DNA of 64,000 nt. It comes from Flavobacterium sp. NG2. GTDB taxonomy: Bacteria; Bacteroidota; Bacteroidia; Flavobacteriales; Flavobacteriaceae. The translations under genes and the position numbers were made by a program. This document shows positions 1 through 64,000 of the stretch, in pieces; position 1 is the stretch's first letter; each line of letters begins with the position of its first letter. The DNA is taken from assembly GCF_034119845.1 (NCBI RefSeq), contig NZ_CP139420.1:2661001-2725000 (forward strand). The letters are read 5' to 3'. The notes beneath the pieces are model-generated. The model did not search any database, was not told the origin of the DNA, and saw nothing but the letters and a program-made list of their open reading frames with translations.

Positions 1-1551
1 ACCACCAATGTTCTTTGGAGTATATGTTTGAGTTTGAAAGATCCAAAGCATTTTGTCGGTGCCATAAATTGGGCTATTGAATCCTTGTATTCCATACCTT
101 TCATTTATAGTGAGTAAATCACCAATTGAATTTTGCCTATTGAACCCTATTAAAAATATAGGCTTTATAAATTGACGTATTTTCCAATCTCCTATTTGGA
201 GTAATCGTGTAAAATAATTAGCTTGAAAAGAAATAGCCGTTTGCTCTGATTTAGATTCATTAAAAAAAGAGCCTGCCTCTAAATTAGTACTCAAATATCC
301 CCATTTAAAGTATCTTCCTATTGCTATTTGCGCTCCTAAATAGGGTCTCCAAACAGTATTCTTATATTGATATCCTGTTGTAATTCCATAAATTTGACCA
401 ATTGGAACATCCTCGGTAATTCCATATTTAAAGATGTATTTGTCTTCGATAAATCTTCTTGTATTGATACCAAATCCCATTAGTAATTGTTTTTCATTAC
501 TGAAAAAGTTAATGGGGTCATATTCTATTGTTGGTTTTTCAACATAATTGATATTTAAGAAACGACTAGAGACAATAAAATTAGTAGTCTTGTTATTAGT
601 TGTATCTCTTTTGAATATAGTAAATGCTTTCGCTGCCCAAAAATCGTGAGTACTGTTTTTGAAATTTTGAAATTGATAGCTTAAGTCTTGACCTTGTAAA
701 CTATCACTTCTAAATAGTTGACCTAAGTAAATTCCACCAGCCCATTTGGTGAGAGGAGAATAAAAAGGGCGTTCAACTAAAATGCTTTTATCATAGAAAT
801 TATCTAAGTCTTTGTTGTATTTTAAGACTGTTTTGATAAAAGAGTTTTTAATATTAGGAACGGTGTAAGTAAAATCATGAGCATCTTTACTGTCTTCGAA
901 TCTGTTGGTAAATTGGTAGTCAAATTGATGTCCTATTCCAAAGATATTACGTTCATTAAGTCCTAATTTAACTTTAGAACTAGAAACTTGAAGAGTAGGA
1001 ACAGTACTCCATGAGTCTAAAACGCGAACATATACATCAACAGAGTCTGATTTTTTACTAGTTAATTTTTCGGTGATAGTCACTTGATTAACGAATCGTT
1101 GGGAGCGAATGATTCGTTCTGTCTCCTGAATTACCATTGCGTTAAAAGGTGAATTCTTTTTGAAGAGCAATAAATTCTGAATCGCTATTTTTTTTGATTT
1201 TAGATGCAATGCATTACCTAATTTTTCTTCCCATTTTTTAGGAGCCCTTAAAGTATCACTGTCGGAAAATCCAAAAGGATCTAGGGTAGTAATGTTTATG
1301 TTCCGAACAATTTTACCGTTATACCTTTTATGATTAATCTGTTTTACTGTTCTAGGTTTGTTTGGTTTTGTACTTATAGGCTCAAAAATTAATTTATGTA
1401 AAAGCCGTGTGAATTTGTTTTTGGTTGAATAAGTTTGAATTTTTTTATATACTTCAATACTATCTTTGTCCGTTTTCTTTATTTGAGGATAAGAAATCGA
1501 AAAATTGAATAGTAGAAATAGGGCTAATATGATTTTTTTATTTTGGAGCAT
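1..1551 (-). CDS. Outer-membrane POTRA/beta-barrel protein (BamA/TamA-like), 3' end outside the window
   Basis: The reading frame is open from an ATG at 1551 down to base 1, giving 517 residues with no stop, so the C-terminus lies off the left edge. It starts with a short hydrophobic signal sequence (about residues 6-19). The segment after about residue 70 (KIVRNINITTLDPFGFSD) looks like the start of a POTRA domain. From about residue 180 on there are alternating aromatic/polar strands typical of an outer-membrane barrel, such as RRFIEDKYIFKYGI. POTRA-barrel proteins of this kind insert or translocate outer-membrane proteins; which one this is cannot be told. It is separated by 86 bp from the MscS gene upstream and may belong to the same leftward unit. 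Family assignment is by recognition of motifs and is moderate. Confidence 0.6.
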   Translation of the reverse strand, partial: MLQNKKIILALFLLFNFSISYPQIKKTDKDSIEVYKKIQTYSTKNKFTRLLHKLIFEPISTKPNKPRTVKQINHKRYNGKIVRNINITTLDPFGFSDSDTLRAPKKWEEKLGNALHLKSKKIAIQNLLLFKKNSPFNAMVIQETERIIRSQRFVNQVTITEKLTSKKSDSVDVYVRVLDSWSTVPTLQVSSSKVKLGLNERNIFGIGHQFDYQFTNRFEDSKDAHDFTYTVPNIKNSFIKTVLKYNKDLDNFYDKSILVERPFYSPLTKWAGGIYLGQLFRSDSLQGQDLSYQFQNFKNSTHDFWAAKAFTIFKRDTTNNKTTNFIVSSRFLNINYVEKPTIEYDPINFFSNEKQLLMGFGINTRRFIEDKYIFKYGITEDVPIGQIYGITTGYQYKNTVWRPYLGAQIAIGRYFKWGYLSTNLEAGSFFNESKSEQTAISFQANYFTRLLQIGDWKIRQFIKPIFLIGFNRQNSIGDLLTINERYGIQGFNSPIYGTDKMLWIFQTQTYTPKNIGG

Positions 1552-1637
1552 TTATAAAAGTATTAATGCATAAAAATCAATTTTTCGGAACACTTTTTTT
1601 AAAGCAATTAAGATAAGTGTTGTTGAGTTAGAAGGCA

Positions 1638-2168
1638 TTAGTCAACAAACTCTTTTTCATCATAATCATGTTTTAAAATGGAAATTCCTTTTTGGAAGAT
1701 TAAATTGTTAGGATACACGATTATTTCTCCTTCCTTTGTTATTAATGTAATATGGAAAGCTTTGATGTCTTCAATTTCGCCAATGATTGGAAAATCTTTA
1801 TCATGAATTTTTATGATGTCACCAATTTTAAAAGGAAAGGAAAAAAATAGAATAATTCCTGATGTGATATTGCTTAGAATAGACCATTGTGCTACCATCG
1901 CAACTCCAACTATTGTTGTTATTGAGGATATGGCAATCATGATATCTTTGGCTTGAACTCCCCAAATAAGTGTTAAAGCAATTGCAACTAAAATATTGAT
2001 TAGTAAATGTAGATATTTAATCACTAAGTTGGTTCGGTGTTCTATAATATGCGTTGATTTAGCAAATTTTCGAACAATACTCGAAACAATTACGCGCAAT
2101 ATCATCATGACTAGAAGTACTATTCCAGATGATATGATTTCTTTGGTAAAATTATCGAAAACAATCAT
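1638..2168 (-). CDS. Small mechanosensitive channel of the MscS family
   Basis: This 176-residue protein has three predicted membrane helices (about residues 12-32, 50-70 and 75-110). The third is followed by the MscS-type beta domain: AQWSILSNITSGIILFFSFP, then FKIGDIIKIHDKDFPIIGEI and IIVYPNNLIFQK. This is the minimal MscS core (pore helix plus beta domain); the long C-terminal cage domain of E. coli MscS is missing or very short. The family forms heptameric inner-membrane channels that release solutes when membrane tension rises. It lies 10 bp downstream of the Maf gene on the same strand and is probably cotranscribed with it. Confidence 0.85.
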   Translation of the reverse strand: MIVFDNFTKEIISSGIVLLVMMILRVIVSSIVRKFAKSTHIIEHRTNLVIKYLHLLINILVAIALTLIWGVQAKDIMIAISSITTIVGVAMVAQWSILSNITSGIILFFSFPFKIGDIIKIHDKDFPIIGEIEDIKAFHITLITKEGEIIVYPNNLIFQKGISILKHDYDEKEFVD

Positions 2169-2178
2169 AAATCAATTT

Positions 2179-2763
2179 TTACTCTAAGTTACTCAAATAT
2201 TCGTACACTTTATCAACTGGCATTCCCATAACATTAGCATAAGAACCTTCAATTTTTGAAACAGCTATAAAACCAATCCATTCTTGAATACCATATGCTC
2301 CAGCTTTGTCAAAAGGTTTATACGTATCAATATAATAATGAATGGCCTCATCGCTCAATTTGTTAAAGGTAACTTTGGTGGTTTCACAAAGTAAATCGGT
2401 TTTTGAATTGGTTTTAAAACAAACAGAGGTGATTACTTCGTGAGTGCTATTTGATAACGATTTTAGTATTTGAAAAGCATCTGCTTTGTCTTTTGGTTTT
2501 CCCAATGCCTTATTGTTGTGCCAAACAATAGTATCGCTAGTGACTAAGATTTCGTTATCATCTAAAGTTCCGTCAAATGCAGCAGCTTTTAATTCAGCTA
2601 AATAATTAGTAATTTCGCCTGCTACCAATTCAGGAGGAAAGACCTCTTCGATTTCTTTCAACCGAATTTCAAAATCCAATTCCAAGTCTTTGAAAAACTG
2701 TTGTCTTCTCGGTGAACCCGAAGCCAAGATTAATTTGTATTGCTGTAATTTAGAACTAAGCAT
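2179..2763 (-). CDS. maf: Maf-family nucleoside triphosphate pyrophosphatase
   Basis: The protein (194 residues) begins with the Maf signature LASGSPRRQQFFKDL (about residues 13-27). The family motif SDTIVWHNNKALGKPKD follows near residue 96, and a terminal IQEWIGFIAVSKIEGSYANV block completes the fold. Maf proteins hydrolyse non-canonical or modified nucleoside triphosphates to monophosphates, protecting nucleic acids from wrong incorporation. Length and motifs are normal. The start overlaps the end of the upstream UbiA gene by 8 bp, so the two are translationally close and in one operon. Confidence 0.92.
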   Translation of the reverse strand: MLSSKLQQYKLILASGSPRRQQFFKDLELDFEIRLKEIEEVFPPELVAGEITNYLAELKAAAFDGTLDDNEILVTSDTIVWHNNKALGKPKDKADAFQILKSLSNSTHEVITSVCFKTNSKTDLLCETTKVTFNKLSDEAIHYYIDTYKPFDKAGAYGIQEWIGFIAVSKIEGSYANVMGMPVDKVYEYLSNLE

Positions 2764-3682
2764 TGTATTTTATATTTAAGGTAAGCACAAGTATAGAAAA
2801 TATCCCGAAAAATAATATCCATTTTAATAAGTTGCTCAATTGATTAAAATCTTTCTGTTTTTTGGCGGTCCAAATTTTTACAGAAAAAAAGAACAAAGGG
2901 GCCAAAATAAAGACTAAAGTGTATAAAGTAGTTGGAAATAGATTGTAAGCGAATAAATAGGTTTTGATATAGAAAACTAGGGCGATAATTGGAATAAAAC
3001 TTAATGCAAAAACAAGGTTTGATGTTCTTTTTACGCCAATAATGATAGGTAAGGTTTTCATTCCTTGGTTATAATCTCCATTAACATCTTCTAGATCTTT
3101 TACAATTTCACGAATGAAATTAATCATAAATGAAAAAACTGCATAGTCTAAAAGAACAGAAAATAAACTTCCTAGGATTTGCCTGTTTTCAATTGTAATA
3201 ACAGGATACAAATCAAATATTCCAATAATAAGTACGCTAACCGAAAGTATTAAAGCAACAATAAGATTACCTACGATAGCCATTTGCTTTAAACTGGTTG
3301 CATAAATGTAAAGCGTAGCAGCAATAACAATAAATAAAGAAGCAAAATTAGGCTTGTCGATTACATTGGAAAGATAAAATCCAATTGCAACACCTAAACA
3401 ATTAAGAACAATATAGATATTGTAAGCTGAAGATTCAGATATTGTTTTCCCTACGATGACATCTTTAGGCTTGTTGTCCTCATCAGTTTGTATATCTAAA
3501 ATGTTGTTAATAACATAACCAGCTGCAGCAATTAAAACTGTGCTTAATACTAAAAGTGCATATTGCCATTCGTTTAAGGCTAATGGTATATTTTGTAATT
3601 TCAAAAAGCCATATCGAAAAAGAAGTTGCATAAAAGCAAGCATCAACAGATTTTGGTATCGAATGAGTTTTAGAAAATCCAT
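2756..3682 (-). CDS. UbiA-family prenyltransferase (geranylgeranylglycerol-phosphate geranylgeranyltransferase-like)
   Basis: This is a 308-residue integral membrane protein with about eight or nine helices. The first Asp-rich motif of the family is seen as NNILDIQTDEDNKPKD (about residues 58-73). A second Asp-rich site, REIVKDLEDVNGDYNQGMKT, lies near residues 191-210. UbiA enzymes transfer an isoprenyl chain to an acceptor in the membrane. In Bacteroidota this small type is usually annotated as a geranylgeranylglycerol-phosphate geranylgeranyltransferase, but the actual acceptor is not certain from sequence. It is 4 bp downstream of the KdsC-like gene and overlaps maf. Confidence 0.85.
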   Translation of the reverse strand: MDFLKLIRYQNLLMLAFMQLLFRYGFLKLQNIPLALNEWQYALLVLSTVLIAAAGYVINNILDIQTDEDNKPKDVIVGKTISESSAYNIYIVLNCLGVAIGFYLSNVIDKPNFASLFIVIAATLYIYATSLKQMAIVGNLIVALILSVSVLIIGIFDLYPVITIENRQILGSLFSVLLDYAVFSFMINFIREIVKDLEDVNGDYNQGMKTLPIIIGVKRTSNLVFALSFIPIIALVFYIKTYLFAYNLFPTTLYTLVFILAPLFFFSVKIWTAKKQKDFNQLSNLLKWILFFGIFSILVLTLNIKYNA

Positions 3683-3686
3683 CTAT

Positions 3687-4214
3687 TTAATTGTTTTTTC
3701 CGTCGAAATATTCCATCCATTTTCCTTGTACTTTCATGACTTGCTCAATCACGTCACGAACGGCACCTTTACCACCATTTTTATGCGAAATGTAGTTTGA
3801 AATGGTTTTGATTTCAGGACTGGCATCCTGAGGACAACTTGCTAGTCCTACTAATTTCATTACATGATAATCAGGAATATCGTCACCCATATACAGTACT
3901 TGTTCGTGATTGATATTGTATAGTGCAGTGTATTCGTCAAAAGTTTTGACCTTATTGGGTACGCCTAAATGGATATCCTTAATTCCTAAATTGTGTAATC
4001 TCACACGAACCCCTTCATTGTATCCGCCAGAAATGATACATACATTGTAACCACTCTCCACAGCTGCTTTCATAGCGTAACCATCTTTGATATTCATGGT
4101 ACGTAACATATCGCCTTCGTTTGAAATAAAAACGGAACCATCAGTAAGTACGCCATCAACATCAAATATAAATGTAGTGATATCATTCATTAATTCCTTA
4201 TAACTTTTTGCCAT
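3687..4214 (-). CDS. kdsC: HAD-IIIA phosphatase, KdsC-like (Kdo-8-phosphate phosphatase)
   Basis: The protein (175 residues) has the compact cap-less KdsC fold. The nucleophile motif FDVDGVLTDGSV lies at residues 17-28, with Lys and Gly motifs at IKDGYAMKAAVESG and CIISGG. The acidic motif is YMGDDIPDYHVM (about residues 108-119), and ASCPQDASPEIK follows. KdsC removes phosphate from 3-deoxy-D-manno-octulosonate 8-phosphate, the last step before Kdo activation for lipopolysaccharide. The start overlaps the 3' end of the DUF2520 gene by 17 bp. YrbI/KdsC-like enzymes can have related sugar-phosphate substrates, so the symbol is probable rather than proven. Confidence 0.85.
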   Translation of the reverse strand: MAKSYKELMNDITTFIFDVDGVLTDGSVFISNEGDMLRTMNIKDGYAMKAAVESGYNVCIISGGYNEGVRVRLHNLGIKDIHLGVPNKVKTFDEYTALYNINHEQVLYMGDDIPDYHVMKLVGLASCPQDASPEIKTISNYISHKNGGKGAVRDVIEQVMKVQGKWMEYFDGKNN

Positions 4215-4968
4215 TATTTTGTATCGATTGGGTTAAAATTGTATAGATATTTTTATGATTTTCATGGGTTAATAAAGCTTGGTGTGCAGCTATTGTATTT
4301 TGATCATTCCGAATTGCTGGTCCAGTTTGTGCTTCTTGCGGTGACAAATCTATAATTTTTTGAGCCGTTTCTTGAATCAAAGGCTGTAAAATTGAAAAAG
4401 GAATTTGGTTGTTGTTGCAAATTTCATTTCCTATTTGGTACAAATGATTGCTAAAGTTGTTTACAAAAACCGCAGCCACATGTAATGCCTTGCGCTGTTC
4501 GGAGTCAATTTTATAAACAGCATCCGAAATAGTTTGTGCTACTTTTTCGATGACAGCATAATCATTAGTATTTTCTGTTTCAAGACAAATTGGGATTGTT
4601 TTAAAATCAACCGCTTTGTTTTTGGTGAAAGTTTGTAAAGGATAAAAAACGCCTTTTCGGTTTTTGTTATCCAATGTATCCATGGCTACAGCACCCGAAG
4701 TATGCACTACCAAACGATTTTGAAAACTCAATTGAGATGAAATGGATTTAATCGCATCATCCGAAACGGCAATAATATATAAATCCGCTTCTTTAAGTTC
4801 TGTATAATCAGTAGTGATTTTATCTTGATGAAGTAGGTGAGTGAGTTTTTCTTTTTGTCTAGCAAAAACTTGAATCAAACGAATAGCACTACCAGATTTT
4901 TCGGCATTTTGAAAAGCCACAATTAAGTGTTGGGCTAGATTTCCTGAACCAATGAGTGAAATAGTCAT
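4198..4968 (-). CDS. Rossmann-like / DUF2520 domain protein (pyrroline-5-carboxylate reductase-like fold)
   Basis: About 257 residues. The N-terminus MTISLIGSGNLAQHL is a dinucleotide-binding GxGxxA/G-type loop. The C-terminal half (HVAAVFVNNFSNHLYQIGNE) is the helical DUF2520 domain. The family resembles F420/NADP oxidoreductases and pyrroline-5-carboxylate reductases, but no substrate is known. The frame can be extended to 5013, but that adds a poorly conserved segment. A -7-like box (TATTTTTG, plus-strand complement at 4976-4983) also lies only a few bases upstream of the tandem ATGs at 4971/4968, so I start at 4968. It heads the leftward kdsC/UbiA/maf/MscS unit. Confidence 0.8.
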   Translation of the reverse strand: MTISLIGSGNLAQHLIVAFQNAEKSGSAIRLIQVFARQKEKLTHLLHQDKITTDYTELKEADLYIIAVSDDAIKSISSQLSFQNRLVVHTSGAVAMDTLDNKNRKGVFYPLQTFTKNKAVDFKTIPICLETENTNDYAVIEKVAQTISDAVYKIDSEQRKALHVAAVFVNNFSNHLYQIGNEICNNNQIPFSILQPLIQETAQKIIDLSPQEAQTGPAIRNDQNTIAAHQALLTHENHKNIYTILTQSIQNNGKKL

Positions 4969-5102
4969 CATAGCGCAAAAATAACAAAAAAATCGGAAGA
5001 GAGCCACTTTCAAGAGTCAGATACCAATGCATTCATTAACAGTGAGGAAGGTGAAAACTACCTATTTAATAGTTGGAATTTTGGATTAAATTAACAACTG
5101 TG

Positions 5103-5136
5103 TTTCTGAACAACTGAACATTTTTGAGTACTTTTG
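5103..5136 (+). promoter_or_regulatory. Bacteroidota-type promoter of ccsBA
   Basis: TACTTTTG at 5129-5136 matches the -7 consensus TAnnTTTG perfectly. A TTTC at 5103-5106 is about 22 bases upstream in the -33 position. It lies 35 bp before the ATG of the cytochrome c assembly gene. Confidence 0.6.
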
Positions 5137-5170
5137 TCGCACTTTAAAAAAATGTAAATCATTCCCCATA

Positions 5171-8100
5171 ATGGATAATAAAATATTCTCTTTTTTATTT
5201 TCAACCCGATTAATGGCCGTTCTTTTCTTAACCTTTGCAATAGCAATGGCTACAGGAACTTTTATCGAAAGTAAATACAATACCGATACTGCTAGAATAC
5301 TAATATATAATACGTGGTGGTTTGAAGGAATCATGGTGTTTTTTATGATTAACTTCATTGGAAATATAAAAAGATATCAATTGTTGAAAAAAGAAAAATG
5401 GGCTACTTTGATGTTGCATTTGGCTTTTGTTTTTATTCTTTTGGGAGCTTTTGTTACTCGTTATATTAGTTATGAAGGAATGATGCCTATCCGTGAAGGA
5501 GCTGCTGAGAATCAATTTTATTCAGATAAAACATTCTTAACTGTCATGGTTGATGGGGAGTATAAAGGAGAGATGAAGCGTCGTGTTTTTGAAAAACCAC
5601 TTTTACTATCTGCAGCTACCGATAATGATTTTTCACTTTCAGGAAAATTTGCTGATACTCCTTTTGAAGTAGAATACCAAGATTTTATCATGGGAGCTAA
5701 AGAGTATATTAAAGAGGACGCTAACGGTGTTGTATATTTAAAAATTGTCGAAGCTGGTGACGGTGGGAGACATGAGCATTTTTTGAAAACAGGAGAAATT
5801 CAGAACATTCACAATGTATTGTTTGCTTTGAACAAGCCAACAGATGGAGCTATTAATATCAATACAACGGGTAAAGAGTATACCATCATCACACCTTTTG
5901 AAGGGAACTTTATGCGAATGGCGGATAAATTAGAAGGGAAAGTAACAAAGGATAATGAACAACCTTTGATGATGCGTTCGTTGTATAGTATTGGCGAAAT
6001 GCGTTTTGTTTTTCCAGATCCAGCTGTAAAAGGTGTTGTTGCTTATGAATCTAAAAATGATTTTAAAGCCAAAGGAGAGGATGATGCTTTGGTATTAAAA
6101 TTAAAAGCTGATGGTGAAGAAAAAACAGTTACGTTACTAGGTTCTAAAGGGAAAACTGGAGAACCTAAAACCGTAAGAATTGGAAATATAGATTACAACT
6201 TTTTCTATGGTAGTAAGGCTTATGAGTTACCTTTCAAGATTCAATTGAACGATTTTATCGCCCAAAAATATCCAGGAACAGAGAAAAGTTACTCTTCTTT
6301 TGAAAGTAAAGTAACAGTTCTAGATGAAGCCGATAAACCTTTTGATGCTAGGATTTTTATGAATAATGTATTGGATTACAAAGGTTACCGGTTTTTTCAA
6401 TCTTCGTTTGATCCAGATGAAAAAGGGACTGTTTTGTCTGTAAATCATGATTTCTGGGGGACAAATATTACTTATTTCGGCTATTTTATGTTGTTCTTTT
6501 CGATGATGGCAATTATGTTTACCAAACATTCTCGTTTTGCTGATATTAAAAGAAAATTAGAGGTGGTAAAAGAGAAAAAAGAAAAGTTACTAACTATACT
6601 AGTTTTATTGTTGAGTTTTAATGGTTTTGCACAAATGCATAATCACGAGCACGATGCGAATGGACATCATGAAGATCATGCTCAAACTGCGACTCACGTT
6701 CGAACCAAACCTACTGAAAAACAATTAGATTCTTTATTGAATAAATTTAAAGTTTCAGAAAGCCATGCAGCAAAATTTGGGCGATTGATTGTTCAAGATG
6801 CCGGAGGAAGGATGAAACCTATCAATACTTTTTCATCTGAATTATTGCGAAAAGTAAGCCATGCCAATGAATACAAAGGGATGAATTCAGACCAAGTATT
6901 TCTATCTATGTCGCAATACGCACAGTTGTGGATTGAAGTACCTATTATTTATATCAAGTCGGGTAATGATAGTATTCGAAAAATTATTGGTATTGATGTA
7001 AAAGCTAAATACGCTCCTTTTGTTTCTTTCTTTGATGAAAAAGGAAATTATAAATTGTCTCCATATTTAGATGCAGCTTATAAAGCCGCTAATCCAAATC
7101 AGTTTCAAAAAGATTTTGTGGAAACAGATAAAAAAGTCAACTTGATGGAATCAGCCTTGAGTGGTTCTATTTTGAAAATTTTCCCAATTCCGAATAATGC
7201 AAATAATAAATGGATTTCCTTTTTGGAATTAGGAGAATCAGGCATGAAAGGAATGGATTCGACCTACACGAAAACGGTTCTGCCTTTGTATTTTGGTTCA
7301 TTGAATAATGCTGCAATTTCTACAGATTATAAAAATGCCGATGATTTGTTAGAGAGTTTACATGGTTTTCAACGAAAATTTGGAGCTGACGTTATGCCTT
7401 CAGAGGATAAGGTAACAGCTGAGATTTTATATAATAAATATGATGTATTTCAAAAACTGTCATATTGGTATATTTATGCAGCAATTTTGATGTTGTTTTT
7501 TACCATTATGCGAATATTCAAAGAGCGAAAAGTTTTAGCTATTGCAGTCAATACAATGCATATTATTATTGGATTGTTGTTTGCTTTACATACTGCTGGA
7601 TTAATTGCGCGTTGGTATATATCGGGACATGCACCATGGAGTAATGCGTATGAGTCCATTATATATATTGCTTGGGCGACTATGTTTTTTGGTTTAGCCT
7701 TTGATATTAAATCGAAATTGACTGTTGCTTCTTCAGCTTTTGTTACAGCAATGATTTTGATGGCTGCTTATATGAACTGGATTGACCCAGAAATAGCAAA
7801 CTTACAACCTGTTTTGAACTCATACTGGTTAATGATTCACGTGGCGGTTATTGTGGCGAGTTATGGTCCTTTTGCTTTGGGAATGATTTTAGGTTTTGTC
7901 GCTTTGTTGTTAATCTTTTTTACCAATGAAAAGAACAAAACTAAAATGGATTTGAACATTCAGGAGATTACCTATATCAATGAAATGGCTTTGACTATTG
8001 GTTTAATCATGTTAACCATCGGTAACTTCCTTGGAGGGCAATGGGCTAATGAAAGTTGGGGACGTTACTGGGGATGGGATCCAAAAGAGACCTGGGCATT

Positions 8101-8365
8101 AATTAGTATTATGGTGTATGCCTTCGTAATTCATGCTCGTTTCGTTCCTTCCCTAAGAGGAAAATGGATTTTTAACTTAATGAGTATGTTTGCCTTTATT
8201 TCGATTTTGTTTACCTATTATGGAGTGAATTTTCACTTAGTAGGATTACACTCCTACGCTAGTGGTGAGGCTAAATCCTTAGATTGGATTTGGTACACTA
8301 TGGGAACTATTGCTGTAATAGGAGCAATAACCTATCCAAAATACAGAAAGTATTATAAGAAGTAA
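5171..8365 (+). CDS. ccsA: Cytochrome c biogenesis protein CcsBA (ResB-CcsA fusion)
   Basis: This 1064-residue membrane protein joins both halves of the system II cytochrome c synthase. Residues 1-80 hold two helices, and 80-430 form the ResB-like extracytoplasmic domain. Further helices follow at about 432-455 and 472-490. After a second periplasmic part, the CcsA/CcmC-type domain (about 755-1064) contains the tryptophan-rich haem motif WGRYWGWDPKETWALI near residues 960-975. Conserved histidines flank it in helices (IHVAVIVAS, HARF, VNFHLVGLHSY). The complex moves haem across the membrane and attaches it to apocytochrome CXXCH motifs. A His-rich stretch (MHNHEHDANGHHEDHAQ) follows residue 488 and may bind metal or haem. 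Such fusions are usual in this phylum. Confidence 0.93.
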   Translation: MDNKIFSFLFSTRLMAVLFLTFAIAMATGTFIESKYNTDTARILIYNTWWFEGIMVFFMINFIGNIKRYQLLKKEKWATLMLHLAFVFILLGAFVTRYISYEGMMPIREGAAENQFYSDKTFLTVMVDGEYKGEMKRRVFEKPLLLSAATDNDFSLSGKFADTPFEVEYQDFIMGAKEYIKEDANGVVYLKIVEAGDGGRHEHFLKTGEIQNIHNVLFALNKPTDGAININTTGKEYTIITPFEGNFMRMADKLEGKVTKDNEQPLMMRSLYSIGEMRFVFPDPAVKGVVAYESKNDFKAKGEDDALVLKLKADGEEKTVTLLGSKGKTGEPKTVRIGNIDYNFFYGSKAYELPFKIQLNDFIAQKYPGTEKSYSSFESKVTVLDEADKPFDARIFMNNVLDYKGYRFFQSSFDPDEKGTVLSVNHDFWGTNITYFGYFMLFFSMMAIMFTKHSRFADIKRKLEVVKEKKEKLLTILVLLLSFNGFAQMHNHEHDANGHHEDHAQTATHVRTKPTEKQLDSLLNKFKVSESHAAKFGRLIVQDAGGRMKPINTFSSELLRKVSHANEYKGMNSDQVFLSMSQYAQLWIEVPIIYIKSGNDSIRKIIGIDVKAKYAPFVSFFDEKGNYKLSPYLDAAYKAANPNQFQKDFVETDKKVNLMESALSGSILKIFPIPNNANNKWISFLELGESGMKGMDSTYTKTVLPLYFGSLNNAAISTDYKNADDLLESLHGFQRKFGADVMPSEDKVTAEILYNKYDVFQKLSYWYIYAAILMLFFTIMRIFKERKVLAIAVNTMHIIIGLLFALHTAGLIARWYISGHAPWSNAYESIIYIAWATMFFGLAFDIKSKLTVASSAFVTAMILMAAYMNWIDPEIANLQPVLNSYWLMIHVAVIVASYGPFALGMILGFVALLLIFFTNEKNKTKMDLNIQEITYINEMALTIGLIMLTIGNFLGGQWANESWGRYWGWDPKETWALISIMVYAFVIHARFVPSLRGKWIFNLMSMFAFISILFTYYGVNFHLVGLHSYASGEAKSLDWIWYTMGTIAVIGAITYPKYRKYYKK

Positions 8366-8386
8366 TAAATACATTTACGTTTACAT

Positions 8387-8420
8387 AAAAAAGGTTCACT
8401 GGCTAAGTTGAACCTTTTTT
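8387..8420. terminator. Terminator between ccsBA and the convergent AraC gene
   Basis: A stem AAAAAAGGTTCA / TGAACCTTTTTT with a 10-base loop has A- and T-runs on both sides, so it can stop transcription from both directions. Confidence 0.75.
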
Positions 8421-8426
8421 ATTTCG

Positions 8427-9593
8427 TCAAACAATTGAATTAATTTTATTCATATACTCCAAAGGAGCCATACCTGTTGTTTCTTTAAAGCTAGTGAAAA
8501 ATGGGTTATAAGATGTAAAACCTACTTTTTTGGAAAGAGAATCTAACGTATTATTCTTTAAATAACCATTTTCAATAAGGTTGATAGCATCTTGAATCCT
8601 GATGACTTTTTTATACTCAGAAAATGAAACTGTAGAGTGGTATTTGAATAAATAAGAAAGGTGACTTTTTGGAATCCGTAGTTCAGTTGCCAAATCGCTT
8701 AGGGTCAATTTTGAGTCTCTAAAAAAATTATGTTGAACAGATATTCTCTCTATTTCTTCAAAGTAAAATTGCAAATTATCATTTATTTTTTCTTTTAAAA
8801 TCAGATGCTGCGTATTGTTAATATCAAAAGCAGCTTGCAATTGCCAAATTTCATTAAACTTTAAATTCGAATTTCTGTTTTCTTTTAATTTTTCATTCAG
8901 AAGTTTGTAGCCGTAGAGAATTTCAGGAGTGATTAATATTTTAACTAAAATGGCTATCCAAATTAAAGAGGATATCCATTGGTAGCTGAGACCTTTTGAG
9001 GGGCTATTCTCAGAGGTTTCAATAAATAAAGAAATTGAAAGCCTTGTTGAGGCTAATATCAATGCTATAAACAAAAATAAGGACCAATTATAAGTGTTTA
9101 TGTATTGTTTATTAATCGTTTTATTTTCTTCCTTTCTGCTCCAAATATTTTTTTTAAGAAGATGATAACTTAATATAATATAAGTAAGTAAGAAAGCTAG
9201 AAAAAACAAAAACATGATAATTTTAATGGGATATCTAGGACTGATAAAATTAGAAACTTTAAGAGTTATAAAAAAATAGCCAATAGGGAAGATAAAGTGA
9301 TATAATTCTTCTTTTTCAAACGGTTTATTGTTAGTTACTAATTTTTTGAAATACAAATAACTGAATGGTATAACAAGGGATGCTAGATTAGAATATTTTA
9401 TGTAAAGAGTAATGACATCTTTATCATCAATTAGATTGACTACTCCAAAGGTGAAAAAACGACAAGAGATAATAAAAATCAATAAAACCATATACAAATT
9501 CATTATGGGATTTGTTTTATGATTATTGAGTAAAATCGCACTAATGATAAATCCAATTAATCCTGCTATAATATAAATTGAGTTTAGAAACAT
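8427..9593 (-). CDS. Membrane-anchored AraC-family regulator
   Basis: The protein has 388 residues. The first 220 or so hold about seven hydrophobic helices, from residue 3 to the segment YQWISSLIWIAILVKILI. The C-terminal 100 residues are an AraC double helix-turn-helix: LSDLATELRIPKSHLSYLF for the first and LDSLSKKVGFTSYNPFFTSF for the second. The end is TGMAPLEYMNKI. This architecture, common in Flavobacteria, senses something at the membrane and binds DNA directly; ligand and targets are unknown. It stands alone, convergent with ccsBA and divergent from the surface-protein cluster that begins at 9868, which makes that cluster a candidate target (inference from position only). Confidence 0.85.
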   Translation of the reverse strand: MFLNSIYIIAGLIGFIISAILLNNHKTNPIMNLYMVLLIFIISCRFFTFGVVNLIDDKDVITLYIKYSNLASLVIPFSYLYFKKLVTNNKPFEKEELYHFIFPIGYFFITLKVSNFISPRYPIKIIMFLFFLAFLLTYIILSYHLLKKNIWSRKEENKTINKQYINTYNWSLFLFIALILASTRLSISLFIETSENSPSKGLSYQWISSLIWIAILVKILITPEILYGYKLLNEKLKENRNSNLKFNEIWQLQAAFDINNTQHLILKEKINDNLQFYFEEIERISVQHNFFRDSKLTLSDLATELRIPKSHLSYLFKYHSTVSFSEYKKVIRIQDAINLIENGYLKNNTLDSLSKKVGFTSYNPFFTSFKETTGMAPLEYMNKINSIV

Positions 9594-9867
9594 TTACGAA
9601 AATTTAAAAAGAATTAGTAGAAATATTGATGTTAAAATTGAGTTCGAAAATGTTAAAACAGGTCAAATTTATAAGAAATAATCGATGAACAACATGTATT
9701 TGTTAATTTTTTTTTGATACTACTTTTTAATATTGTAAGATTAATCTTTTGTATGGTTTACTAAAAACCGAAAAATTGTTACTGTTTCAGATAAAAATCG
9801 GTTTAAAAGCAATAAAAATCGATAAACGACAATGTTTTTGACTAATATTGTAGTAAAATAATTTTTT
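9594..9867. promoter_or_regulatory. Divergent intergenic region with probable promoter of the surface-protein cluster
   Basis: 274 bp, very AT-rich. TAATATTG at 9843-9850 fits the -7 box TAnnTTTG in 7 of 8 positions and lies 17 bp before the ATG at 9868. No strong -33 box and no clear operator palindrome were found. Confidence 0.35.
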
Positions 9868-10338
9868 ATGAAGTATTTACTACTGCTTTTTTCATTTTCA
9901 TTTTACGGACAAGTATTGCATCATCAAATGCTTTCTTCTCAAGGTGTGACCAAGAAATTATCTAATGGTCTTACTATAAGTCAGACCATCGGTCAGCAAA
10001 GTGTCATAGGTAATTCAAACAATGATTTTGTTGTTATGCAAGGATTTCAGCAAAACCTTTGGGGGCATTATATAGCTTCTAATGTTAAAACTGAAATTAT
10101 TGTGAGAACCTATCCTAATCCATTTACAGATTTTGTTCATTTTCAATTTTCAAAAAACATTAATAGTGATATTTCTGTTTACTTTTTCAATATAAGTGGT
10201 CATTTGGTACATCAATATAAAAGTACACTAAATGGTACTATTGTAACTATTGATTTATCTAAAGTACCAAGCTCAGAATATTTAGTCCAAATTAGAACCG
10301 CTGAAATTACTTATTATACTAAAATTATTAAAATATGA
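9868..10338 (+). CDS. Small secreted protein with type IX secretion (T9SS type A) sorting domain
   Basis: 156 residues. A short signal sequence (LLLLFSFSFYGQ, cleavage near residue 14) is followed by a 60-residue segment (SNGLTISQTIGQQSVIG) often found in front of T9SS domains. From about residue 82 the C-terminal domain shows the classic T9SS type A pattern: TYPNPFTDFVHFQF, then ISVYFFNISGHLVHQ, and a last strand YLVQIRTAEITYYTKIIKI. The protein is therefore expected to be exported through the outer membrane by the gliding/Por machinery. It has almost no cargo domain. It overlaps the next gene by 4 bp (ATGA), so it is in an operon with the barrel and fibre genes. Confidence 0.85.
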   Translation: MKYLLLLFSFSFYGQVLHHQMLSSQGVTKKLSNGLTISQTIGQQSVIGNSNNDFVVMQGFQQNLWGHYIASNVKTEIIVRTYPNPFTDFVHFQFSKNINSDISVYFFNISGHLVHQYKSTLNGTIVTIDLSKVPSSEYLVQIRTAEITYYTKIIKI

Positions 10339-10964
10339 TAAAAAGCTACTTAATGCTTATTTTACTTCTTGTAACTGTAAATATTTTTTCTCAGGAAATA
10401 TATTTTACTTCAGGTAAAAACTATACAAAGTACATTTATAAAGACGCAAATCTTCAGGTAAATTCTAATTTACAGAGCGGAACAGGCAATTTTTATGAAG
10501 CGGGATATACAAATGCATCAACTTCAAAAAGGATGTTATATTCATTTGGGCTTTCCTTGAATGAATACAATGCAGTAGGAGGGAATACAACCAATTCTTA
10601 TCGTTGGGATACTCAGTATCTTGGGGTGCATGGTGGTTTATCGTTTAAATTCTTTACTATTCAATCAAACCAAAAAAATGATATTGATTTCTTGGTAAAA
10701 ACAGGTTTGAATGCGGCTACTATCATTTATGGAAAACAACAGGTGAATGGTATTTATTATGATTTAATGAATCAAAAAGAATTTTCAGGAATTATATTAG
10801 AGTCCTCTCTCGGGTTAACAGTAAGATATGGAATTCCGTCTTTCGGCGGATTAAGTATTGGATATGATTTTTGTCAAAGTTTAAATCTTACCAATTCCTC
10901 AAAGGAAAAATTATCATTCAACACAAATCAATTAGAATTAGGAATTCATTTCAATATTAATTAA
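10335..10964 (+). CDS. Putative outer-membrane beta-barrel protein, unknown function
   Basis: 209 residues with a signal peptide (LMLILLLVTVNIFSQ, cleavage near residue 20). It then shows amphipathic beta strands (YLGVHGGLSFKFFTIQS; LESSLGLTVRYGI; LSIGYDF) and ends with LELGIHFNIN. Strand pattern and size fit an 8- to 10-stranded outer-membrane barrel of the OmpW/PorT-like type. I do not recognise a named family. It overlaps the sorting-domain gene by 4 bp and is 7 bp before the fibre gene, so it may anchor or help to export that protein (inference). Confidence 0.6.
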   Translation: MIKSYLMLILLLVTVNIFSQEIYFTSGKNYTKYIYKDANLQVNSNLQSGTGNFYEAGYTNASTSKRMLYSFGLSLNEYNAVGGNTTNSYRWDTQYLGVHGGLSFKFFTIQSNQKNDIDFLVKTGLNAATIIYGKQQVNGIYYDLMNQKEFSGIILESSLGLTVRYGIPSFGGLSIGYDFCQSLNLTNSSKEKLSFNTNQLELGIHFNIN

Positions 10965-10971
10965 TCACGAT

Positions 10972-13900
10972 ATGAAAAAAATAATTATACTTTTTATACT
11001 TTTTGTAGCAACTCAGACTTTTGCTCAAAACAATGGTATTACTTATCAAGCCATTATTTTAAATACTAAAGGAGAACAGTTGCCAGGAGTAAACAACACA
11101 AATAGTCCTCTTGTTAATAAGGATATTTGTATGGTATTTAAGTTTATTGATGAATTTTCGAATGTAGAATATCAAGAAATAGTACAAACGAAAACGGATC
11201 AATTTGGAATGGTCAATTTGATTATTGGTTCGGGTACTCAAACAGCTGGATATTCGACTTCATTTAACGATATTGTGTGGAGTTCTTTAAAGAAAAGTTT
11301 GATTGTTGGTGTTAATACCGAAGGAAATTGTTCAACTTATACTGAGATTAGTAATCAAGATTTTAGTTATGTACCAATGGCTTTTTCAGCTATAAATGCC
11401 GAGAATGTTACTGGAGTGGTTGCAATCGAAAATGGAGGGACAAATGCGATTACTTTATCGGGGGCTAGGACTAATTTGCAAATAAATAATGTAGATAACA
11501 CAAGTGATTTAAATAAACCTATTAGTGCAGCAACACAATCTGCTTTAAATTTAAAAGAAAATATAGTCAATAAAAGTACAGATGTAACCACTGACGGTTC
11601 TTCAGATAGTAAATACCCAACCGTAAAATCGGTAAAAACCTATGTTGATGCTAGTGCAACGACAAGTTCAACGGCCTTAGCAACTGAAGTTACTAGAGCA
11701 ACTACAGCCGAAACAGCAAACGCTACTGCAATCGCCACAGAAACTACAAATCGTACTGCTGCAGATGTTACTTTGGCAACAAACTTAACAACAGAAGTGA
11801 CCAGAGCAACTACAGCTGAAGTAGCAAACGCTACCGCAATCGCCACAGAAACTACAAATCGTACAGCGGCTGATGTAACTTTGACAACTAATTTAACAGC
11901 AGAAGTAACCAATAGAACTAATGCCGATTTATTAAAAGAAGATCTAGCCAATAAAAGTACTAATGTAACTGCTGACGGTTCTTCAGATACTAAATACCCA
12001 ACCGTAAAATCGGTGAAAACCTATGTTGATGCAAGTTCAACGACAAACGCATCAGCTTTAACGGCAGAGATTTCAAGAGCAACCACAGCAGAATCTGCAA
12101 ACGCTACAGCAATTGCCGCAGAAACTACGAATCGTATTTCTGGAGATGCAACTTTAGCAACTAACTTGGCTACAGAAGTTTCAAGAGCTACCACAGCTGA
12201 AGCAACAAACGCTACCGCAATTGCCACAGAAACTACGAATCGTACAGCTGCAGATGCAACTTTGACAACTAATTTAGCAGCCGAAGTAACCAACAGAACC
12301 AATGCCGATTTATTAAAAGAAGATTTAGTGAATAAAAGTACTAATGTAGCCACAGACGGTTCTTCAGATACTAAATACCCATCAGTAAAATCGGTGAAAA
12401 CTTATGTTGATGCTAGTGCAGCGACAAGTTCGACAGCCTTAGCAGCCGAAGTTTTAAGAGCTACCTCAGCTGAAGCAACAAACGCTACTGCAATTGCCAC
12501 TGAAACGACGAATCGTACAGCGGCTAATGCAGCTTTGACAACAAACTTAGCAGCCGAAGTAACCAGAGCAACTTCAGCTGAAACAGTAAACGCTACTGCA
12601 ATCGCCACAGAAACTACAAATCGTACTGCTGCAGATGTAACTTTGGCAACTAATTTAGCTACTGAAGTTACTAACAGAACCAATGCAGATTTATTAAAAG
12701 AAGATCTTGCCAATAAAAGTACTGATGTAACCACTGATGGAGCTTCTGATACTAAATACCCAACCGTAAAATCAGTAAAAACCTATGTTGATGCTAGTGC
12801 AACGACAAGTTCAACGGCCTTAGCAGCCGAAGTTTCAAGAGCTACAACTGCCGAAACAACAAACGCTACTGCAATCGCCACAGAAACAACGAATCGTATA
12901 GCGGCTGATGCAACTTTGACAACAAATTTAACAGCCGAAGTAACCAATAGAGCTAATGCAGATTTATTAAAAGAAGATCTAGCCAATAAAAGTACTAATG
13001 TAACTGCTGACGGTTCTTCAGATACCAAGTACCCAACAGTAAAATCGGTTAAAACTTATGTTGACGCTACTGCAACGACAAGTTCGACAGCCTTAGCAGC
13101 CGAAGTTACGAGAGCTACTACTGCCGAAACAACAAACGCTACTGCAATCGCCACAGAAACTACGAATCGTATTTCTGGAGATGCAACTTTAGCAACTAAC
13201 TTGGCTACAGAAGTTTCAACTGCGAGATCAGCTGAAGCAACAAACGCTACCGCAATCGCCACAGAAACAACGAATCGTACAGCTGCAGATGTAACTTTAG
13301 CAACAAACTTAGCAGATGAAGTTACCAATAGAACAAATGCAGATTTATTAAAAGAAGATTTAGCGAATAAAAGTACTAATGTAACCACAGACGGAGCCTC
13401 AGATACTAAATACCCAACCGTAAAATCAGTAAAAACCTATGTTGATGCTAGTGCAACGACAAGTTCAACGGCCTTAGCAGCCGAAGTTTCAAGAGCTACA
13501 ACTGCCGAAACAACAAACGCTACTGCAATCGCCACAGAAACAACGAATCGTATAGCGGCTGATGCAACTTTGACAACAAATTTAACAGCCGAAGTAACCA
13601 ATAGAGCTATTGCAGATTTATTAAAAGAAGATCTAGCCAATAAAAGTACTAATGTAACTGCTGACGGTTCTTCAGATGTTAAATACCCAACCGTAAAATC
13701 AGTAAAAACTTATGTTGACGCTACTGCAACGACAAGTTCGACAGCCTTAGCAGCCGAAGTTACGAGAGCTACAACTGCCGAAACAACAAACGCTACCGCT
13801 ATTGCCACTGAAACGACGAATCGTACAGCGGCTGATGCAACTCTGACAACTAATTTAGCTGCAGAAGCTTCAACTGCAAGAGCAGCCGAAGCAGCAAACG

Positions 13901-16900
13901 CTACCGCAATCGCCACTGAAACGACGAATCGTACTGCAGCAGATGCAACCTTGGCAACAAACTTAGCAACAGAAGTAACTAACAGAACCAATGCAGATTT
14001 ATTAAAAGAAGATCTAGCGAATAAAAGTATTGATGTAGCTACAGACGGAACTTCAGATTCAAAATACCCAACCGTAAAATCGGTAAAAACTTATGTTGAC
14101 GCTACTGCAACGACAAGTTCGACGGCCTTAGCAGCTGAAGTAACCAGAGCAACTACAGCTGAAACAGTAAACGCTACTGCAATCGCCACTGAAACGACGA
14201 ATCGTACAGCGGCTGATGCAACTTTGACAACAAACTTAACAGCCGAAGTGACTAGAGCAACTACAGCTGAAGCAGCAAACGCTACTGCAATCGCCACAGA
14301 AACTACAAATCGTACTGCTGCAGATGCAACCTTGGCAACAAACTTAGCAACAGAAGTAACCAACAGAACCAATGCAGATTTATTAAAAGAAGATTTAGCC
14401 AATAAAAGTACTGATGTAACCACAGACGGTTCTTCAGATGTTAAATACCCAACCGTAAAATCGGTGAAAACTTATGTTGACGCTAGTTCATCAACTAGTT
14501 CAACAGCATTAGCTTCCGAAATTACAAGAGCTACCGCAGCAGAAACAGCAAACGCTACTGCAATCACCACAGAAACTACAAATCGTACTGCTGCAGATAC
14601 AACCTTGGCAACAAACTTAGCAACAGAAGTAACCAACAGAACCAATGCAGATTTATTAAAAGAAGATTTAGCCAATAAAAGTACTGATGTAACCACAGAC
14701 GGTTCTTCAGATGTTAAATACCCAACCGTAAAATCGGTGAAAACTTATGTTGACGCTAGTTCATCAACTAGTTCAACAGCATTAGCTTCCGAAATTACAA
14801 GAGCTACCGCAGCAGAAACAGCAAACGCTACTGCAATCACCACAGAAACTACAAATCGTACTGCTGCAGATGCAACCTTGGCAACAAACTTAGCAGCAGA
14901 AGTAACCAACAGAACCAATGCAGATTTATTAAAAGAAGATCTAGTTAATAAAAGTACTAATGTAGCCACAGACGGTTCTTCAGATACTAAATATCCAACC
15001 GTAAAATCGGTGAAAACTTATGTTGATGCTAGCGCAACGACAAGTTCGGCAGCCTTAGCAGCTGAAGTTACTAGAGCTACTACTGCCGAAACAACAAATG
15101 CAACCGCAATTGCTACAGAAACTACAAATCGTACAGCGGCTGATGCAACTTTGACAACAAACTTAGCAGCCGAAGTGACTAGAGCAACTACAGCTGAAGC
15201 AGCAATCGCTACCGCAATCGCCATAGAAACTACGAATCGTACAGCTGCAGATGCAACTTTGACAACTAATTTAACAGCAGAAGTAACCAACAGAACCAAT
15301 GCAGATTTATTAAAAGAAGATCTAGTTAATAAAAGTACTAATGTAACCACAGACGGAGCCTCTGATACTAAGTACCCAAGCGTAAAATCGGTAAAAACTT
15401 ATGTTGACGCAAGTACAACGACAAGTTCGACAGCCCTAGCAGCTGAAGTTTCAAGAGCTACAACTGCCGAAACAGCAAACGCTACTGCAATCGCCACAGA
15501 AACTACAAATCGTACTGCTGCAGATGCAACCTTGGCAACAAACTTAGCAACAGAAGTAACCAACAGAACCAATGCAGATTTATTAAAAGAAGATTTAGCC
15601 AATAAAAGTAATGATGTAGCCACAGACGGTTCTTCAGATGTAAAATACCCAACCGTAAAATCGGTGAAAACTTATGTTGATGCAAGTGCAACGACAAGTT
15701 CGACAGCCCTAGCAGCCGAAGTTACTAGAGCAACTACAGCCGAAACAACAAACGCTACCGCAATCGCCACAGAAACTACGAATCGTACAGCAGCTGATGC
15801 AACTTTGACAACTAATTTAGCAGCCGAAGTTACCAATAGAACCAATGCAGATTTATTAAAAGAAGATCTAGCGAATAAAAGTAATGATGTAGCCACAGAC
15901 GGTTCTTCAGATGTAAAATACCCAACCGTAAAATCGGTGAAAACTTATGTTGATGCTAGCGCAACGACAAGTTCGGCAGCCTTAGCAGCCGAAGTTACTA
16001 GAGCTACATCTGCCGAAACAACAAACGCTACCGCAATTGCCACTGAAACGACGAATCGTACAGCGGCTGATGTAACTTTGACAACTAATTTAACAGCCGA
16101 AGTAACCAATAGAACTAATGCCGATTTATTAAAAGAAGATCTAACGAATAAAAGTACTAATGTAACCACAGACGGTTCTTCAGATGTTAAATACCCAACC
16201 GTAAAATCGGTGAAAACTTATGTTGACGCAAGTGCAACGACAAGTTCGACAGCCCTAGCAGCTGAAGTTACTAGAGCTACTACTGCCGAAACAACAAATG
16301 CAACCGCAATTACCACAGAAGCTACGAATCGTACAGCGGCTGATGCAACTTTGACAACTAATTTAGCAGCCGAAGTAACCAATAGAACCAATGCAGATTT
16401 ATTAAAAGAAGATCTAGCGAATAAAAGTACTAATGTAGCCACAGACGGTTCTTCAGATGTAAAATACCCAACCGTAAAATCGGTGAAAACTTATGTTGAC
16501 GCAAGTGCAACGACAAGTTCGACAGCCCTAGCAGCCGAAGTTACTAGAGCTACAACTGCCGAAACAACAAACGCTACCGCTATTGCCACTGAAACGACGA
16601 ATCGTACAGCGGCTGATGCAACTCTGACAATTAATTTAGCTGCAGAAGCTTCAACTGCAAGAGCAGCCGAAGCAGCAAACGTTACCGCAATTGCCACAGA
16701 AACTACAAATCGTACTGCTGCAGATGTAACTTTGGCAACAAACTTAGCAACAGAAGTAACTAATAGAACCAATGCAGATTTATTAAAAGAAGATCTTGCT
16801 AATAAAAGCACTGACGTTACAACAGACGGAAGTTCAGATACCAAGTACCCAACCGTAAAATCAGTAAAAACTTATGTTGACGCTACTGCAACGACAAGTT

Positions 16901-18738
16901 CGACAGCCTTAACAGCCGAAGTTAACAGAGCTACCGCTGCAGAGTTAAATTTATTACCACTTTCAGGAGGGACTTTGACAGGAACTTTAACTGGGACAGA
17001 TGGAATATTTAGCGGAAAATTAGCATTAGGAAAAACAACTGCTGATGAAACTTTGGATGTAGTTGGAAACGTTAAGTCAACGGGTAATGTCACTGCAGCT
17101 TCCTATATCAAATCGGGTGGAACCTCATCACAGTTTTTGAAAGCTGACGGAAGTATTGATAGCAATACTTATATTACAAGTAGTGGAAATGCAACAAATG
17201 TAACTGGAGTTGTAGCTGTTGACAATGGAGGAACAGGGACTACTTCAATAACAGGAATTTTGAAAGGAAATGGTACAAGTGCTATAACAACTGCAGTGTC
17301 TGGAACAGATTATTTAGCTCCAGCTACTATTATCCCTGGATATCGAGTTACACTTGGAAGTAACGCAGGATTGAATACAACAGGTGGGTATAGTGTTTCA
17401 ATTGGACGAAATGCGAATCAAAATTGGGTTGGTAATTATAACACCGCTGTAGGTTCATTTGCTTTAGAAACAATAACAACAGGTAGTTATAATCAAGCAT
17501 TTGGAGATTTTGCTTTACAAAACAGAACATCGGGTTCATATGCTACTGCCATTGGAGCCTACACATTACAAAATTTAACTACTGGTACGTTAAATACAGC
17601 TTTAGGAACTTTTGCAGGAACTTTAATTACAACTGGTACACAAAATACATTTATTGGACATGGTACTAATCCAAGTACGGATAATGGTATCAACCAAACT
17701 GTAATTGGTTATAATGCAGTAGGTGCTGGAAATAATTCAGTACAATTAGGTAATACAAGTGTTATTAACGTGAAAACTAGTGGTACTATTACAGCTGGTT
17801 CTGTAACCTATCCCAATGTAGATGGTTCTACAAATCAAGTTTTAACAACTAATGGTTCTGGAATTTTATCATGGGCAACTCCATCTACTACTGCTACTGC
17901 TTATAGTGGTGTATTGCCAATTGCTAATGGAGGTACAGGTTCATCAACTAAAACCTTTGTTGATTTATCAACTACTCAAACTATTGCTGGTACTAAAACT
18001 TTTAGTTCTGATCTAACTGTAAATGGAATAGTTGTGGGTAGAGGTAATTTTAATGAAAATTCGAATACGGCAATTGGACTAGGTGCATTAGGAAGTAATG
18101 CTGGTTATGCAAATACTGGAATTGGAAGAGGGGCATTATCTTCTAATGTTAGTAGTGGAGGAAATACAGCTTTAGGATATATAGCGTTAGCCAACAATGT
18201 TTCTGGTAATGATAATGTTGGGATTGGAAATCAATCATTGGCTACTAATATTTCTGGTTCAAAAAATACAGCTATAGGTAAAAATGCGGATGTATCTTCA
18301 GATGGAATTTCAAATTCGGTGGCTATTGGAGCAAATGCCAAAGTTACAGCGTCTAATACTATTCAATTGGGTTCTGATGGTAGTGGAGGACAAACTGCAA
18401 TTGCATTTGTAAAAACCAGTGGTGCTATAACAGCAGCTTCATACATAAAATCGGGAGGAACTTCGTCACAATACCTAATGGCAGATGGAAGTGTTTCTAC
18501 TGGAACAGCACCTGTTCGTGAAGTTGCTGATGAATTTTCAGCTACTGCATCTCAGACTAGTTTTACATTAACTCAAGCTCCATCAATTAATAGTAAAGTA
18601 AAAATGTACGTGAATGGAATAAGAATCAGTAATTCAGCTTATAGTGTAAGTGGCACAACGTTGACATATATACCAGCTAATAATGGTTCCTATTCTCTGT
18701 CCGTAAGCGATCGAATTCAATTTGATTATTTTTATTAA
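10972..18738 (+). CDS. Giant repeat-rich surface fibre protein (2588 residues), adhesin-like
   Basis: A signal peptide (LFVATQTFAQ, cleavage near residue 19) precedes a globular N-terminal part to about residue 190. Then comes a long stalk (about residues 200-1986) built from Ala/Thr-rich repeats. The block motif KYPTVKSVKTYVDA occurs 17 times, spaced either 273 bp (91 residues) or 381 bp (127 residues). The difference is one extra 36-residue helical unit of the type EVTRATTAET-NATAIATETT. Residues from about 1995 carry LPLSGGTLTGTL and SYIKSGGTSSQFLKADGS, as in phage tail fibres. They also carry two groups of YadA-head-like repeats (NTAVGSFAL, NTALGTFAG, NTAIGKNA). The end (REVADEFSATASQTSFTL...IQFDYFY) is a small beta domain. 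No T9SS sorting domain is present. It is probably a trimeric surface fibre (inference). Confidence 0.8.
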   Translation: MKKIIILFILFVATQTFAQNNGITYQAIILNTKGEQLPGVNNTNSPLVNKDICMVFKFIDEFSNVEYQEIVQTKTDQFGMVNLIIGSGTQTAGYSTSFNDIVWSSLKKSLIVGVNTEGNCSTYTEISNQDFSYVPMAFSAINAENVTGVVAIENGGTNAITLSGARTNLQINNVDNTSDLNKPISAATQSALNLKENIVNKSTDVTTDGSSDSKYPTVKSVKTYVDASATTSSTALATEVTRATTAETANATAIATETTNRTAADVTLATNLTTEVTRATTAEVANATAIATETTNRTAADVTLTTNLTAEVTNRTNADLLKEDLANKSTNVTADGSSDTKYPTVKSVKTYVDASSTTNASALTAEISRATTAESANATAIAAETTNRISGDATLATNLATEVSRATTAEATNATAIATETTNRTAADATLTTNLAAEVTNRTNADLLKEDLVNKSTNVATDGSSDTKYPSVKSVKTYVDASAATSSTALAAEVLRATSAEATNATAIATETTNRTAANAALTTNLAAEVTRATSAETVNATAIATETTNRTAADVTLATNLATEVTNRTNADLLKEDLANKSTDVTTDGASDTKYPTVKSVKTYVDASATTSSTALAAEVSRATTAETTNATAIATETTNRIAADATLTTNLTAEVTNRANADLLKEDLANKSTNVTADGSSDTKYPTVKSVKTYVDATATTSSTALAAEVTRATTAETTNATAIATETTNRISGDATLATNLATEVSTARSAEATNATAIATETTNRTAADVTLATNLADEVTNRTNADLLKEDLANKSTNVTTDGASDTKYPTVKSVKTYVDASATTSSTALAAEVSRATTAETTNATAIATETTNRIAADATLTTNLTAEVTNRAIADLLKEDLANKSTNVTADGSSDVKYPTVKSVKTYVDATATTSSTALAAEVTRATTAETTNATAIATETTNRTAADATLTTNLAAEASTARAAEAANATAIATETTNRTAADATLATNLATEVTNRTNADLLKEDLANKSIDVATDGTSDSKYPTVKSVKTYVDATATTSSTALAAEVTRATTAETVNATAIATETTNRTAADATLTTNLTAEVTRATTAEAANATAIATETTNRTAADATLATNLATEVTNRTNADLLKEDLANKSTDVTTDGSSDVKYPTVKSVKTYVDASSSTSSTALASEITRATAAETANATAITTETTNRTAADTTLATNLATEVTNRTNADLLKEDLANKSTDVTTDGSSDVKYPTVKSVKTYVDASSSTSSTALASEITRATAAETANATAITTETTNRTAADATLATNLAAEVTNRTNADLLKEDLVNKSTNVATDGSSDTKYPTVKSVKTYVDASATTSSAALAAEVTRATTAETTNATAIATETTNRTAADATLTTNLAAEVTRATTAEAAIATAIAIETTNRTAADATLTTNLTAEVTNRTNADLLKEDLVNKSTNVTTDGASDTKYPSVKSVKTYVDASTTTSSTALAAEVSRATTAETANATAIATETTNRTAADATLATNLATEVTNRTNADLLKEDLANKSNDVATDGSSDVKYPTVKSVKTYVDASATTSSTALAAEVTRATTAETTNATAIATETTNRTAADATLTTNLAAEVTNRTNADLLKEDLANKSNDVATDGSSDVKYPTVKSVKTYVDASATTSSAALAAEVTRATSAETTNATAIATETTNRTAADVTLTTNLTAEVTNRTNADLLKEDLTNKSTNVTTDGSSDVKYPTVKSVKTYVDASATTSSTALAAEVTRATTAETTNATAITTEATNRTAADATLTTNLAAEVTNRTNADLLKEDLANKSTNVATDGSSDVKYPTVKSVKTYVDASATTSSTALAAEVTRATTAETTNATAIATETTNRTAADATLTINLAAEASTARAAEAANVTAIATETTNRTAADVTLATNLATEVTNRTNADLLKEDLANKSTDVTTDGSSDTKYPTVKSVKTYVDATATTSSTALTAEVNRATAAELNLLPLSGGTLTGTLTGTDGIFSGKLALGKTTADETLDVVGNVKSTGNVTAASYIKSGGTSSQFLKADGSIDSNTYITSSGNATNVTGVVAVDNGGTGTTSITGILKGNGTSAITTAVSGTDYLAPATIIPGYRVTLGSNAGLNTTGGYSVSIGRNANQNWVGNYNTAVGSFALETITTGSYNQAFGDFALQNRTSGSYATAIGAYTLQNLTTGTLNTALGTFAGTLITTGTQNTFIGHGTNPSTDNGINQTVIGYNAVGAGNNSVQLGNTSVINVKTSGTITAGSVTYPNVDGSTNQVLTTNGSGILSWATPSTTATAYSGVLPIANGGTGSSTKTFVDLSTTQTIAGTKTFSSDLTVNGIVVGRGNFNENSNTAIGLGALGSNAGYANTGIGRGALSSNVSSGGNTALGYIALANNVSGNDNVGIGNQSLATNISGSKNTAIGKNADVSSDGISNSVAIGANAKVTASNTIQLGSDGSGGQTAIAFVKTSGAITAASYIKSGGTSSQYLMADGSVSTGTAPVREVADEFSATASQTSFTLTQAPSINSKVKMYVNGIRISNSAYSVSGTTLTYIPANNGSYSLSVSDRIQFDYFY
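11571..16930 (+). repeat. Two-level in-frame tandem repeat in the fibre gene (273/381-bp blocks)
   Basis: Seventeen block anchors start at 11640, 12021, 12402, 12783, 13056, 13437, 13710, 14091, 14472, 14745, 15018, 15399, 15672, 15945, 16218, 16491 and 16872. The 16 intervals are eight of 381 and eight of 273 bp; the difference is exactly 108 bp, one inner 36-codon unit. Neighbouring blocks at 14472 and 14745 are almost identical over most of their length, which points to recent duplication or recombination. Confidence 0.95.
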
Positions 18739-18787
18739 GAACAAAAGTATGGTAGAGATGATAAAATTCACTTTAAAAAAAATAGAG

Positions 18788-20665
18788 ATGAATATAAAGT
18801 TAAAACAGTTTATGATGTTAATTATTCTTGTTTTTGTTTCAAATGAAATAAATGCGGGAACAATTATCACTAGTTCTACTGTCATAAATCAGACTGTCTT
18901 GAATTCGTACTCTTGGCCAGTTACAATTAATGGAGGAACAGTTGGTGCTCCTTTAGTAATTACTCTTGAAGAAGATGTCATCTTATCTAATTCTCAAAAT
19001 TATTTTATTTTGAATGGAAACTACATTAACTTCAATGGCAACGATCATAAGATTACTATTTCAGGAGTTAACTTCTATTCTGGACTGATTAAAAATGGTT
19101 CTTATAATTCAGCTTGGATAGAAGATCCGTTAGACCCATTTAATTATATTTCTCAGATTACAATTGTAAATGGGTTTTCTAATATAAAAGTTTATAATTT
19201 AACAGTGAACTCTATCAATAGTGATGTTGCATCTGGTAATGGATGGATAGGGCAATATGCATTCTCTATAAATGCAACCAATGGTCTGTTCGAAAATTGC
19301 AGTGCAAATGGAGCATTACGCCAAGGTTCAGGGGGTATTGTTGGTGGAAGAACGAGTGTAACTGTCAAAAATTCGTCTTTTTTTGGGAATCATATTGGTG
19401 GATATGCTGGTGGTATTTTTGGTGAAACTAGTTCTGGGACAGCTATTAACTGTTATTCTGTAGCTCCATCATTGGGGAATCGAGGGGGAGGTATTTTTGG
19501 GGGTGACTCATCAAATGCAACTGCTACCAATTGCTATTCCTATTCGACTATTGTTAATAATTCTGGAGGGATATTTGGAGGGTATTCATCTAATTGTAAT
19601 GCTTCTAACTGTTATAGTCTAGGAACAATTGGTTCTAACGCTGGTGGAGTTTATGGAGGGAATTCTTCTGGTGGAACTGCAACTAATTGTTATAGTGCCA
19701 ATGGAAATTGGAATGATGCAACTGCAAATAGTATTTTAACAGGCACAAATGGTACGGTATGGAATACAATTACCAGTCCATATAAATTAATTTCATTTGC
19801 AACATTAATTTCTACAGATACAACTATTGATCAAAGTTGGATTAACAATCACATTAATAATTTACCCATATTATTGGATACTAATGTAACTATTACCATT
19901 GCTGAAAATTTAACTTTTAATGATGCGAATATGTACTTTGCAGTACGAGGTACAGGTGTAAGAATTGATGGAGCTAGTAAAACAATTACTCTAGATAATA
20001 TAACTAACTATAGAGGGGTAGTAAATAACGGAAATTATTTAGGGGCTAATGTTAGTGCATTTACAGGTTCTGTCGTAGAAAAATTAGGAGTAATTAGCAA
20101 TAGCACTACATTGAAAAGCTATTGTGGTTGGATTGGACAACAGGGGTATGGAAATGGAGCTGGCTTTGCTATTTCAAATTGTTATTCCACAGGGGAAATG
20201 TTTAATGAAGGTACAGGTGGAATTTTAGGAAATGCTTTTATGAATGGAACAGTTTCAAATTGTTATAGTTTAGGAAAAATCTCTGGACAAAGTGCTGCAG
20301 GTATAGCTGCGACTTATAATTCCGAAGCTAATAGAATTTATAATTGTTATGCTAATGGCTCAATAACTGGTATTAATGCTAGTGGTATATGTGAGCCAGA
20401 TATGATGATGGGCGGAGCACAATTTTTAAATTGTTATGTATCAAATGGAGTATTTACGACCGTTGATGCAAATAATAATTTAATTGGAACCGATGGAACT
20501 ATTTGGAATACAAGTGTCAGTCCGTATACACTGTCGGTTTTTATGGTACTAAAATGGGGAGTTACAAGTAATGGTCAAAAAACTCAAGTAAATTCAATTC
20601 AGGTTAATAAAAATGGTAAAAAAGGAGACCCAAATCCAATTACTGAAAATGGAAAAATAAATTAG
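18788..20665 (+). CDS. Secreted protein with GLUG-like Cys-Tyr repeats
   Basis: About 625 residues. The frame opens at 18722 inside the end of the fibre gene. The methionine at 18788 gives a normal signal peptide (MNIKLKQFMMLIILVFVSNE, then INAG), so I start there. The mature protein has two beta-helix-like regions with GLUG-type repeats of about 27-30 residues: GGIVGG, GGIFGE, GGGIFGG, GGIFGG, GGVYGG, each followed by NCYS or similar (TAINCYS, TATNCYS, NASNCYS). A second set follows after residue 450 (GGILGN, AAGIAA, SGICEP). Such repeats occur in bacterial surface adhesins. There is no T9SS sorting domain; the C-terminus is short and polar. It ends the four-gene surface cluster. Confidence 0.7.
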   Translation: MNIKLKQFMMLIILVFVSNEINAGTIITSSTVINQTVLNSYSWPVTINGGTVGAPLVITLEEDVILSNSQNYFILNGNYINFNGNDHKITISGVNFYSGLIKNGSYNSAWIEDPLDPFNYISQITIVNGFSNIKVYNLTVNSINSDVASGNGWIGQYAFSINATNGLFENCSANGALRQGSGGIVGGRTSVTVKNSSFFGNHIGGYAGGIFGETSSGTAINCYSVAPSLGNRGGGIFGGDSSNATATNCYSYSTIVNNSGGIFGGYSSNCNASNCYSLGTIGSNAGGVYGGNSSGGTATNCYSANGNWNDATANSILTGTNGTVWNTITSPYKLISFATLISTDTTIDQSWINNHINNLPILLDTNVTITIAENLTFNDANMYFAVRGTGVRIDGASKTITLDNITNYRGVVNNGNYLGANVSAFTGSVVEKLGVISNSTTLKSYCGWIGQQGYGNGAGFAISNCYSTGEMFNEGTGGILGNAFMNGTVSNCYSLGKISGQSAAGIAATYNSEANRIYNCYANGSITGINASGICEPDMMMGGAQFLNCYVSNGVFTTVDANNNLIGTDGTIWNTSVSPYTLSVFMVLKWGVTSNGQKTQVNSIQVNKNGKKGDPNPITENGKIN

Positions 20666-20746
20666 CACTTTATAGTGAATTCTGTTATTGCTACTTAATG
20701 AAAACATTAAAAAAATACTATTCATTGTGATTTCAAGAAGACAAAA

Positions 20747-20779
20747 AAAAAGAGGTTATTATCATATTAACCTCTTTTT
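20747..20779. terminator. Bidirectional terminator after the surface cluster
   Basis: A perfect 12-bp stem AAAAAGAGGTTA / TAACCTCTTTTT with a 9-base loop ends in a T-run. It lies 80 bp after the stop of the GLUG-like gene. Confidence 0.8.
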
Positions 20780-20855
20780 AAGACATAAGTTAGGCACATT
20801 CATAATAACACAAAAAGTTGTTTTTCAGTAAAATAGATGTTATTTTAGAAGAAAC

Positions 20856-20896
20856 AAACCCCGAAATTGCTCAAAACGAGTCAAAAACGGGGTTTT
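20856..20896 (+). terminator. Hairpin just upstream of the transposase start
   Basis: AAACCCCG (20856-20863) pairs with CGGGGTTT (20888-20895) and is followed by TTCTTTT. It sits 14 bp before the transposase ATG and could block read-through transcription entering the element, a known way of limiting transposition. Confidence 0.5.
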
Positions 20897-20909
20897 CTTT
20901 TAAAGTGTG

Positions 20910-22271
20910 ATGGCAAAAATAGTACGTTTAAGCGAATTTCAATACAAATTTTCAATTTTTACTATCAATGAAAATTTTGATAGTTTTTACGCCCAATTTT
21001 TAAAAACGGATTTGGGTAAAATATACCTTTCAATGCCTTTTTCTGAGCTTAGTCAAGCCTTCAAATTGAAAGATTCTAACAAAGGGACTCATTGTTATTT
21101 TAGTCCCAAGGGTAAGATTGCCCTGATGATGTTAAAAAATTACTACGGTTGCTCGGATAAAAAACTTATTGAGCTTTTGAACGGTAATATTTTCATGCAG
21201 TTTTTTTGCGACATTCTAATTCCTATAGACAAGCCCCTGACTAATTTTAAAATCGTGAGCCAAATCAGAATGGAACTCTCCAAAGGTTTAAATATTCGAA
21301 AGAGTCAAGAAATATTAGCTAAAAACTGGATTCCATTTATGAGTGATTTGGATAAAATTTTTACCGATGCCACTTGTTACGAAAGCGAGGTACGCTTTCC
21401 AACTAATCAAAAACTACTATGGGAATGCGTACAATGGAATTACAAACAAATGGAAGCCTTATGTGGTATGTTAAAAATCAAGTTACCAAGAACCAAGTAT
21501 TTGGATTGGTGTAGACGCTATAATGAATATTCTAAAAAAAGAAAAAAGCAATCAAAACACCGTACAAAAGTAACCAGAGGACTGTTGAAATTATTGTACA
21601 AACTTAACGCTGAACTCAATAAAATTGAGAATCAAAATTCTTTTGAAGCTACTAAAAAATACAAAAACCAACGTTCTCTAATCGCTAAGGTGTATCAACA
21701 ACAGTCTCAAATTTTTAAAACAGGCAAAAGTGTTCCAGATAGAATAATAAGTATTAGTAAAAGCTATATTAGACCTATTGTAAGAGGTAAGGAAGTAAAA
21801 CAAGTTGAATTTGGAGCCAAAGTCAACAAAATCCAAATTGATGGAATTAATTTTATAGAACATATTCAGTACAGAGCTTTCAATGAAGGTACACGTCTTC
21901 AAAGCACGGTTTTTTGCGCTCAAAACTTAACCAAAACTAAAGTAAAAATGCTTGGTGCTGATGCAATTTATGCCACCAATAAAAATCGAACATTCACCAC
22001 TTCAAACAACATCCAAACCGATTTTGTGCGAAAAGGAAAAGCTGGCAAAAATGAAGAACAGCGTAAAATCTTAGCTAAAGAAATCAAAAAAGAACGCTCC
22101 ACTCGATTAGAAGGAAGTTTTGGAAAAGAGAAAGAACATTACAATCTAAAAAAGATAAAAGCCAAAACCCAAAAAAGTGAAATGCTTTGGATCTTCTTCG
22201 GAATACATACAGGAAATGCCCTGGAAATAGGAAGAAGAATTCTCAAGCAGCAACAAATTTTAGCAGCCTAA
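20910..22271 (+). CDS. Transposase, DDE type with DUF772-like N-terminus (IS4/IS5 superfamily)
   Basis: 453 residues from the ATG at 20910; a GTG three bases earlier also opens the frame. The N-terminal third (SMPFSELSQAF...YFSPKGKIALMMLKNYYGCSDKKLIELLNG) is the helical DUF772 region. Candidate catalytic acids are the Asp in IFTDATCYES, the Asp in KMLGADAIYATNKNR and the Glu in RLEGSFGKEKEHYNL. A basic linker (KKRKKQSKHRTKVTRG) separates the first two. It cuts and joins DNA for movement of the element. The gene is full length with no frameshift, so it may be active. Exact IS family (IS5-like or ISNCY) is not settled. Confidence 0.8.
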   Translation: MAKIVRLSEFQYKFSIFTINENFDSFYAQFLKTDLGKIYLSMPFSELSQAFKLKDSNKGTHCYFSPKGKIALMMLKNYYGCSDKKLIELLNGNIFMQFFCDILIPIDKPLTNFKIVSQIRMELSKGLNIRKSQEILAKNWIPFMSDLDKIFTDATCYESEVRFPTNQKLLWECVQWNYKQMEALCGMLKIKLPRTKYLDWCRRYNEYSKKRKKQSKHRTKVTRGLLKLLYKLNAELNKIENQNSFEATKKYKNQRSLIAKVYQQQSQIFKTGKSVPDRIISISKSYIRPIVRGKEVKQVEFGAKVNKIQIDGINFIEHIQYRAFNEGTRLQSTVFCAQNLTKTKVKMLGADAIYATNKNRTFTTSNNIQTDFVRKGKAGKNEEQRKILAKEIKKERSTRLEGSFGKEKEHYNLKKIKAKTQKSEMLWIFFGIHTGNALEIGRRILKQQQILAA

Positions 22272-22358
22272 AAAAACAAAAAACACCTCCGTGGAGAACG
22301 TGCGTCTAGTCAATACCTAAAAAAGACTTTTTTGATACATCAGAGTCCGTGAAAAATA

Positions 22359-22396
22359 AAAATGACCAATTTTGAAACTGAAATTTGGTCATTTTT
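22359..22396. terminator. Bidirectional terminator between the IS and the acyltransferase gene
   Basis: AATGACCAA and TTGGTCATT form a stem, with A-run before and T-run after, between the convergent transposase (+) and acyltransferase (-) genes. Confidence 0.75.
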
Positions 22397-22442
22397 TTTA
22401 TTTCTTGGAAAAAATAGGATTACTTCTGAATGTGCCAAGTTA

Positions 22443-23318
22443 TTAGTTTACTTTTCTATGTTTCCAACGTTTATGAGTCCAAAAATAATATTCTGGAGCT
22501 TCGTGAATTTGTTTTTCTACTTCTTGAATAAAGTCGTGGGTGATTTGGAACTCAGTGGTTTCCTTTGGGTGGTCTGCAATAGGTACGAAGGTCGCTTCAT
22601 AATAGCCACGTTTTACTTTTTTTACCTTTACAAAAACAACACTCAAATCGTATTTTCGAGCAATCATTTCAGCACCAGTATGTACAGGTACTTCAATCCC
22701 CATAAAAGGATGGTAATGAAAAATACGGTCTAGTTTTGGCGATTGATCACTAGCTAATCCGTACATACACATTTTTCTTTCTCTTTGGTTTTTAGCAATT
22801 AACGGAATAGTTTCTCTAGTAACCACTAAATCGGTTCCGTATTTAGAACGAATTTTTCGTATCAATTGGTCAAAATAATCATTGTTTATTTTTTTATAGG
22901 TTGCTACGGCTTTGAATTTAGTTTTTTCATTTACCGTCATCAACCACTCCCAACTAGCATAATGTGAAGCAAGCATCACAATACTCTTTCCTTTTTTTTC
23001 ATACTCTTGAAGCAATTTAATGTTTGTGATTACAAAACGTTTGTTCATTTCATTAGATGAAATCGTCATGGTTTTTACCATTTCAAGAAACATATCACAT
23101 AAATGTTCATATGATTTTTTTTCAATCTTAAGGCGTTCTTCAAGGCTAAGATGAGGGAGTGCTAAAGCCAAATTTGCACGGACTACTTTTTTTCGATAGC
23201 CAATTATATAATATACAATTAGGAAAATAAAATCCGATAACCAATAAAATATACGAAAAGGAAGAATAGAAATAAGCCAGAGAAATGGATATGCTATAAT
23301 AAATACAAGAAATTGCAT
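22443..23318 (-). CDS. Lysophospholipid/lipid A acyltransferase (LpxL/HtrB-like)
   Basis: 291 residues from MQFLVFIIAYPF. A longer frame starts at 23348, but its first codons contain a promoter -7 box (TATATTTG, 23335-23342), so I use 23318. The N-terminal hydrophobic helix anchors it to the inner membrane. The catalytic HX4-D/E motif is HYASWE in MLASHYASWEWLM, and a later block reads DQSPKLDRIFHYHPFMGIEVP. The family adds secondary acyl chains to lipid A (Kdo2-lipid IVA) or related lipids. Length is normal. It stands alone next to the rhomboid gene, from which it is divergent. Confidence 0.88.
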   Translation of the reverse strand: MQFLVFIIAYPFLWLISILPFRIFYWLSDFIFLIVYYIIGYRKKVVRANLALALPHLSLEERLKIEKKSYEHLCDMFLEMVKTMTISSNEMNKRFVITNIKLLQEYEKKGKSIVMLASHYASWEWLMTVNEKTKFKAVATYKKINNDYFDQLIRKIRSKYGTDLVVTRETIPLIAKNQRERKMCMYGLASDQSPKLDRIFHYHPFMGIEVPVHTGAEMIARKYDLSVVFVKVKKVKRGYYEATFVPIADHPKETTEFQITHDFIQEVEKQIHEAPEYYFWTHKRWKHRKVN

Positions 23319-23334
23319 GCGGTATTTTTTCTTG

Positions 23335-23342
23335 CAAATATA
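23335..23342 (-). promoter_or_regulatory. -7 box of the acyltransferase gene
   Basis: TATATTTG on the minus strand matches TAnnTTTG. It lies within the first codons of the longest reading frame and so argues for translation from 23318. Confidence 0.45.
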
Positions 23343-23432
23343 AGTCAAATTAGAATAATATATAAATATAAAAGAGGCACAATAGGACTCTTGTAGAATT
23401 ACTATATTTACAGTTCACAATTATAAAAATTT

Positions 23433-24071
23433 ATGAATAGTATATTGATAGCAATAATAATTGCCAATGTTTTGATGAGTTACAAAGGTTTTAATGACAA
23501 TCATTTTTTTAGAAAATATGAATTTCATATGGGACGAGTGCTCTCAGGTGAAAAAATCAGAATTATCTCTTCTGCTTTTTTGCACGCAGATATGAGTCAT
23601 TTACTCTTTAATATGCTAACACTTTACTTTTTTGCCCCCGTGGTAATTAGTTATTTAGGAGATTTGTCTTTTATCCTTATTTATTTTGGTAGCATAATCT
23701 TTGGAAGTCTATTGACGATTTATTTCCATAAAAGAAATTACGGTTATAGAGCCATAGGTGCATCGGGTGCTGTAACTGGAATCTTGTACTCTGCGATTCT
23801 TTTACGACCAGATATGATGTTAGGCTTGTTTTTTATAGTTCCTATTCCTGCTTATCTTTTTGGAATTGTTTATTTGTTGTATTCTATATATGGAATGAAA
23901 GCTAATAATGATAATATTGGACATACTGCTCATTTTGGTGGAGCTATAGGTGGTTATGCAATAACACTACTGTTACAACCTCAATTACTTTTTGACCATG
24001 CACTTATGGTGGCTTTATTGACTATTCCAATTGTAGTTTTGTTTGGGATGGCAAAAATGGGTAAGTTATAA
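23433..24071 (+). CDS. Rhomboid-family intramembrane serine protease
   Basis: 212 residues with six hydrophobic helices. HADMSHLLFNMLTLYFFAP is the conserved HxxxxHLxxNM helix-2 motif. The catalytic Ser is in GASGAVTG (about residues 109-116) and the catalytic His in NIGHTAHFGGAIGG (about residues 158-171). Rhomboids cut substrate proteins within the membrane; the substrate cannot be inferred. The next gene (SIMPL) follows after 54 bp on the same strand. Confidence 0.93.
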   Translation: MNSILIAIIIANVLMSYKGFNDNHFFRKYEFHMGRVLSGEKIRIISSAFLHADMSHLLFNMLTLYFFAPVVISYLGDLSFILIYFGSIIFGSLLTIYFHKRNYGYRAIGASGAVTGILYSAILLRPDMMLGLFFIVPIPAYLFGIVYLLYSIYGMKANNDNIGHTAHFGGAIGGYAITLLLQPQLLFDHALMVALLTIPIVVLFGMAKMGKL

Positions 24072-24125
24072 TGGCATAACTTTTGAAAACATAAAAATCA
24101 AATAATAATTTAATATCTGATTAAA

Positions 24126-24815
24126 ATGAAAAAAATAGTATTGATTCTAGGAATGCTTTTTATGACGTTGTCACAGGCACAGGAAATGAAACCACTCCCA
24201 CAAATTAGTGTCTCAGGCGAAGGGAAAGTAAAAGTTATTCCTGACCAAGCCATAATAAAAGCAACAGTTGAAACCAAAGGTACCAATGCCAAAGATGTAA
24301 AAAAGCAAAATGACATTCAGGTTGAGGCAGTTTTGAAATTTATCAAGAAAATGAATTTGAATCCAGCTGATTTCAAAACTCAACGGGTAGCTTTGAATCC
24401 TCAATACGATTACGAAAAAAAGAAACACAATTATAATGCGACTCAAACTATCGAAATCTTATTGAAAGATTTATCACTCTATGATGAATTGATGGAAGGT
24501 TTGGTAGATAAAGGTATAAATCGAATCGATAATGTGGTGTTTCAATCTTCAAAAATGGAAGAATACCTGTCGGAAGCTAGAAAATTAGCGATGAAGAACG
24601 CTAAATTAAAAGCCGAAGATTATTTGTTTGGTATGGGGCAAAAAATAGGTAAAGCATTAAGTATAACTGATAATTCCCAAAACTATTACCCACAACCTGT
24701 GTATGCTCGTATGAAAACCATGGCAATGGATGCTGAATCAGCACCAAGAGAAACTCTTGCTGCAGGTGAAATTGAAATTACAGCAAATGTAAGTGTGAGT
24801 TTTATTTTGGAATAA
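24126..24815 (+). CDS. SIMPL (DUF541) domain periplasmic protein
   Basis: 229 residues. The signal peptide (IVLILGMLFMTLSQAQE, cleavage near residue 19) is followed by the SIMPL domain: ISVSGEGKVKVIPDQAIIKATVETKG (first strands, with the typical SGEG), VALNPQYDYE in the middle, and AGEIEITANVSVSFILE at the end. SIMPL proteins form oligomers in the periplasm or at the outer membrane, and E. coli YggE lowers oxidative stress, but the biochemical role is unknown. It is probably cotranscribed with the rhomboid gene. Confidence 0.9.
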   Translation: MKKIVLILGMLFMTLSQAQEMKPLPQISVSGEGKVKVIPDQAIIKATVETKGTNAKDVKKQNDIQVEAVLKFIKKMNLNPADFKTQRVALNPQYDYEKKKHNYNATQTIEILLKDLSLYDELMEGLVDKGINRIDNVVFQSSKMEEYLSEARKLAMKNAKLKAEDYLFGMGQKIGKALSITDNSQNYYPQPVYARMKTMAMDAESAPRETLAAGEIEITANVSVSFILE

Positions 24816-24842
24816 ATTTATATATGATTATTGATTGATAAA

Positions 24843-24911
24843 AAACGATTTTTGATTTCAGACCTTTTATGTGATTTTTTTAGGTTTTACTTCTGAAATC
24901 AAAAATCGTTT
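24843..24911. terminator. Long perfect inverted repeat, probable bidirectional terminator
   Basis: A 20-bp perfect stem joins 24843-24862 (starting AAACGATTTTTG) to 24892-24911, with a 29-base loop that contains a T-run. It lies between convergent genes. Confidence 0.65.
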
Positions 24912-24951
24912 CTCAAAATTTTACAATGAATCAATATATTTTTAGCTTCCT

Positions 24952-25713
24952 TTAAATAATCTTCTTTATCACTCTTAGTTTATGAGTATGTCTATTGGTC
25001 TCCGGATTATAGATTCCCAAATGATCAATTCGGTCGATTCTCACTTTTCCACTAGCATGGATGATATAATTGTTCTCCATGATAATCCCTACGTGGATTA
25101 TATTGCCCTCTTCGTTGTCAAAAAAGGCCAAGTCGCCAGGTTCACTTTCTTCAATAAAACTTAGCGCTTCTCCTTGGGTAGCCTGTTGTGAGGCATCACG
25201 AAGTAGCTTGTACCCATTAAGTTTATAAACCATTTGTGTAAAGCCAGAGCAATCTATTCCAAAAGGTGTTTTTCCTCCCCATAGATAGGGAGCATTCAAA
25301 AATAAATATGCCGTATTGATGAGGTTAGATTTATCTTTTATTCCATTTACTTTAGTCCCTTCAAACTCAAAATTGCTTGCATTGATTTCGTTATTGTAGA
25401 TAAACGAAAGGGATGCTCCTAGGGGAATTGGAATTAATAAGTTGGTTGGTGCAGTAACATATTCAATCAAATCAGCATTCAGGATAATAGTATCATTTGA
25501 AAGCTGATTGTAATTAGATTCAGAGATCAATTGGCATTGTTTGGAATCAATCCAGCCTTCATAACCATCATAGTGCATTTGGATACGAAACCATTGTTTT
25601 TGTTGTTCTAAAACTTTAAAATGCTCACCAAATAAAACTTGGGAAACAATTTCACTTCTGTCCGACGGTTCAAACCGAAGGGGGATAATAGCCAGATTAC
25701 AAATTCCGAACAT
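24952..25713 (-). CDS. NlpC/P60 (C40) peptidase with SH3b domains
   Basis: 253 residues. Two bacterial SH3 segments (residues 1-60 with WFRIQMHYDGYEGWIDSKQC, then 75-110) precede the NlpC/P60 catalytic domain. The catalytic Cys is in FGIDCSGFTQMVYKL, and the His in GNIIHVGIIM with YIIHASG following. The family cleaves gamma-D-Glu-diaminopimelate bonds in cell-wall stem peptides. No classic signal peptide is visible, as in many Bacteroidota homologues involved in murein peptide recycling (YkfC-like). It lies next to the thiolase gene (66 bp), on the same strand. Confidence 0.9.
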   Translation of the reverse strand: MFGICNLAIIPLRFEPSDRSEIVSQVLFGEHFKVLEQQKQWFRIQMHYDGYEGWIDSKQCQLISESNYNQLSNDTIILNADLIEYVTAPTNLLIPIPLGASLSFIYNNEINASNFEFEGTKVNGIKDKSNLINTAYLFLNAPYLWGGKTPFGIDCSGFTQMVYKLNGYKLLRDASQQATQGEALSFIEESEPGDLAFFDNEEGNIIHVGIIMENNYIIHASGKVRIDRIDHLGIYNPETNRHTHKLRVIKKII

Positions 25714-25779
25714 TTAGGGTCATTTATGAGTTGAGTTCTAAGCCTTCTTAAGATATAAGTGTTTATTAGAACAAATTAA

Positions 25780-26958
25780 TTAAGCATTTTCGATAACCAT
25801 TGCAGAGGCGCCACCACCACCATTACAAATAGCTGCGGCACCAATAGTACCATTGTTTTGTTTTAATACATTGATTAAAGTAACTAAGATTCGGGCTCCT
25901 GAACAACCTAATGGATGTCCAAGGGAAACAGCTCCACCGTTAACATTTACTTTGTCTGTATCAATACCAAGAATTTTAGCATTAGCGATACCTACCACTG
26001 AAAAAGCTTCGTTAAATTCAAAAAAGTCTACTTCATCCAAAGTTACTCCAGCCTTATCAAGGGCTTTAGGTAATGCTTTGGAAGGACTTGTTGTAAACCA
26101 TTTTGGTTCTTGCGAGGCATCGGCATAACTTTTTATATATGCCAAAGGTTTAAAACCAAGTGAAATGGCTTTTTCTTCAGTCATAAGTATTAAGGCAGCA
26201 GCACCATCATTAATAGTCGATGCATTTGCAGCTGTAACGGTTCCGTCTTTACTGAAAGCAGGATTTAAAACAGGTATTTTTTCAAGGATTACATTGGTGA
26301 ATTCTTCGTCTGTATCAATAATTAAAGGGGCTCCTTTGCGTTGTTTTACAGTAACGGGGACAACTTCATTTTTAAATTTACCAGCTTCCCAAGCTTTTAT
26401 GGAACGGGAATAAGATTGTATGGCGTATAAATCTTGTTCTTCTCTACTGATGTTATATTCAGAAGCACATAAATCAGCACAAACCCCCATGGCTTGGTTA
26501 TCATAGGCATCACTAAGTCCGTCCTTCTGCATTCCGTCAGTTAGGGTTGTTGGGCCAAATTTAGTTCCGCTACGCAAATGAGTGTAATGCGGAATCATAC
26601 TCATGTTTTCCATTCCGCCTGCAACAACTATTTCGGCATCGCCACAAGCAATGGTTTGTGCGGCTAACATAACTGCTTTCATTCCTGAGGCACAAACTTT
26701 GTTAATTGTTGTACAGGCTACACTATCAGGCAAACCAGCAAAACGTGCTGCTTGACGAGCTGGTGCTTGTCCTGAACCTGCTTGAACTACTTGTCCCATA
26801 AAAACTTCATCAACTAAATCAGGCTCTAATCCAATAGCGTCTAATGCTCCTTTAATAGCAATAGCCCCTAGTTGAGGTGCAGATGTGGTTGATAAACCTC
26901 CCATAAAGCTTCCTATAGGAGTTCTAACAGCAGATACAATAACAATTCGTGTGCTCAT
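25780..26958 (-). CDS. Acetyl-CoA C-acyltransferase (thiolase)
   Basis: 392 residues, the usual length. The active-site nucleophile is Cys89 in NKVCASGMKA. NEAFSVVGIANAKIL and the second active-site loop GGAVSLGHPLGCSGARI (His and Cys) are complete. The enzyme condenses two acetyl-CoA or cleaves 3-ketoacyl-CoA. No beta-oxidation partner lies nearby, so biosynthetic and degradative roles cannot be told apart. It is transcribed leftward, divergent from the tRNA cluster. Confidence 0.95.
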   Translation of the reverse strand: MSTRIVIVSAVRTPIGSFMGGLSTTSAPQLGAIAIKGALDAIGLEPDLVDEVFMGQVVQAGSGQAPARQAARFAGLPDSVACTTINKVCASGMKAVMLAAQTIACGDAEIVVAGGMENMSMIPHYTHLRSGTKFGPTTLTDGMQKDGLSDAYDNQAMGVCADLCASEYNISREEQDLYAIQSYSRSIKAWEAGKFKNEVVPVTVKQRKGAPLIIDTDEEFTNVILEKIPVLNPAFSKDGTVTAANASTINDGAAALILMTEEKAISLGFKPLAYIKSYADASQEPKWFTTSPSKALPKALDKAGVTLDEVDFFEFNEAFSVVGIANAKILGIDTDKVNVNGGAVSLGHPLGCSGARILVTLINVLKQNNGTIGAAAICNGGGGASAMVIENA

Positions 26959-27135
26959 GGCAGTAAAATGATTGGTTAGCTTAGCAAATTTAATCTTTTT
27001 TGGACAATTTTTAGATTTTGAATTTAGGAATATACTAATTAGAAATATTAATTAAAATTATTTAAGGCTATATATTTGATTGTGAACTGTTTTTAATGAA
27101 ATATTAAAAAACTGTAAAAAAAAGTGTCAAAATAG

Positions 27136-27166
27136 TTGTGAATAACGGGATGATGTCTTAGATTTG
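27136..27166 (+). promoter_or_regulatory. Promoter of the tRNA cluster
   Basis: TTG at 27136-27138 and TAGATTTG at 27159-27166 are separated by 20 bases, a good match to the Bacteroidota -33/-7 pattern. It is 33 bp before tRNA-Ser. Confidence 0.7.
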
Positions 27167-27199
27167 CAACCGCAAAACGAGATAGCTATCTCATTGCTA

Positions 27200-27283
27200 G
27201 GAGGGGTGCCAGAGCGGTAATGGAGCAGTTTGCTAAACTGTCATCGAGTGATCGATGCCAGGGTTCGAGTCCCTGTCCCTCCG
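27200..27283 (+). tRNA. tRNA-Ser (GCT)
   Basis: 84 nt with a long variable arm, as in serine tRNAs. The acceptor stem pairs GGAGGGG with TCCCTCC (one G-U) and the discriminator is G. The anticodon loop TTGCTAA gives GCT. The T-arm is GGGTTCGAGTCCC. CCA is not encoded. Confidence 0.95.
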
Positions 27284-27352
27284 CACATTTTTTTAGAGTG
27301 TCAAAACACGTTTTTGATTATAAAACTTTAATAATGTAGTGAAATAATGTCG

Positions 27353-27427
27353 CGGGGTGTAGCGTAGCCCGGTTATCGCGCCTGCTTTGGGAGCAGGAGG
27401 CCGCAGGTTCGAATCCTGCCACCCCGA
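27353..27427 (+). tRNA. tRNA-Pro (TGG)
   Basis: 75 nt. The acceptor CGGGGTG pairs with CACCCCG and the discriminator is A. The anticodon loop TTTGGGA gives TGG. The T-arm is GCAGGTTCGAATCCTGC. Confidence 0.95.
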
Positions 27428-27457
27428 CAAAACTTTTCCATAAGTTGTAAAAGAAAT

Positions 27458-27531
<74 letters not shown>

Positions 27532-27535
27532 CAAT

Positions 27536-27570
27536 AAGCCTCTTAATATTTTGATTTTGAGGCTTTTTTG
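27536..27570 (+). terminator. Terminator of the tRNA cluster
   Basis: AAGCCTC / GAGGCTT stem with a 16-base loop and a T6 run, directly after tRNA-Arg. Confidence 0.8.
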
Positions 27571-27627
27571 TTTTTAGTTGCGATTTTTTTTCGGCAACAA
27601 AATGATAAATCATGGATTGATCCTAAA

Positions 27628-28248
27628 TCATTCATATTTCGGATAAAGGACTATCTCTTCTTGATGATTGGTTTTGTTTGAAATTCGAATCTCTCTTAAA
27701 CAACAGCCTCTTTCGTCTTTTGAAACACAGTGAATTTGTATTTCGTCTATAAGTTGGTTGTTTTTGTCTTGGATAACAATTTTGGACAGTTCATTGTTGG
27801 AATAGTAAAAGTATTGTGTGTAGAAAGTAGAAAAATTATCTACTATTTTATCAATAGTTCCGTCTTTGTTATAATGATAGATGGCTTCGTTTTGTTTGAA
27901 CTGTTTTCTTGTATAGCAACTGATGCGTTCTCTTTGGTTAGGTTTCCAACGTGTTTTGCAATAATAATTTTCTTTATCGGGATAGGATTCCACTATAAAC
28001 CACAATTTCTTTTCGGTTTCTTGAAGTAAATTACCTAAGGAATCAACTGTTTTGGAATATTTGATGCGGCCATTTCTAGTGAAAATCATTTTCTTTTTAT
28101 ACAATAGTTTTTTCTGATGATTGACAACAATGTACTTTTCTTCGGTTGCAGATTTTATACCGTCAGGGAGTAGTCGTTTTTTAGTATCCTTTTTGGAGCT
28201 ACAGGATAACATGGTTAAGAATAATAAAGATATCAATAAAACTCTCAT
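27628..28248 (-). CDS. Lipoprotein of unknown function
   Basis: 206 residues. The N-terminus LLISLLFLTMLSCSSKKD is a lipoprotein signal with lipobox LTMLSC (Cys at residue 16). The mature part has YD-repeat-like lines (IVVNHQKKLLYKKKMIFTRNG; EAIYHYNKDGTIDKIVDNF), typical of Bacteroidota lipoproteins that resemble RHS/YD repeats or MORN-like toxin-immunity components. It contains several cysteines near residues 118 and 192. No named family is recognised. It stands alone, convergent with the tRNA cluster. Confidence 0.7.
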   Translation of the reverse strand: MRVLLISLLFLTMLSCSSKKDTKKRLLPDGIKSATEEKYIVVNHQKKLLYKKKMIFTRNGRIKYSKTVDSLGNLLQETEKKLWFIVESYPDKENYYCKTRWKPNQRERISCYTRKQFKQNEAIYHYNKDGTIDKIVDNFSTFYTQYFYYSNNELSKIVIQDKNNQLIDEIQIHCVSKDERGCCLREIRISNKTNHQEEIVLYPKYE

Positions 28249-28360
28249 AATTAGGAAGTTTAGGGATACACTAAATTACGAATTTTTAAAGATTTGAGTA
28301 GTTTTACAATCTTATAAACTGAGTTGTTAAGGATTTTTTAGAGTTAATTATATCCTTATT

Positions 28361-28554
28361 GTCACATTGAGCTTGTCGAAATGCTTTTGAAGGGTCGAAG
28401 CCCCTTTTAAATAAAAACGTCAATGGTAGTTGATATAAAATTTGCGACAGAAAATTTTATATCAGTATCGAGAACTCTAGTTTAAACAAAACTTCTCGGT
28501 ACTATTTTTAATAATATAGCTGTCGCATTAATATTAAAAATAACTCGAAGTGAC
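28361..28554. repeat. 194-bp element of three consecutive hairpins with a loop-loop match
   Basis: Ends GTCACATTGA (28361) and TCGAAGTGAC (28545-28554) are imperfect inverted repeats. Inside are three stems. H1 is a perfect 13-bp stem (28431-28443 with 28452-28464). H2 is 28466-28502 (CGAGAA / TTCTCG). H3 is 28503-28542 (TATTTTTAATA / complement). The 8-base loop of H1 contains GCGACAG and the loop of H3 contains CTGTCGC (28520-28526), a perfect 7-base match. The rest of this 400-bp gap shows no gene. A non-autonomous mobile element or a structured RNA are the two readings. Confidence 0.6.
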
Positions 28555-28648
28555 GGTAAACTTCTTAACTTAATGATATTGTTCGCTCACGCGCAGGGCA
28601 CGAGTCTTTAGGTTTATGTAGTTTCATTCATTTTAAAAAGTATATTTC

Positions 28649-29368
28649 TTAATTATACTCAAGAAAACTCAAAGCTTTTTCGCTTAAAACACATTGTTTT
28701 TGTTGTAGGAATAACAAACATTTTTTTAATTCTTGGGTGTTATTTGTGTTTCCAACAAAAGTAAAAATAGTATCAATTTTTGAAATGATGAGGTTCGTTG
28801 TCATTCTAGCTATAAAAATGTCAACGAGTTCGATATTTTCATATACATCCGTTTTACCATAGAATATGCCGCTATGCTCAAAATAATCCATTTTTAGAAT
28901 CAGTTTTGGATTAAAATTATTAACACCCAATACAAATGGAAGCGGAATTTTTTTTATCCCTACAAATCCAGCAATTAGCGGTACATCATACGCTTTCCTG
29001 TTGGTATGAATGACAATGGAATCTATTGCGTCTTGATTTATTTTGGAGCTTGCTAATTGTGCTATTTCTTTGTTTTCAGGATTTGTTATTGCTATTTCAG
29101 ATGGATTCACATAGGTGTACATTCCGTGAATAGAACATGAAACTGACCATCCTTCTGCTTTATTGAGTTTAGTAACGCCATCGTTAGCTAATGGTGTTAA
29201 ATTATGTACAGAGTCAATTAACTTTATTAATTGAATGGCTTTTTCTGTAATATTTTCATTTATATCAGTTGTATCAAAAATGATATAACTACCATTTTGA
29301 AATAAAACCCAATCTTGATATTTTGGATTAATAGCTTGCTTTATGTTTTTTAGTAAAGAGTATGTCAT
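28649..29368 (-). CDS. Hypothetical protein, 239 residues
   Basis: No known family is recognised. It lacks a signal peptide and membrane helices and looks like a soluble mixed alpha/beta protein: VLFQNGSYIIFDTT near the start, a middle with GWSVSCSIHGMYTYVNPSE, and NQDAIDSIVIHTNRKAYDVPLIAGF. The C-terminus is helical (TQELKKCLLFLQQKQCVLSEKALSFLEY). It is 205 bp downstream of the four-gene SDR operon and on the same strand, but likely has its own promoter. Codon use is like its neighbours. Confidence 0.65.
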   Translation of the reverse strand: MTYSLLKNIKQAINPKYQDWVLFQNGSYIIFDTTDINENITEKAIQLIKLIDSVHNLTPLANDGVTKLNKAEGWSVSCSIHGMYTYVNPSEIAITNPENKEIAQLASSKINQDAIDSIVIHTNRKAYDVPLIAGFVGIKKIPLPFVLGVNNFNPKLILKMDYFEHSGIFYGKTDVYENIELVDIFIARMTTNLIISKIDTIFTFVGNTNNTQELKKCLLFLQQKQCVLSEKALSFLEYN

Positions 29369-29573
29369 TTTTTATAAAAATAGGAAGAAGGGGAGTTGTT
29401 GAGGTGAATGGTAAAAAGTGGCTTGGGATTACTATTATCTACATTTATTTAGTTTTATTTTTTTAGGTATTGTTTTGCTATTTTTCAGCTCTTCTAAGCG
29501 GGTATATCTGGATTAAGAAGCTGGGGAAAGAGGCTTACAAATTTCTTCAATTGATTGGTGGGATTTTGTGCGG

Positions 29574-30101
29574 TCATTTTTTGTTTTCATTTTTTAGATC
29601 CACCAACTTCAATTCTTTATGATAGGCTTCAATTCGTGAGTGAGCAGTGCCGTCTATTAGTAAGATAACGATTAGCATAGCTATGGTTGTGATACTAATT
29701 GCTCTCCAAGTAGGTGTATTAATAAATATAATTAGTAAGGCTGCTATGATGATAATTATGGGTATAGCCTTAAAGACGATAGTTTGGTATTCCTTTAATA
29801 TGCTTTCCACACGACTAATTTCTGATGCTATAAATGCTGAAGAATTCGTGTTGTAAGTCGTTTCAAATTGGGTAATCCTTGATTTGTTAGTGTAAAACAA
29901 CCCCAGTCCAATTGTCATAAGTAAGAGTCCTGCTACCAAGGTTGGAATGATATACGCCTTAGCTAAATCTGTTTTTCCCAATTGCCAAAACCCGATGCTT
30001 GCGATTAAAAATAGTGTCGCAAAAATAATGAAGAAACGTGTTGAAAAAACTTCGGCTTTTGCCCAATCTGTGGCTAATTTTAATAGTTCCATTGATTCCA
30101 T
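29574..30101 (-). CDS. Hypothetical inner-membrane protein, 175 residues
   Basis: Four hydrophobic helices are evident (about residues 20-38, 48-70, 112-128 and 132-148), with a helical extramembrane loop between the second and third (FETTYNTNSSAFIASEISRVESILKEYQ). The C-terminus is charged (AYHKELKLVDLKNENKK). No named family is recognised. It is the last gene of an operon with AraC, MBL and SDR genes, 5 bp after the AraC gene. Confidence 0.65.
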   Translation of the reverse strand: MESMELLKLATDWAKAEVFSTRFFIIFATLFLIASIGFWQLGKTDLAKAYIIPTLVAGLLLMTIGLGLFYTNKSRITQFETTYNTNSSAFIASEISRVESILKEYQTIVFKAIPIIIIIAALLIIFINTPTWRAISITTIAMLIVILLIDGTAHSRIEAYHKELKLVDLKNENKK

Positions 30102-30106
30102 AGTTA

Positions 30107-31018
30107 TTAGTTCAAACCGTATTTTTGTTGATATTCTGAGGGGCTTATCCCTTCTTTCTTTTTAAATAATCTCGAAAAATATTGAGGATATTCAAAACCT
30201 AATTCATAGGCTACTTCAGAGATGCTTTTATTGGGTTGTAATAAAAAATTTTTAGCTTCATCAATCAGGCGTAATTGTAAATGCTCGGTGGTGGTTTTAC
30301 CAGTTTCTTTTTTAAGTGTATCGCTCAGATAACGTTGGGAAACTGACATTTTTTCGGCTAATTGTTCAATACTCGGAATGCCTTTTTCTTGTAGTTGTCC
30401 TGATTCAAAATATTTGTCCAGTTCTTGGTTAAATTGTTCTAGCAAGCTATGAGATAATTCTTTTCTGTTTAAAAACTGCCTTTCATAGAAGCGATTAGCA
30501 TATTTTAACAATGTATCTAATTGTGAAATAATAATGTCTTTACTAAAGGCATCTTGGTTGTTTTGGTATTCAATTTCAATATTTTCAACAATGGATTCTA
30601 TTTGCTTTTCTTCTTTAGGCGAAAGGTGTAATGCTTCATTGGCAGCATATGAAAAGAAGCCGTATTTTTTTATTTGTTGGGCTAAATCAGTTCCTTTTAA
30701 AAAATCTTCGTGAAAATTAATAGAGAACCCCTTTTGTTCAAAAATAAAGCTACTATCCCATTGTATCACTTGTTTTGGAGCGATAAAAATCAAAGCGCCA
30801 TTGGTAAAATCATATTTGGTTCGACCATAATTTAATTCCCCGTGCATTATTTTTTTTAAGCTAATGGAATAACAATCCGTTGAAATAGGAGGAGAACTTT
30901 CTCTTGGACAGGGAAGGTAATCATCACCTTTTGCCACCATAACACTTAACATGGGGTGCTCGGGACGAGGGAGTTGCATATAATCAAGAAATGAGGCCAG
31001 TGTTTTATAATGTTTCAT
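30107..31018 (-). CDS. AraC-family transcriptional regulator
   Basis: 303 residues from MKHYKTLASFLDYMQL. An upstream ATG at 31048 would overlap the MBL gene by 25 bp and is less likely. The N-terminal half is a cupin-like effector domain (CYSISLKKIMHGELNYGRTKYDFTNGALIFIAPKQVIQW). The C-terminal 100 residues contain two helix-turn-helix motifs: IEQLAEKMSVSQRYLSDTLK and ISEVAYELGFEYPQYFSRLFKK, ending GISPSEYQQKY. It lies 5 bp after the MBL gene and probably regulates its own operon in response to a small molecule. Confidence 0.9.
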   Translation of the reverse strand: MKHYKTLASFLDYMQLPRPEHPMLSVMVAKGDDYLPCPRESSPPISTDCYSISLKKIMHGELNYGRTKYDFTNGALIFIAPKQVIQWDSSFIFEQKGFSINFHEDFLKGTDLAQQIKKYGFFSYAANEALHLSPKEEKQIESIVENIEIEYQNNQDAFSKDIIISQLDTLLKYANRFYERQFLNRKELSHSLLEQFNQELDKYFESGQLQEKGIPSIEQLAEKMSVSQRYLSDTLKKETGKTTTEHLQLRLIDEAKNFLLQPNKSISEVAYELGFEYPQYFSRLFKKKEGISPSEYQQKYGLN

Positions 31019-31023
31019 GTTTT

Positions 31024-32142
31024 TTAATTTTTTAGAGGTTTCCACCAAGGTTTAAATTGCTGTAAACTGTCCTTTAAATTAACATTTTCGCCAATCATTG
31101 GAGTTAAGATTCTTAAATTTTTTTCGTTTTTTTCCTCTGTTATGTTTGTTAAAGGTTCGTCCCAATCATGATTACCTAAAGTAAACTTGCCTGAATGCAC
31201 AGGTAAGATAGCTTTCGCATTTAAATCGGTTGCGGCTTGTAATTGCTCTCCGGGTAGCATGTGAATGTATTTCCATTTTTCATCATACTGGCCATTTTCA
31301 AGAATCACTAAGTCAAACGCTCCAAATTTATCTCCAATATCTTTAAAATGGGTATCGTAACCACTATCGCCTCCAATATATATTGTTGAGGTTGGTGCTT
31401 TTATTACAAACGAAGCCCAGAGTGTTTTGGCTCGAGTAAATCCTCGGCCTGAAAAATGCCTTGCGGGGGTAATATGAATTTCAAAACCATTTTTAAAGGT
31501 AAATTGATCATACCAATCGCCTTCTAAAATGACTTCTGGTCTATAACCCCAATATTCTAAATGTGCGCCATTGCCAAGACCCGTAATAATATTTTTAATT
31601 TTAGGACGTATTTTTTTAAGCGTTTTATAATCCATATGGTCCCAATGGTCGTGTGTCAAAAATAAGTAATCTATTTCAGGAATATCGTCTGTTGTATAAA
31701 TATCCGTTCCATTATATGCTTTTGTTGTGAATGAAAGTGGAGATGCATTACCACTAAAAACGGGGTCAACTAATATTTTTTTACCATCCAGTTGTATAAA
31801 ATAGGATGAATGTCCCATCCATATTAGTACATTTTGATTAGGTTTAATTGCTTTTAAATCAGTTTTAATCGAAGGAATATTTATGGAAGGTTCTTTTGGT
31901 TTTGAGGAAAATAGGAATTCATACAGAACTTTACCATAACCAACTCCTTCTGTTAGCATAGGGGTATTGCTTAAATTTTGAAAACTTCCATTTTTATAAT
32001 GAGGCGATTGCTCAATTTTTAATAATCGTTCTCCTGATGGCTGTTTTCCAAATCTTTCAGTATTTAAAAAAAGGAATGTTCCAACTCCAATGGTTGTAAT
32101 GATAAAAAGAAGTCCAATCATTATTTTTTTTATTAAAATCAT
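31024..32142 (-). CDS. MBL-fold metallohydrolase (UlaG/NAPE-PLD-like)
   Basis: 372 residues. An N-terminal membrane anchor or signal (MIGLLFIITTIGVGTFLFL) precedes the metallo-beta-lactamase domain. The metal-binding HxHxDH motif is LTHDHWDHMDY. Later ligands appear in ITPARHFSGRG, YIGGDSGYDTHF and AILPVHSGKFTLGNHDWDEP. Members of this subfamily hydrolyse phosphodiester or lactone bonds; the NAPE-PLD group acts on N-acyl phosphatidylethanolamine, but the substrate here is unknown. It lies 7 bp after the SDR gene and 5 bp before the AraC gene. Confidence 0.88.
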   Translation of the reverse strand: MILIKKIMIGLLFIITTIGVGTFLFLNTERFGKQPSGERLLKIEQSPHYKNGSFQNLSNTPMLTEGVGYGKVLYEFLFSSKPKEPSINIPSIKTDLKAIKPNQNVLIWMGHSSYFIQLDGKKILVDPVFSGNASPLSFTTKAYNGTDIYTTDDIPEIDYLFLTHDHWDHMDYKTLKKIRPKIKNIITGLGNGAHLEYWGYRPEVILEGDWYDQFTFKNGFEIHITPARHFSGRGFTRAKTLWASFVIKAPTSTIYIGGDSGYDTHFKDIGDKFGAFDLVILENGQYDEKWKYIHMLPGEQLQAATDLNAKAILPVHSGKFTLGNHDWDEPLTNITEEKNEKNLRILTPMIGENVNLKDSLQQFKPWWKPLKN

Positions 32143-32149
32143 ATTTGGT

Positions 32150-33100
32150 TTATAAATTCCATTTTATTCCTGTTTCTTTTTCCGAAAGGTCCCATAATTT
32201 TTTGGATACAGCTTTATCTTTAGCATGTGGCTCTAATCTATGTTCACCTACAGGACCCACCCAATTACTTCTGCCTGTAGGGCCATAAAAACCACTTTGG
32301 GTAAGGTTTGGCTCAGTAGCACACATCAATTGTGGGTAAGCACCTTTTTCAGCAGATTGCGTCAATGGTGATAATTTCATCATCCCAAAAATAAGTTTCA
32401 TCATAAAACTACCACTGGTGCTAATAAGGTTGGTTCTCGAAGAGCCAGGATGACAAGCATAGGCTTTCACTTCTGTTTTACCTGCATTTGCCAATCTATC
32501 TTGTAATTCATAGATGCTCATAATTTGAGCCAGTTTACTTTGACTATACGCATTATTAGGGGTGTAATCTTGGTCCCAATTCAAATCGTCAAATTTTATG
32601 GTTTTAATTCCCATATCATACCCCATACTTCCTACTGTAACAATTCGACCTTTTGATTTTTCAATAAGTGGATACAATAGCGCCTGAAGTGTAAAGTTAC
32701 CATAATAATTTGTTCCCATTTGGCTTTCCCAACCGTCAACAGTAAGTGTTCGCTTGGGCACTTGAGCAATTGCCGCATTGCAGATTAATACATCTATTTT
32801 TGGGATTGTATTGCTAATTTCTTCTGCCGCTTTTTTTACTGAACTTTGTACGGCTAAATCCATTTGAATTGACTGTACCTCAATATTGTTACCAAGTTCT
32901 TGTTTCAAAATAACAACAGTTTCGGCTGCTTTTTTAGGGTTTCGGTTTAACATGACTACTTTGGCACCTTTTGACAACAGTATTTTTGTTGCTTCAAAAC
33001 CTGTTCCGCTGGTAGTTCCTGTTATGACAAAAGTTTTTCCGTTTAAATTTCCAATTCTATCAGGAGTCCAACCTTTTTCACCAAATTGATTTATTTCCAT
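32150..33100 (-). CDS. Short-chain dehydrogenase/reductase
   Basis: 316 residues from MEINQFGEKGWTPDRIGNLN; a longer frame to 33136 adds a non-conserved segment. The NAD(P)-binding loop is TGTTSGTGFEA and the structural motif is CNAAIA. Active-site residues are Ser in VTVGSMGY and Tyr/Lys in YSQSK. The sequence is close to the retinol dehydrogenase/WW-oxidoreductase-like group of SDRs. It is the first gene of the SDR-MBL-AraC-membrane protein operon, suggesting a small inducible detoxification or metabolite-conversion unit (inference). Confidence 0.9.
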   Translation of the reverse strand: MEINQFGEKGWTPDRIGNLNGKTFVITGTTSGTGFEATKILLSKGAKVVMLNRNPKKAAETVVILKQELGNNIEVQSIQMDLAVQSSVKKAAEEISNTIPKIDVLICNAAIAQVPKRTLTVDGWESQMGTNYYGNFTLQALLYPLIEKSKGRIVTVGSMGYDMGIKTIKFDDLNWDQDYTPNNAYSQSKLAQIMSIYELQDRLANAGKTEVKAYACHPGSSRTNLISTSGSFMMKLIFGMMKLSPLTQSAEKGAYPQLMCATEPNLTQSGFYGPTGRSNWVGPVGEHRLEPHAKDKAVSKKLWDLSEKETGIKWNL

Positions 33101-33261
33101 TGCTGCCAAATTTTTTATGATTAAATAATAAGACAAAGGTCGGGTAGAAGTAGTTGGGTTTCTTTATACAGATTTTCGAATCTTGTATACTTTTTGGTTT
33201 TATAGAATTTGTTTCTACATCAGTCACTGTAAAAGATAAACTAAAAGAAAGGAACTCATTT

Positions 33262-33407
33262 AATTGAGAATTGACCTAGACCATGCTTATGCATTTAGTC
33301 GCACTCGAAAAGGCAGTTGGGCAATTGCCAACCTGCTTAGCACATCACGAAAACCAAAATTTAAATAATACTTTAAGTAGAGTCCTATTTTAGGTTCAAC
33401 CATTACT
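33262..33407 (+). pseudogene. Degenerate duplicate of the group II intron ORF 3' segment
   Basis: This stretch repeats 33815-33925 with many point changes (shared words include GCATTTAGTCGCACTCG and GGTTGGGCAATTG or near variants). It is split by an extra segment of about 48 bases (about 33331-33378) before AGAGTCCTATTTTAGG resumes. It is therefore a broken relic that lies upstream of the better copy in the same orientation. Confidence 0.75.
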
Positions 33408-33445
33408 CCGCTCTTCGAACTGTACCTAACATTATTACAAGTGCT

Positions 33446-33704
33446 GCGCAAATGTCTTCGACTTTGCGCAATTTTAAAATGGTTTTATAAACGAAATCGT
33501 TCTAAAAGTCTCCTGACTTTTGCACAAAATGTTATTTTTAAGAGTCTACAAATTGATAAAGCTATTAACGAATTATTGCCGTTTTGAATCCAGCATCATT
33601 CGCTCAATGCAATTCACAAGATTAGTCAAAAGTCAGGAGACTTTGGGACGAATTTATTTAATAAGTCGATTTTGAAAATTTCGCAAAGTCATGAGACTTT
33701 GCGA
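33446..33704. repeat. Cluster of related palindromes with core AAAGTC...GACTTT
   Basis: Four palindromes lie within 260 bp: 33446-33469 (GCGCAAATGTC / GACTTTGCGC), 33505-33522 (AAAGTCTCCTGACTTTTG), 33627-33644 (its exact reverse complement) and 33681-33704 (TCGCAAAGTC-ATGA-GACTTTGCGA, a perfect 10-bp stem). The second and third also form an 18-bp perfect inverted repeat 104 bp apart. Confidence 0.8.
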
Positions 33705-33721
33705 AGCGGGGAACAAATATC

Positions 33722-34012
33722 ATGGGCAAATTACGGGCTATAGACGGCTGGCTTAGAAACCGACTTCGATATTGTATTTGGCACGATTGGAAGAAGCCTG
33801 AAAGGAAAAGGAAAAACCTGATTCGATTAGGAGTTGACCAAGACCACGCTTACGCATTTAGTCGCACTCGCAAAGGCGGTTGGGCAATTGCACAGAGTCC
33901 TATTTTAGGCTCGACCATTACTTTGAAACGGCTAAGGCAAAAAGGCTATCAATCCTTGACAGATGTTTACATCGAACTTAATCCACCGTTTTGCGAACCG
34001 CCGAGTACGTGA
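33722..34012 (+). pseudogene. C-terminal fragment of a group II intron reverse transcriptase/maturase
   Basis: The 96-residue frame LRAIDGWLRNRLRYCIWHDW, KKPERKRKNLIRLGVDQ, AYAFSRTRKGGWAIAQSP, LGSTITLKRLRQKGYQSLTD corresponds to the maturase (domain X/GIIM) end of LtrA-like proteins. The whole reverse transcriptase domain, with its YADD motif, is missing upstream, where palindromic repeats take its place. It cannot encode a working enzyme. It is directly followed by RNA domains V and VI of the intron and lies opposite to the cassette genes. Confidence 0.85.
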
Positions 34013-34101
34013 CCCGCTTGGCCTGTCCTGAGCGAAGTCGAAGGGCTCGGTGGTGTGAGAGGCGCACTCCGTTAGTTTCTAGCGGAGCCGTCTACTCGAT
34101 T
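33993..34101 (+). mobile_element. Group II intron 3' end (domains V-VI), decayed and interrupted
   Basis: ACCGCCGAG (33997-34005) pairs with CTCGGTGGT (34046-34054) and GTGTGAGAGG follows, as in intron domain V. Domain VI is seen as CTCCGTTAG (34067-34075) with CTAGCGGAG (34079-34087), and the intron ends in CTACTCGAT(T). About 28 bases with CTGTCCTGAGCGAAGTCGAA (from 34023), a widely dispersed repeat word, are inserted in the domain V tip. The 5' part of the intron is lost, so this is a remnant. Confidence 0.75.
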
Positions 34102-34113
34102 ATGCGCTGCCCT
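34100..34113 (-). other. Remnant attC core (R'') of the kinase cassette at the intron 3' junction
   Basis: Plus-strand TTATGCGCTGCCCT just after the intron end matches TTATGTGCAACCCT, the start of the kinase cassette read in gene direction (36181 downward), at 11 of 14 positions. This is what the outer end of that cassette should read. The intron therefore lies at the recombination point of this attC. Confidence 0.6.
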
Positions 34114-34143
34114 GCTGTTCGCCCGAAGTCGTGTCATTCAGTT

Positions 34144-36123
34144 TCAGTTTACAAGTTGTTGAAAGTGTGATTGCTTTTCCCTTAGGAAGTTCATCTTTTC
34201 TGTATTGTCGGCTTCACCGTTCTCCATCAGTATTTGTCTTGCCCTAACAATCATTGCAACTGCTTTTCTATTTTCTCCTTCATAAGAATACATATTTGCA
34301 AGTGTTACCCAAAGGTGGTCATTTGTTTGATTGTTTGAGATTACGGATTTCATAAACTCAATTGCTTCTTGTCCTTTGCCGTTTGCCTGCATATATTGAG
34401 CACGCCAACAAATAGCATTTAATATTGAAAGTTTTCTATCAAGAAGTTTCTCGCAATATAAAATTGCCTCGCTGTAGTTGGCAAGTTCTCCATTAAGTTT
34501 GACAAGTGATACAAGTGTCTGCTCATCGTCAGGGAGATGCTGTTCAACAACCTTAAAACATTTGATTGCTTTTTCATTTTGGCTTGTCAACCAATAATTG
34601 GATGCAAGGTTGAACCAATTATTTGTGTTGTCTTTGTCAACCTTAATTAAAAGTTCAAGAATACTAATTGCCTTTTCAAAATGTTTTTGTCTTGAAACTT
34701 CTGCTGCAATGTTGCTTGCATTGAAATGAAGTGTCTTTTTATCGGGAGCTAATTGGATTGCTCTCACAATCAAATCTGCCGCCAATGGAAAATTTCCTTT
34801 TTCTTCAAAAGCAATTGCAAGATTTGTCAAAGCACCTGTATTGTTTGGGTCAATGCTAATCGCTTCGGTTAAGTATCTTATTGCATTAAGCAAGTCATTC
34901 TGTTCTTTATAAAATATTCCGAGGTTGTTGCAAGTTTTAGAATTGTATGGGTCAATTTGGTAAGAAAGCAATGTCGCCTTGATGCCATCATCAATATTTC
35001 CTAATTGATATTCAATTCTACCTTTCAAACTCCAGGCAGAACTATCTTCCTTGTCTTGTTCAAGATATTTATTTATCAATTGTCTTGCCTTAGCAATGTC
35101 GCCAAGAGAAATGAATGATAAGCTTTGAATGTAAAGTTCCTTTAGAGAAGTGTCAGCTTGAGTTTTATTCTGAGGAACTTTAAGTTTTAAATTTCCTGCT
35201 ACTCGTTGCAAATCCGAAATCAATTCCCTAAATGTTTGGTAACGGTCATTAGGATTTCTTGAAAGGCATTTGTAAGCAATGCTTGAAAGCGGATGATTGA
35301 TTTCAATAAGTGGTTCTGTTAAGTGCATTAAAGCGTAATGCTCAATCGTTGTTCTTCCCTGTAGTGAATAAGGATATGCTCCTAAAAGTTGATACAGCAC
35401 CACACCAAAGCTGTAAATGTCTGAACGCAAGTCAACTTTCGTGGAGTCAAGAATTTGTTCTGGAGAAGCATATAAAATTGTTCCAAGGAATGAACCTGCG
35501 TTTGTCAATCCGACTTTTGGTTGTTCAACTTCTTGTTTCTTAAATGCAAGTTTGATTTTATTGAACAAATTTTCTTTTGGCAAATTGATTTGTTTGAGTT
35601 GTTGAAACTCACTATCAAATTTTGATAATCCAAAGTCGGTAATTTTCAAATTGCCTTCTTCGTCAACCATTAAATTATCGGGCTTTATGTCACGGTGCGA
35701 TTTAAGGCCTTTTGAAATAGCGTAGTCCATACCATAAGCAAACTGTGCAACCCACTTAATGATATTTTGTGTTGAAGTTCCGCCTTGCTTTAAATAATCA
35801 GTTATTGTGTTTCGTCTGTATTCATCAGGTGCAATGTATTCAGCCGCAATAAAGAGTTGTTCGTTTACCTCATTCACAAAAAGTGCTTTGACAATGTTGG
35901 GATGAATTCCAATTGAAATCCAAGCTTCTGCTTCTGCACGAAATCTCTGCACAGAATTCAATTCAGCTTTCTGAAATGTTTTTAGAACAAAAGGAGTAGG
36001 ATAGTTGCGGTTTGTCACCAAATAGACAACACCCATTCCCGATTTGCCTTCGCCTCCGAAAATGTTGTGAACTTTAAATTCACCTACAATTGTGTCGCCA
36101 ATCTTTAATGGTCTTATTATCAT
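34144..36123 (-). CDS. Ser/Thr protein kinase with C-terminal TPR repeats (cassette 4)
   Basis: 659 residues. The N-terminal 290 residues are a Hanks-type kinase: Gly-rich loop GGEGKSGMGVVYLV, ATP lysine in FVLKTFQ, catalytic loop HRDIKPDNLM, DFG in ITDFGLSKF, and APE-like YASPEQIL. After a linker (KVPQNKTQADTS), about nine TPR units run from residue 325 to 640 (for example AWSLKGRIEYQLGNIDDGIK and CNNLGIFYKEQNDLLNAIR). No membrane helix is present, so it should be cytoplasmic. It fills the fourth and outermost cassette of the integron-like array, 28-58 bp from each core end. Targets are unknown; such kinases occur in defence and signalling modules. Confidence 0.9.
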   Translation of the reverse strand: MIIRPLKIGDTIVGEFKVHNIFGGEGKSGMGVVYLVTNRNYPTPFVLKTFQKAELNSVQRFRAEAEAWISIGIHPNIVKALFVNEVNEQLFIAAEYIAPDEYRRNTITDYLKQGGTSTQNIIKWVAQFAYGMDYAISKGLKSHRDIKPDNLMVDEEGNLKITDFGLSKFDSEFQQLKQINLPKENLFNKIKLAFKKQEVEQPKVGLTNAGSFLGTILYASPEQILDSTKVDLRSDIYSFGVVLYQLLGAYPYSLQGRTTIEHYALMHLTEPLIEINHPLSSIAYKCLSRNPNDRYQTFRELISDLQRVAGNLKLKVPQNKTQADTSLKELYIQSLSFISLGDIAKARQLINKYLEQDKEDSSAWSLKGRIEYQLGNIDDGIKATLLSYQIDPYNSKTCNNLGIFYKEQNDLLNAIRYLTEAISIDPNNTGALTNLAIAFEEKGNFPLAADLIVRAIQLAPDKKTLHFNASNIAAEVSRQKHFEKAISILELLIKVDKDNTNNWFNLASNYWLTSQNEKAIKCFKVVEQHLPDDEQTLVSLVKLNGELANYSEAILYCEKLLDRKLSILNAICWRAQYMQANGKGQEAIEFMKSVISNNQTNDHLWVTLANMYSYEGENRKAVAMIVRARQILMENGEADNTEKMNFLREKQSHFQQLVN

Positions 36124-36173
36124 TTGTTAATTTCTTGCAGTCAGTTTGATGTTAGCACTGTCGCCATAGGGTT

Positions 36174-36309
36174 GCACATAACGTCCCCGCGCTACAAGCA
36201 GTTTGGGACTAAATTAAGCCCTATTTTCGGATTTGCCTAATCTTTCTGACACAAGACCAATTTCAAATTAAGCCTAATACCCAAATTGCTTGTAGCGTGT
36301 GTTAGCAGC
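36174..36309 (-). other. attC-like recombination site 3 (between HEPN and kinase cassettes)
   Basis: Read in gene direction it starts GCTGCTAAC and ends GTTATGTGC (AAC...GTT ends). The arms ACGCTACAAGCAATTTGGG and CCCAAACTGCTTGTAGCG pair with one mismatch. The right side carries extra unpaired bases (GGGGAC) before GTT, so the folded strand is asymmetric as in integron attC sites. The loop contains GGCTTAATTT, a word shared with site 1. The 192-bp gap holds no gene. Confidence 0.85.
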
Positions 36310-36315
36310 AGTAAA

Positions 36316-36972
36316 TTATGCCGGATTTCTCATTATAAAGTTCTGAATTCCTGAAATCAACAATTTTACTTGATCAATATTATATTCGTTGTAATTTCCA
36401 TGAGCTGCTTTATTTCTTAAGTCTAACCAAGCTGTAATACTTTTTTGGTCAATTAAGGAATAGATTTGCTGTTTACCCAAATCTTGATTTATCTGTTCTG
36501 CTCTTGTTGGTCTTCCATTCGTCTCAATAGGCAATCCGTTTTTAACAGCTATTTTTTTTAAATGACTTTCTAATGTTGAACCAGCAATTACTGCGGCTGG
36601 ATCTTTGTAACCAGTAGCTACTAAATGATCTGCCATCTCAATAAAATCTGAAAAAATTTCTGCATGAACCAATTCAGTTAGACTTTCAATGTATCCTGAT
36701 TTTAAATCATCTTTAAGGGCTTGGACAATTCCGATGATTGAAGTTAGATGAAGATGTATTAGAGGTAATCTAGTCAATATTCTTTCAACATCTAAACTGT
36801 AAGGTGATTTATCTCCAGATATTCTTTTTATTGATGAAATAGATCTTGTTACGAGACTTTGTCGTTCGTGTTTTGCTACGTCCGATAAATCTGAAACTCC
36901 TGAACGAGATTTCAGTGAATAAAAATCAGAAATGATATCTTCAAGTTGTTTTTCAAGTATTGTTTTGTCCAT
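36316..36972 (-). CDS. HEPN-like protein (cassette 3)
   Basis: 218 residues, all helical. The C-terminal half (about 115-218) has the HEPN signature RX4H as RNKAAHG in ITAWLDLRNKAAHGNYNE, with upstream helices DPAAVIAGSTLESHLKKIAV. HEPN proteins are often RNases in abortive-infection and toxin-antitoxin systems, though non-catalytic members exist. Here Arg and His are intact. The N-terminal half (KQLEDIISDFYSLKSRSG) is a separate helical part without a known name. The gene fills an 814-nt cassette: its start is 16 bp from one core and its stop 6 bp from the other. No partner toxin or antitoxin gene is beside it. Confidence 0.75.
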   Translation of the reverse strand: MDKTILEKQLEDIISDFYSLKSRSGVSDLSDVAKHERQSLVTRSISSIKRISGDKSPYSLDVERILTRLPLIHLHLTSIIGIVQALKDDLKSGYIESLTELVHAEIFSDFIEMADHLVATGYKDPAAVIAGSTLESHLKKIAVKNGLPIETNGRPTRAEQINQDLGKQQIYSLIDQKSITAWLDLRNKAAHGNYNEYNIDQVKLLISGIQNFIMRNPA

Positions 36973-36987
36973 TATATGTGTTTTATT

Positions 36988-37135
36988 GCTGCTAACGGTC
37001 TCGTATAACCGTCAGTTACGGGTTAAAGTACACAAATTTTTCGGTTTAGCACAGACGTTAGCAATTCCGAGTGGATTCGGACGTAGTCGAATCCGCCGTA
37101 ATTGCGGTTATACATTGTTGGGCACTGGCTTTTTA
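36988..37135 (-). other. attC-like recombination site 2 (between SUFU and HEPN cassettes)
   Basis: In gene direction it starts GTGCCCAAC, where GCCCAAC fits the integron core RYYYAAC exactly, and ends CCGTTAGCAGC. The arms GTATAACCGCAATTACGG and CCGTAACTGACGGTTATAC pair except for one extra base. The 94-base middle holds AACCGAAA, also found in site 1. Confidence 0.87.
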
Positions 37136-37138
37136 TTT

Positions 37139-37840
37139 TCAATTTCCAATAATTTTGTTCCAAATCGATTTGTTTGGTATTACATTTTTTCTCTTCAAAT
37201 CCAAAACTTCTTTTCCATTAGCTTTGATTAATAAGTCCAAAAATTTATTGTATCCGTTTTCTATTTTATATTCCAACTCATTTTTATAAAGCGGAAAAAC
37301 ATTATAAATATTTATCTTTCTGTTGTTTTTTTTGATTTCTGTAAAATCTTCGCCAAAAGTTACCGAAGGTAGAATTAAAGCACCAACAAATTCAGTTTCG
37401 TCGCTGTAAGGTGTCATATCTTCTTCTGCTTGAATTGTATGTCCAATTCCAATCCAAGTGTCGTAAAAATGTGGAAATTTGGCTGTTTGTTTTAGAACTG
37501 AAATAATCCAATCATTTTTATTCCCGCTGGGAAAAACTTGGTCAAATTGAATTTCTTTTGGAATTAACATCATTAATTCCGCAAATTCTAATTCAGTCGG
37601 ATTTTCTGCTCTTTCCGAAACGTTCATTTTTAACGTACTCATTCCTGAAGTCAGAAGAATATTGAATTGAGCATTTTCGGGTTTTATGAAATAAACATCA
37701 AGATGTAAATCTAATGTCGGAATTTCGTGAAAAACTGTTATTAGGTTTTCGTCAAAGAACTTGTCTAAATGTTCATCAATCCATTCAGCGTGTTCGTAGT
37801 AATGTTTTCTGTCCGAGAACGGATTTTTATATTCTGCCAT
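37139..37840 (-). CDS. Suppressor-of-fused (SUFU) domain protein (cassette 2)
   Basis: 233 residues from MAEYKNPFSDRKHYYEH. A longer frame to 37888 starts inside the neighbouring IS and must be rejected. The SUFU pattern is visible: LDLHLDVYFIKPENAQFNIL, then LLTSGMSTLKMNV, FAELMMLIPKE, NDWIISVLKQTAKFPHFYDTW, IGIGHTI, FVGALILPSV, INIYNVFPLYKNELEYKI. Bacterial SUFU proteins are often immunity proteins against polymorphic toxins. No toxin gene is seen here, which would fit an orphan immunity gene carried as a cassette (inference). The stop codon is only 3 bp from the attC core. Confidence 0.85.
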   Translation of the reverse strand: MAEYKNPFSDRKHYYEHAEWIDEHLDKFFDENLITVFHEIPTLDLHLDVYFIKPENAQFNILLTSGMSTLKMNVSERAENPTELEFAELMMLIPKEIQFDQVFPSGNKNDWIISVLKQTAKFPHFYDTWIGIGHTIQAEEDMTPYSDETEFVGALILPSVTFGEDFTEIKKNNRKINIYNVFPLYKNELEYKIENGYNKFLDLLIKANGKEVLDLKRKNVIPNKSIWNKIIGN

Positions 37841-37950
37841 TTGTTTTTTCAGCTTGTGCCCAACGTCAGTCTGTGAAAAAACTAACATTTATTTCCATCA
37901 AATATAAGTAAATAATTTTATTGTTAGCAAGAAAAGTTGTATGTTTAAAT

Positions 37951-39495
37951 ATGCAACATATCACAGGAATTCCTCGTAACCAAATGGTGTTTTCTAGTTT
38001 CGAAGACACTATTTTACCCAATAATCCCGTTCGTTTTGTAGATGCTTTTGTGGAGGCATTAGATATGGAATCTTTGGGTTTTACTGTTCAGACTCTGAAA
38101 GTCGAGGGTCGCCCCAGCTTTGATACTAAAATCTTCCTTAAAATCTATTTATATGGCTATTTGAACGGGCTTAGAAGTTCACGAAAACTCGAAAAAGAAT
38201 GTGTAAGAAACATCGAATTGCAATGGCTTTTGTGTGGTCTTATGCCGAATTACCACAGTATTTCGGATTTTAGAAAACAGAATCCATCAGGATTGCGAAA
38301 ACTCTTCAAACTCTTTGTTTCCTTTCTTAAAGATACCGATTTAATAGCAGGCGAAATCATCGCTATTGATGGCACAAAAAGCAGAGCACACAATAGCAAG
38401 AAAGCTAATTTTAGCCAAAAGAAAATAGAACGACATTTGGCTTATATCGAAGAAAAAACACAAGAATATTTAGCGCAATTAGACCAAAACGACTCGCAAG
38501 ATAATGGGATTTCAATTGCTAACATTCAAGATAAAATAGAACGATTAAAGCAGAATAAAATAGGCTATGAGCTACTAGAAGAAAAACTAAAAGCTAGTGG
38601 AGAGCCTCAGATAAGTACCACCGATGAAGATGCTCGAGCCTTATTGGTTCAAGGCGTAGTGGTAGAAGTAAGCTACAACATACAAGCGGCGGTAGATAGC
38701 AAACACAACTTGGTTGTTGCCACTCATACTATCAATCGGAATGATCTCAACGCTTTGGGAGCTATTGCTGTTGAAGCAAAAGAAAATTTGGGAGTAAAAA
38801 CCTTTACCGCTTTGGTTGACAAAGGCTATCATAATGGTAGAGAAATCACTCAATGTAAAAACCACAATATCACCACCATTGTCGCACATCCTACCCCAGG
38901 AAGAGCTAAAGATAGTGTTACCCAACCAGACTATTTAGTGGCTCAATTTCAGTACAATAAATTAGATGACACGTATACCTGTCCCCAAGGAGAAACCTTA
39001 AAAACAACAGGAAGATGGCATAAAAAAAGTGGTCGAACAGAACAAAGTGGTTACCTATTTAAGAAATACCGAACACCAGCCTGCAAGGATTGTCCCGTAA
39101 AACACCTTTGTACCAGTAGAGCGGGAGGACGGGAAATAGACCGAAGCGAATATGCCGATGCCGTAGAAGAAAACAACCAGCGTTATCAAGAAAACCCACA
39201 ACTGTACCGAACTAGGCAGGAGATTAACGAGCATATCTTCGGGACTATTAAGAGACAATGGGGGTATAACCACACCAATTTAACGGGACTGGAAAAAGTA
39301 AATGGCGAACATAGTCTAATTATGCTTGTCTATAACATCAAACGCACGATAAATATTCTTGGCGTTCCCGATTTGATTGATAAAATCAAGAACTGGAAGT
39401 CACCTTACAAGGCAAAAACCTTGTTTTTACTAAAAACGACTTATTTAAAGTTAAATACAGCCTCCAATTTTTATCAACTGAAATTTACAGCCTAA
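37951..39495 (+). CDS. IS1182-family transposase
   Basis: 514 residues from MQHITGIPRNQMVF; an upstream TTG at 37921 is in frame but unlikely. The N-terminal DUF772 domain (IFLKIYLYGYLNGLRSSRKL) is followed by the catalytic Asp in IAIDGTKSRAHNSKKANFS, the second Asp in TALVDKGYHNGREI, and the Glu in RQEINEHIFGTIKRQWGY. A Cys-rich insert (PACKDCPVKHLCTSRAGGRE) is typical of the family. The gene is intact, on the strand opposite to the cassette genes. Confidence 0.93.
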   Translation: MQHITGIPRNQMVFSSFEDTILPNNPVRFVDAFVEALDMESLGFTVQTLKVEGRPSFDTKIFLKIYLYGYLNGLRSSRKLEKECVRNIELQWLLCGLMPNYHSISDFRKQNPSGLRKLFKLFVSFLKDTDLIAGEIIAIDGTKSRAHNSKKANFSQKKIERHLAYIEEKTQEYLAQLDQNDSQDNGISIANIQDKIERLKQNKIGYELLEEKLKASGEPQISTTDEDARALLVQGVVVEVSYNIQAAVDSKHNLVVATHTINRNDLNALGAIAVEAKENLGVKTFTALVDKGYHNGREITQCKNHNITTIVAHPTPGRAKDSVTQPDYLVAQFQYNKLDDTYTCPQGETLKTTGRWHKKSGRTEQSGYLFKKYRTPACKDCPVKHLCTSRAGGREIDRSEYADAVEENNQRYQENPQLYRTRQEINEHIFGTIKRQWGYNHTNLTGLEKVNGEHSLIMLVYNIKRTINILGVPDLIDKIKNWKSPYKAKTLFLLKTTYLKLNTASNFYQLKFTA

Positions 39496-39499
39496 AAAA

Positions 39500-39524
39500 A
39501 AGAGCCTTCTTAAAAAGGCTTTAT
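39500..39524 (+). terminator. Terminator after the IS1182 transposase
   Basis: AGCCTT / AAGGCT stem with A-rich loop, preceded by an A-run and followed by TTATT, 5 bp after the stop codon. Confidence 0.5.
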
Positions 39525-39587
39525 TGGGGTTGTAGTACTGTATAATTTATGGATTTTTGGAGAAAATAGAGGTTTTTTCACAGCCTG

Positions 39588-39719
39588 ACGTTTTGCAGCT
39601 TGGCGATGTGGCGAATTAAGGAAACCTAAACTTTCGGTTAAACACTGACTTTGCAAGTACAAAACTAACTTTAAATTAAGCCCAAAACCCGCCATATTGC
39701 CAAACTGCTGTTGTGTGAT
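39588..39719 (-). other. attC-like recombination site 1 (end of cassette 1; core split by the IS)
   Basis: In gene direction it starts ATCACACAAC. Arms GCAGTTTGGCAATATGGCG and CGCCACATCGCCAAGCTGC match at 16 of 19 positions, and all three differences are transitions. The site ends AAAACGTT once the IS is removed, with GTTGGGC, a perfect GTTRRRY core. The loop contains GGCTTAATTT and AACCGAAA, words shared with sites 3 and 2. Confidence 0.87.
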
Positions 39720-39727
39720 GTTTTTTT

Positions 39728-40441
39728 TTATTTATAGTTTAATTCAGTTCCAATTCTTCTCATTTCTTTACCATATGCTTTTCTAAAATCTATATTTTCG
39801 TAATTAGTCAACTCTTCCCAAACAATGTTTATTGGATTGAAATTTATGTTTTTAAATTCTGTCGTAATAATTGGGAAATTAAAATTACTTTCTAAATCCC
39901 AATTTATTTCTTTTTTCGTGTTCTTTCTGATTACTTCTCCAATATAGACAACTAAATTATCATAGATTTCCAACATAGATTTTTCATTCCCGAAATCAAA
40001 AACTAGTTTTGATAATAAATCTAAACTTTTTGTTGAAAAATCTAATTGACTTAATTCTATTTCAAGCTTTTTTGCTAATTCATTATGTAATTCTTCAACT
40101 TTGTTAATTATCGAGTTTTTCCATACAGAATAAAAGAACCAATGCTGAATATTACTATTTCGTCCATTTTCTTTGTCAGCTTTCATTCTCTTTAGTTTCA
40201 GAACAAAATTGTCAAAATAATGTTTTTCAAATATTGTTCCTTGTCCGCCTCTTTTCTGATTGACTTCTCTTATGTACAATATTTTGTTATTATTAATTAG
40301 GAAAACTTGATTTAATATAAAATCCCCACTGTCAAATTTTTCAGTTAAAAATTCAGTATATTCATCGTGTAATAAACCTTCTGAATTTGCTAATTCAAAA
40401 GCTTCTTTTTTGGATAATTTCTGTATGTTAGGTTTTTTCAT
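39728..40441 (-). CDS. Hypothetical protein (cassette 1)
   Basis: 237 residues, no known family recognised. It is soluble, charged and mostly helical. It starts KKPNIQKLSKKEAFELANSE and has a possible beta stretch NQVFLINNNKILYIREVNQ. A helical core follows (HWFFYSVWKNSIINKVEELH, LAKKLEIELSQLDFSTKSLD). It ends FRKAYGKEMRRIGTELNYK. No signal peptide or membrane segment is present. The gene fills its cassette tightly: the start is 6 bp from the core GTTGTGTGAT and the stop 9 bp from the matching core. It is next to the recombinase and so would be the most recently inserted cassette if insertion is at the proximal site (inference). Confidence 0.75.
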   Translation of the reverse strand: MKKPNIQKLSKKEAFELANSEGLLHDEYTEFLTEKFDSGDFILNQVFLINNNKILYIREVNQKRGGQGTIFEKHYFDNFVLKLKRMKADKENGRNSNIQHWFFYSVWKNSIINKVEELHNELAKKLEIELSQLDFSTKSLDLLSKLVFDFGNEKSMLEIYDNLVVYIGEVIRKNTKKEINWDLESNFNFPIITTEFKNINFNPINIVWEELTNYENIDFRKAYGKEMRRIGTELNYK

Positions 40442-40446
40442 AAAAT

Positions 40447-40539
40447 ATCACACAACTAGTATATATGCGAAACAAACCTTCGCATAGCTACCCGAATTTA
40501 GGTGTATAGGCGAAGGTTTGTTTCGCTTTTATTGCTGTT
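40447..40539 (-). other. attI/attC-like site next to the recombinase gene
   Basis: Two perfect 17-bp inverted arms (40467-40483, GCGAAACAAACCTTCGC, and 40510-40526) enclose a 26-base loop. On the outside lie AAC and GTT trinucleotides (40454-40456; 40537-40539), as in the cassette sites. It separates the recombinase stop (40560) from the first cassette. By position it is the primary attachment site. The perfect arms, unlike the mismatched arms of the other sites, may indicate a different role; a simple hairpin without T-run is the alternative. Confidence 0.7.
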
Positions 40540-40559
40540 TCAAATATATTATTTTTTTC

Positions 40560-41603
40560 TTACAAATCATCAAAGGGACTTTTTATTTGTTGCAAACTTT
40601 TGGTGCTTACATGTGTATATATTTCCGTGGTTTTGCTGCTGTTGTGTCCTAGCAATTCTTGTATGTATCGCAAGTCTGTGCCACTCTCAAGTAAATGGGT
40701 AGCGTAACTGTGGCGCAACCAGTGTAACGTGACTGGTTTTTTGATCTCTGTTTTTGCAAGAGCTTGCTTTAGTATAAGTTGTAAACTCCTTTCATCATAG
40801 GCTTTGCCTATGGTTTGACCTTCAAACAAAAATTCTTTCGGTTTGTAGGTTTTATAATATTCTCTTAGCAATTCTAAGATCTTTGGACTCAAAGGGACTA
40901 TGCGGTCTTTTTTGCCTTTTGAATTCTTTAGCAAAACAATGTTGCGCTTGGAGTCGATATCAAGCGGTTTTAAAGCAAGTAGCTCGCCACAGCGCAATCC
41001 GCAGCTGTAAATTACCGAAAGCATGGTTTTGTGTTTGATGTTGCTATGTGCTTCCAAAATTGATTTTACTTCTTCCTTACTCAAAACATTAGGTAGAACT
41101 TTGGCTCGTTTGGGTCTATGGATTTTGTCTACGTTTATTTTGGTTTCCCGTATGGTCATAAAAAAAAGTTTTATACCATTGACCAGTTGATTCTGATAAG
41201 ATGATGAAAGTTTATTTTTCAATATATACTCATTATTGTAAACAATTACATCTTCATTTGTAATTTCGGTAATAGGTTTTTCTCTATAAAACACCAAAAA
41301 TGATTTTAGTGCTTCGCTATAGGTTGCAATGGTGCTTTCAGCATAGCGTTTGGAGCGCATCCATTGTTTAAACTTTTCGATTTGAGTAATTCCTTCTTCG
41401 GAAGGGAGTGAGTGAAAAAGTGGTGTTATTTTAAATCGTTCTCGGTTTTCTTCAGTATCAGGAAGATGCCAAGCTAATAATGATTGACTCCATCTTGCTC
41501 CTTCAAATTGTTTGATTCGTTCGATTAGTTTGACGTTCTTTTCAAAATAAACGGCGATTCTGTTTGAACCTTTGTGTTTAATGGGTTTTGCTGACCAATT
41601 CAT
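40560..41603 (-). CDS. Tyrosine recombinase of the integron-like cassette array
   Basis: 347 residues. An N-terminal extra domain (about 1-60, RIAVYFEKNVKLIERIKQFE then GARWSQSLLAWHLP) is common in Bacteroidota integrases. The SAM-like core-binding domain follows (about 75-165, IEKFKQWMRSKRYAESTIAT). The catalytic domain has all active residues: Arg in YSCGLRCGELL, Lys in KGKKDRIVPL, His-x-x-Arg in LHWLRHSYATHLL, His in LGHNSSKTT and Tyr in IYTHVS. The segment between the second and third patch is short, so the additional helix that marks IntI integrases seems absent and the protein looks XerC/D-like. It is in the same orientation as the cassettes and upstream of them. Confidence 0.92.
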   Translation of the reverse strand: MNWSAKPIKHKGSNRIAVYFEKNVKLIERIKQFEGARWSQSLLAWHLPDTEENRERFKITPLFHSLPSEEGITQIEKFKQWMRSKRYAESTIATYSEALKSFLVFYREKPITEITNEDVIVYNNEYILKNKLSSSYQNQLVNGIKLFFMTIRETKINVDKIHRPKRAKVLPNVLSKEEVKSILEAHSNIKHKTMLSVIYSCGLRCGELLALKPLDIDSKRNIVLLKNSKGKKDRIVPLSPKILELLREYYKTYKPKEFLFEGQTIGKAYDERSLQLILKQALAKTEIKKPVTLHWLRHSYATHLLESGTDLRYIQELLGHNSSKTTEIYTHVSTKSLQQIKSPFDDL

Positions 41604-41901
41604 TCTTAGTTGTTTAAGAAATAAAGATAATTATTTTTCTTATTATTTAATTAAGGCAATAGTCGCTTTTATCACTATTTTGGAAAGGAAAGTCTCTTTT
41701 CTAGCCCAGATGGAAGCGGCATCCTCTTGTGGTAGCGATAGCGGACACAATAGATATAGCGTACAGCTGGTGGACTGTTACTTTTTGAATGATGATGTAA
41801 ATAGCTCCTTAAAAAAAATAACTTTAGATTAACAGCGCTAATAAAATATAAATAATTATTTTTGCAAACTGTTAAAATTAATGTTATTACATCACTATAG
41901 T
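41604..41901. promoter_or_regulatory. Intergenic region with dispersed repeat and promoter of the PLP enzyme gene
   Basis: This divergent 298-bp gap marks the right border of the accessory region. TATTTTTG at 41857-41864 is a perfect TAnnTTTG box. It lies upstream of ATG codons at 41881 and 41902; the first would leave a leader of about 13 bases. A dispersed hairpin element occupies 41701-41775. Confidence 0.55.
41701..41775 (+). repeat. Dispersed hairpin element, copy 1
   Basis: Begins CTAGCCCAGATGGAAGCGGC, then ATCCTCTTGTGG, and ends GATATAGCGTACAGCTGG. The same pattern (TAGCCCtGATnGnAGCGGCATCC...GATATAGCGGAcAGC) recurs at 51922-52014 and 60466-60545 in the opposite orientation. Confidence 0.75.
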
Positions 41902-43164
41902 ATGGTAAAAGATTTATTTGAAAGAATTCAGAACAATAAAGGACCATTAGGAAAATGGGCTTCGCAGGCAGAAGGATATTTTGTATTTCCAAAATTAGAA
42001 GGTGAGTTAGGGCCAAGAATGAAGTTTCAAGGGAAAGACATCTTGAACTGGAGTCTGAATGATTATTTAGGATTAGCAAACCACCCTGAGGTGCGTCAAG
42101 CGGATACAGATGCTGCTATTCAGTACGGTGCTGCATACCCAATGGGGGCTCGTATGATGAGTGGTCACACGACTTACCACGAGCAATTAGAAAATGAATT
42201 GGCTGATTTCGTTATGAAAGAGTCGGCTTATTTATTGAATTTTGGATACCAAGGTATGGTGTCTATCATTGATGCATTGGTTACTAAGAACGATATCATT
42301 GTATATGACGTGGATTCGCACGCTTGTATCATTGATGGTGTTCGTTTGCATATGGGTAAACGCTTTACTTACAAGCACAACGACCTTGAAAGTATGGAGA
42401 AAAACCTGCAACGTGCTACTAAAATGGCTGAGGAAACAGGAGGAGGAATCCTTTTTATTACTGAAGGTGTTTTTGGGATGCGTGGTCAACAAGGGAAGTT
42501 GAAAGAGATTGTTGCGATGAAGCAAAAATACAATTTCCGTTTGTTAGTGGATGATGCACACGGTTTTGGTACACTTGGAAAAACAGGTGCTGGAGCAGGT
42601 GAGGAGCAAGGAGTACAAGCGGATATCGATGTGTATTTCTCTACTTTTGCTAAATCTATGGCGAATATTGGAGCTTTTGTTGCCGCAGATAAAGATGTTA
42701 TTGATTATTTGAAATACAACTTACGTTCGCAAATGTTTGCAAAAGCATTGCCAATGATTCAAACTATTGGTTCATTGAAACGTTTGGAGTTGTTGCGTAA
42801 ATCATCTGAGATTAAAGATAAACTTTGGGTAAACGTAAATGCGTTGCAAAATGGTTTAAAAGAAAAAGGATTCAATATTGGAGATACGAACACTTGTATC
42901 ACACCAGTGTATCTTGAGGGAAGTATTCCTGAGGCCATGGTGATGGTAAACGATTTGAGAGAGAACTACGGTATCTTCTTGTCAATCGTAGTGTATCCTG
43001 TGATTCCAAAAGGGATTATCTTATTGCGTATGATTCCAACAGCTTCACATACTTTGGCTGATATTGACGAAACTTTAGTAGCTTTTGAAGCGATTAGAGA
43101 GAAGTTAGTAAGCGGTACGTATAAAGAAATCGCTAGTAGGACTAAGGTTGATTTAGACGCTTAA
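41902..43164 (+). CDS. PLP-dependent alpha-oxoamine synthase (serine palmitoyltransferase-like)
   Basis: About 420 residues from MVKDLFERIQNNKG; the frame also has an ATG at 41881. It is an aminotransferase-fold class II enzyme. Substrate-binding parts are NWSLNDYLGLANHPEV and the cofactor pocket LVDDAHGFGTLG (Asp and His). The PLP lysine is in STFAKSMANIGAF, and FITEGVFGMRGQQG is also conserved. The family condenses an amino acid with an acyl-CoA (KBL, BioF, SPT, ALAS). In Flavobacteriia this form is probably for sphingolipid or sulfonolipid bases. The first substrate cannot be fixed from sequence. Confidence 0.85.
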   Translation: MVKDLFERIQNNKGPLGKWASQAEGYFVFPKLEGELGPRMKFQGKDILNWSLNDYLGLANHPEVRQADTDAAIQYGAAYPMGARMMSGHTTYHEQLENELADFVMKESAYLLNFGYQGMVSIIDALVTKNDIIVYDVDSHACIIDGVRLHMGKRFTYKHNDLESMEKNLQRATKMAEETGGGILFITEGVFGMRGQQGKLKEIVAMKQKYNFRLLVDDAHGFGTLGKTGAGAGEEQGVQADIDVYFSTFAKSMANIGAFVAADKDVIDYLKYNLRSQMFAKALPMIQTIGSLKRLELLRKSSEIKDKLWVNVNALQNGLKEKGFNIGDTNTCITPVYLEGSIPEAMVMVNDLRENYGIFLSIVVYPVIPKGIILLRMIPTASHTLADIDETLVAFEAIREKLVSGTYKEIASRTKVDLDA

Positions 43165-43213
43165 TATATAAGTAGTCAGTGGTCAGTTTTATAGTGACCA
43201 GTTTGAAATATAT

Positions 43214-43250
43214 AAATCCATTCCGATAATTTTATTGGAATGGATTTTTT
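43214..43250 (+). terminator. Terminator 1 after the PLP enzyme gene
   Basis: AAATCCATTCC / GGAATGGATTT, perfect 11-bp stem with a T-run. Confidence 0.8.
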
Positions 43251-43260
43251 CTTAAAATTA

Positions 43261-43295
43261 AACCCGACAGGATTTTGAATCCTGTCGGGTTTTTA
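43261..43295 (+). terminator. Terminator 2 after the PLP enzyme gene
   Basis: AACCCGACAGGATT / AATCCTGTCGGGTT, perfect 14-bp stem with a 3-base loop and a T5 run. Two strong terminators follow one another. Confidence 0.85.
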
Positions 43296-43349
43296 TGTAA
43301 TCTGTATAATAGAATATAGGCTTTAGCCTCTGAACACTGAACACTAGTT

Positions 43350-44468
43350 TTAAAGCTCTTTTCGATACGTTTTTCTACGGCAGATAACCTTAGGATCAAA
43401 ATTTTTCCACAACAATTGGATGGCGATATTATCAGCTAATTCAGGTGTGCGAATACAGGTTTCGATATTTTTTTCGGCAAAAGTGGTGTGGTACTCTTTG
43501 AAGATGATGGCATGAACGCCTTTGTTTTGGTATTCAGGGTGTACGCCAATCAGGTAAAAGGTTACTTCTTTGCTGTTTTTTCGGGCGTTTAATAAATGCC
43601 AGAAACCAAAAGGAAATAGTTTACCCTTGGCTTTTTGTAAGGCCTTAGAGAAGCTTGGCATCACAATGGCAAAAGCGACGATGTTGTGGTCTTTATCCTC
43701 TACAAATTTGATGTATTCGGGATTGATGAAGCTAATGTATTTTTTCTTGAAATATTCTTTTTGCACATCGGATATCGCTACAAACGATGACAAACTAGCA
43801 TAAGAGGCATTGAATAAATCAAACATCTTATCGACATAAGGCATAACGTCTTTGGTTTTCTTAAAACTTAAGGCTTTGAGTTGGTAACGTCTTTTGATAA
43901 GCTCTTGTGCTTTGTCAAAATATTCTAGTTTTACATTTTTAAATGGAAACTTACTCTCGATGTATTCTTTCTCGGTTACATAACCTAATTGTTCAAAATG
44001 AGACACATAATAAGGGTGGTTGTACCAAGTAACCATCGTTCCTATTTGGTCATACCCTTCCGTAAGCACGCCTACTTTATCTAAGTTTGAAAAGCCCATA
44101 GGGCCTTCAACATATTCTAAACCATTTTTCTGTCCTAATTCATATACTTTTTCTAGTAAAGCTTTGGTTACTTCGATATCATCAATTACATCAAACCAGC
44201 CAAAACGTATTTTCTTTTTCTGTTGGTTGTTGACTTCCTCCCAGTTGATGATGGCAGCAATTCGGCCAACAATTTTGCCATCACGTGAAGCAATATAAAA
44301 ATAAGCTTCTGCATTGTCAAAAGCGGGGTTTTTGGTTTTGTCAAAAGTTTCTAGTTCGTCTGCAATAATAGGCGGAACCCAATAAGCATTGTCTTTGTAT
44401 AATTCGAAAGGGAATTTAATATAGTCAGTAAGTTCTTTTTTAGTTTTAGCTTCTGTAATTGTGATCAT
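43350..44468 (-). CDS. GNAT-type acyltransferase, 372 residues
   Basis: The N-terminal half has ITEAKTKKELTDYIKFPFEL and IVGRIAAIINWEEVNNQQ (first GNAT strand pair). The C-terminal half has a second GNAT-like domain with VTFYLIGVHPEYQNKGVHA, a clear acetyl-CoA-binding motif, and ends AIQLLWKNFDPKVICRRKTY. Such two-domain GNATs are often encoded near the alpha-oxoamine synthase gene in Flavobacteria and may act in the same lipid pathway (N-acylation), which is an inference from position. It is convergent with that gene, not in one operon. Confidence 0.75.
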   Translation of the reverse strand: MITITEAKTKKELTDYIKFPFELYKDNAYWVPPIIADELETFDKTKNPAFDNAEAYFYIASRDGKIVGRIAAIINWEEVNNQQKKKIRFGWFDVIDDIEVTKALLEKVYELGQKNGLEYVEGPMGFSNLDKVGVLTEGYDQIGTMVTWYNHPYYVSHFEQLGYVTEKEYIESKFPFKNVKLEYFDKAQELIKRRYQLKALSFKKTKDVMPYVDKMFDLFNASYASLSSFVAISDVQKEYFKKKYISFINPEYIKFVEDKDHNIVAFAIVMPSFSKALQKAKGKLFPFGFWHLLNARKNSKEVTFYLIGVHPEYQNKGVHAIIFKEYHTTFAEKNIETCIRTPELADNIAIQLLWKNFDPKVICRRKTYRKEL

Positions 44469-44581
44469 TTTGTTTGTTTAGTGATTAGTACCTCGGGATT
44501 GGTACTTGGAGCATTGCTTTAAATTGTTAGTGTTGCCCTTTTGTGTTTTTAATGTCTAAGTTTTTATCTTCGGACCAAAAT

Positions 44582-45514
44582 TTAGCCTTTTTTAGTCTTT
44601 TTAGCTCTTCGAACTGCTTTTTTTGAATCGCCATTGTCTAGGTTTATAATAACGTCTTTGTAGGTAGCGTCATACCTCCAGGAAAAACCGATTCCGCCAA
44701 AAAGGATGGAAGGGGTCGTTTTGAAGTTGGTACTAATCGAAGCATCTATTTGCATGCTTTTGTTTATCAAATAAGCTGCTCCACCACGAACGATAGCATC
44801 GCTGTAAAAATCACTCTTAAAGCCTTGGTTTTCGACGAAACCAGACCATTTTTGGTTGAAACCTCTAGTCAATGTAAGCACGTAGCCATAACTAGGGAAA
44901 TCACTCATTATATAATCAGCAATGATATTGGTTACAAAAACCCATCGGCCATCACCAAGATGATTTTGAGTAATCAACATGGCTTTTGGCGAAATACTCG
45001 CATTGGGTGAAAAATGATACGGATTGTTAGAAAAAGTAAAATTAGCTCCAGCAAAAACGGAAACGGCTGGGATTAATTGGTGCCAATTAAACCTACGATT
45101 GGCTTTCCAACTGTACACGTTAATCTTCTTTTCGTATCCTTTGAAAGGGTCGTAGATTAAATACTTAGCTCCTAATACAGTTTGTTTTAAGGCAGATTTG
45201 TTGGTTTCTACAGTTCGGGTAATTACATTTTCATATTGGTATTGCAAATCAGCTATAAATTCTAGTTTTTCGTGAACTGCACCATAACGAACACTCATAT
45301 CGACTCCAAAACCGTTGGCATCAAAATTTAATAAATCATGACTCTCTTGTATACCATAAACACCAGTTTCTACTTGAAAAACAGTTTTTCCTACGGCAAA
45401 AGCCGACATTGATTTACCGGGTCTATTAGAGTTGATTTCATCAGTATGTTGACCGTATTGAACAATTGGATTGGATATAAAGGCAAGTAATAAAGCAGTT
45501 TTGAAAAGATTCAT
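44582..45514 (-). CDS. Outer-membrane beta-barrel protein, transporter-like
   Basis: 310 residues. The signal peptide (ALLLAFISNPIVQYGQ, cleavage near residue 22) is followed by INSNRPGKSMSAFAVGKTVFQVETG, a start pattern of the Bacteroidota group annotated as transporter (MetA/phenol-degradation-like barrel). Alternating strands follow (GVDMSVRYGAVHEKLEFIADLQYQ, VSVFAGANFTF, ILFGGIGFSWRYD). The C-terminal tail is very basic (KKAVRRAKKTKKG), unusual for a barrel end. Substrate is unknown. Confidence 0.7.
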   Translation of the reverse strand: MNLFKTALLLAFISNPIVQYGQHTDEINSNRPGKSMSAFAVGKTVFQVETGVYGIQESHDLLNFDANGFGVDMSVRYGAVHEKLEFIADLQYQYENVITRTVETNKSALKQTVLGAKYLIYDPFKGYEKKINVYSWKANRRFNWHQLIPAVSVFAGANFTFSNNPYHFSPNASISPKAMLITQNHLGDGRWVFVTNIIADYIMSDFPSYGYVLTLTRGFNQKWSGFVENQGFKSDFYSDAIVRGGAAYLINKSMQIDASISTNFKTTPSILFGGIGFSWRYDATYKDVIINLDNGDSKKAVRRAKKTKKG

Positions 45515-45615
45515 AGTGTTATTTTTTTAGGATTTACCTGAATTGCATATTTCAAATGTACTATATTTTATTATTTATTTAAGAATGATAGTTTAATTTA
45601 GAACGTTGGAATTGT

Positions 45616-45623
45616 TAATTTTG
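45616..45623 (+). promoter_or_regulatory. -7 box of the DUF4834 gene
   Basis: TAATTTTG matches TAnnTTTG. It falls inside the longest frame (from TTG at 45606) and therefore supports a start at 45636 or 45642. Confidence 0.45.
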
Positions 45624-45641
45624 TATAAAATTAAAATGATT

Positions 45642-45920
45642 ATGCAAACAGCTTCGTTTATAGGTTTTATGAGAACGTTATTTTACATTATAGCTTTCTA
45701 CTATGTTTTTAAATATTTGGTTCGATTGTTTTTGCCTTATATTATGAAAAAAGTAGTTGAAAAAGCGGGAAATAGTTTTCAGCAACAACAACAGACACAA
45801 GATACTTCGTGGAACAGAACACGCTCAGGAGACGAGATATATTACAATCCTAGAGAGTCTAAAAACCCAAGAGAAACTAAAAAAGTAGGAGACTATGTTG
45901 ATTATGAAGAAATAGATTAA
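45642..45920 (+). CDS. DUF4834 family small membrane protein
   Basis: About 92 residues starting MQTASFIGFMRTLFYIIAFY. One membrane helix (about residues 5-35) is followed by a hydrophilic tail rich in Gln and Arg: SFQQQQQTQDTSWNRTRSGD, IYYNPRESKNPRETKKVGDYVDYEEID. This is the DUF4834 pattern of Bacteroidota; function unknown. It lies 48 bp before the YfhO gene on the same strand and is likely cotranscribed. The frame extends to 45606, but the promoter box lies within that extension. Confidence 0.75.
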   Translation: MQTASFIGFMRTLFYIIAFYYVFKYLVRLFLPYIMKKVVEKAGNSFQQQQQTQDTSWNRTRSGDEIYYNPRESKNPRETKKVGDYVDYEEID

Positions 45921-45967
45921 ATTTGCTACAAATTTTTATTTTTCATCAACAATAAAACGCTCAAAAA

Positions 45968-48403
45968 TTGAAAATTATACATAAGTTATACCCGCATGCT
46001 CTTGCCATTATTGGTTTTGTTTTAGTTTCCCTTATTTATTTTTACCCTGTACTTCAAGGAAAACAAATTTTTCAATCGGACATTGCTCAATATACGGGTA
46101 TGGCCAAGGAACAGAACGACTTTAGAGCTTCTGACCATATAGAGCCTTATTGGACAGATGCCGCTTTTGGAGGAATGCCTACTTATCAGCTAGGGGCAAA
46201 ATACCCACATGATTACATTGGTGCTATTGATGATGCAATTCGTTTTTTACCGCGTCCAGCCGATTACTTATTTCTGTACTTTCTTGGTTTTTATGGATTA
46301 TTGTTAGTTCTAAAAATTGATCCACTCAAAGCTTTTTTTGGCGCCATTGCCTTCGGTTTTTCGACCTATTTAATTATTATTTTAGGTGTTGGTCACAACG
46401 CCAAAGCTCATGCTATTGGCTATATGCCTATGGTGATTGCTGGTTTTTTATTGGTCTATCAAAAACGATATATCCTTGGAGGTTTAGTGACACTTTTCGC
46501 TACAGCCTTGGAGATTAGTGCGAATCACTTTCAGATGACCTACTATTTGTTGATTTTCTTATTGATTCTTTCGGGCTATTATACTTATCAAGCGATAAAA
46601 GATAAAGAGGTAAATGAATTGTTTAAGTCTTTTGGAGTACTAATTATTGCTGGAATTTTAGCTATTGGTGCCAATGCAACCAACTTATTAGCGACTGCTG
46701 AATATGCCGATTTTAGTACTAGGGGGAAAAGTGAATTGACTTTTAACCCTGATGGTTCAGCCAATACTAATTCAAGTGCACTTTCTAGACAATACATCAC
46801 CGAATACAGTTACGGAATAGCAGAAAGTCTGAATTTGATTGCTCCACGATTATTTGGAGGGTCAAATAATGAAAACGTTGGTGTTGATAGTTATATGTAT
46901 CAGTTTATGGTTTCACAAGGCGTACCTGATAATCAAGCAGCCGACTTTGTTACGGGAATGCCAACCTACTGGGGTGACCAACCTATTGTTGCTGCTCCAG
47001 CTTACATTGGAATTGTGGTTTTCTTTTTCGCTGTTTTAGCTTTATTCATTGATGAACGCAAAATAAAATATGTTTTCCTTTCTGGAGCTATTGTGGCTTT
47101 GCTGCTTTCTTGGGGAAAAAACTTCCCAGCGCTAACGGATTTCTTTATTGACTATGTACCCTTGTACAATAAGTTTAGAGCGGTTTCTTCGATTCAAGTA
47201 ATTTTAGAATTGTGTTTTCCAGTGTTGGCCATCATGGGATTACAATCGTTTTTCAAACTGACTAAAGACGAGCAACAAAAGGGATTGCTTCAAAGCGCTG
47301 CTGTTGGGTTTGGAATTATTATCGTTTTACTATTATGCAAAGGGATGTTCAGTTTTACTGGAGGTAGCGATGCTTATTATTTAGAATCCTATGGTCCTGA
47401 ATTTGTTGAAGCCCTAAAAACAGATAGAAAGAGTTTATACAGCGCCGACTTATTGCGTTCTGGATTTTTAATTCTATTGGTTGTTGGAACGCTATGGTTG
47501 TTTATGAAGAATAAAATGACTCAAAAAACAGCTATTATTGTCGTAGCCTTATTTATGGTTTCGGACTTGTTTTTTGTGGCCAAAAAATATGTTTCTGCCA
47601 AGGATTTTGTGAGTGGGAGAGAAGTAGCAGTTCCTTTTCAAGAAACCCCTTCAGACAGTGAAATATTAAAAGATACCACGCATTATAGAGTGTTTGAAGT
47701 AAATGGTAATTTCTCAAGTGCGAGAGCTTCTTATTTTCATAAGTCTATTGGTGGATACCACGCAGCAAAACCAAGAAGAATTCAGCAGTTATTTGATTAT
47801 CAAATTTCCAAAAACAATATGGAAGTTTTGAATATGTTGAATGTAAAATACGTTATTCAAACGGATAAAGAAGGAAAAGAATTCCCAACCATCAATCCGA
47901 ACGCTAATGGAAATGCTTGGTTTGTTCACGATATCAAATTAGTGAATAAGGCCAATGACGAAATGAAAGCTTTGGATAAATTAAATACTAAAGTTGCGGC
48001 AATTTTTAATATTCAAATTTATGGTGATAAGTTTAAAAATGTACGTTTAAAAAGAAATTTAGACACCACTGGAACGATTCAGTTAGAAAAATATAAGCCA
48101 AATTATTTGAAATATACAGCAGAAACTAAAAAAGAAGGTTTAGCTGTTTTCTCTGAGATTTATTATGAAAAAGGATGGAATGCTTATATTGATGGAGAAT
48201 TAACGGATCATTTTCCTGTAAATTATGTTCTTAGAGCGATGATGGTGCCAGCAGGAAAACATACAATCGAATTCAAATTTGAACCTGATGTAATTAAAAC
48301 AGGTAGCACGATTACTTTGATAAGCTCAGGAATTATCTTGTTACTATTGATTGGTGGGGTTTATTATGAAAGAAAGAAGAAGGTCCATCAAGAAGATAAA
48401 TAA
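45968..48403 (+). CDS. YfhO-family membrane protein (GT-C-like)
   Basis: 811 residues with 12 or more helices. The start is a TTG codon (KIIHKLYPHALAIIGFVLVS). An extracytoplasmic loop contains the family block YWTDAAFGGMPTYQLGAKYP (about residues 58-77). The C-terminal part (550-750) is a soluble domain with FSEIYYEKGWNAYIDGEL and NYVLRAMMVPAGKHTIEFKF, typical of YfhO. It ends with one more helix and a basic tail. B. subtilis YfhO is involved in glycosylation of lipoteichoic acid; here a role in polymer glycosylation is likely but unproven. Confidence 0.88.
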   Translation: MKIIHKLYPHALAIIGFVLVSLIYFYPVLQGKQIFQSDIAQYTGMAKEQNDFRASDHIEPYWTDAAFGGMPTYQLGAKYPHDYIGAIDDAIRFLPRPADYLFLYFLGFYGLLLVLKIDPLKAFFGAIAFGFSTYLIIILGVGHNAKAHAIGYMPMVIAGFLLVYQKRYILGGLVTLFATALEISANHFQMTYYLLIFLLILSGYYTYQAIKDKEVNELFKSFGVLIIAGILAIGANATNLLATAEYADFSTRGKSELTFNPDGSANTNSSALSRQYITEYSYGIAESLNLIAPRLFGGSNNENVGVDSYMYQFMVSQGVPDNQAADFVTGMPTYWGDQPIVAAPAYIGIVVFFFAVLALFIDERKIKYVFLSGAIVALLLSWGKNFPALTDFFIDYVPLYNKFRAVSSIQVILELCFPVLAIMGLQSFFKLTKDEQQKGLLQSAAVGFGIIIVLLLCKGMFSFTGGSDAYYLESYGPEFVEALKTDRKSLYSADLLRSGFLILLVVGTLWLFMKNKMTQKTAIIVVALFMVSDLFFVAKKYVSAKDFVSGREVAVPFQETPSDSEILKDTTHYRVFEVNGNFSSARASYFHKSIGGYHAAKPRRIQQLFDYQISKNNMEVLNMLNVKYVIQTDKEGKEFPTINPNANGNAWFVHDIKLVNKANDEMKALDKLNTKVAAIFNIQIYGDKFKNVRLKRNLDTTGTIQLEKYKPNYLKYTAETKKEGLAVFSEIYYEKGWNAYIDGELTDHFPVNYVLRAMMVPAGKHTIEFKFEPDVIKTGSTITLISSGIILLLLIGGVYYERKKKVHQEDK

Positions 48404-48432
48404 ACAGACTTTTTAAAATCGTATATTTGAGT

Positions 48433-48597
48433 ATGAAAATTCAAGACCCAAATAAAAATAGGAAACTAAGTAAATCAACAATAACGAAAGTTTCTGATTT
48501 ACAAAAGCTTTATATAGAACGCTTAGAGCGATTTATGGCATTGGTTGAGCTTTCCTATGCTTTAAAAACAGCTCCAAGAATTATTCAGAAAAAATAA
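48433..48597 (+). CDS. Small protein (54 residues), first gene of a nucleotidyltransferase pair
   Basis: ATG at 48433, stop TAA at 48595-48597. The sequence is KIQDPNKNRKLSKSTITKVS then DLQKLYIERLERFMALVELS, helical and basic. Its stop overlaps the ATG of the next gene by one base (TAATG), so the two are translationally coupled. TATATTTG at 48422-48429, a -7-type box, lies just upstream, so the leader would be very short. No family is recognised. By position it could be the antitoxin or partner of the nucleotidyltransferase (inference). Confidence 0.6.
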   Translation: MKIQDPNKNRKLSKSTITKVSDLQKLYIERLERFMALVELSYALKTAPRIIQKK

Positions 48598-49061
48598 TGC
48601 TTCACGAAATTTTAAATATCTGGAAAGAGTTCAATGCAAATCATTTACGCTATTTAACCATTGGTGGATTAGCAGTTAATATTTACGGTTATACAAGAAA
48701 TACTGGCGATATTGATATTTTGATTGAAGACACTTTGGAGAACAGGAAAAACCTTCGTAAGGCTTTTGCTGCGATTGGAATAGGGGATTTTTCATCTATT
48801 GAAACGATGCAGTTTGTTCCTAGTTTTACTGATTTCACTATTTCTTATGGCTTGCGATTGGATGTGATGACTTCTATTAAAGGTCTAGAGAGTGAAAATT
48901 TTGAAGATTTGTTAAATAAGGCGACAATTGTAACCTTAGAAGAAGTGCCCGTTTATTTTTTGGACTATGATAGTTTAATAAAAGCAAAGAAAGCAACCAA
49001 CAGACCTAAAGATATTTTAGATATTGAAGAGTTAGGGAAATTAAATAACGAAGGGCAGTAA
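48597..49061 (+). CDS. Nucleotidyltransferase-fold protein (AbiEii/MNT-like)
   Basis: 154 residues. LTIGGLAVNIYGYTRNTGDIDILIED (about residues 21-46) carries the hallmark GG...(x)DxD of the polymerase-beta-like nucleotidyltransferase fold. A later acid is in LRLDVMTSIKG, and SLIKAKKATNRPKDILDIEEL is the usual C-terminal helix of AbiEii/DUF6036-like proteins. Relatives are toxins or antitoxins that modify tRNA or proteins. The upstream 54-residue gene overlaps it by one base. Confidence 0.8.
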   Translation: MLHEILNIWKEFNANHLRYLTIGGLAVNIYGYTRNTGDIDILIEDTLENRKNLRKAFAAIGIGDFSSIETMQFVPSFTDFTISYGLRLDVMTSIKGLESENFEDLLNKATIVTLEEVPVYFLDYDSLIKAKKATNRPKDILDIEELGKLNNEGQ

Positions 49062-49096
49062 TAACTTTTTGCCGATTAAAACTTCAATACATAAAC

Positions 49097-50389
49097 TTGG
49101 AATCAAAAAAACTTTTAATTATTACCTATTATTGGCCACCTGCAGGAGGACCAGGAGTTCAACGTTGGCTGAAATTTGTAAAATACTTACCTGACTTTGG
49201 GGTACAACCTATTGTCTATATACCTGAGAATCCCACTTATCCTATTGTAGACGAAAATCTTGTTAGTGATGTTTCGGATAAGGCGGTTGTTATTAGGAAA
49301 CCTATTTTTGAACCGTACCAATTGGCTTCTTTTTTATCGAAGAATAAAACCAAGAAAATTAGTTCGGGGATTATTCCCAATAAAAAGAAACAAAGTTTTT
49401 TAGATAAATTATTTCTTTGGATACGCGGGAACCTTTTTATTCCAGATGCCCGTGTGTTTTGGGTAAAACCTTCGGTTGCTTTTTTAGAGAAATATATTGT
49501 CGAGAATAATATTGATACTATTGTAACCTCAGGGCCACCACACAGTTTGCATTTAATAGGATTAGAATTAAAACAGAAATTGGCTATCAAATGGTTCGCT
49601 GATTTTCGTGACCCTTGGACTACTATTGGATATCATAAATCTTTGCGTTTATCCTCTTTTGCAGCTAAGAAACACAAGCGTTTAGAGCACCAAGTTTTAA
49701 ATACTGCCGATACGATTATTGTAACCAGTAAAACCACAAAAACCGAATTTCAAGCCATAACAACAAAACCTATTGCTGTTATTACAAATGGCTATGATGT
49801 GGAGCCAGTTGCTAATCAAGTTTTGGACGCTAAATTTACCTTGGCGCATATCGGTTCGTTTTTATCGGAACGAAATCCTAAAATTTTATGGGAGTCTTTA
49901 GTTGAGTTAATCGCTGAAGTTCCTAATTTCAAAGAACAAGTCGAAATCAAATTGATTGGTGCCGTAAGCCAAGAGGTATTGGAAACCATCACACAATTTG
50001 GTTTAAATAATTATTTGAATAACCTAGGTTATGTTTCTCATGAACAAGCCATTGTACATCAAAAAAAATCTCAGGTTTTATTACTTATCGAAATAGATTC
50101 CGAAGATACGAAGAGCATTATCCCAGGAAAATTATTCGAATACATGGTTTCTAACCGTCCTATTGTTGCCATTGGACCAGCAGGTTCTGATTTCGCCGAA
50201 ATCATCACTGGGACTAATACAGGACAATTCTTTGAATATACTGAAAAGGAACGCTTAAAAAGTGTAATTTTGGACCTTTATAATCAGTTTTTGGAAGGGA
50301 AATTACAATCACACGGAATTGGATTGCAAAAATATTCCAGAAAGAATCTCACTAAAGAATTGGTAAATCTTCTAAATACCAACTCCTAA
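49097..50389 (+). CDS. Glycosyltransferase, GT4 type
   Basis: 430 residues, starting at a TTG codon (ESKKLLIITYYWPPAGGPGV). The N-terminal Rossmann domain has YYWPPAGGPGVQRWLKF and SGPPHSLHLIG. The C-terminal domain has LAHIGSFLSERNP and the donor-binding block SIIPGKLFEYMVSNRPIVAI (Glu). GT4 enzymes move sugars from nucleotide-sugars to growing polysaccharides. The flippase gene follows after 23 bp, so both belong to a surface-polysaccharide unit. Confidence 0.88.
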   Translation: MESKKLLIITYYWPPAGGPGVQRWLKFVKYLPDFGVQPIVYIPENPTYPIVDENLVSDVSDKAVVIRKPIFEPYQLASFLSKNKTKKISSGIIPNKKKQSFLDKLFLWIRGNLFIPDARVFWVKPSVAFLEKYIVENNIDTIVTSGPPHSLHLIGLELKQKLAIKWFADFRDPWTTIGYHKSLRLSSFAAKKHKRLEHQVLNTADTIIVTSKTTKTEFQAITTKPIAVITNGYDVEPVANQVLDAKFTLAHIGSFLSERNPKILWESLVELIAEVPNFKEQVEIKLIGAVSQEVLETITQFGLNNYLNNLGYVSHEQAIVHQKKSQVLLLIEIDSEDTKSIIPGKLFEYMVSNRPIVAIGPAGSDFAEIITGTNTGQFFEYTEKERLKSVILDLYNQFLEGKLQSHGIGLQKYSRKNLTKELVNLLNTNS

Positions 50390-50412
50390 CTTCCAACTTC
50401 TAACTTTACAAA

Positions 50413-51879
50413 ATGGGAATCGTTTTAAATCAGTCGTTAAAAAACACTATCATAACCTATTTAGGATTTGGAGTAGGTGCTATCAATACCCTTTATTTGT
50501 ACCCTGTATTTTTGGGTGCTACCTATTATGCCGTGGCCAATTATATTCTTTCGGCTGCTAATGTGATTATGCCTTTGTTTGCCATAGGGATGCAAAATAC
50601 CTTGGTGAAATACTATACACAATACAAAACCGAAGAGGAAAGAGAGCGCTTTTTATCTTTTACTGTTTTGTTCCCGTTGTTGCTTTGTATACCGCTGGGA
50701 TTAATAGGATTGTTTTATTATGATGACATAGTATATTTTGTTTCGAAGAAGAATCCTGTAGTCAATGAATTCATCTGGCTAATTCCTTTTATAGGTTTGT
50801 GTATGGCCTATTTTGAGATTTTTTATGCTTGGGCTAGGGTGCATATGCATTCTGTTTTTGGAAATTTCATCAAAGAAGTTGGATTACGTATCTTTTCACT
50901 TTTGGCATTAATAGCGGTTTATTACAAATGGATAACCGTAGTCGATTTTGTTTACGTTACCGCTGGAATTTATTTCTTGGCATTAATTGTGACCATGTGG
51001 TATGCTTTCCGCATCAAGCAGCCTAATTTTCAGTTTACAATACCTCAAAACGTAAAGGAAATTCTGGAATATACTTTTTACATTATCTTATCAGGTAGTG
51101 TGGCTAATTTGCTTTTAGATGGTGATAAAATCATGTTGAATCAATACATGTTGATTGATAATATTGCTTATTACTCCGTGGCAACATATATCGCATTGGT
51201 AATTTCAGTTCCAAGTCGTGCCATGCACCAAATCGTGTATCCCATTACCGCTAGATTAATGCACGAGGACAAACACGATGAATTGAATGAACTATACAAA
51301 AAAACGTCTATCAACTTACAAGTTGTAGGTGGTTTTGTGATGCTGTGTATTTTTGTCAACATCAACCAAATGTATGAGTTAGTCCCTAAAGAATATAGCG
51401 GCGGTATAGTTGTTGTTTTTATGATTGGAATATCGAAATATTTTGACTTGATTCTCGGAAATAACAATGCCATCATCTTCAATTCAAAATACTACCGAAT
51501 GGTCTTGTTTCTAGGGCTTTTTCTAGTCTTTTTGACCATTGCACTCAATATGTTTTTTATTCCACGATACGGGATTTTAGGCTCAGCATTCGCCACTTTA
51601 TTGTCGATTACTTTATACAGTTTGGCCAAATTACTTTTCGTAGTCAAACGCATGCATTTATACCCGTTTACCAAGGAAACTGTTTCCTCCATCGTTTTGA
51701 CCACGGCGGTTTTTGTGGCATTCTATTTCTGGGAATTCCCCATGTATCCATTAATCGCAATCACTTTAAAATCGATTTTAGTAACCATCGTTTATTTGTA
51801 TTTGAACTATAAATTCAAAATTTCTCCCGAAATCAATGGTGTTTTGGATACCATTTACAAAAGAATAAAAAAGAACTAA
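50413..51879 (+). CDS. Polysaccharide flippase (Wzx-like, MATE/MOP superfamily)
   Basis: 488 residues with about 13-14 helices. The start MGIVLNQSLKNTIITYLGFG and GVGAINTLYLYPVFLGATYY are typical of Bacteroidota O-antigen or capsule flippases. A basic loop at about residues 280-305 (TARLMHEDKHDELNELYKKT) is also normal. It moves undecaprenyl-linked oligosaccharides across the inner membrane. It forms an operon with the GT4 gene upstream. Next downstream is a 1.2-kb gene-free region. Confidence 0.9.
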   Translation: MGIVLNQSLKNTIITYLGFGVGAINTLYLYPVFLGATYYAVANYILSAANVIMPLFAIGMQNTLVKYYTQYKTEEERERFLSFTVLFPLLLCIPLGLIGLFYYDDIVYFVSKKNPVVNEFIWLIPFIGLCMAYFEIFYAWARVHMHSVFGNFIKEVGLRIFSLLALIAVYYKWITVVDFVYVTAGIYFLALIVTMWYAFRIKQPNFQFTIPQNVKEILEYTFYIILSGSVANLLLDGDKIMLNQYMLIDNIAYYSVATYIALVISVPSRAMHQIVYPITARLMHEDKHDELNELYKKTSINLQVVGGFVMLCIFVNINQMYELVPKEYSGGIVVVFMIGISKYFDLILGNNNAIIFNSKYYRMVLFLGLFLVFLTIALNMFFIPRYGILGSAFATLLSITLYSLAKLLFVVKRMHLYPFTKETVSSIVLTTAVFVAFYFWEFPMYPLIAITLKSILVTIVYLYLNYKFKISPEINGVLDTIYKRIKKN

Positions 51880-51921
51880 GTTTCTTTTAGGAAGAGGAGC
51901 ATTCAGGAAATAAAAACGTTT

Positions 51922-52014
51922 GCTCCCGCTATCCACAGTATCTTTTATCTTTTGTTCGTTCCTCTCACAAGATAAAAGGATACTTTGTTCCTATCGGGCT
52001 TAGGAAAGAGCATT
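51922..52014 (-). repeat. Dispersed hairpin element, copy 2
   Basis: On the minus strand it begins CCTAAGCCCGATAGGAACAA and ends GATACTGTGGATAGCGGGAG. It has an internal stem TATCTTTTATCTT / AAGATAAAAGGATA. It is related to copies 1 and 3 at its ends, with a different stem. Confidence 0.7.
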
Positions 52015-52169
52015 TCATCTTCGAATTGCGTGTTCTATTTAGCAGCCGACAGTTTTACCACAAAGAAGCACAAAGGATACACCAAGATTCACAAAGTTTT
52101 TAAGTGTAGTTTAGAATGCAATTAATTAAATTTTAAACTCTTCAGTCCTAACTCATATGCTCTTTTTTG

Positions 52170-52990
52170 AGCTTAAAGTATTTGATACTAACTGTTTATA
52201 TGTTCTTAAATGACTTATATGTTTCAAAATTCAACACTAAGATTGTAAAAGTTAATATGTTTTAGAACACAGTTGGTATAGAATTAAATTATCTCACTTT
52301 TATAAACTTTTATGAACTTAAAGCATTTGATACTAACTGTTTATATGTTCTTAAATGTCTTATATGTTTTAAAAATCAACACAAAGATTGTAAATAGTAT
52401 TATGTTTTAGAACAAAGATGGTATAGATTTAAATTATCTCTTTTCTTTAACTTTTTTGTACTTGAAGCTTTTGATACTAACTATTTATATGTTCTTATAT
52501 GACTTATATGTTTCAAAATTCAACACTAAGATTGTAAAAGTTAATATGTTTTAGAACACATTTGGTATAGAATTAAATTATCTCACTTTTATAAACTTTT
52601 ATGAACTTAAAGCATTTGAAACTATCCATTTATATGTTCTTATATGACTTATATGTTTCAAAATTCAACACTAAGATTGTAAAAGTTAATATGTTTTAGA
52701 ACACAGTTGGTATAGAATTAAATTATCTCACTTTTATAAACTTTTATGAACTTAAAGCATTTGATACTAACTATTTATATGTTCTTATATGTCTTATATG
52801 TTTTAAAAAATCAACACTGAGATTGTAAATAGTATTATGTTTTAGAACAAAGATGGTATAGATTTAAGTTATCTCTTTTCTTTAACTTTTTTGTACTTGA
52901 AGTATTTGAAACTATCCATTTATATGTTCTTATATGACTTATATGTTTCAAAAATCAACACATAGATGGTAAAATAATAATAGTTTCTTC
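52170..52990. repeat. 145-bp tandem repeat, five full units and a partial sixth
   Basis: The anchor TTTGATACTAACTGTTTATA (or TTTGAAACTATCCATTTATA) recurs with starts at 52184, 52329, 52473, 52618, 52763 and 52908, i.e. steps of 144-145 bp. Two unit types alternate irregularly. Type A has GAACACAGTTGGTATAGAAT and type B has GAACAAAGATGGTATAGATT; the order is A-B-A-A-B and then partial. Each unit contains ATATGTTCTTA...TATATGTTT words. No open frame spans it. Confidence 0.93.
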
Positions 52991-53059
52991 CCTAAATATT
53001 AATCTGTTTCATGGGGTATTCTATTCCTAATGCGATAAATTTGCAAATAAAAATCTGTA

Positions 53060-53875
53060 ATGCAAATCTTTAATGATATCAAAGTAATTATTACCGACTT
53101 AGACGGAACCTTGTTAAATCCTTCACATGCCATTTCGGACTATACTCAGTCAGTATTTCGGGAACTACACAAGCAAAATTATTTAATCATTGTTGCTACA
53201 GGAAGACATCATCTAGACGCTATGCCGTTAATAGAACCTTTAGGTTTTCCTGTTTATCTAGTAACTTCAAATGGCGCCCGAATTCATTCACCAAAAAAAG
53301 AATTGTTATTTGCTTTTGATATAAAAAGTGAGACTATTAAATCGGTAATGTCTTTAGGAATTTCTTCTGAGTTTACGACGGTTTTGTTTAAGGAAGACGT
53401 TTGGTACACTAATAAGCATAACGAAAAACTAAATGATTTCCAGCCAAAACTGAATTATTTGCCACAAATAGTCAACTATGATGAAGTGGAAGATTTGAGT
53501 ACTATAAAAATGTTTTTTACTCATGAAGAACATACGAAACTGCTAGAGTTACGTGATTTTATTTTAGAAAAACATGCCAACCTTCTTTCACATGCTTTTA
53601 GTTTGCCATTATGTTTGGAGTTCATGGACCTTTCGGTTGATAAAAGTGTGGCGATTGCCAAAGTATTAGAAATAGAAAACTACAGCTTCCAACAAGCGAT
53701 TTCTTTTGGTGATGGATTCAATGATGAACGTATGCTAACTTCGACAGCCAAAGGCTTGATAATGGGAAATGCACCGGATAGTTTGAAAACAAAATTACCA
53801 GAGTTGGAAGTTATTTTGACAAATGCAGAAGATGGTGTAGCGCAGTATTTGTCTCAAAACATCTTGAATAAATAA
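53060..53875 (+). CDS. HAD-superfamily hydrolase, Cof type
   Basis: 271 residues. Motif I VIITDLDGTLLNPSHAIS holds the nucleophile Asp and the general acid Asp. Motif II is IIVATGRHHLD. The C2 cap lies between about residues 85 and 185. Motif III/IV is KVLEIENYSFQQAISFGDG, FNDERMLTSTAKGLIMGNA. Cof-type HADs dephosphorylate sugar phosphates, flavin or pyridoxal phosphates; substrate is unknown. The promoter -7 box TAAATTTG is at 53036-53043, so the leader is short. Confidence 0.92.
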   Translation: MQIFNDIKVIITDLDGTLLNPSHAISDYTQSVFRELHKQNYLIIVATGRHHLDAMPLIEPLGFPVYLVTSNGARIHSPKKELLFAFDIKSETIKSVMSLGISSEFTTVLFKEDVWYTNKHNEKLNDFQPKLNYLPQIVNYDEVEDLSTIKMFFTHEEHTKLLELRDFILEKHANLLSHAFSLPLCLEFMDLSVDKSVAIAKVLEIENYSFQQAISFGDGFNDERMLTSTAKGLIMGNAPDSLKTKLPELEVILTNAEDGVAQYLSQNILNK

Positions 53876-54098
53876 GTTGTATTTTGAAACATACAGTTAA
53901 TTAATTGTAGAACATATAAAATATATGAGAGCATATAAGTTTTGATGGCACAGGATTGATTAAAAGATTCGTGTAAATTATTTTAATTTCTTTAATCTGT
54001 GTTCTAAAAATAGTTAGCAGTGTTTTGTTTTGGTTCTAGAGCCAATTCTAGTGCGATTTACTACTAATTTTTTTTAATGCGTTTGACATGCATATTTC

Positions 54099-54130
54099 TT
54101 GGGTTTCTTTCTAAAATAATCTTAAATTTG
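54099..54130 (+). promoter_or_regulatory. Promoter of purC
   Basis: TTG at 54099-54101 and TAAATTTG at 54123-54130 are 21 bases apart, close to the Bacteroidota consensus. It is 32 bp before the ATG. The remaining 220 bp of this gap hold no clear feature. Confidence 0.65.
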
Positions 54131-54162
54131 TGCCTTCATAAAAACAACACAACATTTTACAA

Positions 54163-55116
54163 ATGAGCAATACAATAACAACTACCAATTTTAATTTTCC
54201 AAATCAAAAATCGGTTTATAGAGGTAAAGTTAGAGAAGTGTATAATATCAATGATGATTTATTAGTGATGATTGCTACCGATAGATTATCAGCTTTTGAT
54301 GTGGTATTGCCAAAAGGGATTCCGTACAAAGGACAAATTTTGAACCAAATCGCCACTAAATTCATGGAATTAACAGCTGATATTGTTCCTAACTGGTTGA
54401 TAGCTACTCCAGACCCAAGTGTTGCTGTAGGTTATTTGTGTGAGCCTTTCAAAGTAGAAATGGTGATTCGTGGTTACCTGTCAGGTCATGCTTCTCGTGA
54501 GTATGCTGCTGGAAAAAGAACGCTTTGTGGTGTTGCCATGCCAGAAGGGTTAAAAGAAAACGATAAATTTCCTGAACCTATTATCACGCCAACAACAAAG
54601 GCAGATAACGGAGAACACGATGCCGATATTTCTAGAGAAGCGATTCTAGCCAATGGCTTGGTAACTGAAGAAGATTATATAGTACTTGAAAACTATACTA
54701 GAGCTTTGTTTCAAAGAGGTACTGAAATTGCCGCAAGTCGTGGTTTGATTTTGGTTGATACCAAATACGAATTCGGAAAAACAAAAGAAGGACAAATTGT
54801 TTTGATTGACGAAATCCACACTCCAGATTCTTCTCGCTATTTTTATGCTGAGGGTTACCAAGAAAGACAGGACAAAGGTGAAGAGCAAAAACAATTGTCT
54901 AAAGAGTTTGTTCGTCGTTGGTTAATTGAAAATGGTTTCCAAGGTAAAGAAGGTCAACAAATCCCTGAAATGACTGATGCTTACATTGAAACAGTTTCAG
55001 ATAGATATATCGAATTATACGAAAATATATTAGGTGAAAAGTTTGTAAAAGCTGATATCACCAACATCAATGAAAGAATTGAGAAAAATGTGTTGAATTA
55101 TTTAGCTTCAAAATAA
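54163..55116 (+). CDS. purC: Phosphoribosylaminoimidazole-succinocarboxamide synthase
   Basis: 317 residues, the longer SAICAR synthase form. Motifs are [13 protein letters not shown] (ATP loop), [49 protein letters not shown] and [16 protein letters not shown]. The enzyme joins aspartate to CAIR with ATP in purine synthesis. It stands alone with its own promoter and terminator. Confidence 0.96.
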
Positions 55117-55138
55117 TTTCAAGCCTTTTTTAATAAAC

Positions 55139-55176
55139 AAAGCCACAATCTAAAATTTAGAGTTGTGGCTTTTTAT
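55139..55176 (+). terminator. Terminator of purC
   Basis: AAAGCCACAA (55139-55148) and TTGTGGCTTT (55163-55172) form a perfect 10-bp stem with a T-run. Confidence 0.85.
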
Positions 55177-55373
55177 TTGAAGTAGAATTTGGCACTGTGA
55201 GGTAATAATCAATTATTAATCCTAGTAGCTTTAATGATTAAACCTAGATTAAGAATTGGAACAAGGATTACAAAGTTTTTTTTGATTGTTTTATAAGATA
55301 AAATCTGCGGAAACTTGTTTCATCTGCGCCAAAAAACAATAGAATCCTAATGCGGATTTTGGGTTAAATCCAT

Positions 55374-55913
55374 TTATTTTTCCAATACAACTTTTAAATT
55401 GTCTAGTCCGCCTTGTAAATCCTTCCCTAGTAGTTCATCCATTTTCATCATCGGGAGCATTAAGTTCATAGGGTAGGGCATTCTACCATTAAACCCCCAT
55501 TTAACTTTGGTTTCCTTATCCGAAATTGCTTCTGTCGTAAAATAAGCATTGTCAGTGGCTTCAAATGGTTTTTTAAAACGTAATTCTACATCCATGCGTT
55601 CGCCAGGTGTAATACTCTTAATTTCCTGTTCGCCAGTGCCCACTTGTTCGTTTTCACTTTCCCATCCCGCAATTGCACCTGCAGTTCCATCAACACCTGT
55701 AAATGTTTTTTTCATCGCTGGATCCATTTTGGACCATACACTAAAATGATCCTGATTTTTTAAGTATTTAATATAATTAAATACCGAATCTTTGGGTTGG
55801 TTAATGACAATTTCTCTTTCTACAGCATACTCTTTGGGCATGAATATAGCTGCAAATAATGCCAATGAAATTAACACTAGAATGGTAAACAAAATTTTTT
55901 TAATGATTTTCAT
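55374..55913 (-). CDS. SRPBCC (START-like) family protein
   Basis: 179 residues. The N-terminal membrane anchor (IIKKILFTILVLISLALFAA) is followed by an SRPBCC/polyketide-cyclase-like domain. Its blocks are INQPKDSVFNYIKYLKNQDH, WSKMDPAMKKTFTGVDGTAG, WESENEQVGTGEQEIKSI, KVKWGFNGRM and LGKDLQGGLDNLKVVLEK. The fold has a hydrophobic cavity for a small ligand; function is unknown. The DUF1801 gene is 30 bp upstream on the same strand, so both may form one unit. Confidence 0.82.
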   Translation of the reverse strand: MKIIKKILFTILVLISLALFAAIFMPKEYAVEREIVINQPKDSVFNYIKYLKNQDHFSVWSKMDPAMKKTFTGVDGTAGAIAGWESENEQVGTGEQEIKSITPGERMDVELRFKKPFEATDNAYFTTEAISDKETKVKWGFNGRMPYPMNLMLPMMKMDELLGKDLQGGLDNLKVVLEK

Positions 55914-55943
55914 AATTGTCTTGTTTAGATTATCTATTAGTTG

Positions 55944-56399
55944 TTATTTTTTAATTTGAGATTCATAGCAATCAATCCAGTTTTGGACACTCATTTTCTG
56001 GGCTAAAATTCCAATTAATTCAAAAGGAATTTTATTTTTTTTACTGAAACGAATACAACTTTTTCCCATGTCTAATTTTTGGTCTGTATATTTTGGATAT
56101 TCATTTGTAAACCATTTTAAAAGTTCAGGATTGGCATATAATCCCAAATGATATATTGCGAAATATTTTTTTTGAGAAGCTATAGTAATAAATGGCAAAG
56201 GCAATTTTGGATTGCAATGATAACCGTTTGGGTATAGGTCATGTGGTACTACATAACCAATCATGCCATAGCTCAGTTCTTCGAAAAATCCTTCCGGAAT
56301 ATTTTTAAGGATTGCTTCTCGAAGTTTTTCCATGACTTCTTTTTCTTCTGGAAGAAGTTCACTCAAATAATCAGATACTGTTTGTGCTTTTGACTGCAT
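55944..56399 (-). CDS. DUF1801 domain protein
   Basis: 151 residues, soluble. The family pattern is clear: LPEEKEVMEKLREAILKNIP near residue 16, EELSYGMIGYVVPHDLYP, and ITIASQKKYFAIYHLGLYAN. The end is LDMGKSCIRFSKKNKIPFEL. DUF1801 proteins have a YdhG-like fold; function is not known. It is probably cotranscribed with the SRPBCC gene. Confidence 0.85.
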   Translation of the reverse strand: MQSKAQTVSDYLSELLPEEKEVMEKLREAILKNIPEGFFEELSYGMIGYVVPHDLYPNGYHCNPKLPLPFITIASQKKYFAIYHLGLYANPELLKWFTNEYPKYTDQKLDMGKSCIRFSKKNKIPFELIGILAQKMSVQNWIDCYESQIKK

Positions 56400-56473
56400 T
56401 TCACGAAATCTTTAGAGTAAATATAATAAAAAAATAACCGCAATTCTATACTACACCCAAATAGATTTTACCT

Positions 56474-57847
56474 TTATGATTTGGTCTGAAAAGGAAATTT
56501 TATTTGAAATAGATTGGTGTTTTCTTTAGGAATACTGTAGTGAATAGTAGCATTGTGTATGTTTAAAATTCGTTGAACAATTCGCAATCCAAGTCCGAAT
56601 CCAATAGTTCCAGTTGCATTCTTTCCACGCATAAAAGGCTGGAAAAGATTGAGCTGTTTTTCGCTATCTAAGGTCTTGCCATTGTTTGCTATTGAAACAT
56701 AAAGATTGGCTGTGTCACAAGAGATGGTTACTTCTGCTTGCTTATTGGTCGAGTATACACAGGCATTTTTTAGAACATTTGTTAAGGCTATTTCTAATAT
56801 ATTTTTATTCCCTTGTATTTCAAGCGCTGTTTCGAGCTGTTCGTTATCTTCCATATCAAAAAGGATGATAAAGTCGGGGTAGCTTTTGTTTATTTTTTCA
56901 ATAGCATTAAACAAAAGTTCATCAATACGAATCAACTCTTTTTCATGTGTTTTTCTATTGTCCGTTTTAGATAGTAATAATAATGAATGTATCAATTCTG
57001 TCAATTGATTAACATCGCTAAGAATTGTTTTAAGAAAGGATTTGCTCTCATTATTAATGTTAGGATCGTTTATTTTATTTTCTATTTGAGATGTAATTCT
57101 CGATAGGGGAGTACGAAGTTCGTGTGAAGCATGAGCAGTGAATTCTTTTTGTTTTTGGTAGGACTCCTCAATACGGTCCATCATAAAATTAAATTCATTG
57201 GCAATTAAATCAATTTCATTTTTATTGCTCTTGGATACAATACGTGTGTCCAAGTTGTTTTCATTAATGTTTTTTATTTTTTGGTGAAAAAGACCTAGAG
57301 GCATTATGGCTTTTCGCACCATCCACGAAGTAAGAAACCAACAAATTGACGTAAAAACAAGGTAAGAAATAAGAAGAATGTATTTTAGGTAAACTGTTTT
57401 TCGATTTCCATAACGGTCTTTAGCCGAAATTAATACATAATAATCTTTATCATTAGTATCAAAGAAAATCCCGTAGAATTCATTTTCTCCCTGCTTCTTA
57501 AAAAAGGACTTGTTTTTCTTTAGGTATTTTAAGTCAGTGAGGTACCAATTTATTTTAGCACCATCAATACTGCTATATATTAATTTAAAATTAGAATCAA
57601 AAATCAAGGTTTTTTCATTGTATAATTTATTTAATGAATTTTTATCCATTAATCGCAACAAATTATAATCGGGTATTTTATGATCAGATAAGAATTTAAT
57701 GGTCTTTAGTGCTTTTATTTCAAGGCGATCATTAAACTCTTCTTTTCGGAAATTTGAAGCTAAAACATATACAAATACAGATGCTAAACCATATAGGACA
57801 GCAAATGAAATACTAACCAGTAATGAGATTCTATTTTTTAAAGTCAT
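56474..57847 (-). CDS. Sensor histidine kinase with HAMP domain
   Basis: 457 residues. Two membrane helices (about 7-29 and 152-172) flank a sensor domain outside the cytoplasm. A HAMP segment follows (RKAIMPLGLFHQKIKNINEN). The H-box is FTAHASHELRTPLSRITSQI. N-box ALTNVLKNACVYS, G1 SIANNGKT (shortened from DNGxG) and G2 GTIGFGLGLRIV are present. It forms a two-component system with the response regulator gene, which it overlaps by 4 bp. Signal is unknown. Confidence 0.92.
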   Translation of the reverse strand: MTLKNRISLLVSISFAVLYGLASVFVYVLASNFRKEEFNDRLEIKALKTIKFLSDHKIPDYNLLRLMDKNSLNKLYNEKTLIFDSNFKLIYSSIDGAKINWYLTDLKYLKKNKSFFKKQGENEFYGIFFDTNDKDYYVLISAKDRYGNRKTVYLKYILLISYLVFTSICWFLTSWMVRKAIMPLGLFHQKIKNINENNLDTRIVSKSNKNEIDLIANEFNFMMDRIEESYQKQKEFTAHASHELRTPLSRITSQIENKINDPNINNESKSFLKTILSDVNQLTELIHSLLLLSKTDNRKTHEKELIRIDELLFNAIEKINKSYPDFIILFDMEDNEQLETALEIQGNKNILEIALTNVLKNACVYSTNKQAEVTISCDTANLYVSIANNGKTLDSEKQLNLFQPFMRGKNATGTIGFGLGLRIVQRILNIHNATIHYSIPKENTNLFQIKFPFQTKS

Positions 57848-58524
57848 TCAGAGTCATTTAAGTAATATCCATAACCAATTTTTGTGTGGATAAGTTTTAC
57901 CGGATGGTCTTTATCAATTTTTTTTCTTAAAAAATTAATATAGACTTCAATCGTATTTTGATTAGTTTCAATGTGATAGTCCCATAATTGTTCTGCAATA
58001 TTAGCCTTTGAAAGGACTTTTCCTTTAGCATTAGCAAGCATTAAGATGAGTTTAAATTCTTTTGGAGTTAATTTTACTTCAACACCCGCACGATAAACTT
58101 TCATTTCGGATTCTATAATTTCTAAATCATGTATTTTGATAGTGTCATTTATTATTTGTGGAATTTCTTTCCTTCTTAATAAAGAATTCACACGAGCAAA
58201 CAATTCGTCAAAATGAAAAGGTTTTACAAGATAATCATCAGCTCCATTGTCAAAAGAAGTTAGTTTGTCCTCAATCTCATTAAAAGCGGTCAACATTATT
58301 ATAGGTGTTTTTTTATCGACTTCTCGTATTGACTTACAAACTTCAAATCCATTTTTTCCAGGAACATTTATATCTAGAATGATTAAGTCGTAATCAAGTG
58401 CTTTGTATTTTTTTAAAAGTAAGGAACCATCATAGAAAGGGGTACACTCAAATGATTTGGAAGTAAAAAAAGTGTTTACCTCTTTAGATAAGGTAAAATC
58501 GTCTTCTAGAAGTAAAATTTTCAT
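57844..58524 (-). CDS. OmpR/PhoB-type response regulator
   Basis: 226 residues. The receiver domain has acidic pocket LLLEDDFTL, phospho-acceptor Asp in LIILDINVPGKNGFEV, Thr in IIMLTAFNE and Lys in DDYLVKPFHFDEL. The C-terminal winged helix has KEFKLILMLANAKGKVLSKA and TIEVYINFLRKKIDKDHP then LIHTKIGYGYYL. It is cotranscribed with the histidine kinase. Target genes cannot be told. Confidence 0.95.
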   Translation of the reverse strand: MKILLLEDDFTLSKEVNTFFTSKSFECTPFYDGSLLLKKYKALDYDLIILDINVPGKNGFEVCKSIREVDKKTPIIMLTAFNEIEDKLTSFDNGADDYLVKPFHFDELFARVNSLLRRKEIPQIINDTIKIHDLEIIESEMKVYRAGVEVKLTPKEFKLILMLANAKGKVLSKANIAEQLWDYHIETNQNTIEVYINFLRKKIDKDHPVKLIHTKIGYGYYLNDSE

Positions 58525-58590
58525 GGTTTGGATTGTATTAAAATTAGGTCATTTGCAATTTGTCAAATGACCTAATTTTGCAATTAAATC

Positions 58591-59679
58591 TTATTTAAAA
58601 TAAGAGAAAGTCTCATTATTCTCTAATTTTAATAAAGTTTCATAGATTAATTTAATCACGTTTTCAACATCATCGCGGTGTACCATTTCAACTGTTGTAT
58701 GCATATAACGTAGTGGAAGTGAAATCAAAGCCGAAGCAACACCACCATTACTATATGCAAAAGCATCCGTATCAGTACCTGTCACACGAGAAGATGCTAA
58801 GCGTTGAAAAGGAATTTTTTTCTCTTCAGCAGTATCTAAAATCAACTCTCTTAGGTTGTTTTGAACTGCTGGCGCATAAGTAACCACAGGACCTTTACCT
58901 ATCTTTGTTTCTCCTTCAATTTTCATTTCAATCATTGGAGTAGTTGAATCATGACACACATCAGTAATGATGGCTACATTAGGCTTGATGGTTTGTGTAA
59001 TCATTTCGGCACCACGCAGTCCTACTTCTTCTTGAACTGCATTAGTAATGTATAATCCAAAAGGAAGTTTGATGTTGTTTTCGTGAAGCAAACGTGCAAC
59101 TTCGGCAATCATGAAACCACCCATACGGTTATCAATTGCGCGACAAACAAATTTATTTTCGTTCAAAATCATAAATTCATCAGGATAAGTAATCACACAG
59201 CCCACATGAACGCCTAATTTTTCAACCTCTTCTTTGGTTTCACAACCTAAATCAATAAAGATATTGTCTGTTTTAGCTACTTCTTCTTTTCCGCGATTAC
59301 GAGTATGAATCGCTGGCCAACCAAAAACACCTTTTACAATTCCCTTTTTAGTGTGAATGTTAACTCGCTTCGATGGTGCAATTTGGTGGTCTGAACCTCC
59401 GTTGCGAATAACATAAATTAATCCGTCCTCAGTAATATAGTTTACATACCAAGCAATTTCGTCAGCATGTCCTTCGATGACAACTTTAAATGGAGCGTCT
59501 GGGTTAATAACTCCCACAGCAGTTCCATACGTATCTGTAATAAAAGTGTCAACATAAGGTTTCAAATAGTTCATCCAGATTTTCTGTCCTTCAGCTTCGT
59601 AACCAGTAGGTGAGGCATTGTTTAAGTATTGCTCTAAAAATTCAATTGATGATTGTTTTAATATCGATTCTGTGCTCAT
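58591..59679 (-). CDS. M42-family metallopeptidase
   Basis: 362 residues. Metal ligands and catalytic residues are seen in VVIEGHADEIAWYV, CRAIDNRMGGFMIAEVARLL, NAVQEEVGLRGAEM (Glu-Glu pair), ITDVCHDSTTP and PLRYMHTTVEMVH. M42 enzymes are cobalt/zinc aminopeptidases forming large tetrahedral complexes (TET-like), cutting short peptides in the cytoplasm. It is divergent from the DUF4294 gene. Confidence 0.93.
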   Translation of the reverse strand: MSTESILKQSSIEFLEQYLNNASPTGYEAEGQKIWMNYLKPYVDTFITDTYGTAVGVINPDAPFKVVIEGHADEIAWYVNYITEDGLIYVIRNGGSDHQIAPSKRVNIHTKKGIVKGVFGWPAIHTRNRGKEEVAKTDNIFIDLGCETKEEVEKLGVHVGCVITYPDEFMILNENKFVCRAIDNRMGGFMIAEVARLLHENNIKLPFGLYITNAVQEEVGLRGAEMITQTIKPNVAIITDVCHDSTTPMIEMKIEGETKIGKGPVVTYAPAVQNNLRELILDTAEEKKIPFQRLASSRVTGTDTDAFAYSNGGVASALISLPLRYMHTTVEMVHRDDVENVIKLIYETLLKLENNETFSYFK

Positions 59680-59760
59680 ATAAATATTTTTTTGCTAATT
59701 TATAAATTTGGTATTAGACTTGTACATATAATGTATAATTTTACCCTATAATTAGTCCCC

Positions 59761-60423
59761 ATGAAGTTTATTATTTTCCTTTTTAGTTGTTTTTGTATCT
59801 CATTTTCTGTTTTGGCACAAGAAATTCCTATGCCAGCTAAGATAGTTCGTGAAATTGATGAATCGTATGATTTCGAAACTGACACCATTCAACTGGAAGA
59901 AATCGTTATTTCCAAAGAAAAATTAGATCCTGATGCTAGAAAGCAATTCCTAATTCTTCAAAATCGAGTATATGTCACCTATCCGTATGCTAAATTAGCT
60001 GCCGAAAGATTGGTAGCACTAAATAAAGGTATGGACAGACTTACCACTAGTAAAGAGAAAAAGAAGTATTTCAAGATTGTCGAAGACTATTTGACAAATG
60101 AATTTGAAGCTAGACTAAAGAAATTATCACGCAGTCAAGGCCGAATCTTGGTTCGTTTAATCCATCGTCAAACAGGAACCACAACATTCGAACTAATCAA
60201 GTCTTTAAAAAGTGGATGGAAAGCCTTTTGGTCTAATACAGCAGCCAGTGTTTTTGATATTGATTTAAAATCAAAGTACGAACCATATGATAATAAAGAA
60301 GATTTTTTGATAGAAACGATACTCCATAGAAGCTTTAGTTCTGGTAGATTGCAAAATCAGCCTCCAGCTAATCCTATAAATATCGATGATTTAAGTGATC
60401 ATTGGTTACAGAAAAAAGAATAG
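59761..60423 (+). CDS. DUF4294 domain protein
   Basis: 220 residues. The signal peptide (IIFLFSCFCISFSVLAQE, cleavage near residue 20) is followed by the DUF4294 domain: LEEIVISKEKLDPDARKQFL, LQNRVYVTYPYAKLAAERL, LSRSQGRILVRLIHRQTGTT and SGWKAFWSNTAASVFDIDLK. The family is restricted to Bacteroidota and its function is unknown. It commonly lies next to an M42 peptidase gene, as here. Confidence 0.88.
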   Translation: MKFIIFLFSCFCISFSVLAQEIPMPAKIVREIDESYDFETDTIQLEEIVISKEKLDPDARKQFLILQNRVYVTYPYAKLAAERLVALNKGMDRLTTSKEKKKYFKIVEDYLTNEFEARLKKLSRSQGRILVRLIHRQTGTTTFELIKSLKSGWKAFWSNTAASVFDIDLKSKYEPYDNKEDFLIETILHRSFSSGRLQNQPPANPINIDDLSDHWLQKKE

Positions 60424-60429
60424 ACTCCA

Positions 60430-60459
60430 GCGCTCCTTATATATAGGAGCGTTTTTTTT
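60430..60459 (+). terminator. Terminator of the DUF4294 gene
   Basis: CGCTCC / GGAGCG stem with AT loop and T8 run, directly after the stop codon. Confidence 0.8.
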
Positions 60460-60465
60460 AGGAGC

Positions 60466-60545
60466 TAATCCTGCTATCCGCTATATCTTGTGGCGGCATA
60501 AATGCCCGCCGCCACAAGGATGCCGCTACTATCAGGGCTAGGGCA
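60466..60545 (-). repeat. Dispersed hairpin element, copy 3
   Basis: On the minus strand it begins CCCTAGCCCTGATAGTAGCG and ends GATATAGCGGATAGCAGG. An 11-bp stem CTTGTGGCGGC / GCCGCCACAAG lies inside. Ends match copies 1 and 2. Confidence 0.8.
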
Positions 60546-60678
60546 GAGGTGGTTTCAGGAAGATTCCGTTATTAAGAGTGTTTGATACTATATGTAGATA
60601 CGAAAGAGTGTCTTTATTATATTGTATTAAAATTTTAGTGCGTCTCTTTGTTAATCTTAGTAAAATCCGCTCCAGTAT

Positions 60679-61000
60679 CCCTTTAATCTGTGCCAATCTG
60701 CGAAATCTGCGTTAAAACCTTTGTGTATCTCTGTGTTTTCTCTGTGAAATCCCTTTTTATAGTGTCTTTAATCTGTGCTAATCTGAGAAATCTGTGTTCA
60801 AACTATTCATGTATTCCTTGTTTCCTCTGTGCATCTTCATAAAATCCCTTTTTATAGTGTCTTTAATCTGTGCTAATCTGAGCCATCTGTGTTCAAACTA
60901 TTCATATCTTTCCTGTTTCCTCTGTGTATCTTTGTGAAATCCCTATTAAAGTGTATTCAATCTGAGCCATCTGTGTTTAATTGCTTTGTGATCTTAGTGC
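60679..61000. repeat. 95-bp imperfect tandem repeat
   Basis: The phrase CCCTTTTTATAGTGTCTTTA followed by ATCTGTGCTAATCTGAG starts at 60751 and 60846, with a diverged copy at 60941 (steps of 95 bp). A shortened copy begins near 60679. CTGTGT/CTCTGTG words fill the rest. Similar CACAAAG words occur inverted near 52060-52100. Confidence 0.75.
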
Positions 61001-61123
61001 TTCCTTGGTGCTCTTTGTGTTTAAAAAAGTCTAAACTCTTACAAAACCATAATTCTTTTCAAAAACAATATTCACATTTTCAGCGAGTTGAGAAAAAGGT
61101 TAAAATAAAGTTACGAAAAGCTA

Positions 61124-61153
61124 TTGTTTAATTGAATAAAGGCGGTACTTTTG
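61124..61153 (+). promoter_or_regulatory. rRNA promoter P1
   Basis: TTG at 61124-61126 and TACTTTTG at 61146-61153 with a 19-base spacer; followed by CACCCGC. Confidence 0.8.
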
Positions 61154-61245
61154 CACCCGCAACAAGCAAGACGTTCACTGATATACTGACAAGCGATTGA
61201 GATATAAAGGAGATAAAACTTCTTAAAATAAATATCAAAAAAAGC

Positions 61246-61276
61246 TTGTGAGAAAAGAATTTACGTTTTACATTTG
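61246..61276 (+). promoter_or_regulatory. rRNA promoter P2
   Basis: TTG at 61246-61248 (in CTTGTGAGA) and TACATTTG at 61269-61276 with a 20-base spacer; followed by CACCCCGC. Confidence 0.8.
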
Positions 61277-61369
61277 CACCCCGCAAAAGCGTTAAGTTAT
61301 TTGAAATACTGACAAGAGAAATAAGGTTTTAATCTTTGAAAAAAGAATAAAAAAAACTTTAAATTTTTC

Positions 61370-61399
61370 TTGTGAGATTAAAAAGAAGTTGTACTTTTG
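61370..61399 (+). promoter_or_regulatory. rRNA promoter P3
   Basis: TTG at 61370-61372 (in CTTGTGAGA, as in P2) and TACTTTTG at 61392-61399 with a 19-base spacer; followed by CACCCGC. It is about 200 bp before 16S. Confidence 0.8.
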
Positions 61400-61599
61400 C
61401 ACCCGCTTCGAGAAACACAAACATTGTGAAAACGAAGAGAAAATAAGAAGAACACGTTCCTAGACATATTGAATTGACAGCCGTTCTTAGAAGAGATTTT
61501 AAGAACAAAAGAATAAGAGTAATAGAATCGATAGATTTGAAACGAACCACTAGAACTTCAGTCAAAAATAAATAGTCCGCCACGGCGGACGCACAATAT

Positions 61600-63114
<1,515 letters not shown>

Positions 63115-63240
63115 TAGAGCCTTAGTGTTAGCGTAAGCACGCTAAGGAAAAAGACGAAAAGAACTATTGGGATTAGATTTAGACATTATATTACTCTTGC
63201 TGTTAATTTAAAAAAAAAGAATAAAACTTAAGTAAAACAG

Positions 63241-63314
63241 AGTCTCGTAGCTCAGCTGGTTAGAGTACTACACTGATAATGTAGGGGTCGGCAGTTCGAG
63301 TCTGCCCGGGACTA
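63241..63314 (+). tRNA. tRNA-Ile (GAT) in the rRNA spacer
   Basis: 74 nt. The acceptor AGTCTCG pairs with CGGGACT and the discriminator is A. The anticodon loop CTGATAA gives GAT. The T-arm is GCAGTTCGAGTCTGC. Confidence 0.95.
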
Positions 63315-63404
63315 CTATTTAAACTTAAGAAAAGGAAATTTTAGAGGTTGGCTAACCGTCCTAAGTACTGTTAACTGAGAACTGTTAACTGTACACTAAA
63401 GAAT

Positions 63405-63478
63405 GGGGGATTAGCTCAGCTGGCTAGAGCGCCTGCCTTGCACGCAGGAGGTCAACGGTTCGACTCCGTTATTCTCCA
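63405..63478 (+). tRNA. tRNA-Ala (TGC) in the rRNA spacer
   Basis: 74 nt. The acceptor GGGGGAT pairs with ATTCTCC (G-U pairs allowed) and the discriminator is A. The anticodon loop CTTGCAC gives TGC. The T-arm is AACGGTTCGACTCCGTT. Confidence 0.95.
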
Positions 63479-63667
63479 CAATTTCAGTGGTCAGTCCACA
63501 GAAAGATAGTAATCAGTTTAACTGAATACTAAAAACTGAATACTGAACACTAGAAAAAAGTTCATTGACATATTGAGATAAGAAAAATATAAAAAGTAGA
63601 AAGCGTTTTTTACTATTTATAGTAGAAAACAAACAAAAACGGTCATAATTAAATTTATGATTGGTAC

Positions 63668-64000
63668 AATAAGCAAAATAAGGGCGTATGGGGGATGCCT
63701 AGGCTCTCAGAGGCGATGAAAGGCGTGATAAGCTGCGAAAAGTTACGGGGATCTGCACACAAGAGTTGATCCGTAAATACCTGAATGGGGCAACCCACTA
63801 TGTTGAAGACATAGTACACCGATAGGTGGGCAAACCCGCTGAACTGAAACATCTAAGTAGGCGGAGGAGAAGAAAACAAAAGTGATTCCGTAAGTAGTGG
63901 CGAGCGAACGCGGATTAGCCCAAACCAGTGTTGTTACGGCAATGCTGGGGTTGTAGGACCACGACATTTCTTGCATGAAGAATTAGAATTTACTGGAAAG
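63668..64000 (+). rRNA. rrl: 23S ribosomal RNA, 5' part (continues beyond the window)
   Basis: The 5' region GGGCGTATGGGGGATGCCTA and GGCTCTCAGAGGCGATGAAA matches the 23S start, with AGTGGCGAGCGAACGCGGAT near 63896. The 5' end is estimated from the E. coli equivalent. Order 16S-Ile-Ala-23S is the usual one. Confidence 0.93.

Follow-up and report, generated by a model that had tools for sequence, protein, structure and literature searches.

The question raised by this locus is whether gene cassettes can be captured and exchanged in Bacteroidota by an integron-like system working with a recombinase other than IntI. The window (64,000 nt of the Flavobacterium sp. NG2 contig NZ_CP139420.1) had been read in a first-pass annotation as carrying a tyrosine recombinase gene and, on the same strand, four one-gene cassettes bounded by imperfect palindromes. 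Re-examination of the sequence found the recombinase gene, four ORFs in a common orientation and the palindromes at their boundaries in the places given by the annotation (Table 1).

Layout of the array in the window

A covariance model built solely from sites of other genomes (69 training sites, after exclusion of seven of the 76 extracted sites as doubtful) was used to scan the 64 kb. Three sites were obtained, with E values of 1e-12 to 1e-25, the next-best match scoring 15 bits. They coincide with three of the four cassette boundaries that had been claimed; at the fourth, near 34.1 kb, no site was found by the model or convincingly by eye. The end of cassette 4 may have been degraded or lost, with remains perhaps at 34103-34116 (by eye) and in the complementary arms 34075-34094/33741-33760. 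The ORF between these arms has a weak likeness to group II intron maturases (GIIM, E 8e-4, below cutoff).

The net lengths of 867, 868 and 814 nt given earlier for cassettes 1 to 3 agree with the coordinates. The cassette starts are complementary to their own ends (GTTGTGTGATATTT/AAACATCACACAAC, GTTGGGCACAAGCT/AGCCAGTGCCCAAC and GTTAGCAGCAATAA/TTACTGCTGCTAAC), and cassette 2 fits the integron core GTTRRRY. The insertion sequence postulated within a boundary was identified as an IS1182-family element flanked by ACGT copies (37863-37866 and 39588-39591); the model match to the cassette 1 site extends into the end of this element. The ORF of cassette 1 (237 aa) matched no Pfam, NCBIfam or PADLOC family, the listed start of the SUFU ORF lies upstream of the start of cassette 2, and the kinase cassette's PADLOC hits may be due to nothing more than its kinase domain.

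A palindrome absent from the first-pass annotation (40467-40526) stands directly before the GTT at 40456 and forms the start site of the first cassette. The motif TAnnTTTG, which we take to be a -7-like promoter consensus, was found between -30 of the recombinase stop and attI in 45 of 73 loci, compared with 18 of 264 background stretches. The genome as a whole carries 13 sites, ten of them outside the window; one of the ten forms part of a second attI-like array, which has no recombinase gene.

Table 1. Features of the array (window coordinates).
Feature	Coordinates	Strand	Evidence
Tyrosine recombinase, 347 aa	40560..41603	-	Pfam PF00589/PF13495
Putative -7-like promoter motif TATATTTG, just past recombinase stop	40541..40548	-	Motif match
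attI-like site; boxes 40520-40526, 40510-40516, 40477-40483, 40467-40473, then TATATACTA and GTT 40454-40456	40454..40526	-	Conservation break, box covariation
Cassette 1; ORF 39728-40441	39590..40456	-	Start GTTGTGTGATATTT complementary to end 39710-39723
attC-like site of cassette 1, interrupted at its AAC/GTT junction by the IS	39575..39723	-	Covariance model, 106 bits
IS1182-family insertion; transposase 37921-39495	37867..39587	+	NF033551, E 4e-101
Cassette 2; SUFU-domain ORF 37139-37888	36997..37864	-	Start/end pairing; PF05076
attC-like site of cassette 2	36983..37130	-	Covariance model, 64 bits, E 2e-12
Cassette 3; ORF 36316-36972, weak HEPN match	36183..36996	-	Start/end pairing, full score; PF18735 below cutoff
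attC-like site of cassette 3	36169..36314	-	Covariance model, 123 bits, E 1e-25
Putative cassette 4; ORF 34144-36123, protein kinase and TPR	34103..36182	-	Start is a confirmed site

Sites and cassettes in related genomes

Homologous loci were taken as the best 80 of 214 relatives; the candidate-scoring step covered 8000 candidates. Of the 198 model sites in these loci, 195 are co-oriented with the recombinase gene and located downstream of it, and three lie upstream, though 702,923 nt were searched upstream and 356,867 nt downstream. Where at least 3 kb of downstream sequence was available, 37 of 40 loci among the best 80 carry a site there, so the palindromes that the first-pass reading expected beside homologous recombinase genes are present; L048, L061 and L085 have at least 3 kb and no site by the model. 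Four of the window's flanking genes were without a match at E<=1e-30 when the flanks of these 80 loci were searched. Twenty more distant regions were picked with knowledge of earlier matches and partly for nearby sites; 17 of them have sites and L158, L164 and L167 have none. Ten of the 160 matches in these regions exceeded the alignment limit and were excluded from the cassette counts. One distant locus (L159) holds a long array of 21 sites in 17 kb, and in another (L151) the sites lie on the opposite side of the recombinase.

The site model contains 18 consensus pairs, 17 of them with two-sided compensatory changes. In predicted folding, as the first-pass annotation had proposed to check, the bottom strand was the more stable for 54 of 69 sites in the array form and for 68 of 69 in the circle form, the latter result being favoured by selection of the training sites for end complementarity. 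Free of this bias, the inner parts alone were predicted to fold better on the bottom strand in 50 of 69 sites, compared with 30 of 84 control stretches. The sites are thus predicted to be imperfect hairpins with the bottom-strand preference of attC. The classical integron R-box core consensus is GTTRRRY/RYYYAAC; it was found in 18 of 299 cassette starts and 18 of 299 ends, so the IntI-type core does not describe these sites. Their own core is GTTR...G..A, and the match between cassette ends spans 14 nt; at position 11 an A faces a C in 246 of 299. No Rfam family matches the sites at E<=1. In twelve control loci around true IntI genes (219,712 nt) the model matched nothing at E<=1; a crude search located few classical attC in them, so this control is no proof that the model discriminates against classical attC arrays.

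The survey yielded 302 cassettes (median 876 nt), three of them without a clear end; one (L034) spans the recombinase gene itself and some contain insertion sequences. An ORF of at least 60 aa is present in 281, the longest lying on the cassette strand in 268, and is absent from 21. Complementarity between a cassette's own start and end averages 8.54 of ten positions, compared with 3.80 for other pairs. At least eight positions are paired in 245 of 299 own combinations, leaving 54 under the threshold, and in 1722 of 89,102 others (1.9%). Pfam families (59) were assigned to 100 of the 271 cassette ORFs scanned, none occurring more than twice.

Whole cassettes recur at other array positions and in another genus, and duplicates occur within arrays. 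The first cassette of L046 is the third of L071 (698 of 698 nt, 99.6% identity), with recombinase genes 78% identical; the first cassette of L053 is also found in Kaistella (L062; 1437 nt, 93.9%), with recombinases 70% identical. Such sharing between arrays at different positions runs against one fixed gene order, the outcome that would have spoken against the earlier reading. As in integrons, co-oriented single-gene cassettes are common to different arrays.

The insertion point is sharply marked. In 85 pairs of loci, not independent since related loci share ancestry, identity is at least 80% over the 110 nt before the GTT (mean 85%) and falls after it to a mean of 53%, never reaching 70%; the unrelated baseline is 50%. 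An attI with a precise insertion point thus adjoins the recombinase gene, as in integrons. Eight of 81 loci have no attI boundary by the rule used: several end earlier or contain Ns, and L035, L038 and L041 have a different sequence at that position. The boxes of the aligned attI stretches covary; the counts are favoured by omission of six of 71 stretches, two of them near-copies (L019 and L048) and four spaced differently (L029, L072, L078 and L079). By eye, an attI-like end was also seen behind the recombinase gene of distant relatives. Co-oriented sites, attI breakpoint and shared cassettes support the earlier proposal of a cassette-capture system of Bacteroidota.

Genome collections contained one genome per species. 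Of 247 genomes sampled across the phylum, 118 contain sites, as do 67 of 121 genera. Among 149 genomes of the family, 85 have both sites and a recombinase relative (E<=1e-60), four the recombinase only, 36 sites only and 24 neither (Fisher p 6e-8). The earlier reading needs one correction, in that the phylum does have IntI integrases, found in 70 of its 247 sampled genomes; none of the 70 falls in the window's own family, f1 (presumably Flavobacteriaceae; 27 f1 genomes listed). The same kind of array in many related bacteria points to a possibly major, apparently undescribed route of gene swapping; a search of papers, with preprints outside its coverage, returned no description of such a system.

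The recombinase and its relation to IntI

The protein consists of an N-terminal domain of about 60 aa followed by SAM-like core-binding and catalytic domains, a layout also seen in near relatives and in most of the distant relatives read. Residues R204, H294, R297, H320 and Y329, which by analogy with the tyrosine recombinase fold we take to be catalytic, are invariant in 38 of 38 aligned sequences. The best NCBIfam match is NF040815 (215.9 bits, narrowly below its curated cutoff of 220) and the best PDB sequence match is XerA (5hxy). The genome's XerC/XerD-like genes are separate loci (L002 and L003), 31 and 35% identical to the window recombinase. In one case the recombinase, with five sites, is on a plasmid. 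A search of IMG/VR gave one remote match alone (29% identity over 61 residues).

Although VchIntIA (2a3v) can be aligned with the protein, TIGR02249 matches in two stretches at 200 bits (cutoff 265), and profile matches, alignments and motif spacing place no IntI-specific insertion in it. The spacing from GLR to HxLRH is 91-92 in 68 of 72 near relatives and 133 in IntI (six of nine IntI rows giving a value); the pattern returned 84 for the window protein and four relatives, and the window residues G202 and H294 give 92.

In the final tree, which excludes the misread IntI row L147 and D_L151, eight IntI rows form one group (100/100) and 27 rows of the window recombinase family another (86/74). 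The two cluster together (99/95) against two Xer proteins, in a tree that carries a long-branch warning and does not include XerA. In the initial tree, with L147 and D_L151 included, the distant rows formed no single group. By the profile, spacing and tree tests the window recombinase is not IntI, as the first-pass annotation had held, and lies outside the IntI clade. The IntI-type integron is defined, in the part of PMC9668308 drawn on here, by a tyrosine recombinase with an IntI-specific additional domain. As the site, attI and cassette features of an integron are present and those of IntI are not, the array is integron-like in its working without IntI membership. The system is functionally integron-like, with a separate recombinase group and a separate site architecture.

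Foldseek placed 4o66 (the HARP domain of SMARCAL1, presumably a branched-DNA-binding domain) first for the N-terminus, weakly (E 0.7, prob 0.35, TM 0.38). HARP was absent from the Pfam rows of six N-termini and from the VIA-align rows listed, and a profile search of PDB sequences with this domain returned nothing convincing.

Proposed mechanism, alternatives and known systems

Comparison of genomes establishes, as features of sequence, the sites, their co-orientation, a precise insertion point, self-matching ends, predicted bottom-strand folding and whole-cassette sharing. We hold it highly probable that the locus is an integron-like cassette-capture platform whose recombinase acts on its own attI and on the cassette hairpins. 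Two substrates would be bound by the recombinase: the attI-like site directly behind its gene and, presumably in single-stranded form, the attC-like hairpin folded from the bottom strand of a cassette. Strand exchange, probably catalysed by the same protein, would occur at AAC/GTT, and one-gene cassettes, presumably circular, would be inserted at attI. The putative promoter at the recombinase gene's end would drive the cassettes, which could later be excised, duplicated or moved.

It is most improbable that the palindromes amount to no more than repeats of the terminator or REP kind separating unrelated genes, and that the recombinase is a resident Xer-type protein: the palindromes are intergenic, and some are distant from the recombinase, yet own-end matching, boundary-to-boundary sharing of cassettes and the sharp attI breakpoint would be unexpected of such repeats. 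Real cassettes might instead be moved in trans by another recombinase, the neighbouring gene being a relic or regulator. Such a reading would suit the 36 of 149 genomes that have sites and no close recombinase relative, and the second attI-like array of the window's own genome, which has no recombinase gene. The invariant, presumably catalytic residues, the sites downstream of 37 of 40 recombinase loci (at least 3 kb available; best 80 of 214) and the attI-like end seen by eye even in distant relatives make it unlikely.

We also give little credence to a true integron with a diverged, hard-to-recognize IntI, a reading that would leave family and mechanism unchanged. The shared plan of recombinase, attI, attC and cassettes would agree with it, as would the alignment with VchIntIA, the TIGR02249 score and the clustering with IntI against the two Xer proteins; the IntI insertion, called essential for integron function in the part of PMC8138268 considered here, is there also described as incompletely conserved in an integron-like subgroup. 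Against this stand the unreached TIGR02249 cutoff and its split match, the shorter GLR-HxLRH spacing, the well supported group formed by IntI alone and the rarity of GTTRRRY.

Returning to the integron-like platform, we lean towards the wider view that a non-IntI family gained or kept recombination of folded single-stranded hairpins without the IntI domain, serving a phylum-wide cassette economy of Bacteroidota that IntI-keyed searches have missed. Recognition of the hairpin may fall to the N-terminal domain, possibly HARP-like, in place of the IntI insertion. If this is true, integron recombination arose twice or predates the IntI domain. That domain is described as necessary for integron recombination in the parts of PMC8138268 and PMC9668308 used here; an integron architecture without it would decouple the function from its defining protein. 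The origin of hairpin-site recombination would become testable by comparing both systems, and a gene pool would be revealed, with diverse cassette genes and sites in 118 of 247 phylum genomes.

Like integrons, the system combines a recombinase gene, an adjacent attI with a promoter-like motif and one-gene cassettes on one strand with imperfect hairpins of predicted better-folding bottom strand, insertion at GTT, whole-cassette sharing and a site hit by an insertion sequence. It differs from them in a recombinase without the IntI-specific insertion and with a domain before the core-binding domain, in end matching over 14 nt with the A opposite C, in the core, and in an attI of covarying boxes. 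Recombinase and array also run in the same direction, as they do in a few integrons. With XerA, XerC and XerD the recombinase shares its best NCBIfam and PDB matches and the lack of the IntI insertion; unlike XerC/XerD, it sits at arrays, also on a plasmid, the genome's XerC/XerD-like genes lying elsewhere. In the Xer-dif (pdif) modules of Acinetobacter plasmids, gene modules are moved by tyrosine recombinases acting in trans on short double-stranded XerC/XerD sites, whereas the window system has hairpins of about 146 nt and a home platform.

The array and its home site

The first-pass annotation had proposed a recombinase gene followed by four genes on the same strand with palindromic boundaries, plus one insertion sequence (IS), and these were located in the window where it had placed them, the recombinase and the four genes being on the minus strand. 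The PADLOC match of the kinase-TPR cassette (see table) could perhaps be due to its kinase domain alone. The NG2 genome is a single 4.15-Mb contig with four weaker recombinase matches (25-35% identical) besides the array recombinase. A second array at ~1.88 Mb (locus L089) has kept its attI-like site and cassettes; as read, only the last codons of its recombinase gene appear to be left.

Features of the array and its surroundings (window coordinates unless loci are named)
Feature	Position	Strand	Remarks
Tyrosine recombinase, 347 aa	40560-41603	-	Integrase catalytic and SAM-like domains
IS1182-family IS	37867-39587		ACGT flanking both ends
Kinase-TPR cassette ORF	34144-36123	-	PADLOC hits to PD-T4-6 defence kinases (best E 1e-42)
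IS1182-type elements in sites	Window 37867-39587; loci L006, L011, L016, L026, L036, L043, L088/L092		
Flavo-1 RNA (RF01705)	41699-41777	+	49.5 bits, above gathering score; upstream of recombinase gene
Maturase-like fragment at far end of array	33722-34012	+	Resembles group II intron maturase C-terminus (GIIM E 8e-4, below cutoff)
Second maturase-like fragment	~33270-33400		Spotted by eye

The home (attI-like) site was compared in 80 homologous loci, mostly from Flavobacterium (the best 80 of 214 relatives). The recombinase stop codon is usually followed by palindromic boxes, TATATACAA or a close variant, GTT and then unrelated sequence, with a TAnnTTTG motif in this region in 45 of 73 loci. 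The 85 locus pairs at least 80% identical before GTT (mean 85%) averaged 53% after it, where none reached 70%, the baseline of unrelated stretches being 50%; loci L018 and L019 are identical across the 110 nt preceding GTT. The boxes show covariation: 89.6% of cells are paired for columns 41-47/75-81 and 91.8% for columns 75-79/87-91. Pairing of the outermost box is just 53.7 and 52.4%, this box being, as read, one column off in part of the rows. By eye and uncounted, many loci of distant relatives have a palindrome and then GTT shortly after the gene, and none was seen in some. At four loci (L035, L038, L041 and L066) a hairpin such as AAGATGTGAAAAATCGCCC...TTTTTCACATC follows attI, the usual GTT being missing in three; these may represent a different type of attI insertion.

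Cassettes and their sites

Each cassette begins with 14 nt complementary to its own end. At least eight contiguous matches (AAC counted) were found in 44/63 loci in a first end-pairing test versus 52/930 swapped controls. For the 299 cassettes with both ends, 8.54 of ten positions matched in own pairs versus 3.80 in other pairs, and at least eight matched in 245/299 and 1722/89,102, respectively. Position 11 has A opposite C in 246 of these cassettes, and GTTRRRY is present in 18. Following the arrays from attI onwards yielded 95 candidate cassettes and 76 sites; in 56 of these sites the inner length is 117-120 nt. Across 69 sites, the bottom strand has 18 consensus pairs, 17 of them showing compensatory changes on both sides; one G.T pair is retained in 67 sites. 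This G.T corresponds to A.C on the top strand, in favour of bottom-strand folding, which was predicted to be the better in 68/69 circle forms, 54/69 array forms and 50/69 inner parts alone versus 30/84 control stretches.

Sites delimited 302 cassettes (median 876 nt) in 60 loci. An ORF of at least 60 aa occurs in 281, the longest lying on the cassette strand in 268 of these, and the longest ORF covers a median of 89% of the cassette minus its site. The first cassette of L046 is the third of L071 (99.6% over 698 nt), the recombinase genes being 78% identical, and an L053 cassette recurs in Kaistella locus L062 (93.9% over 1437 nt; recombinases 70%). Cassette copies also occur inside single arrays (L046, L149 and L152).

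In seven genomes, IS1182-type elements with ends CAGGCTGTGAAAAAAC or close to it lie inside attC-like sites, between AACGT| and |ACGTT; the loose IS-end pattern had further matches elsewhere, lacking these flanks. Judged from these insertions, the element apparently targets the recombination point.

Distribution

The covariance model, trained on sites from other genomes, found three sites in the 64-kb window, all other matches scoring at most 15.1 bits, and 339 sites across 100 loci. In the 80 recombinase loci, 195/198 sites were downstream of the recombinase and co-oriented; of the 40 loci with at least 3 kb of downstream sequence, 37 had at least one site there. Among 149 genomes of the window's family, sites were found in 121 (E <= 1e-5) and a recombinase relative in 89 (E <= 1e-60): both in 85, recombinase only in four, sites only in 36 and neither in 24 (Fisher p 6e-8). 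In the 247-genome phylum sample, 118 genomes carried sites (E <= 1e-6), 70 true IntI and 23 both; no true IntI was found in the window's family within this sample. The recombinase is also present on a Chryseobacterium plasmid together with five sites, between which the annotation places an IS110-family transposase and a group II intron reverse transcriptase.

The recombinase and known integrons

The best NCBIfam model of the window recombinase was NF040815 (215.9 bits, cutoff 220); the IntI model TIGR02249 matched in two stretches at 200.5 bits (cutoff 265). Of 72 near relatives, 68 have a GLR-to-HxLRH spacing of 91-92; in the six of nine IntI rows giving a value it is 133. In the rebuilt tree, which carried long-branch warnings, IntI formed one group (100/100) and the array recombinase family another (86/74), the two standing together against two Xer proteins (99/95). 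The predicted structure was closest to those of XerA and IntI. For the N-terminal domain, predicted as bbabba, the first Foldseek row was SMARCAL1 HARP (non-significant). By the features tested, the array recombinase falls outside the IntI family.

A passage of PMC8138268 describes the IntI insertion as essential for integron function, yet incompletely conserved in an integron-like subgroup, and one of PMC9668308 has IntI detection relying on the IntI-specific domain; surveys so keyed would presumably leave the array recombinase unnamed as IntI. The find of IntegronFinder 2.0 in Bacteroidetes proper is given in PMC9024848 as a complete integron in Salinibacter, and Bacteroidota are named among integron-bearing phyla in a passage of the review PMC8618304. 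No earlier description of such a system appeared among the papers listed by searches of open-licence PMC literature (no preprints).

As far as comparison can show, the array would function like an integron; we infer the array recombinase as the enzyme, the strand used and the cassette circles. In locus L151, the recombinase of which seemingly lacks the N-terminal domain, the sites are on the other flank of this gene, resembling a divergent integron. IS1111-attC elements reportedly target the recombination point in integrons, and the IS1182-type element is like them in its apparent targeting of that point.
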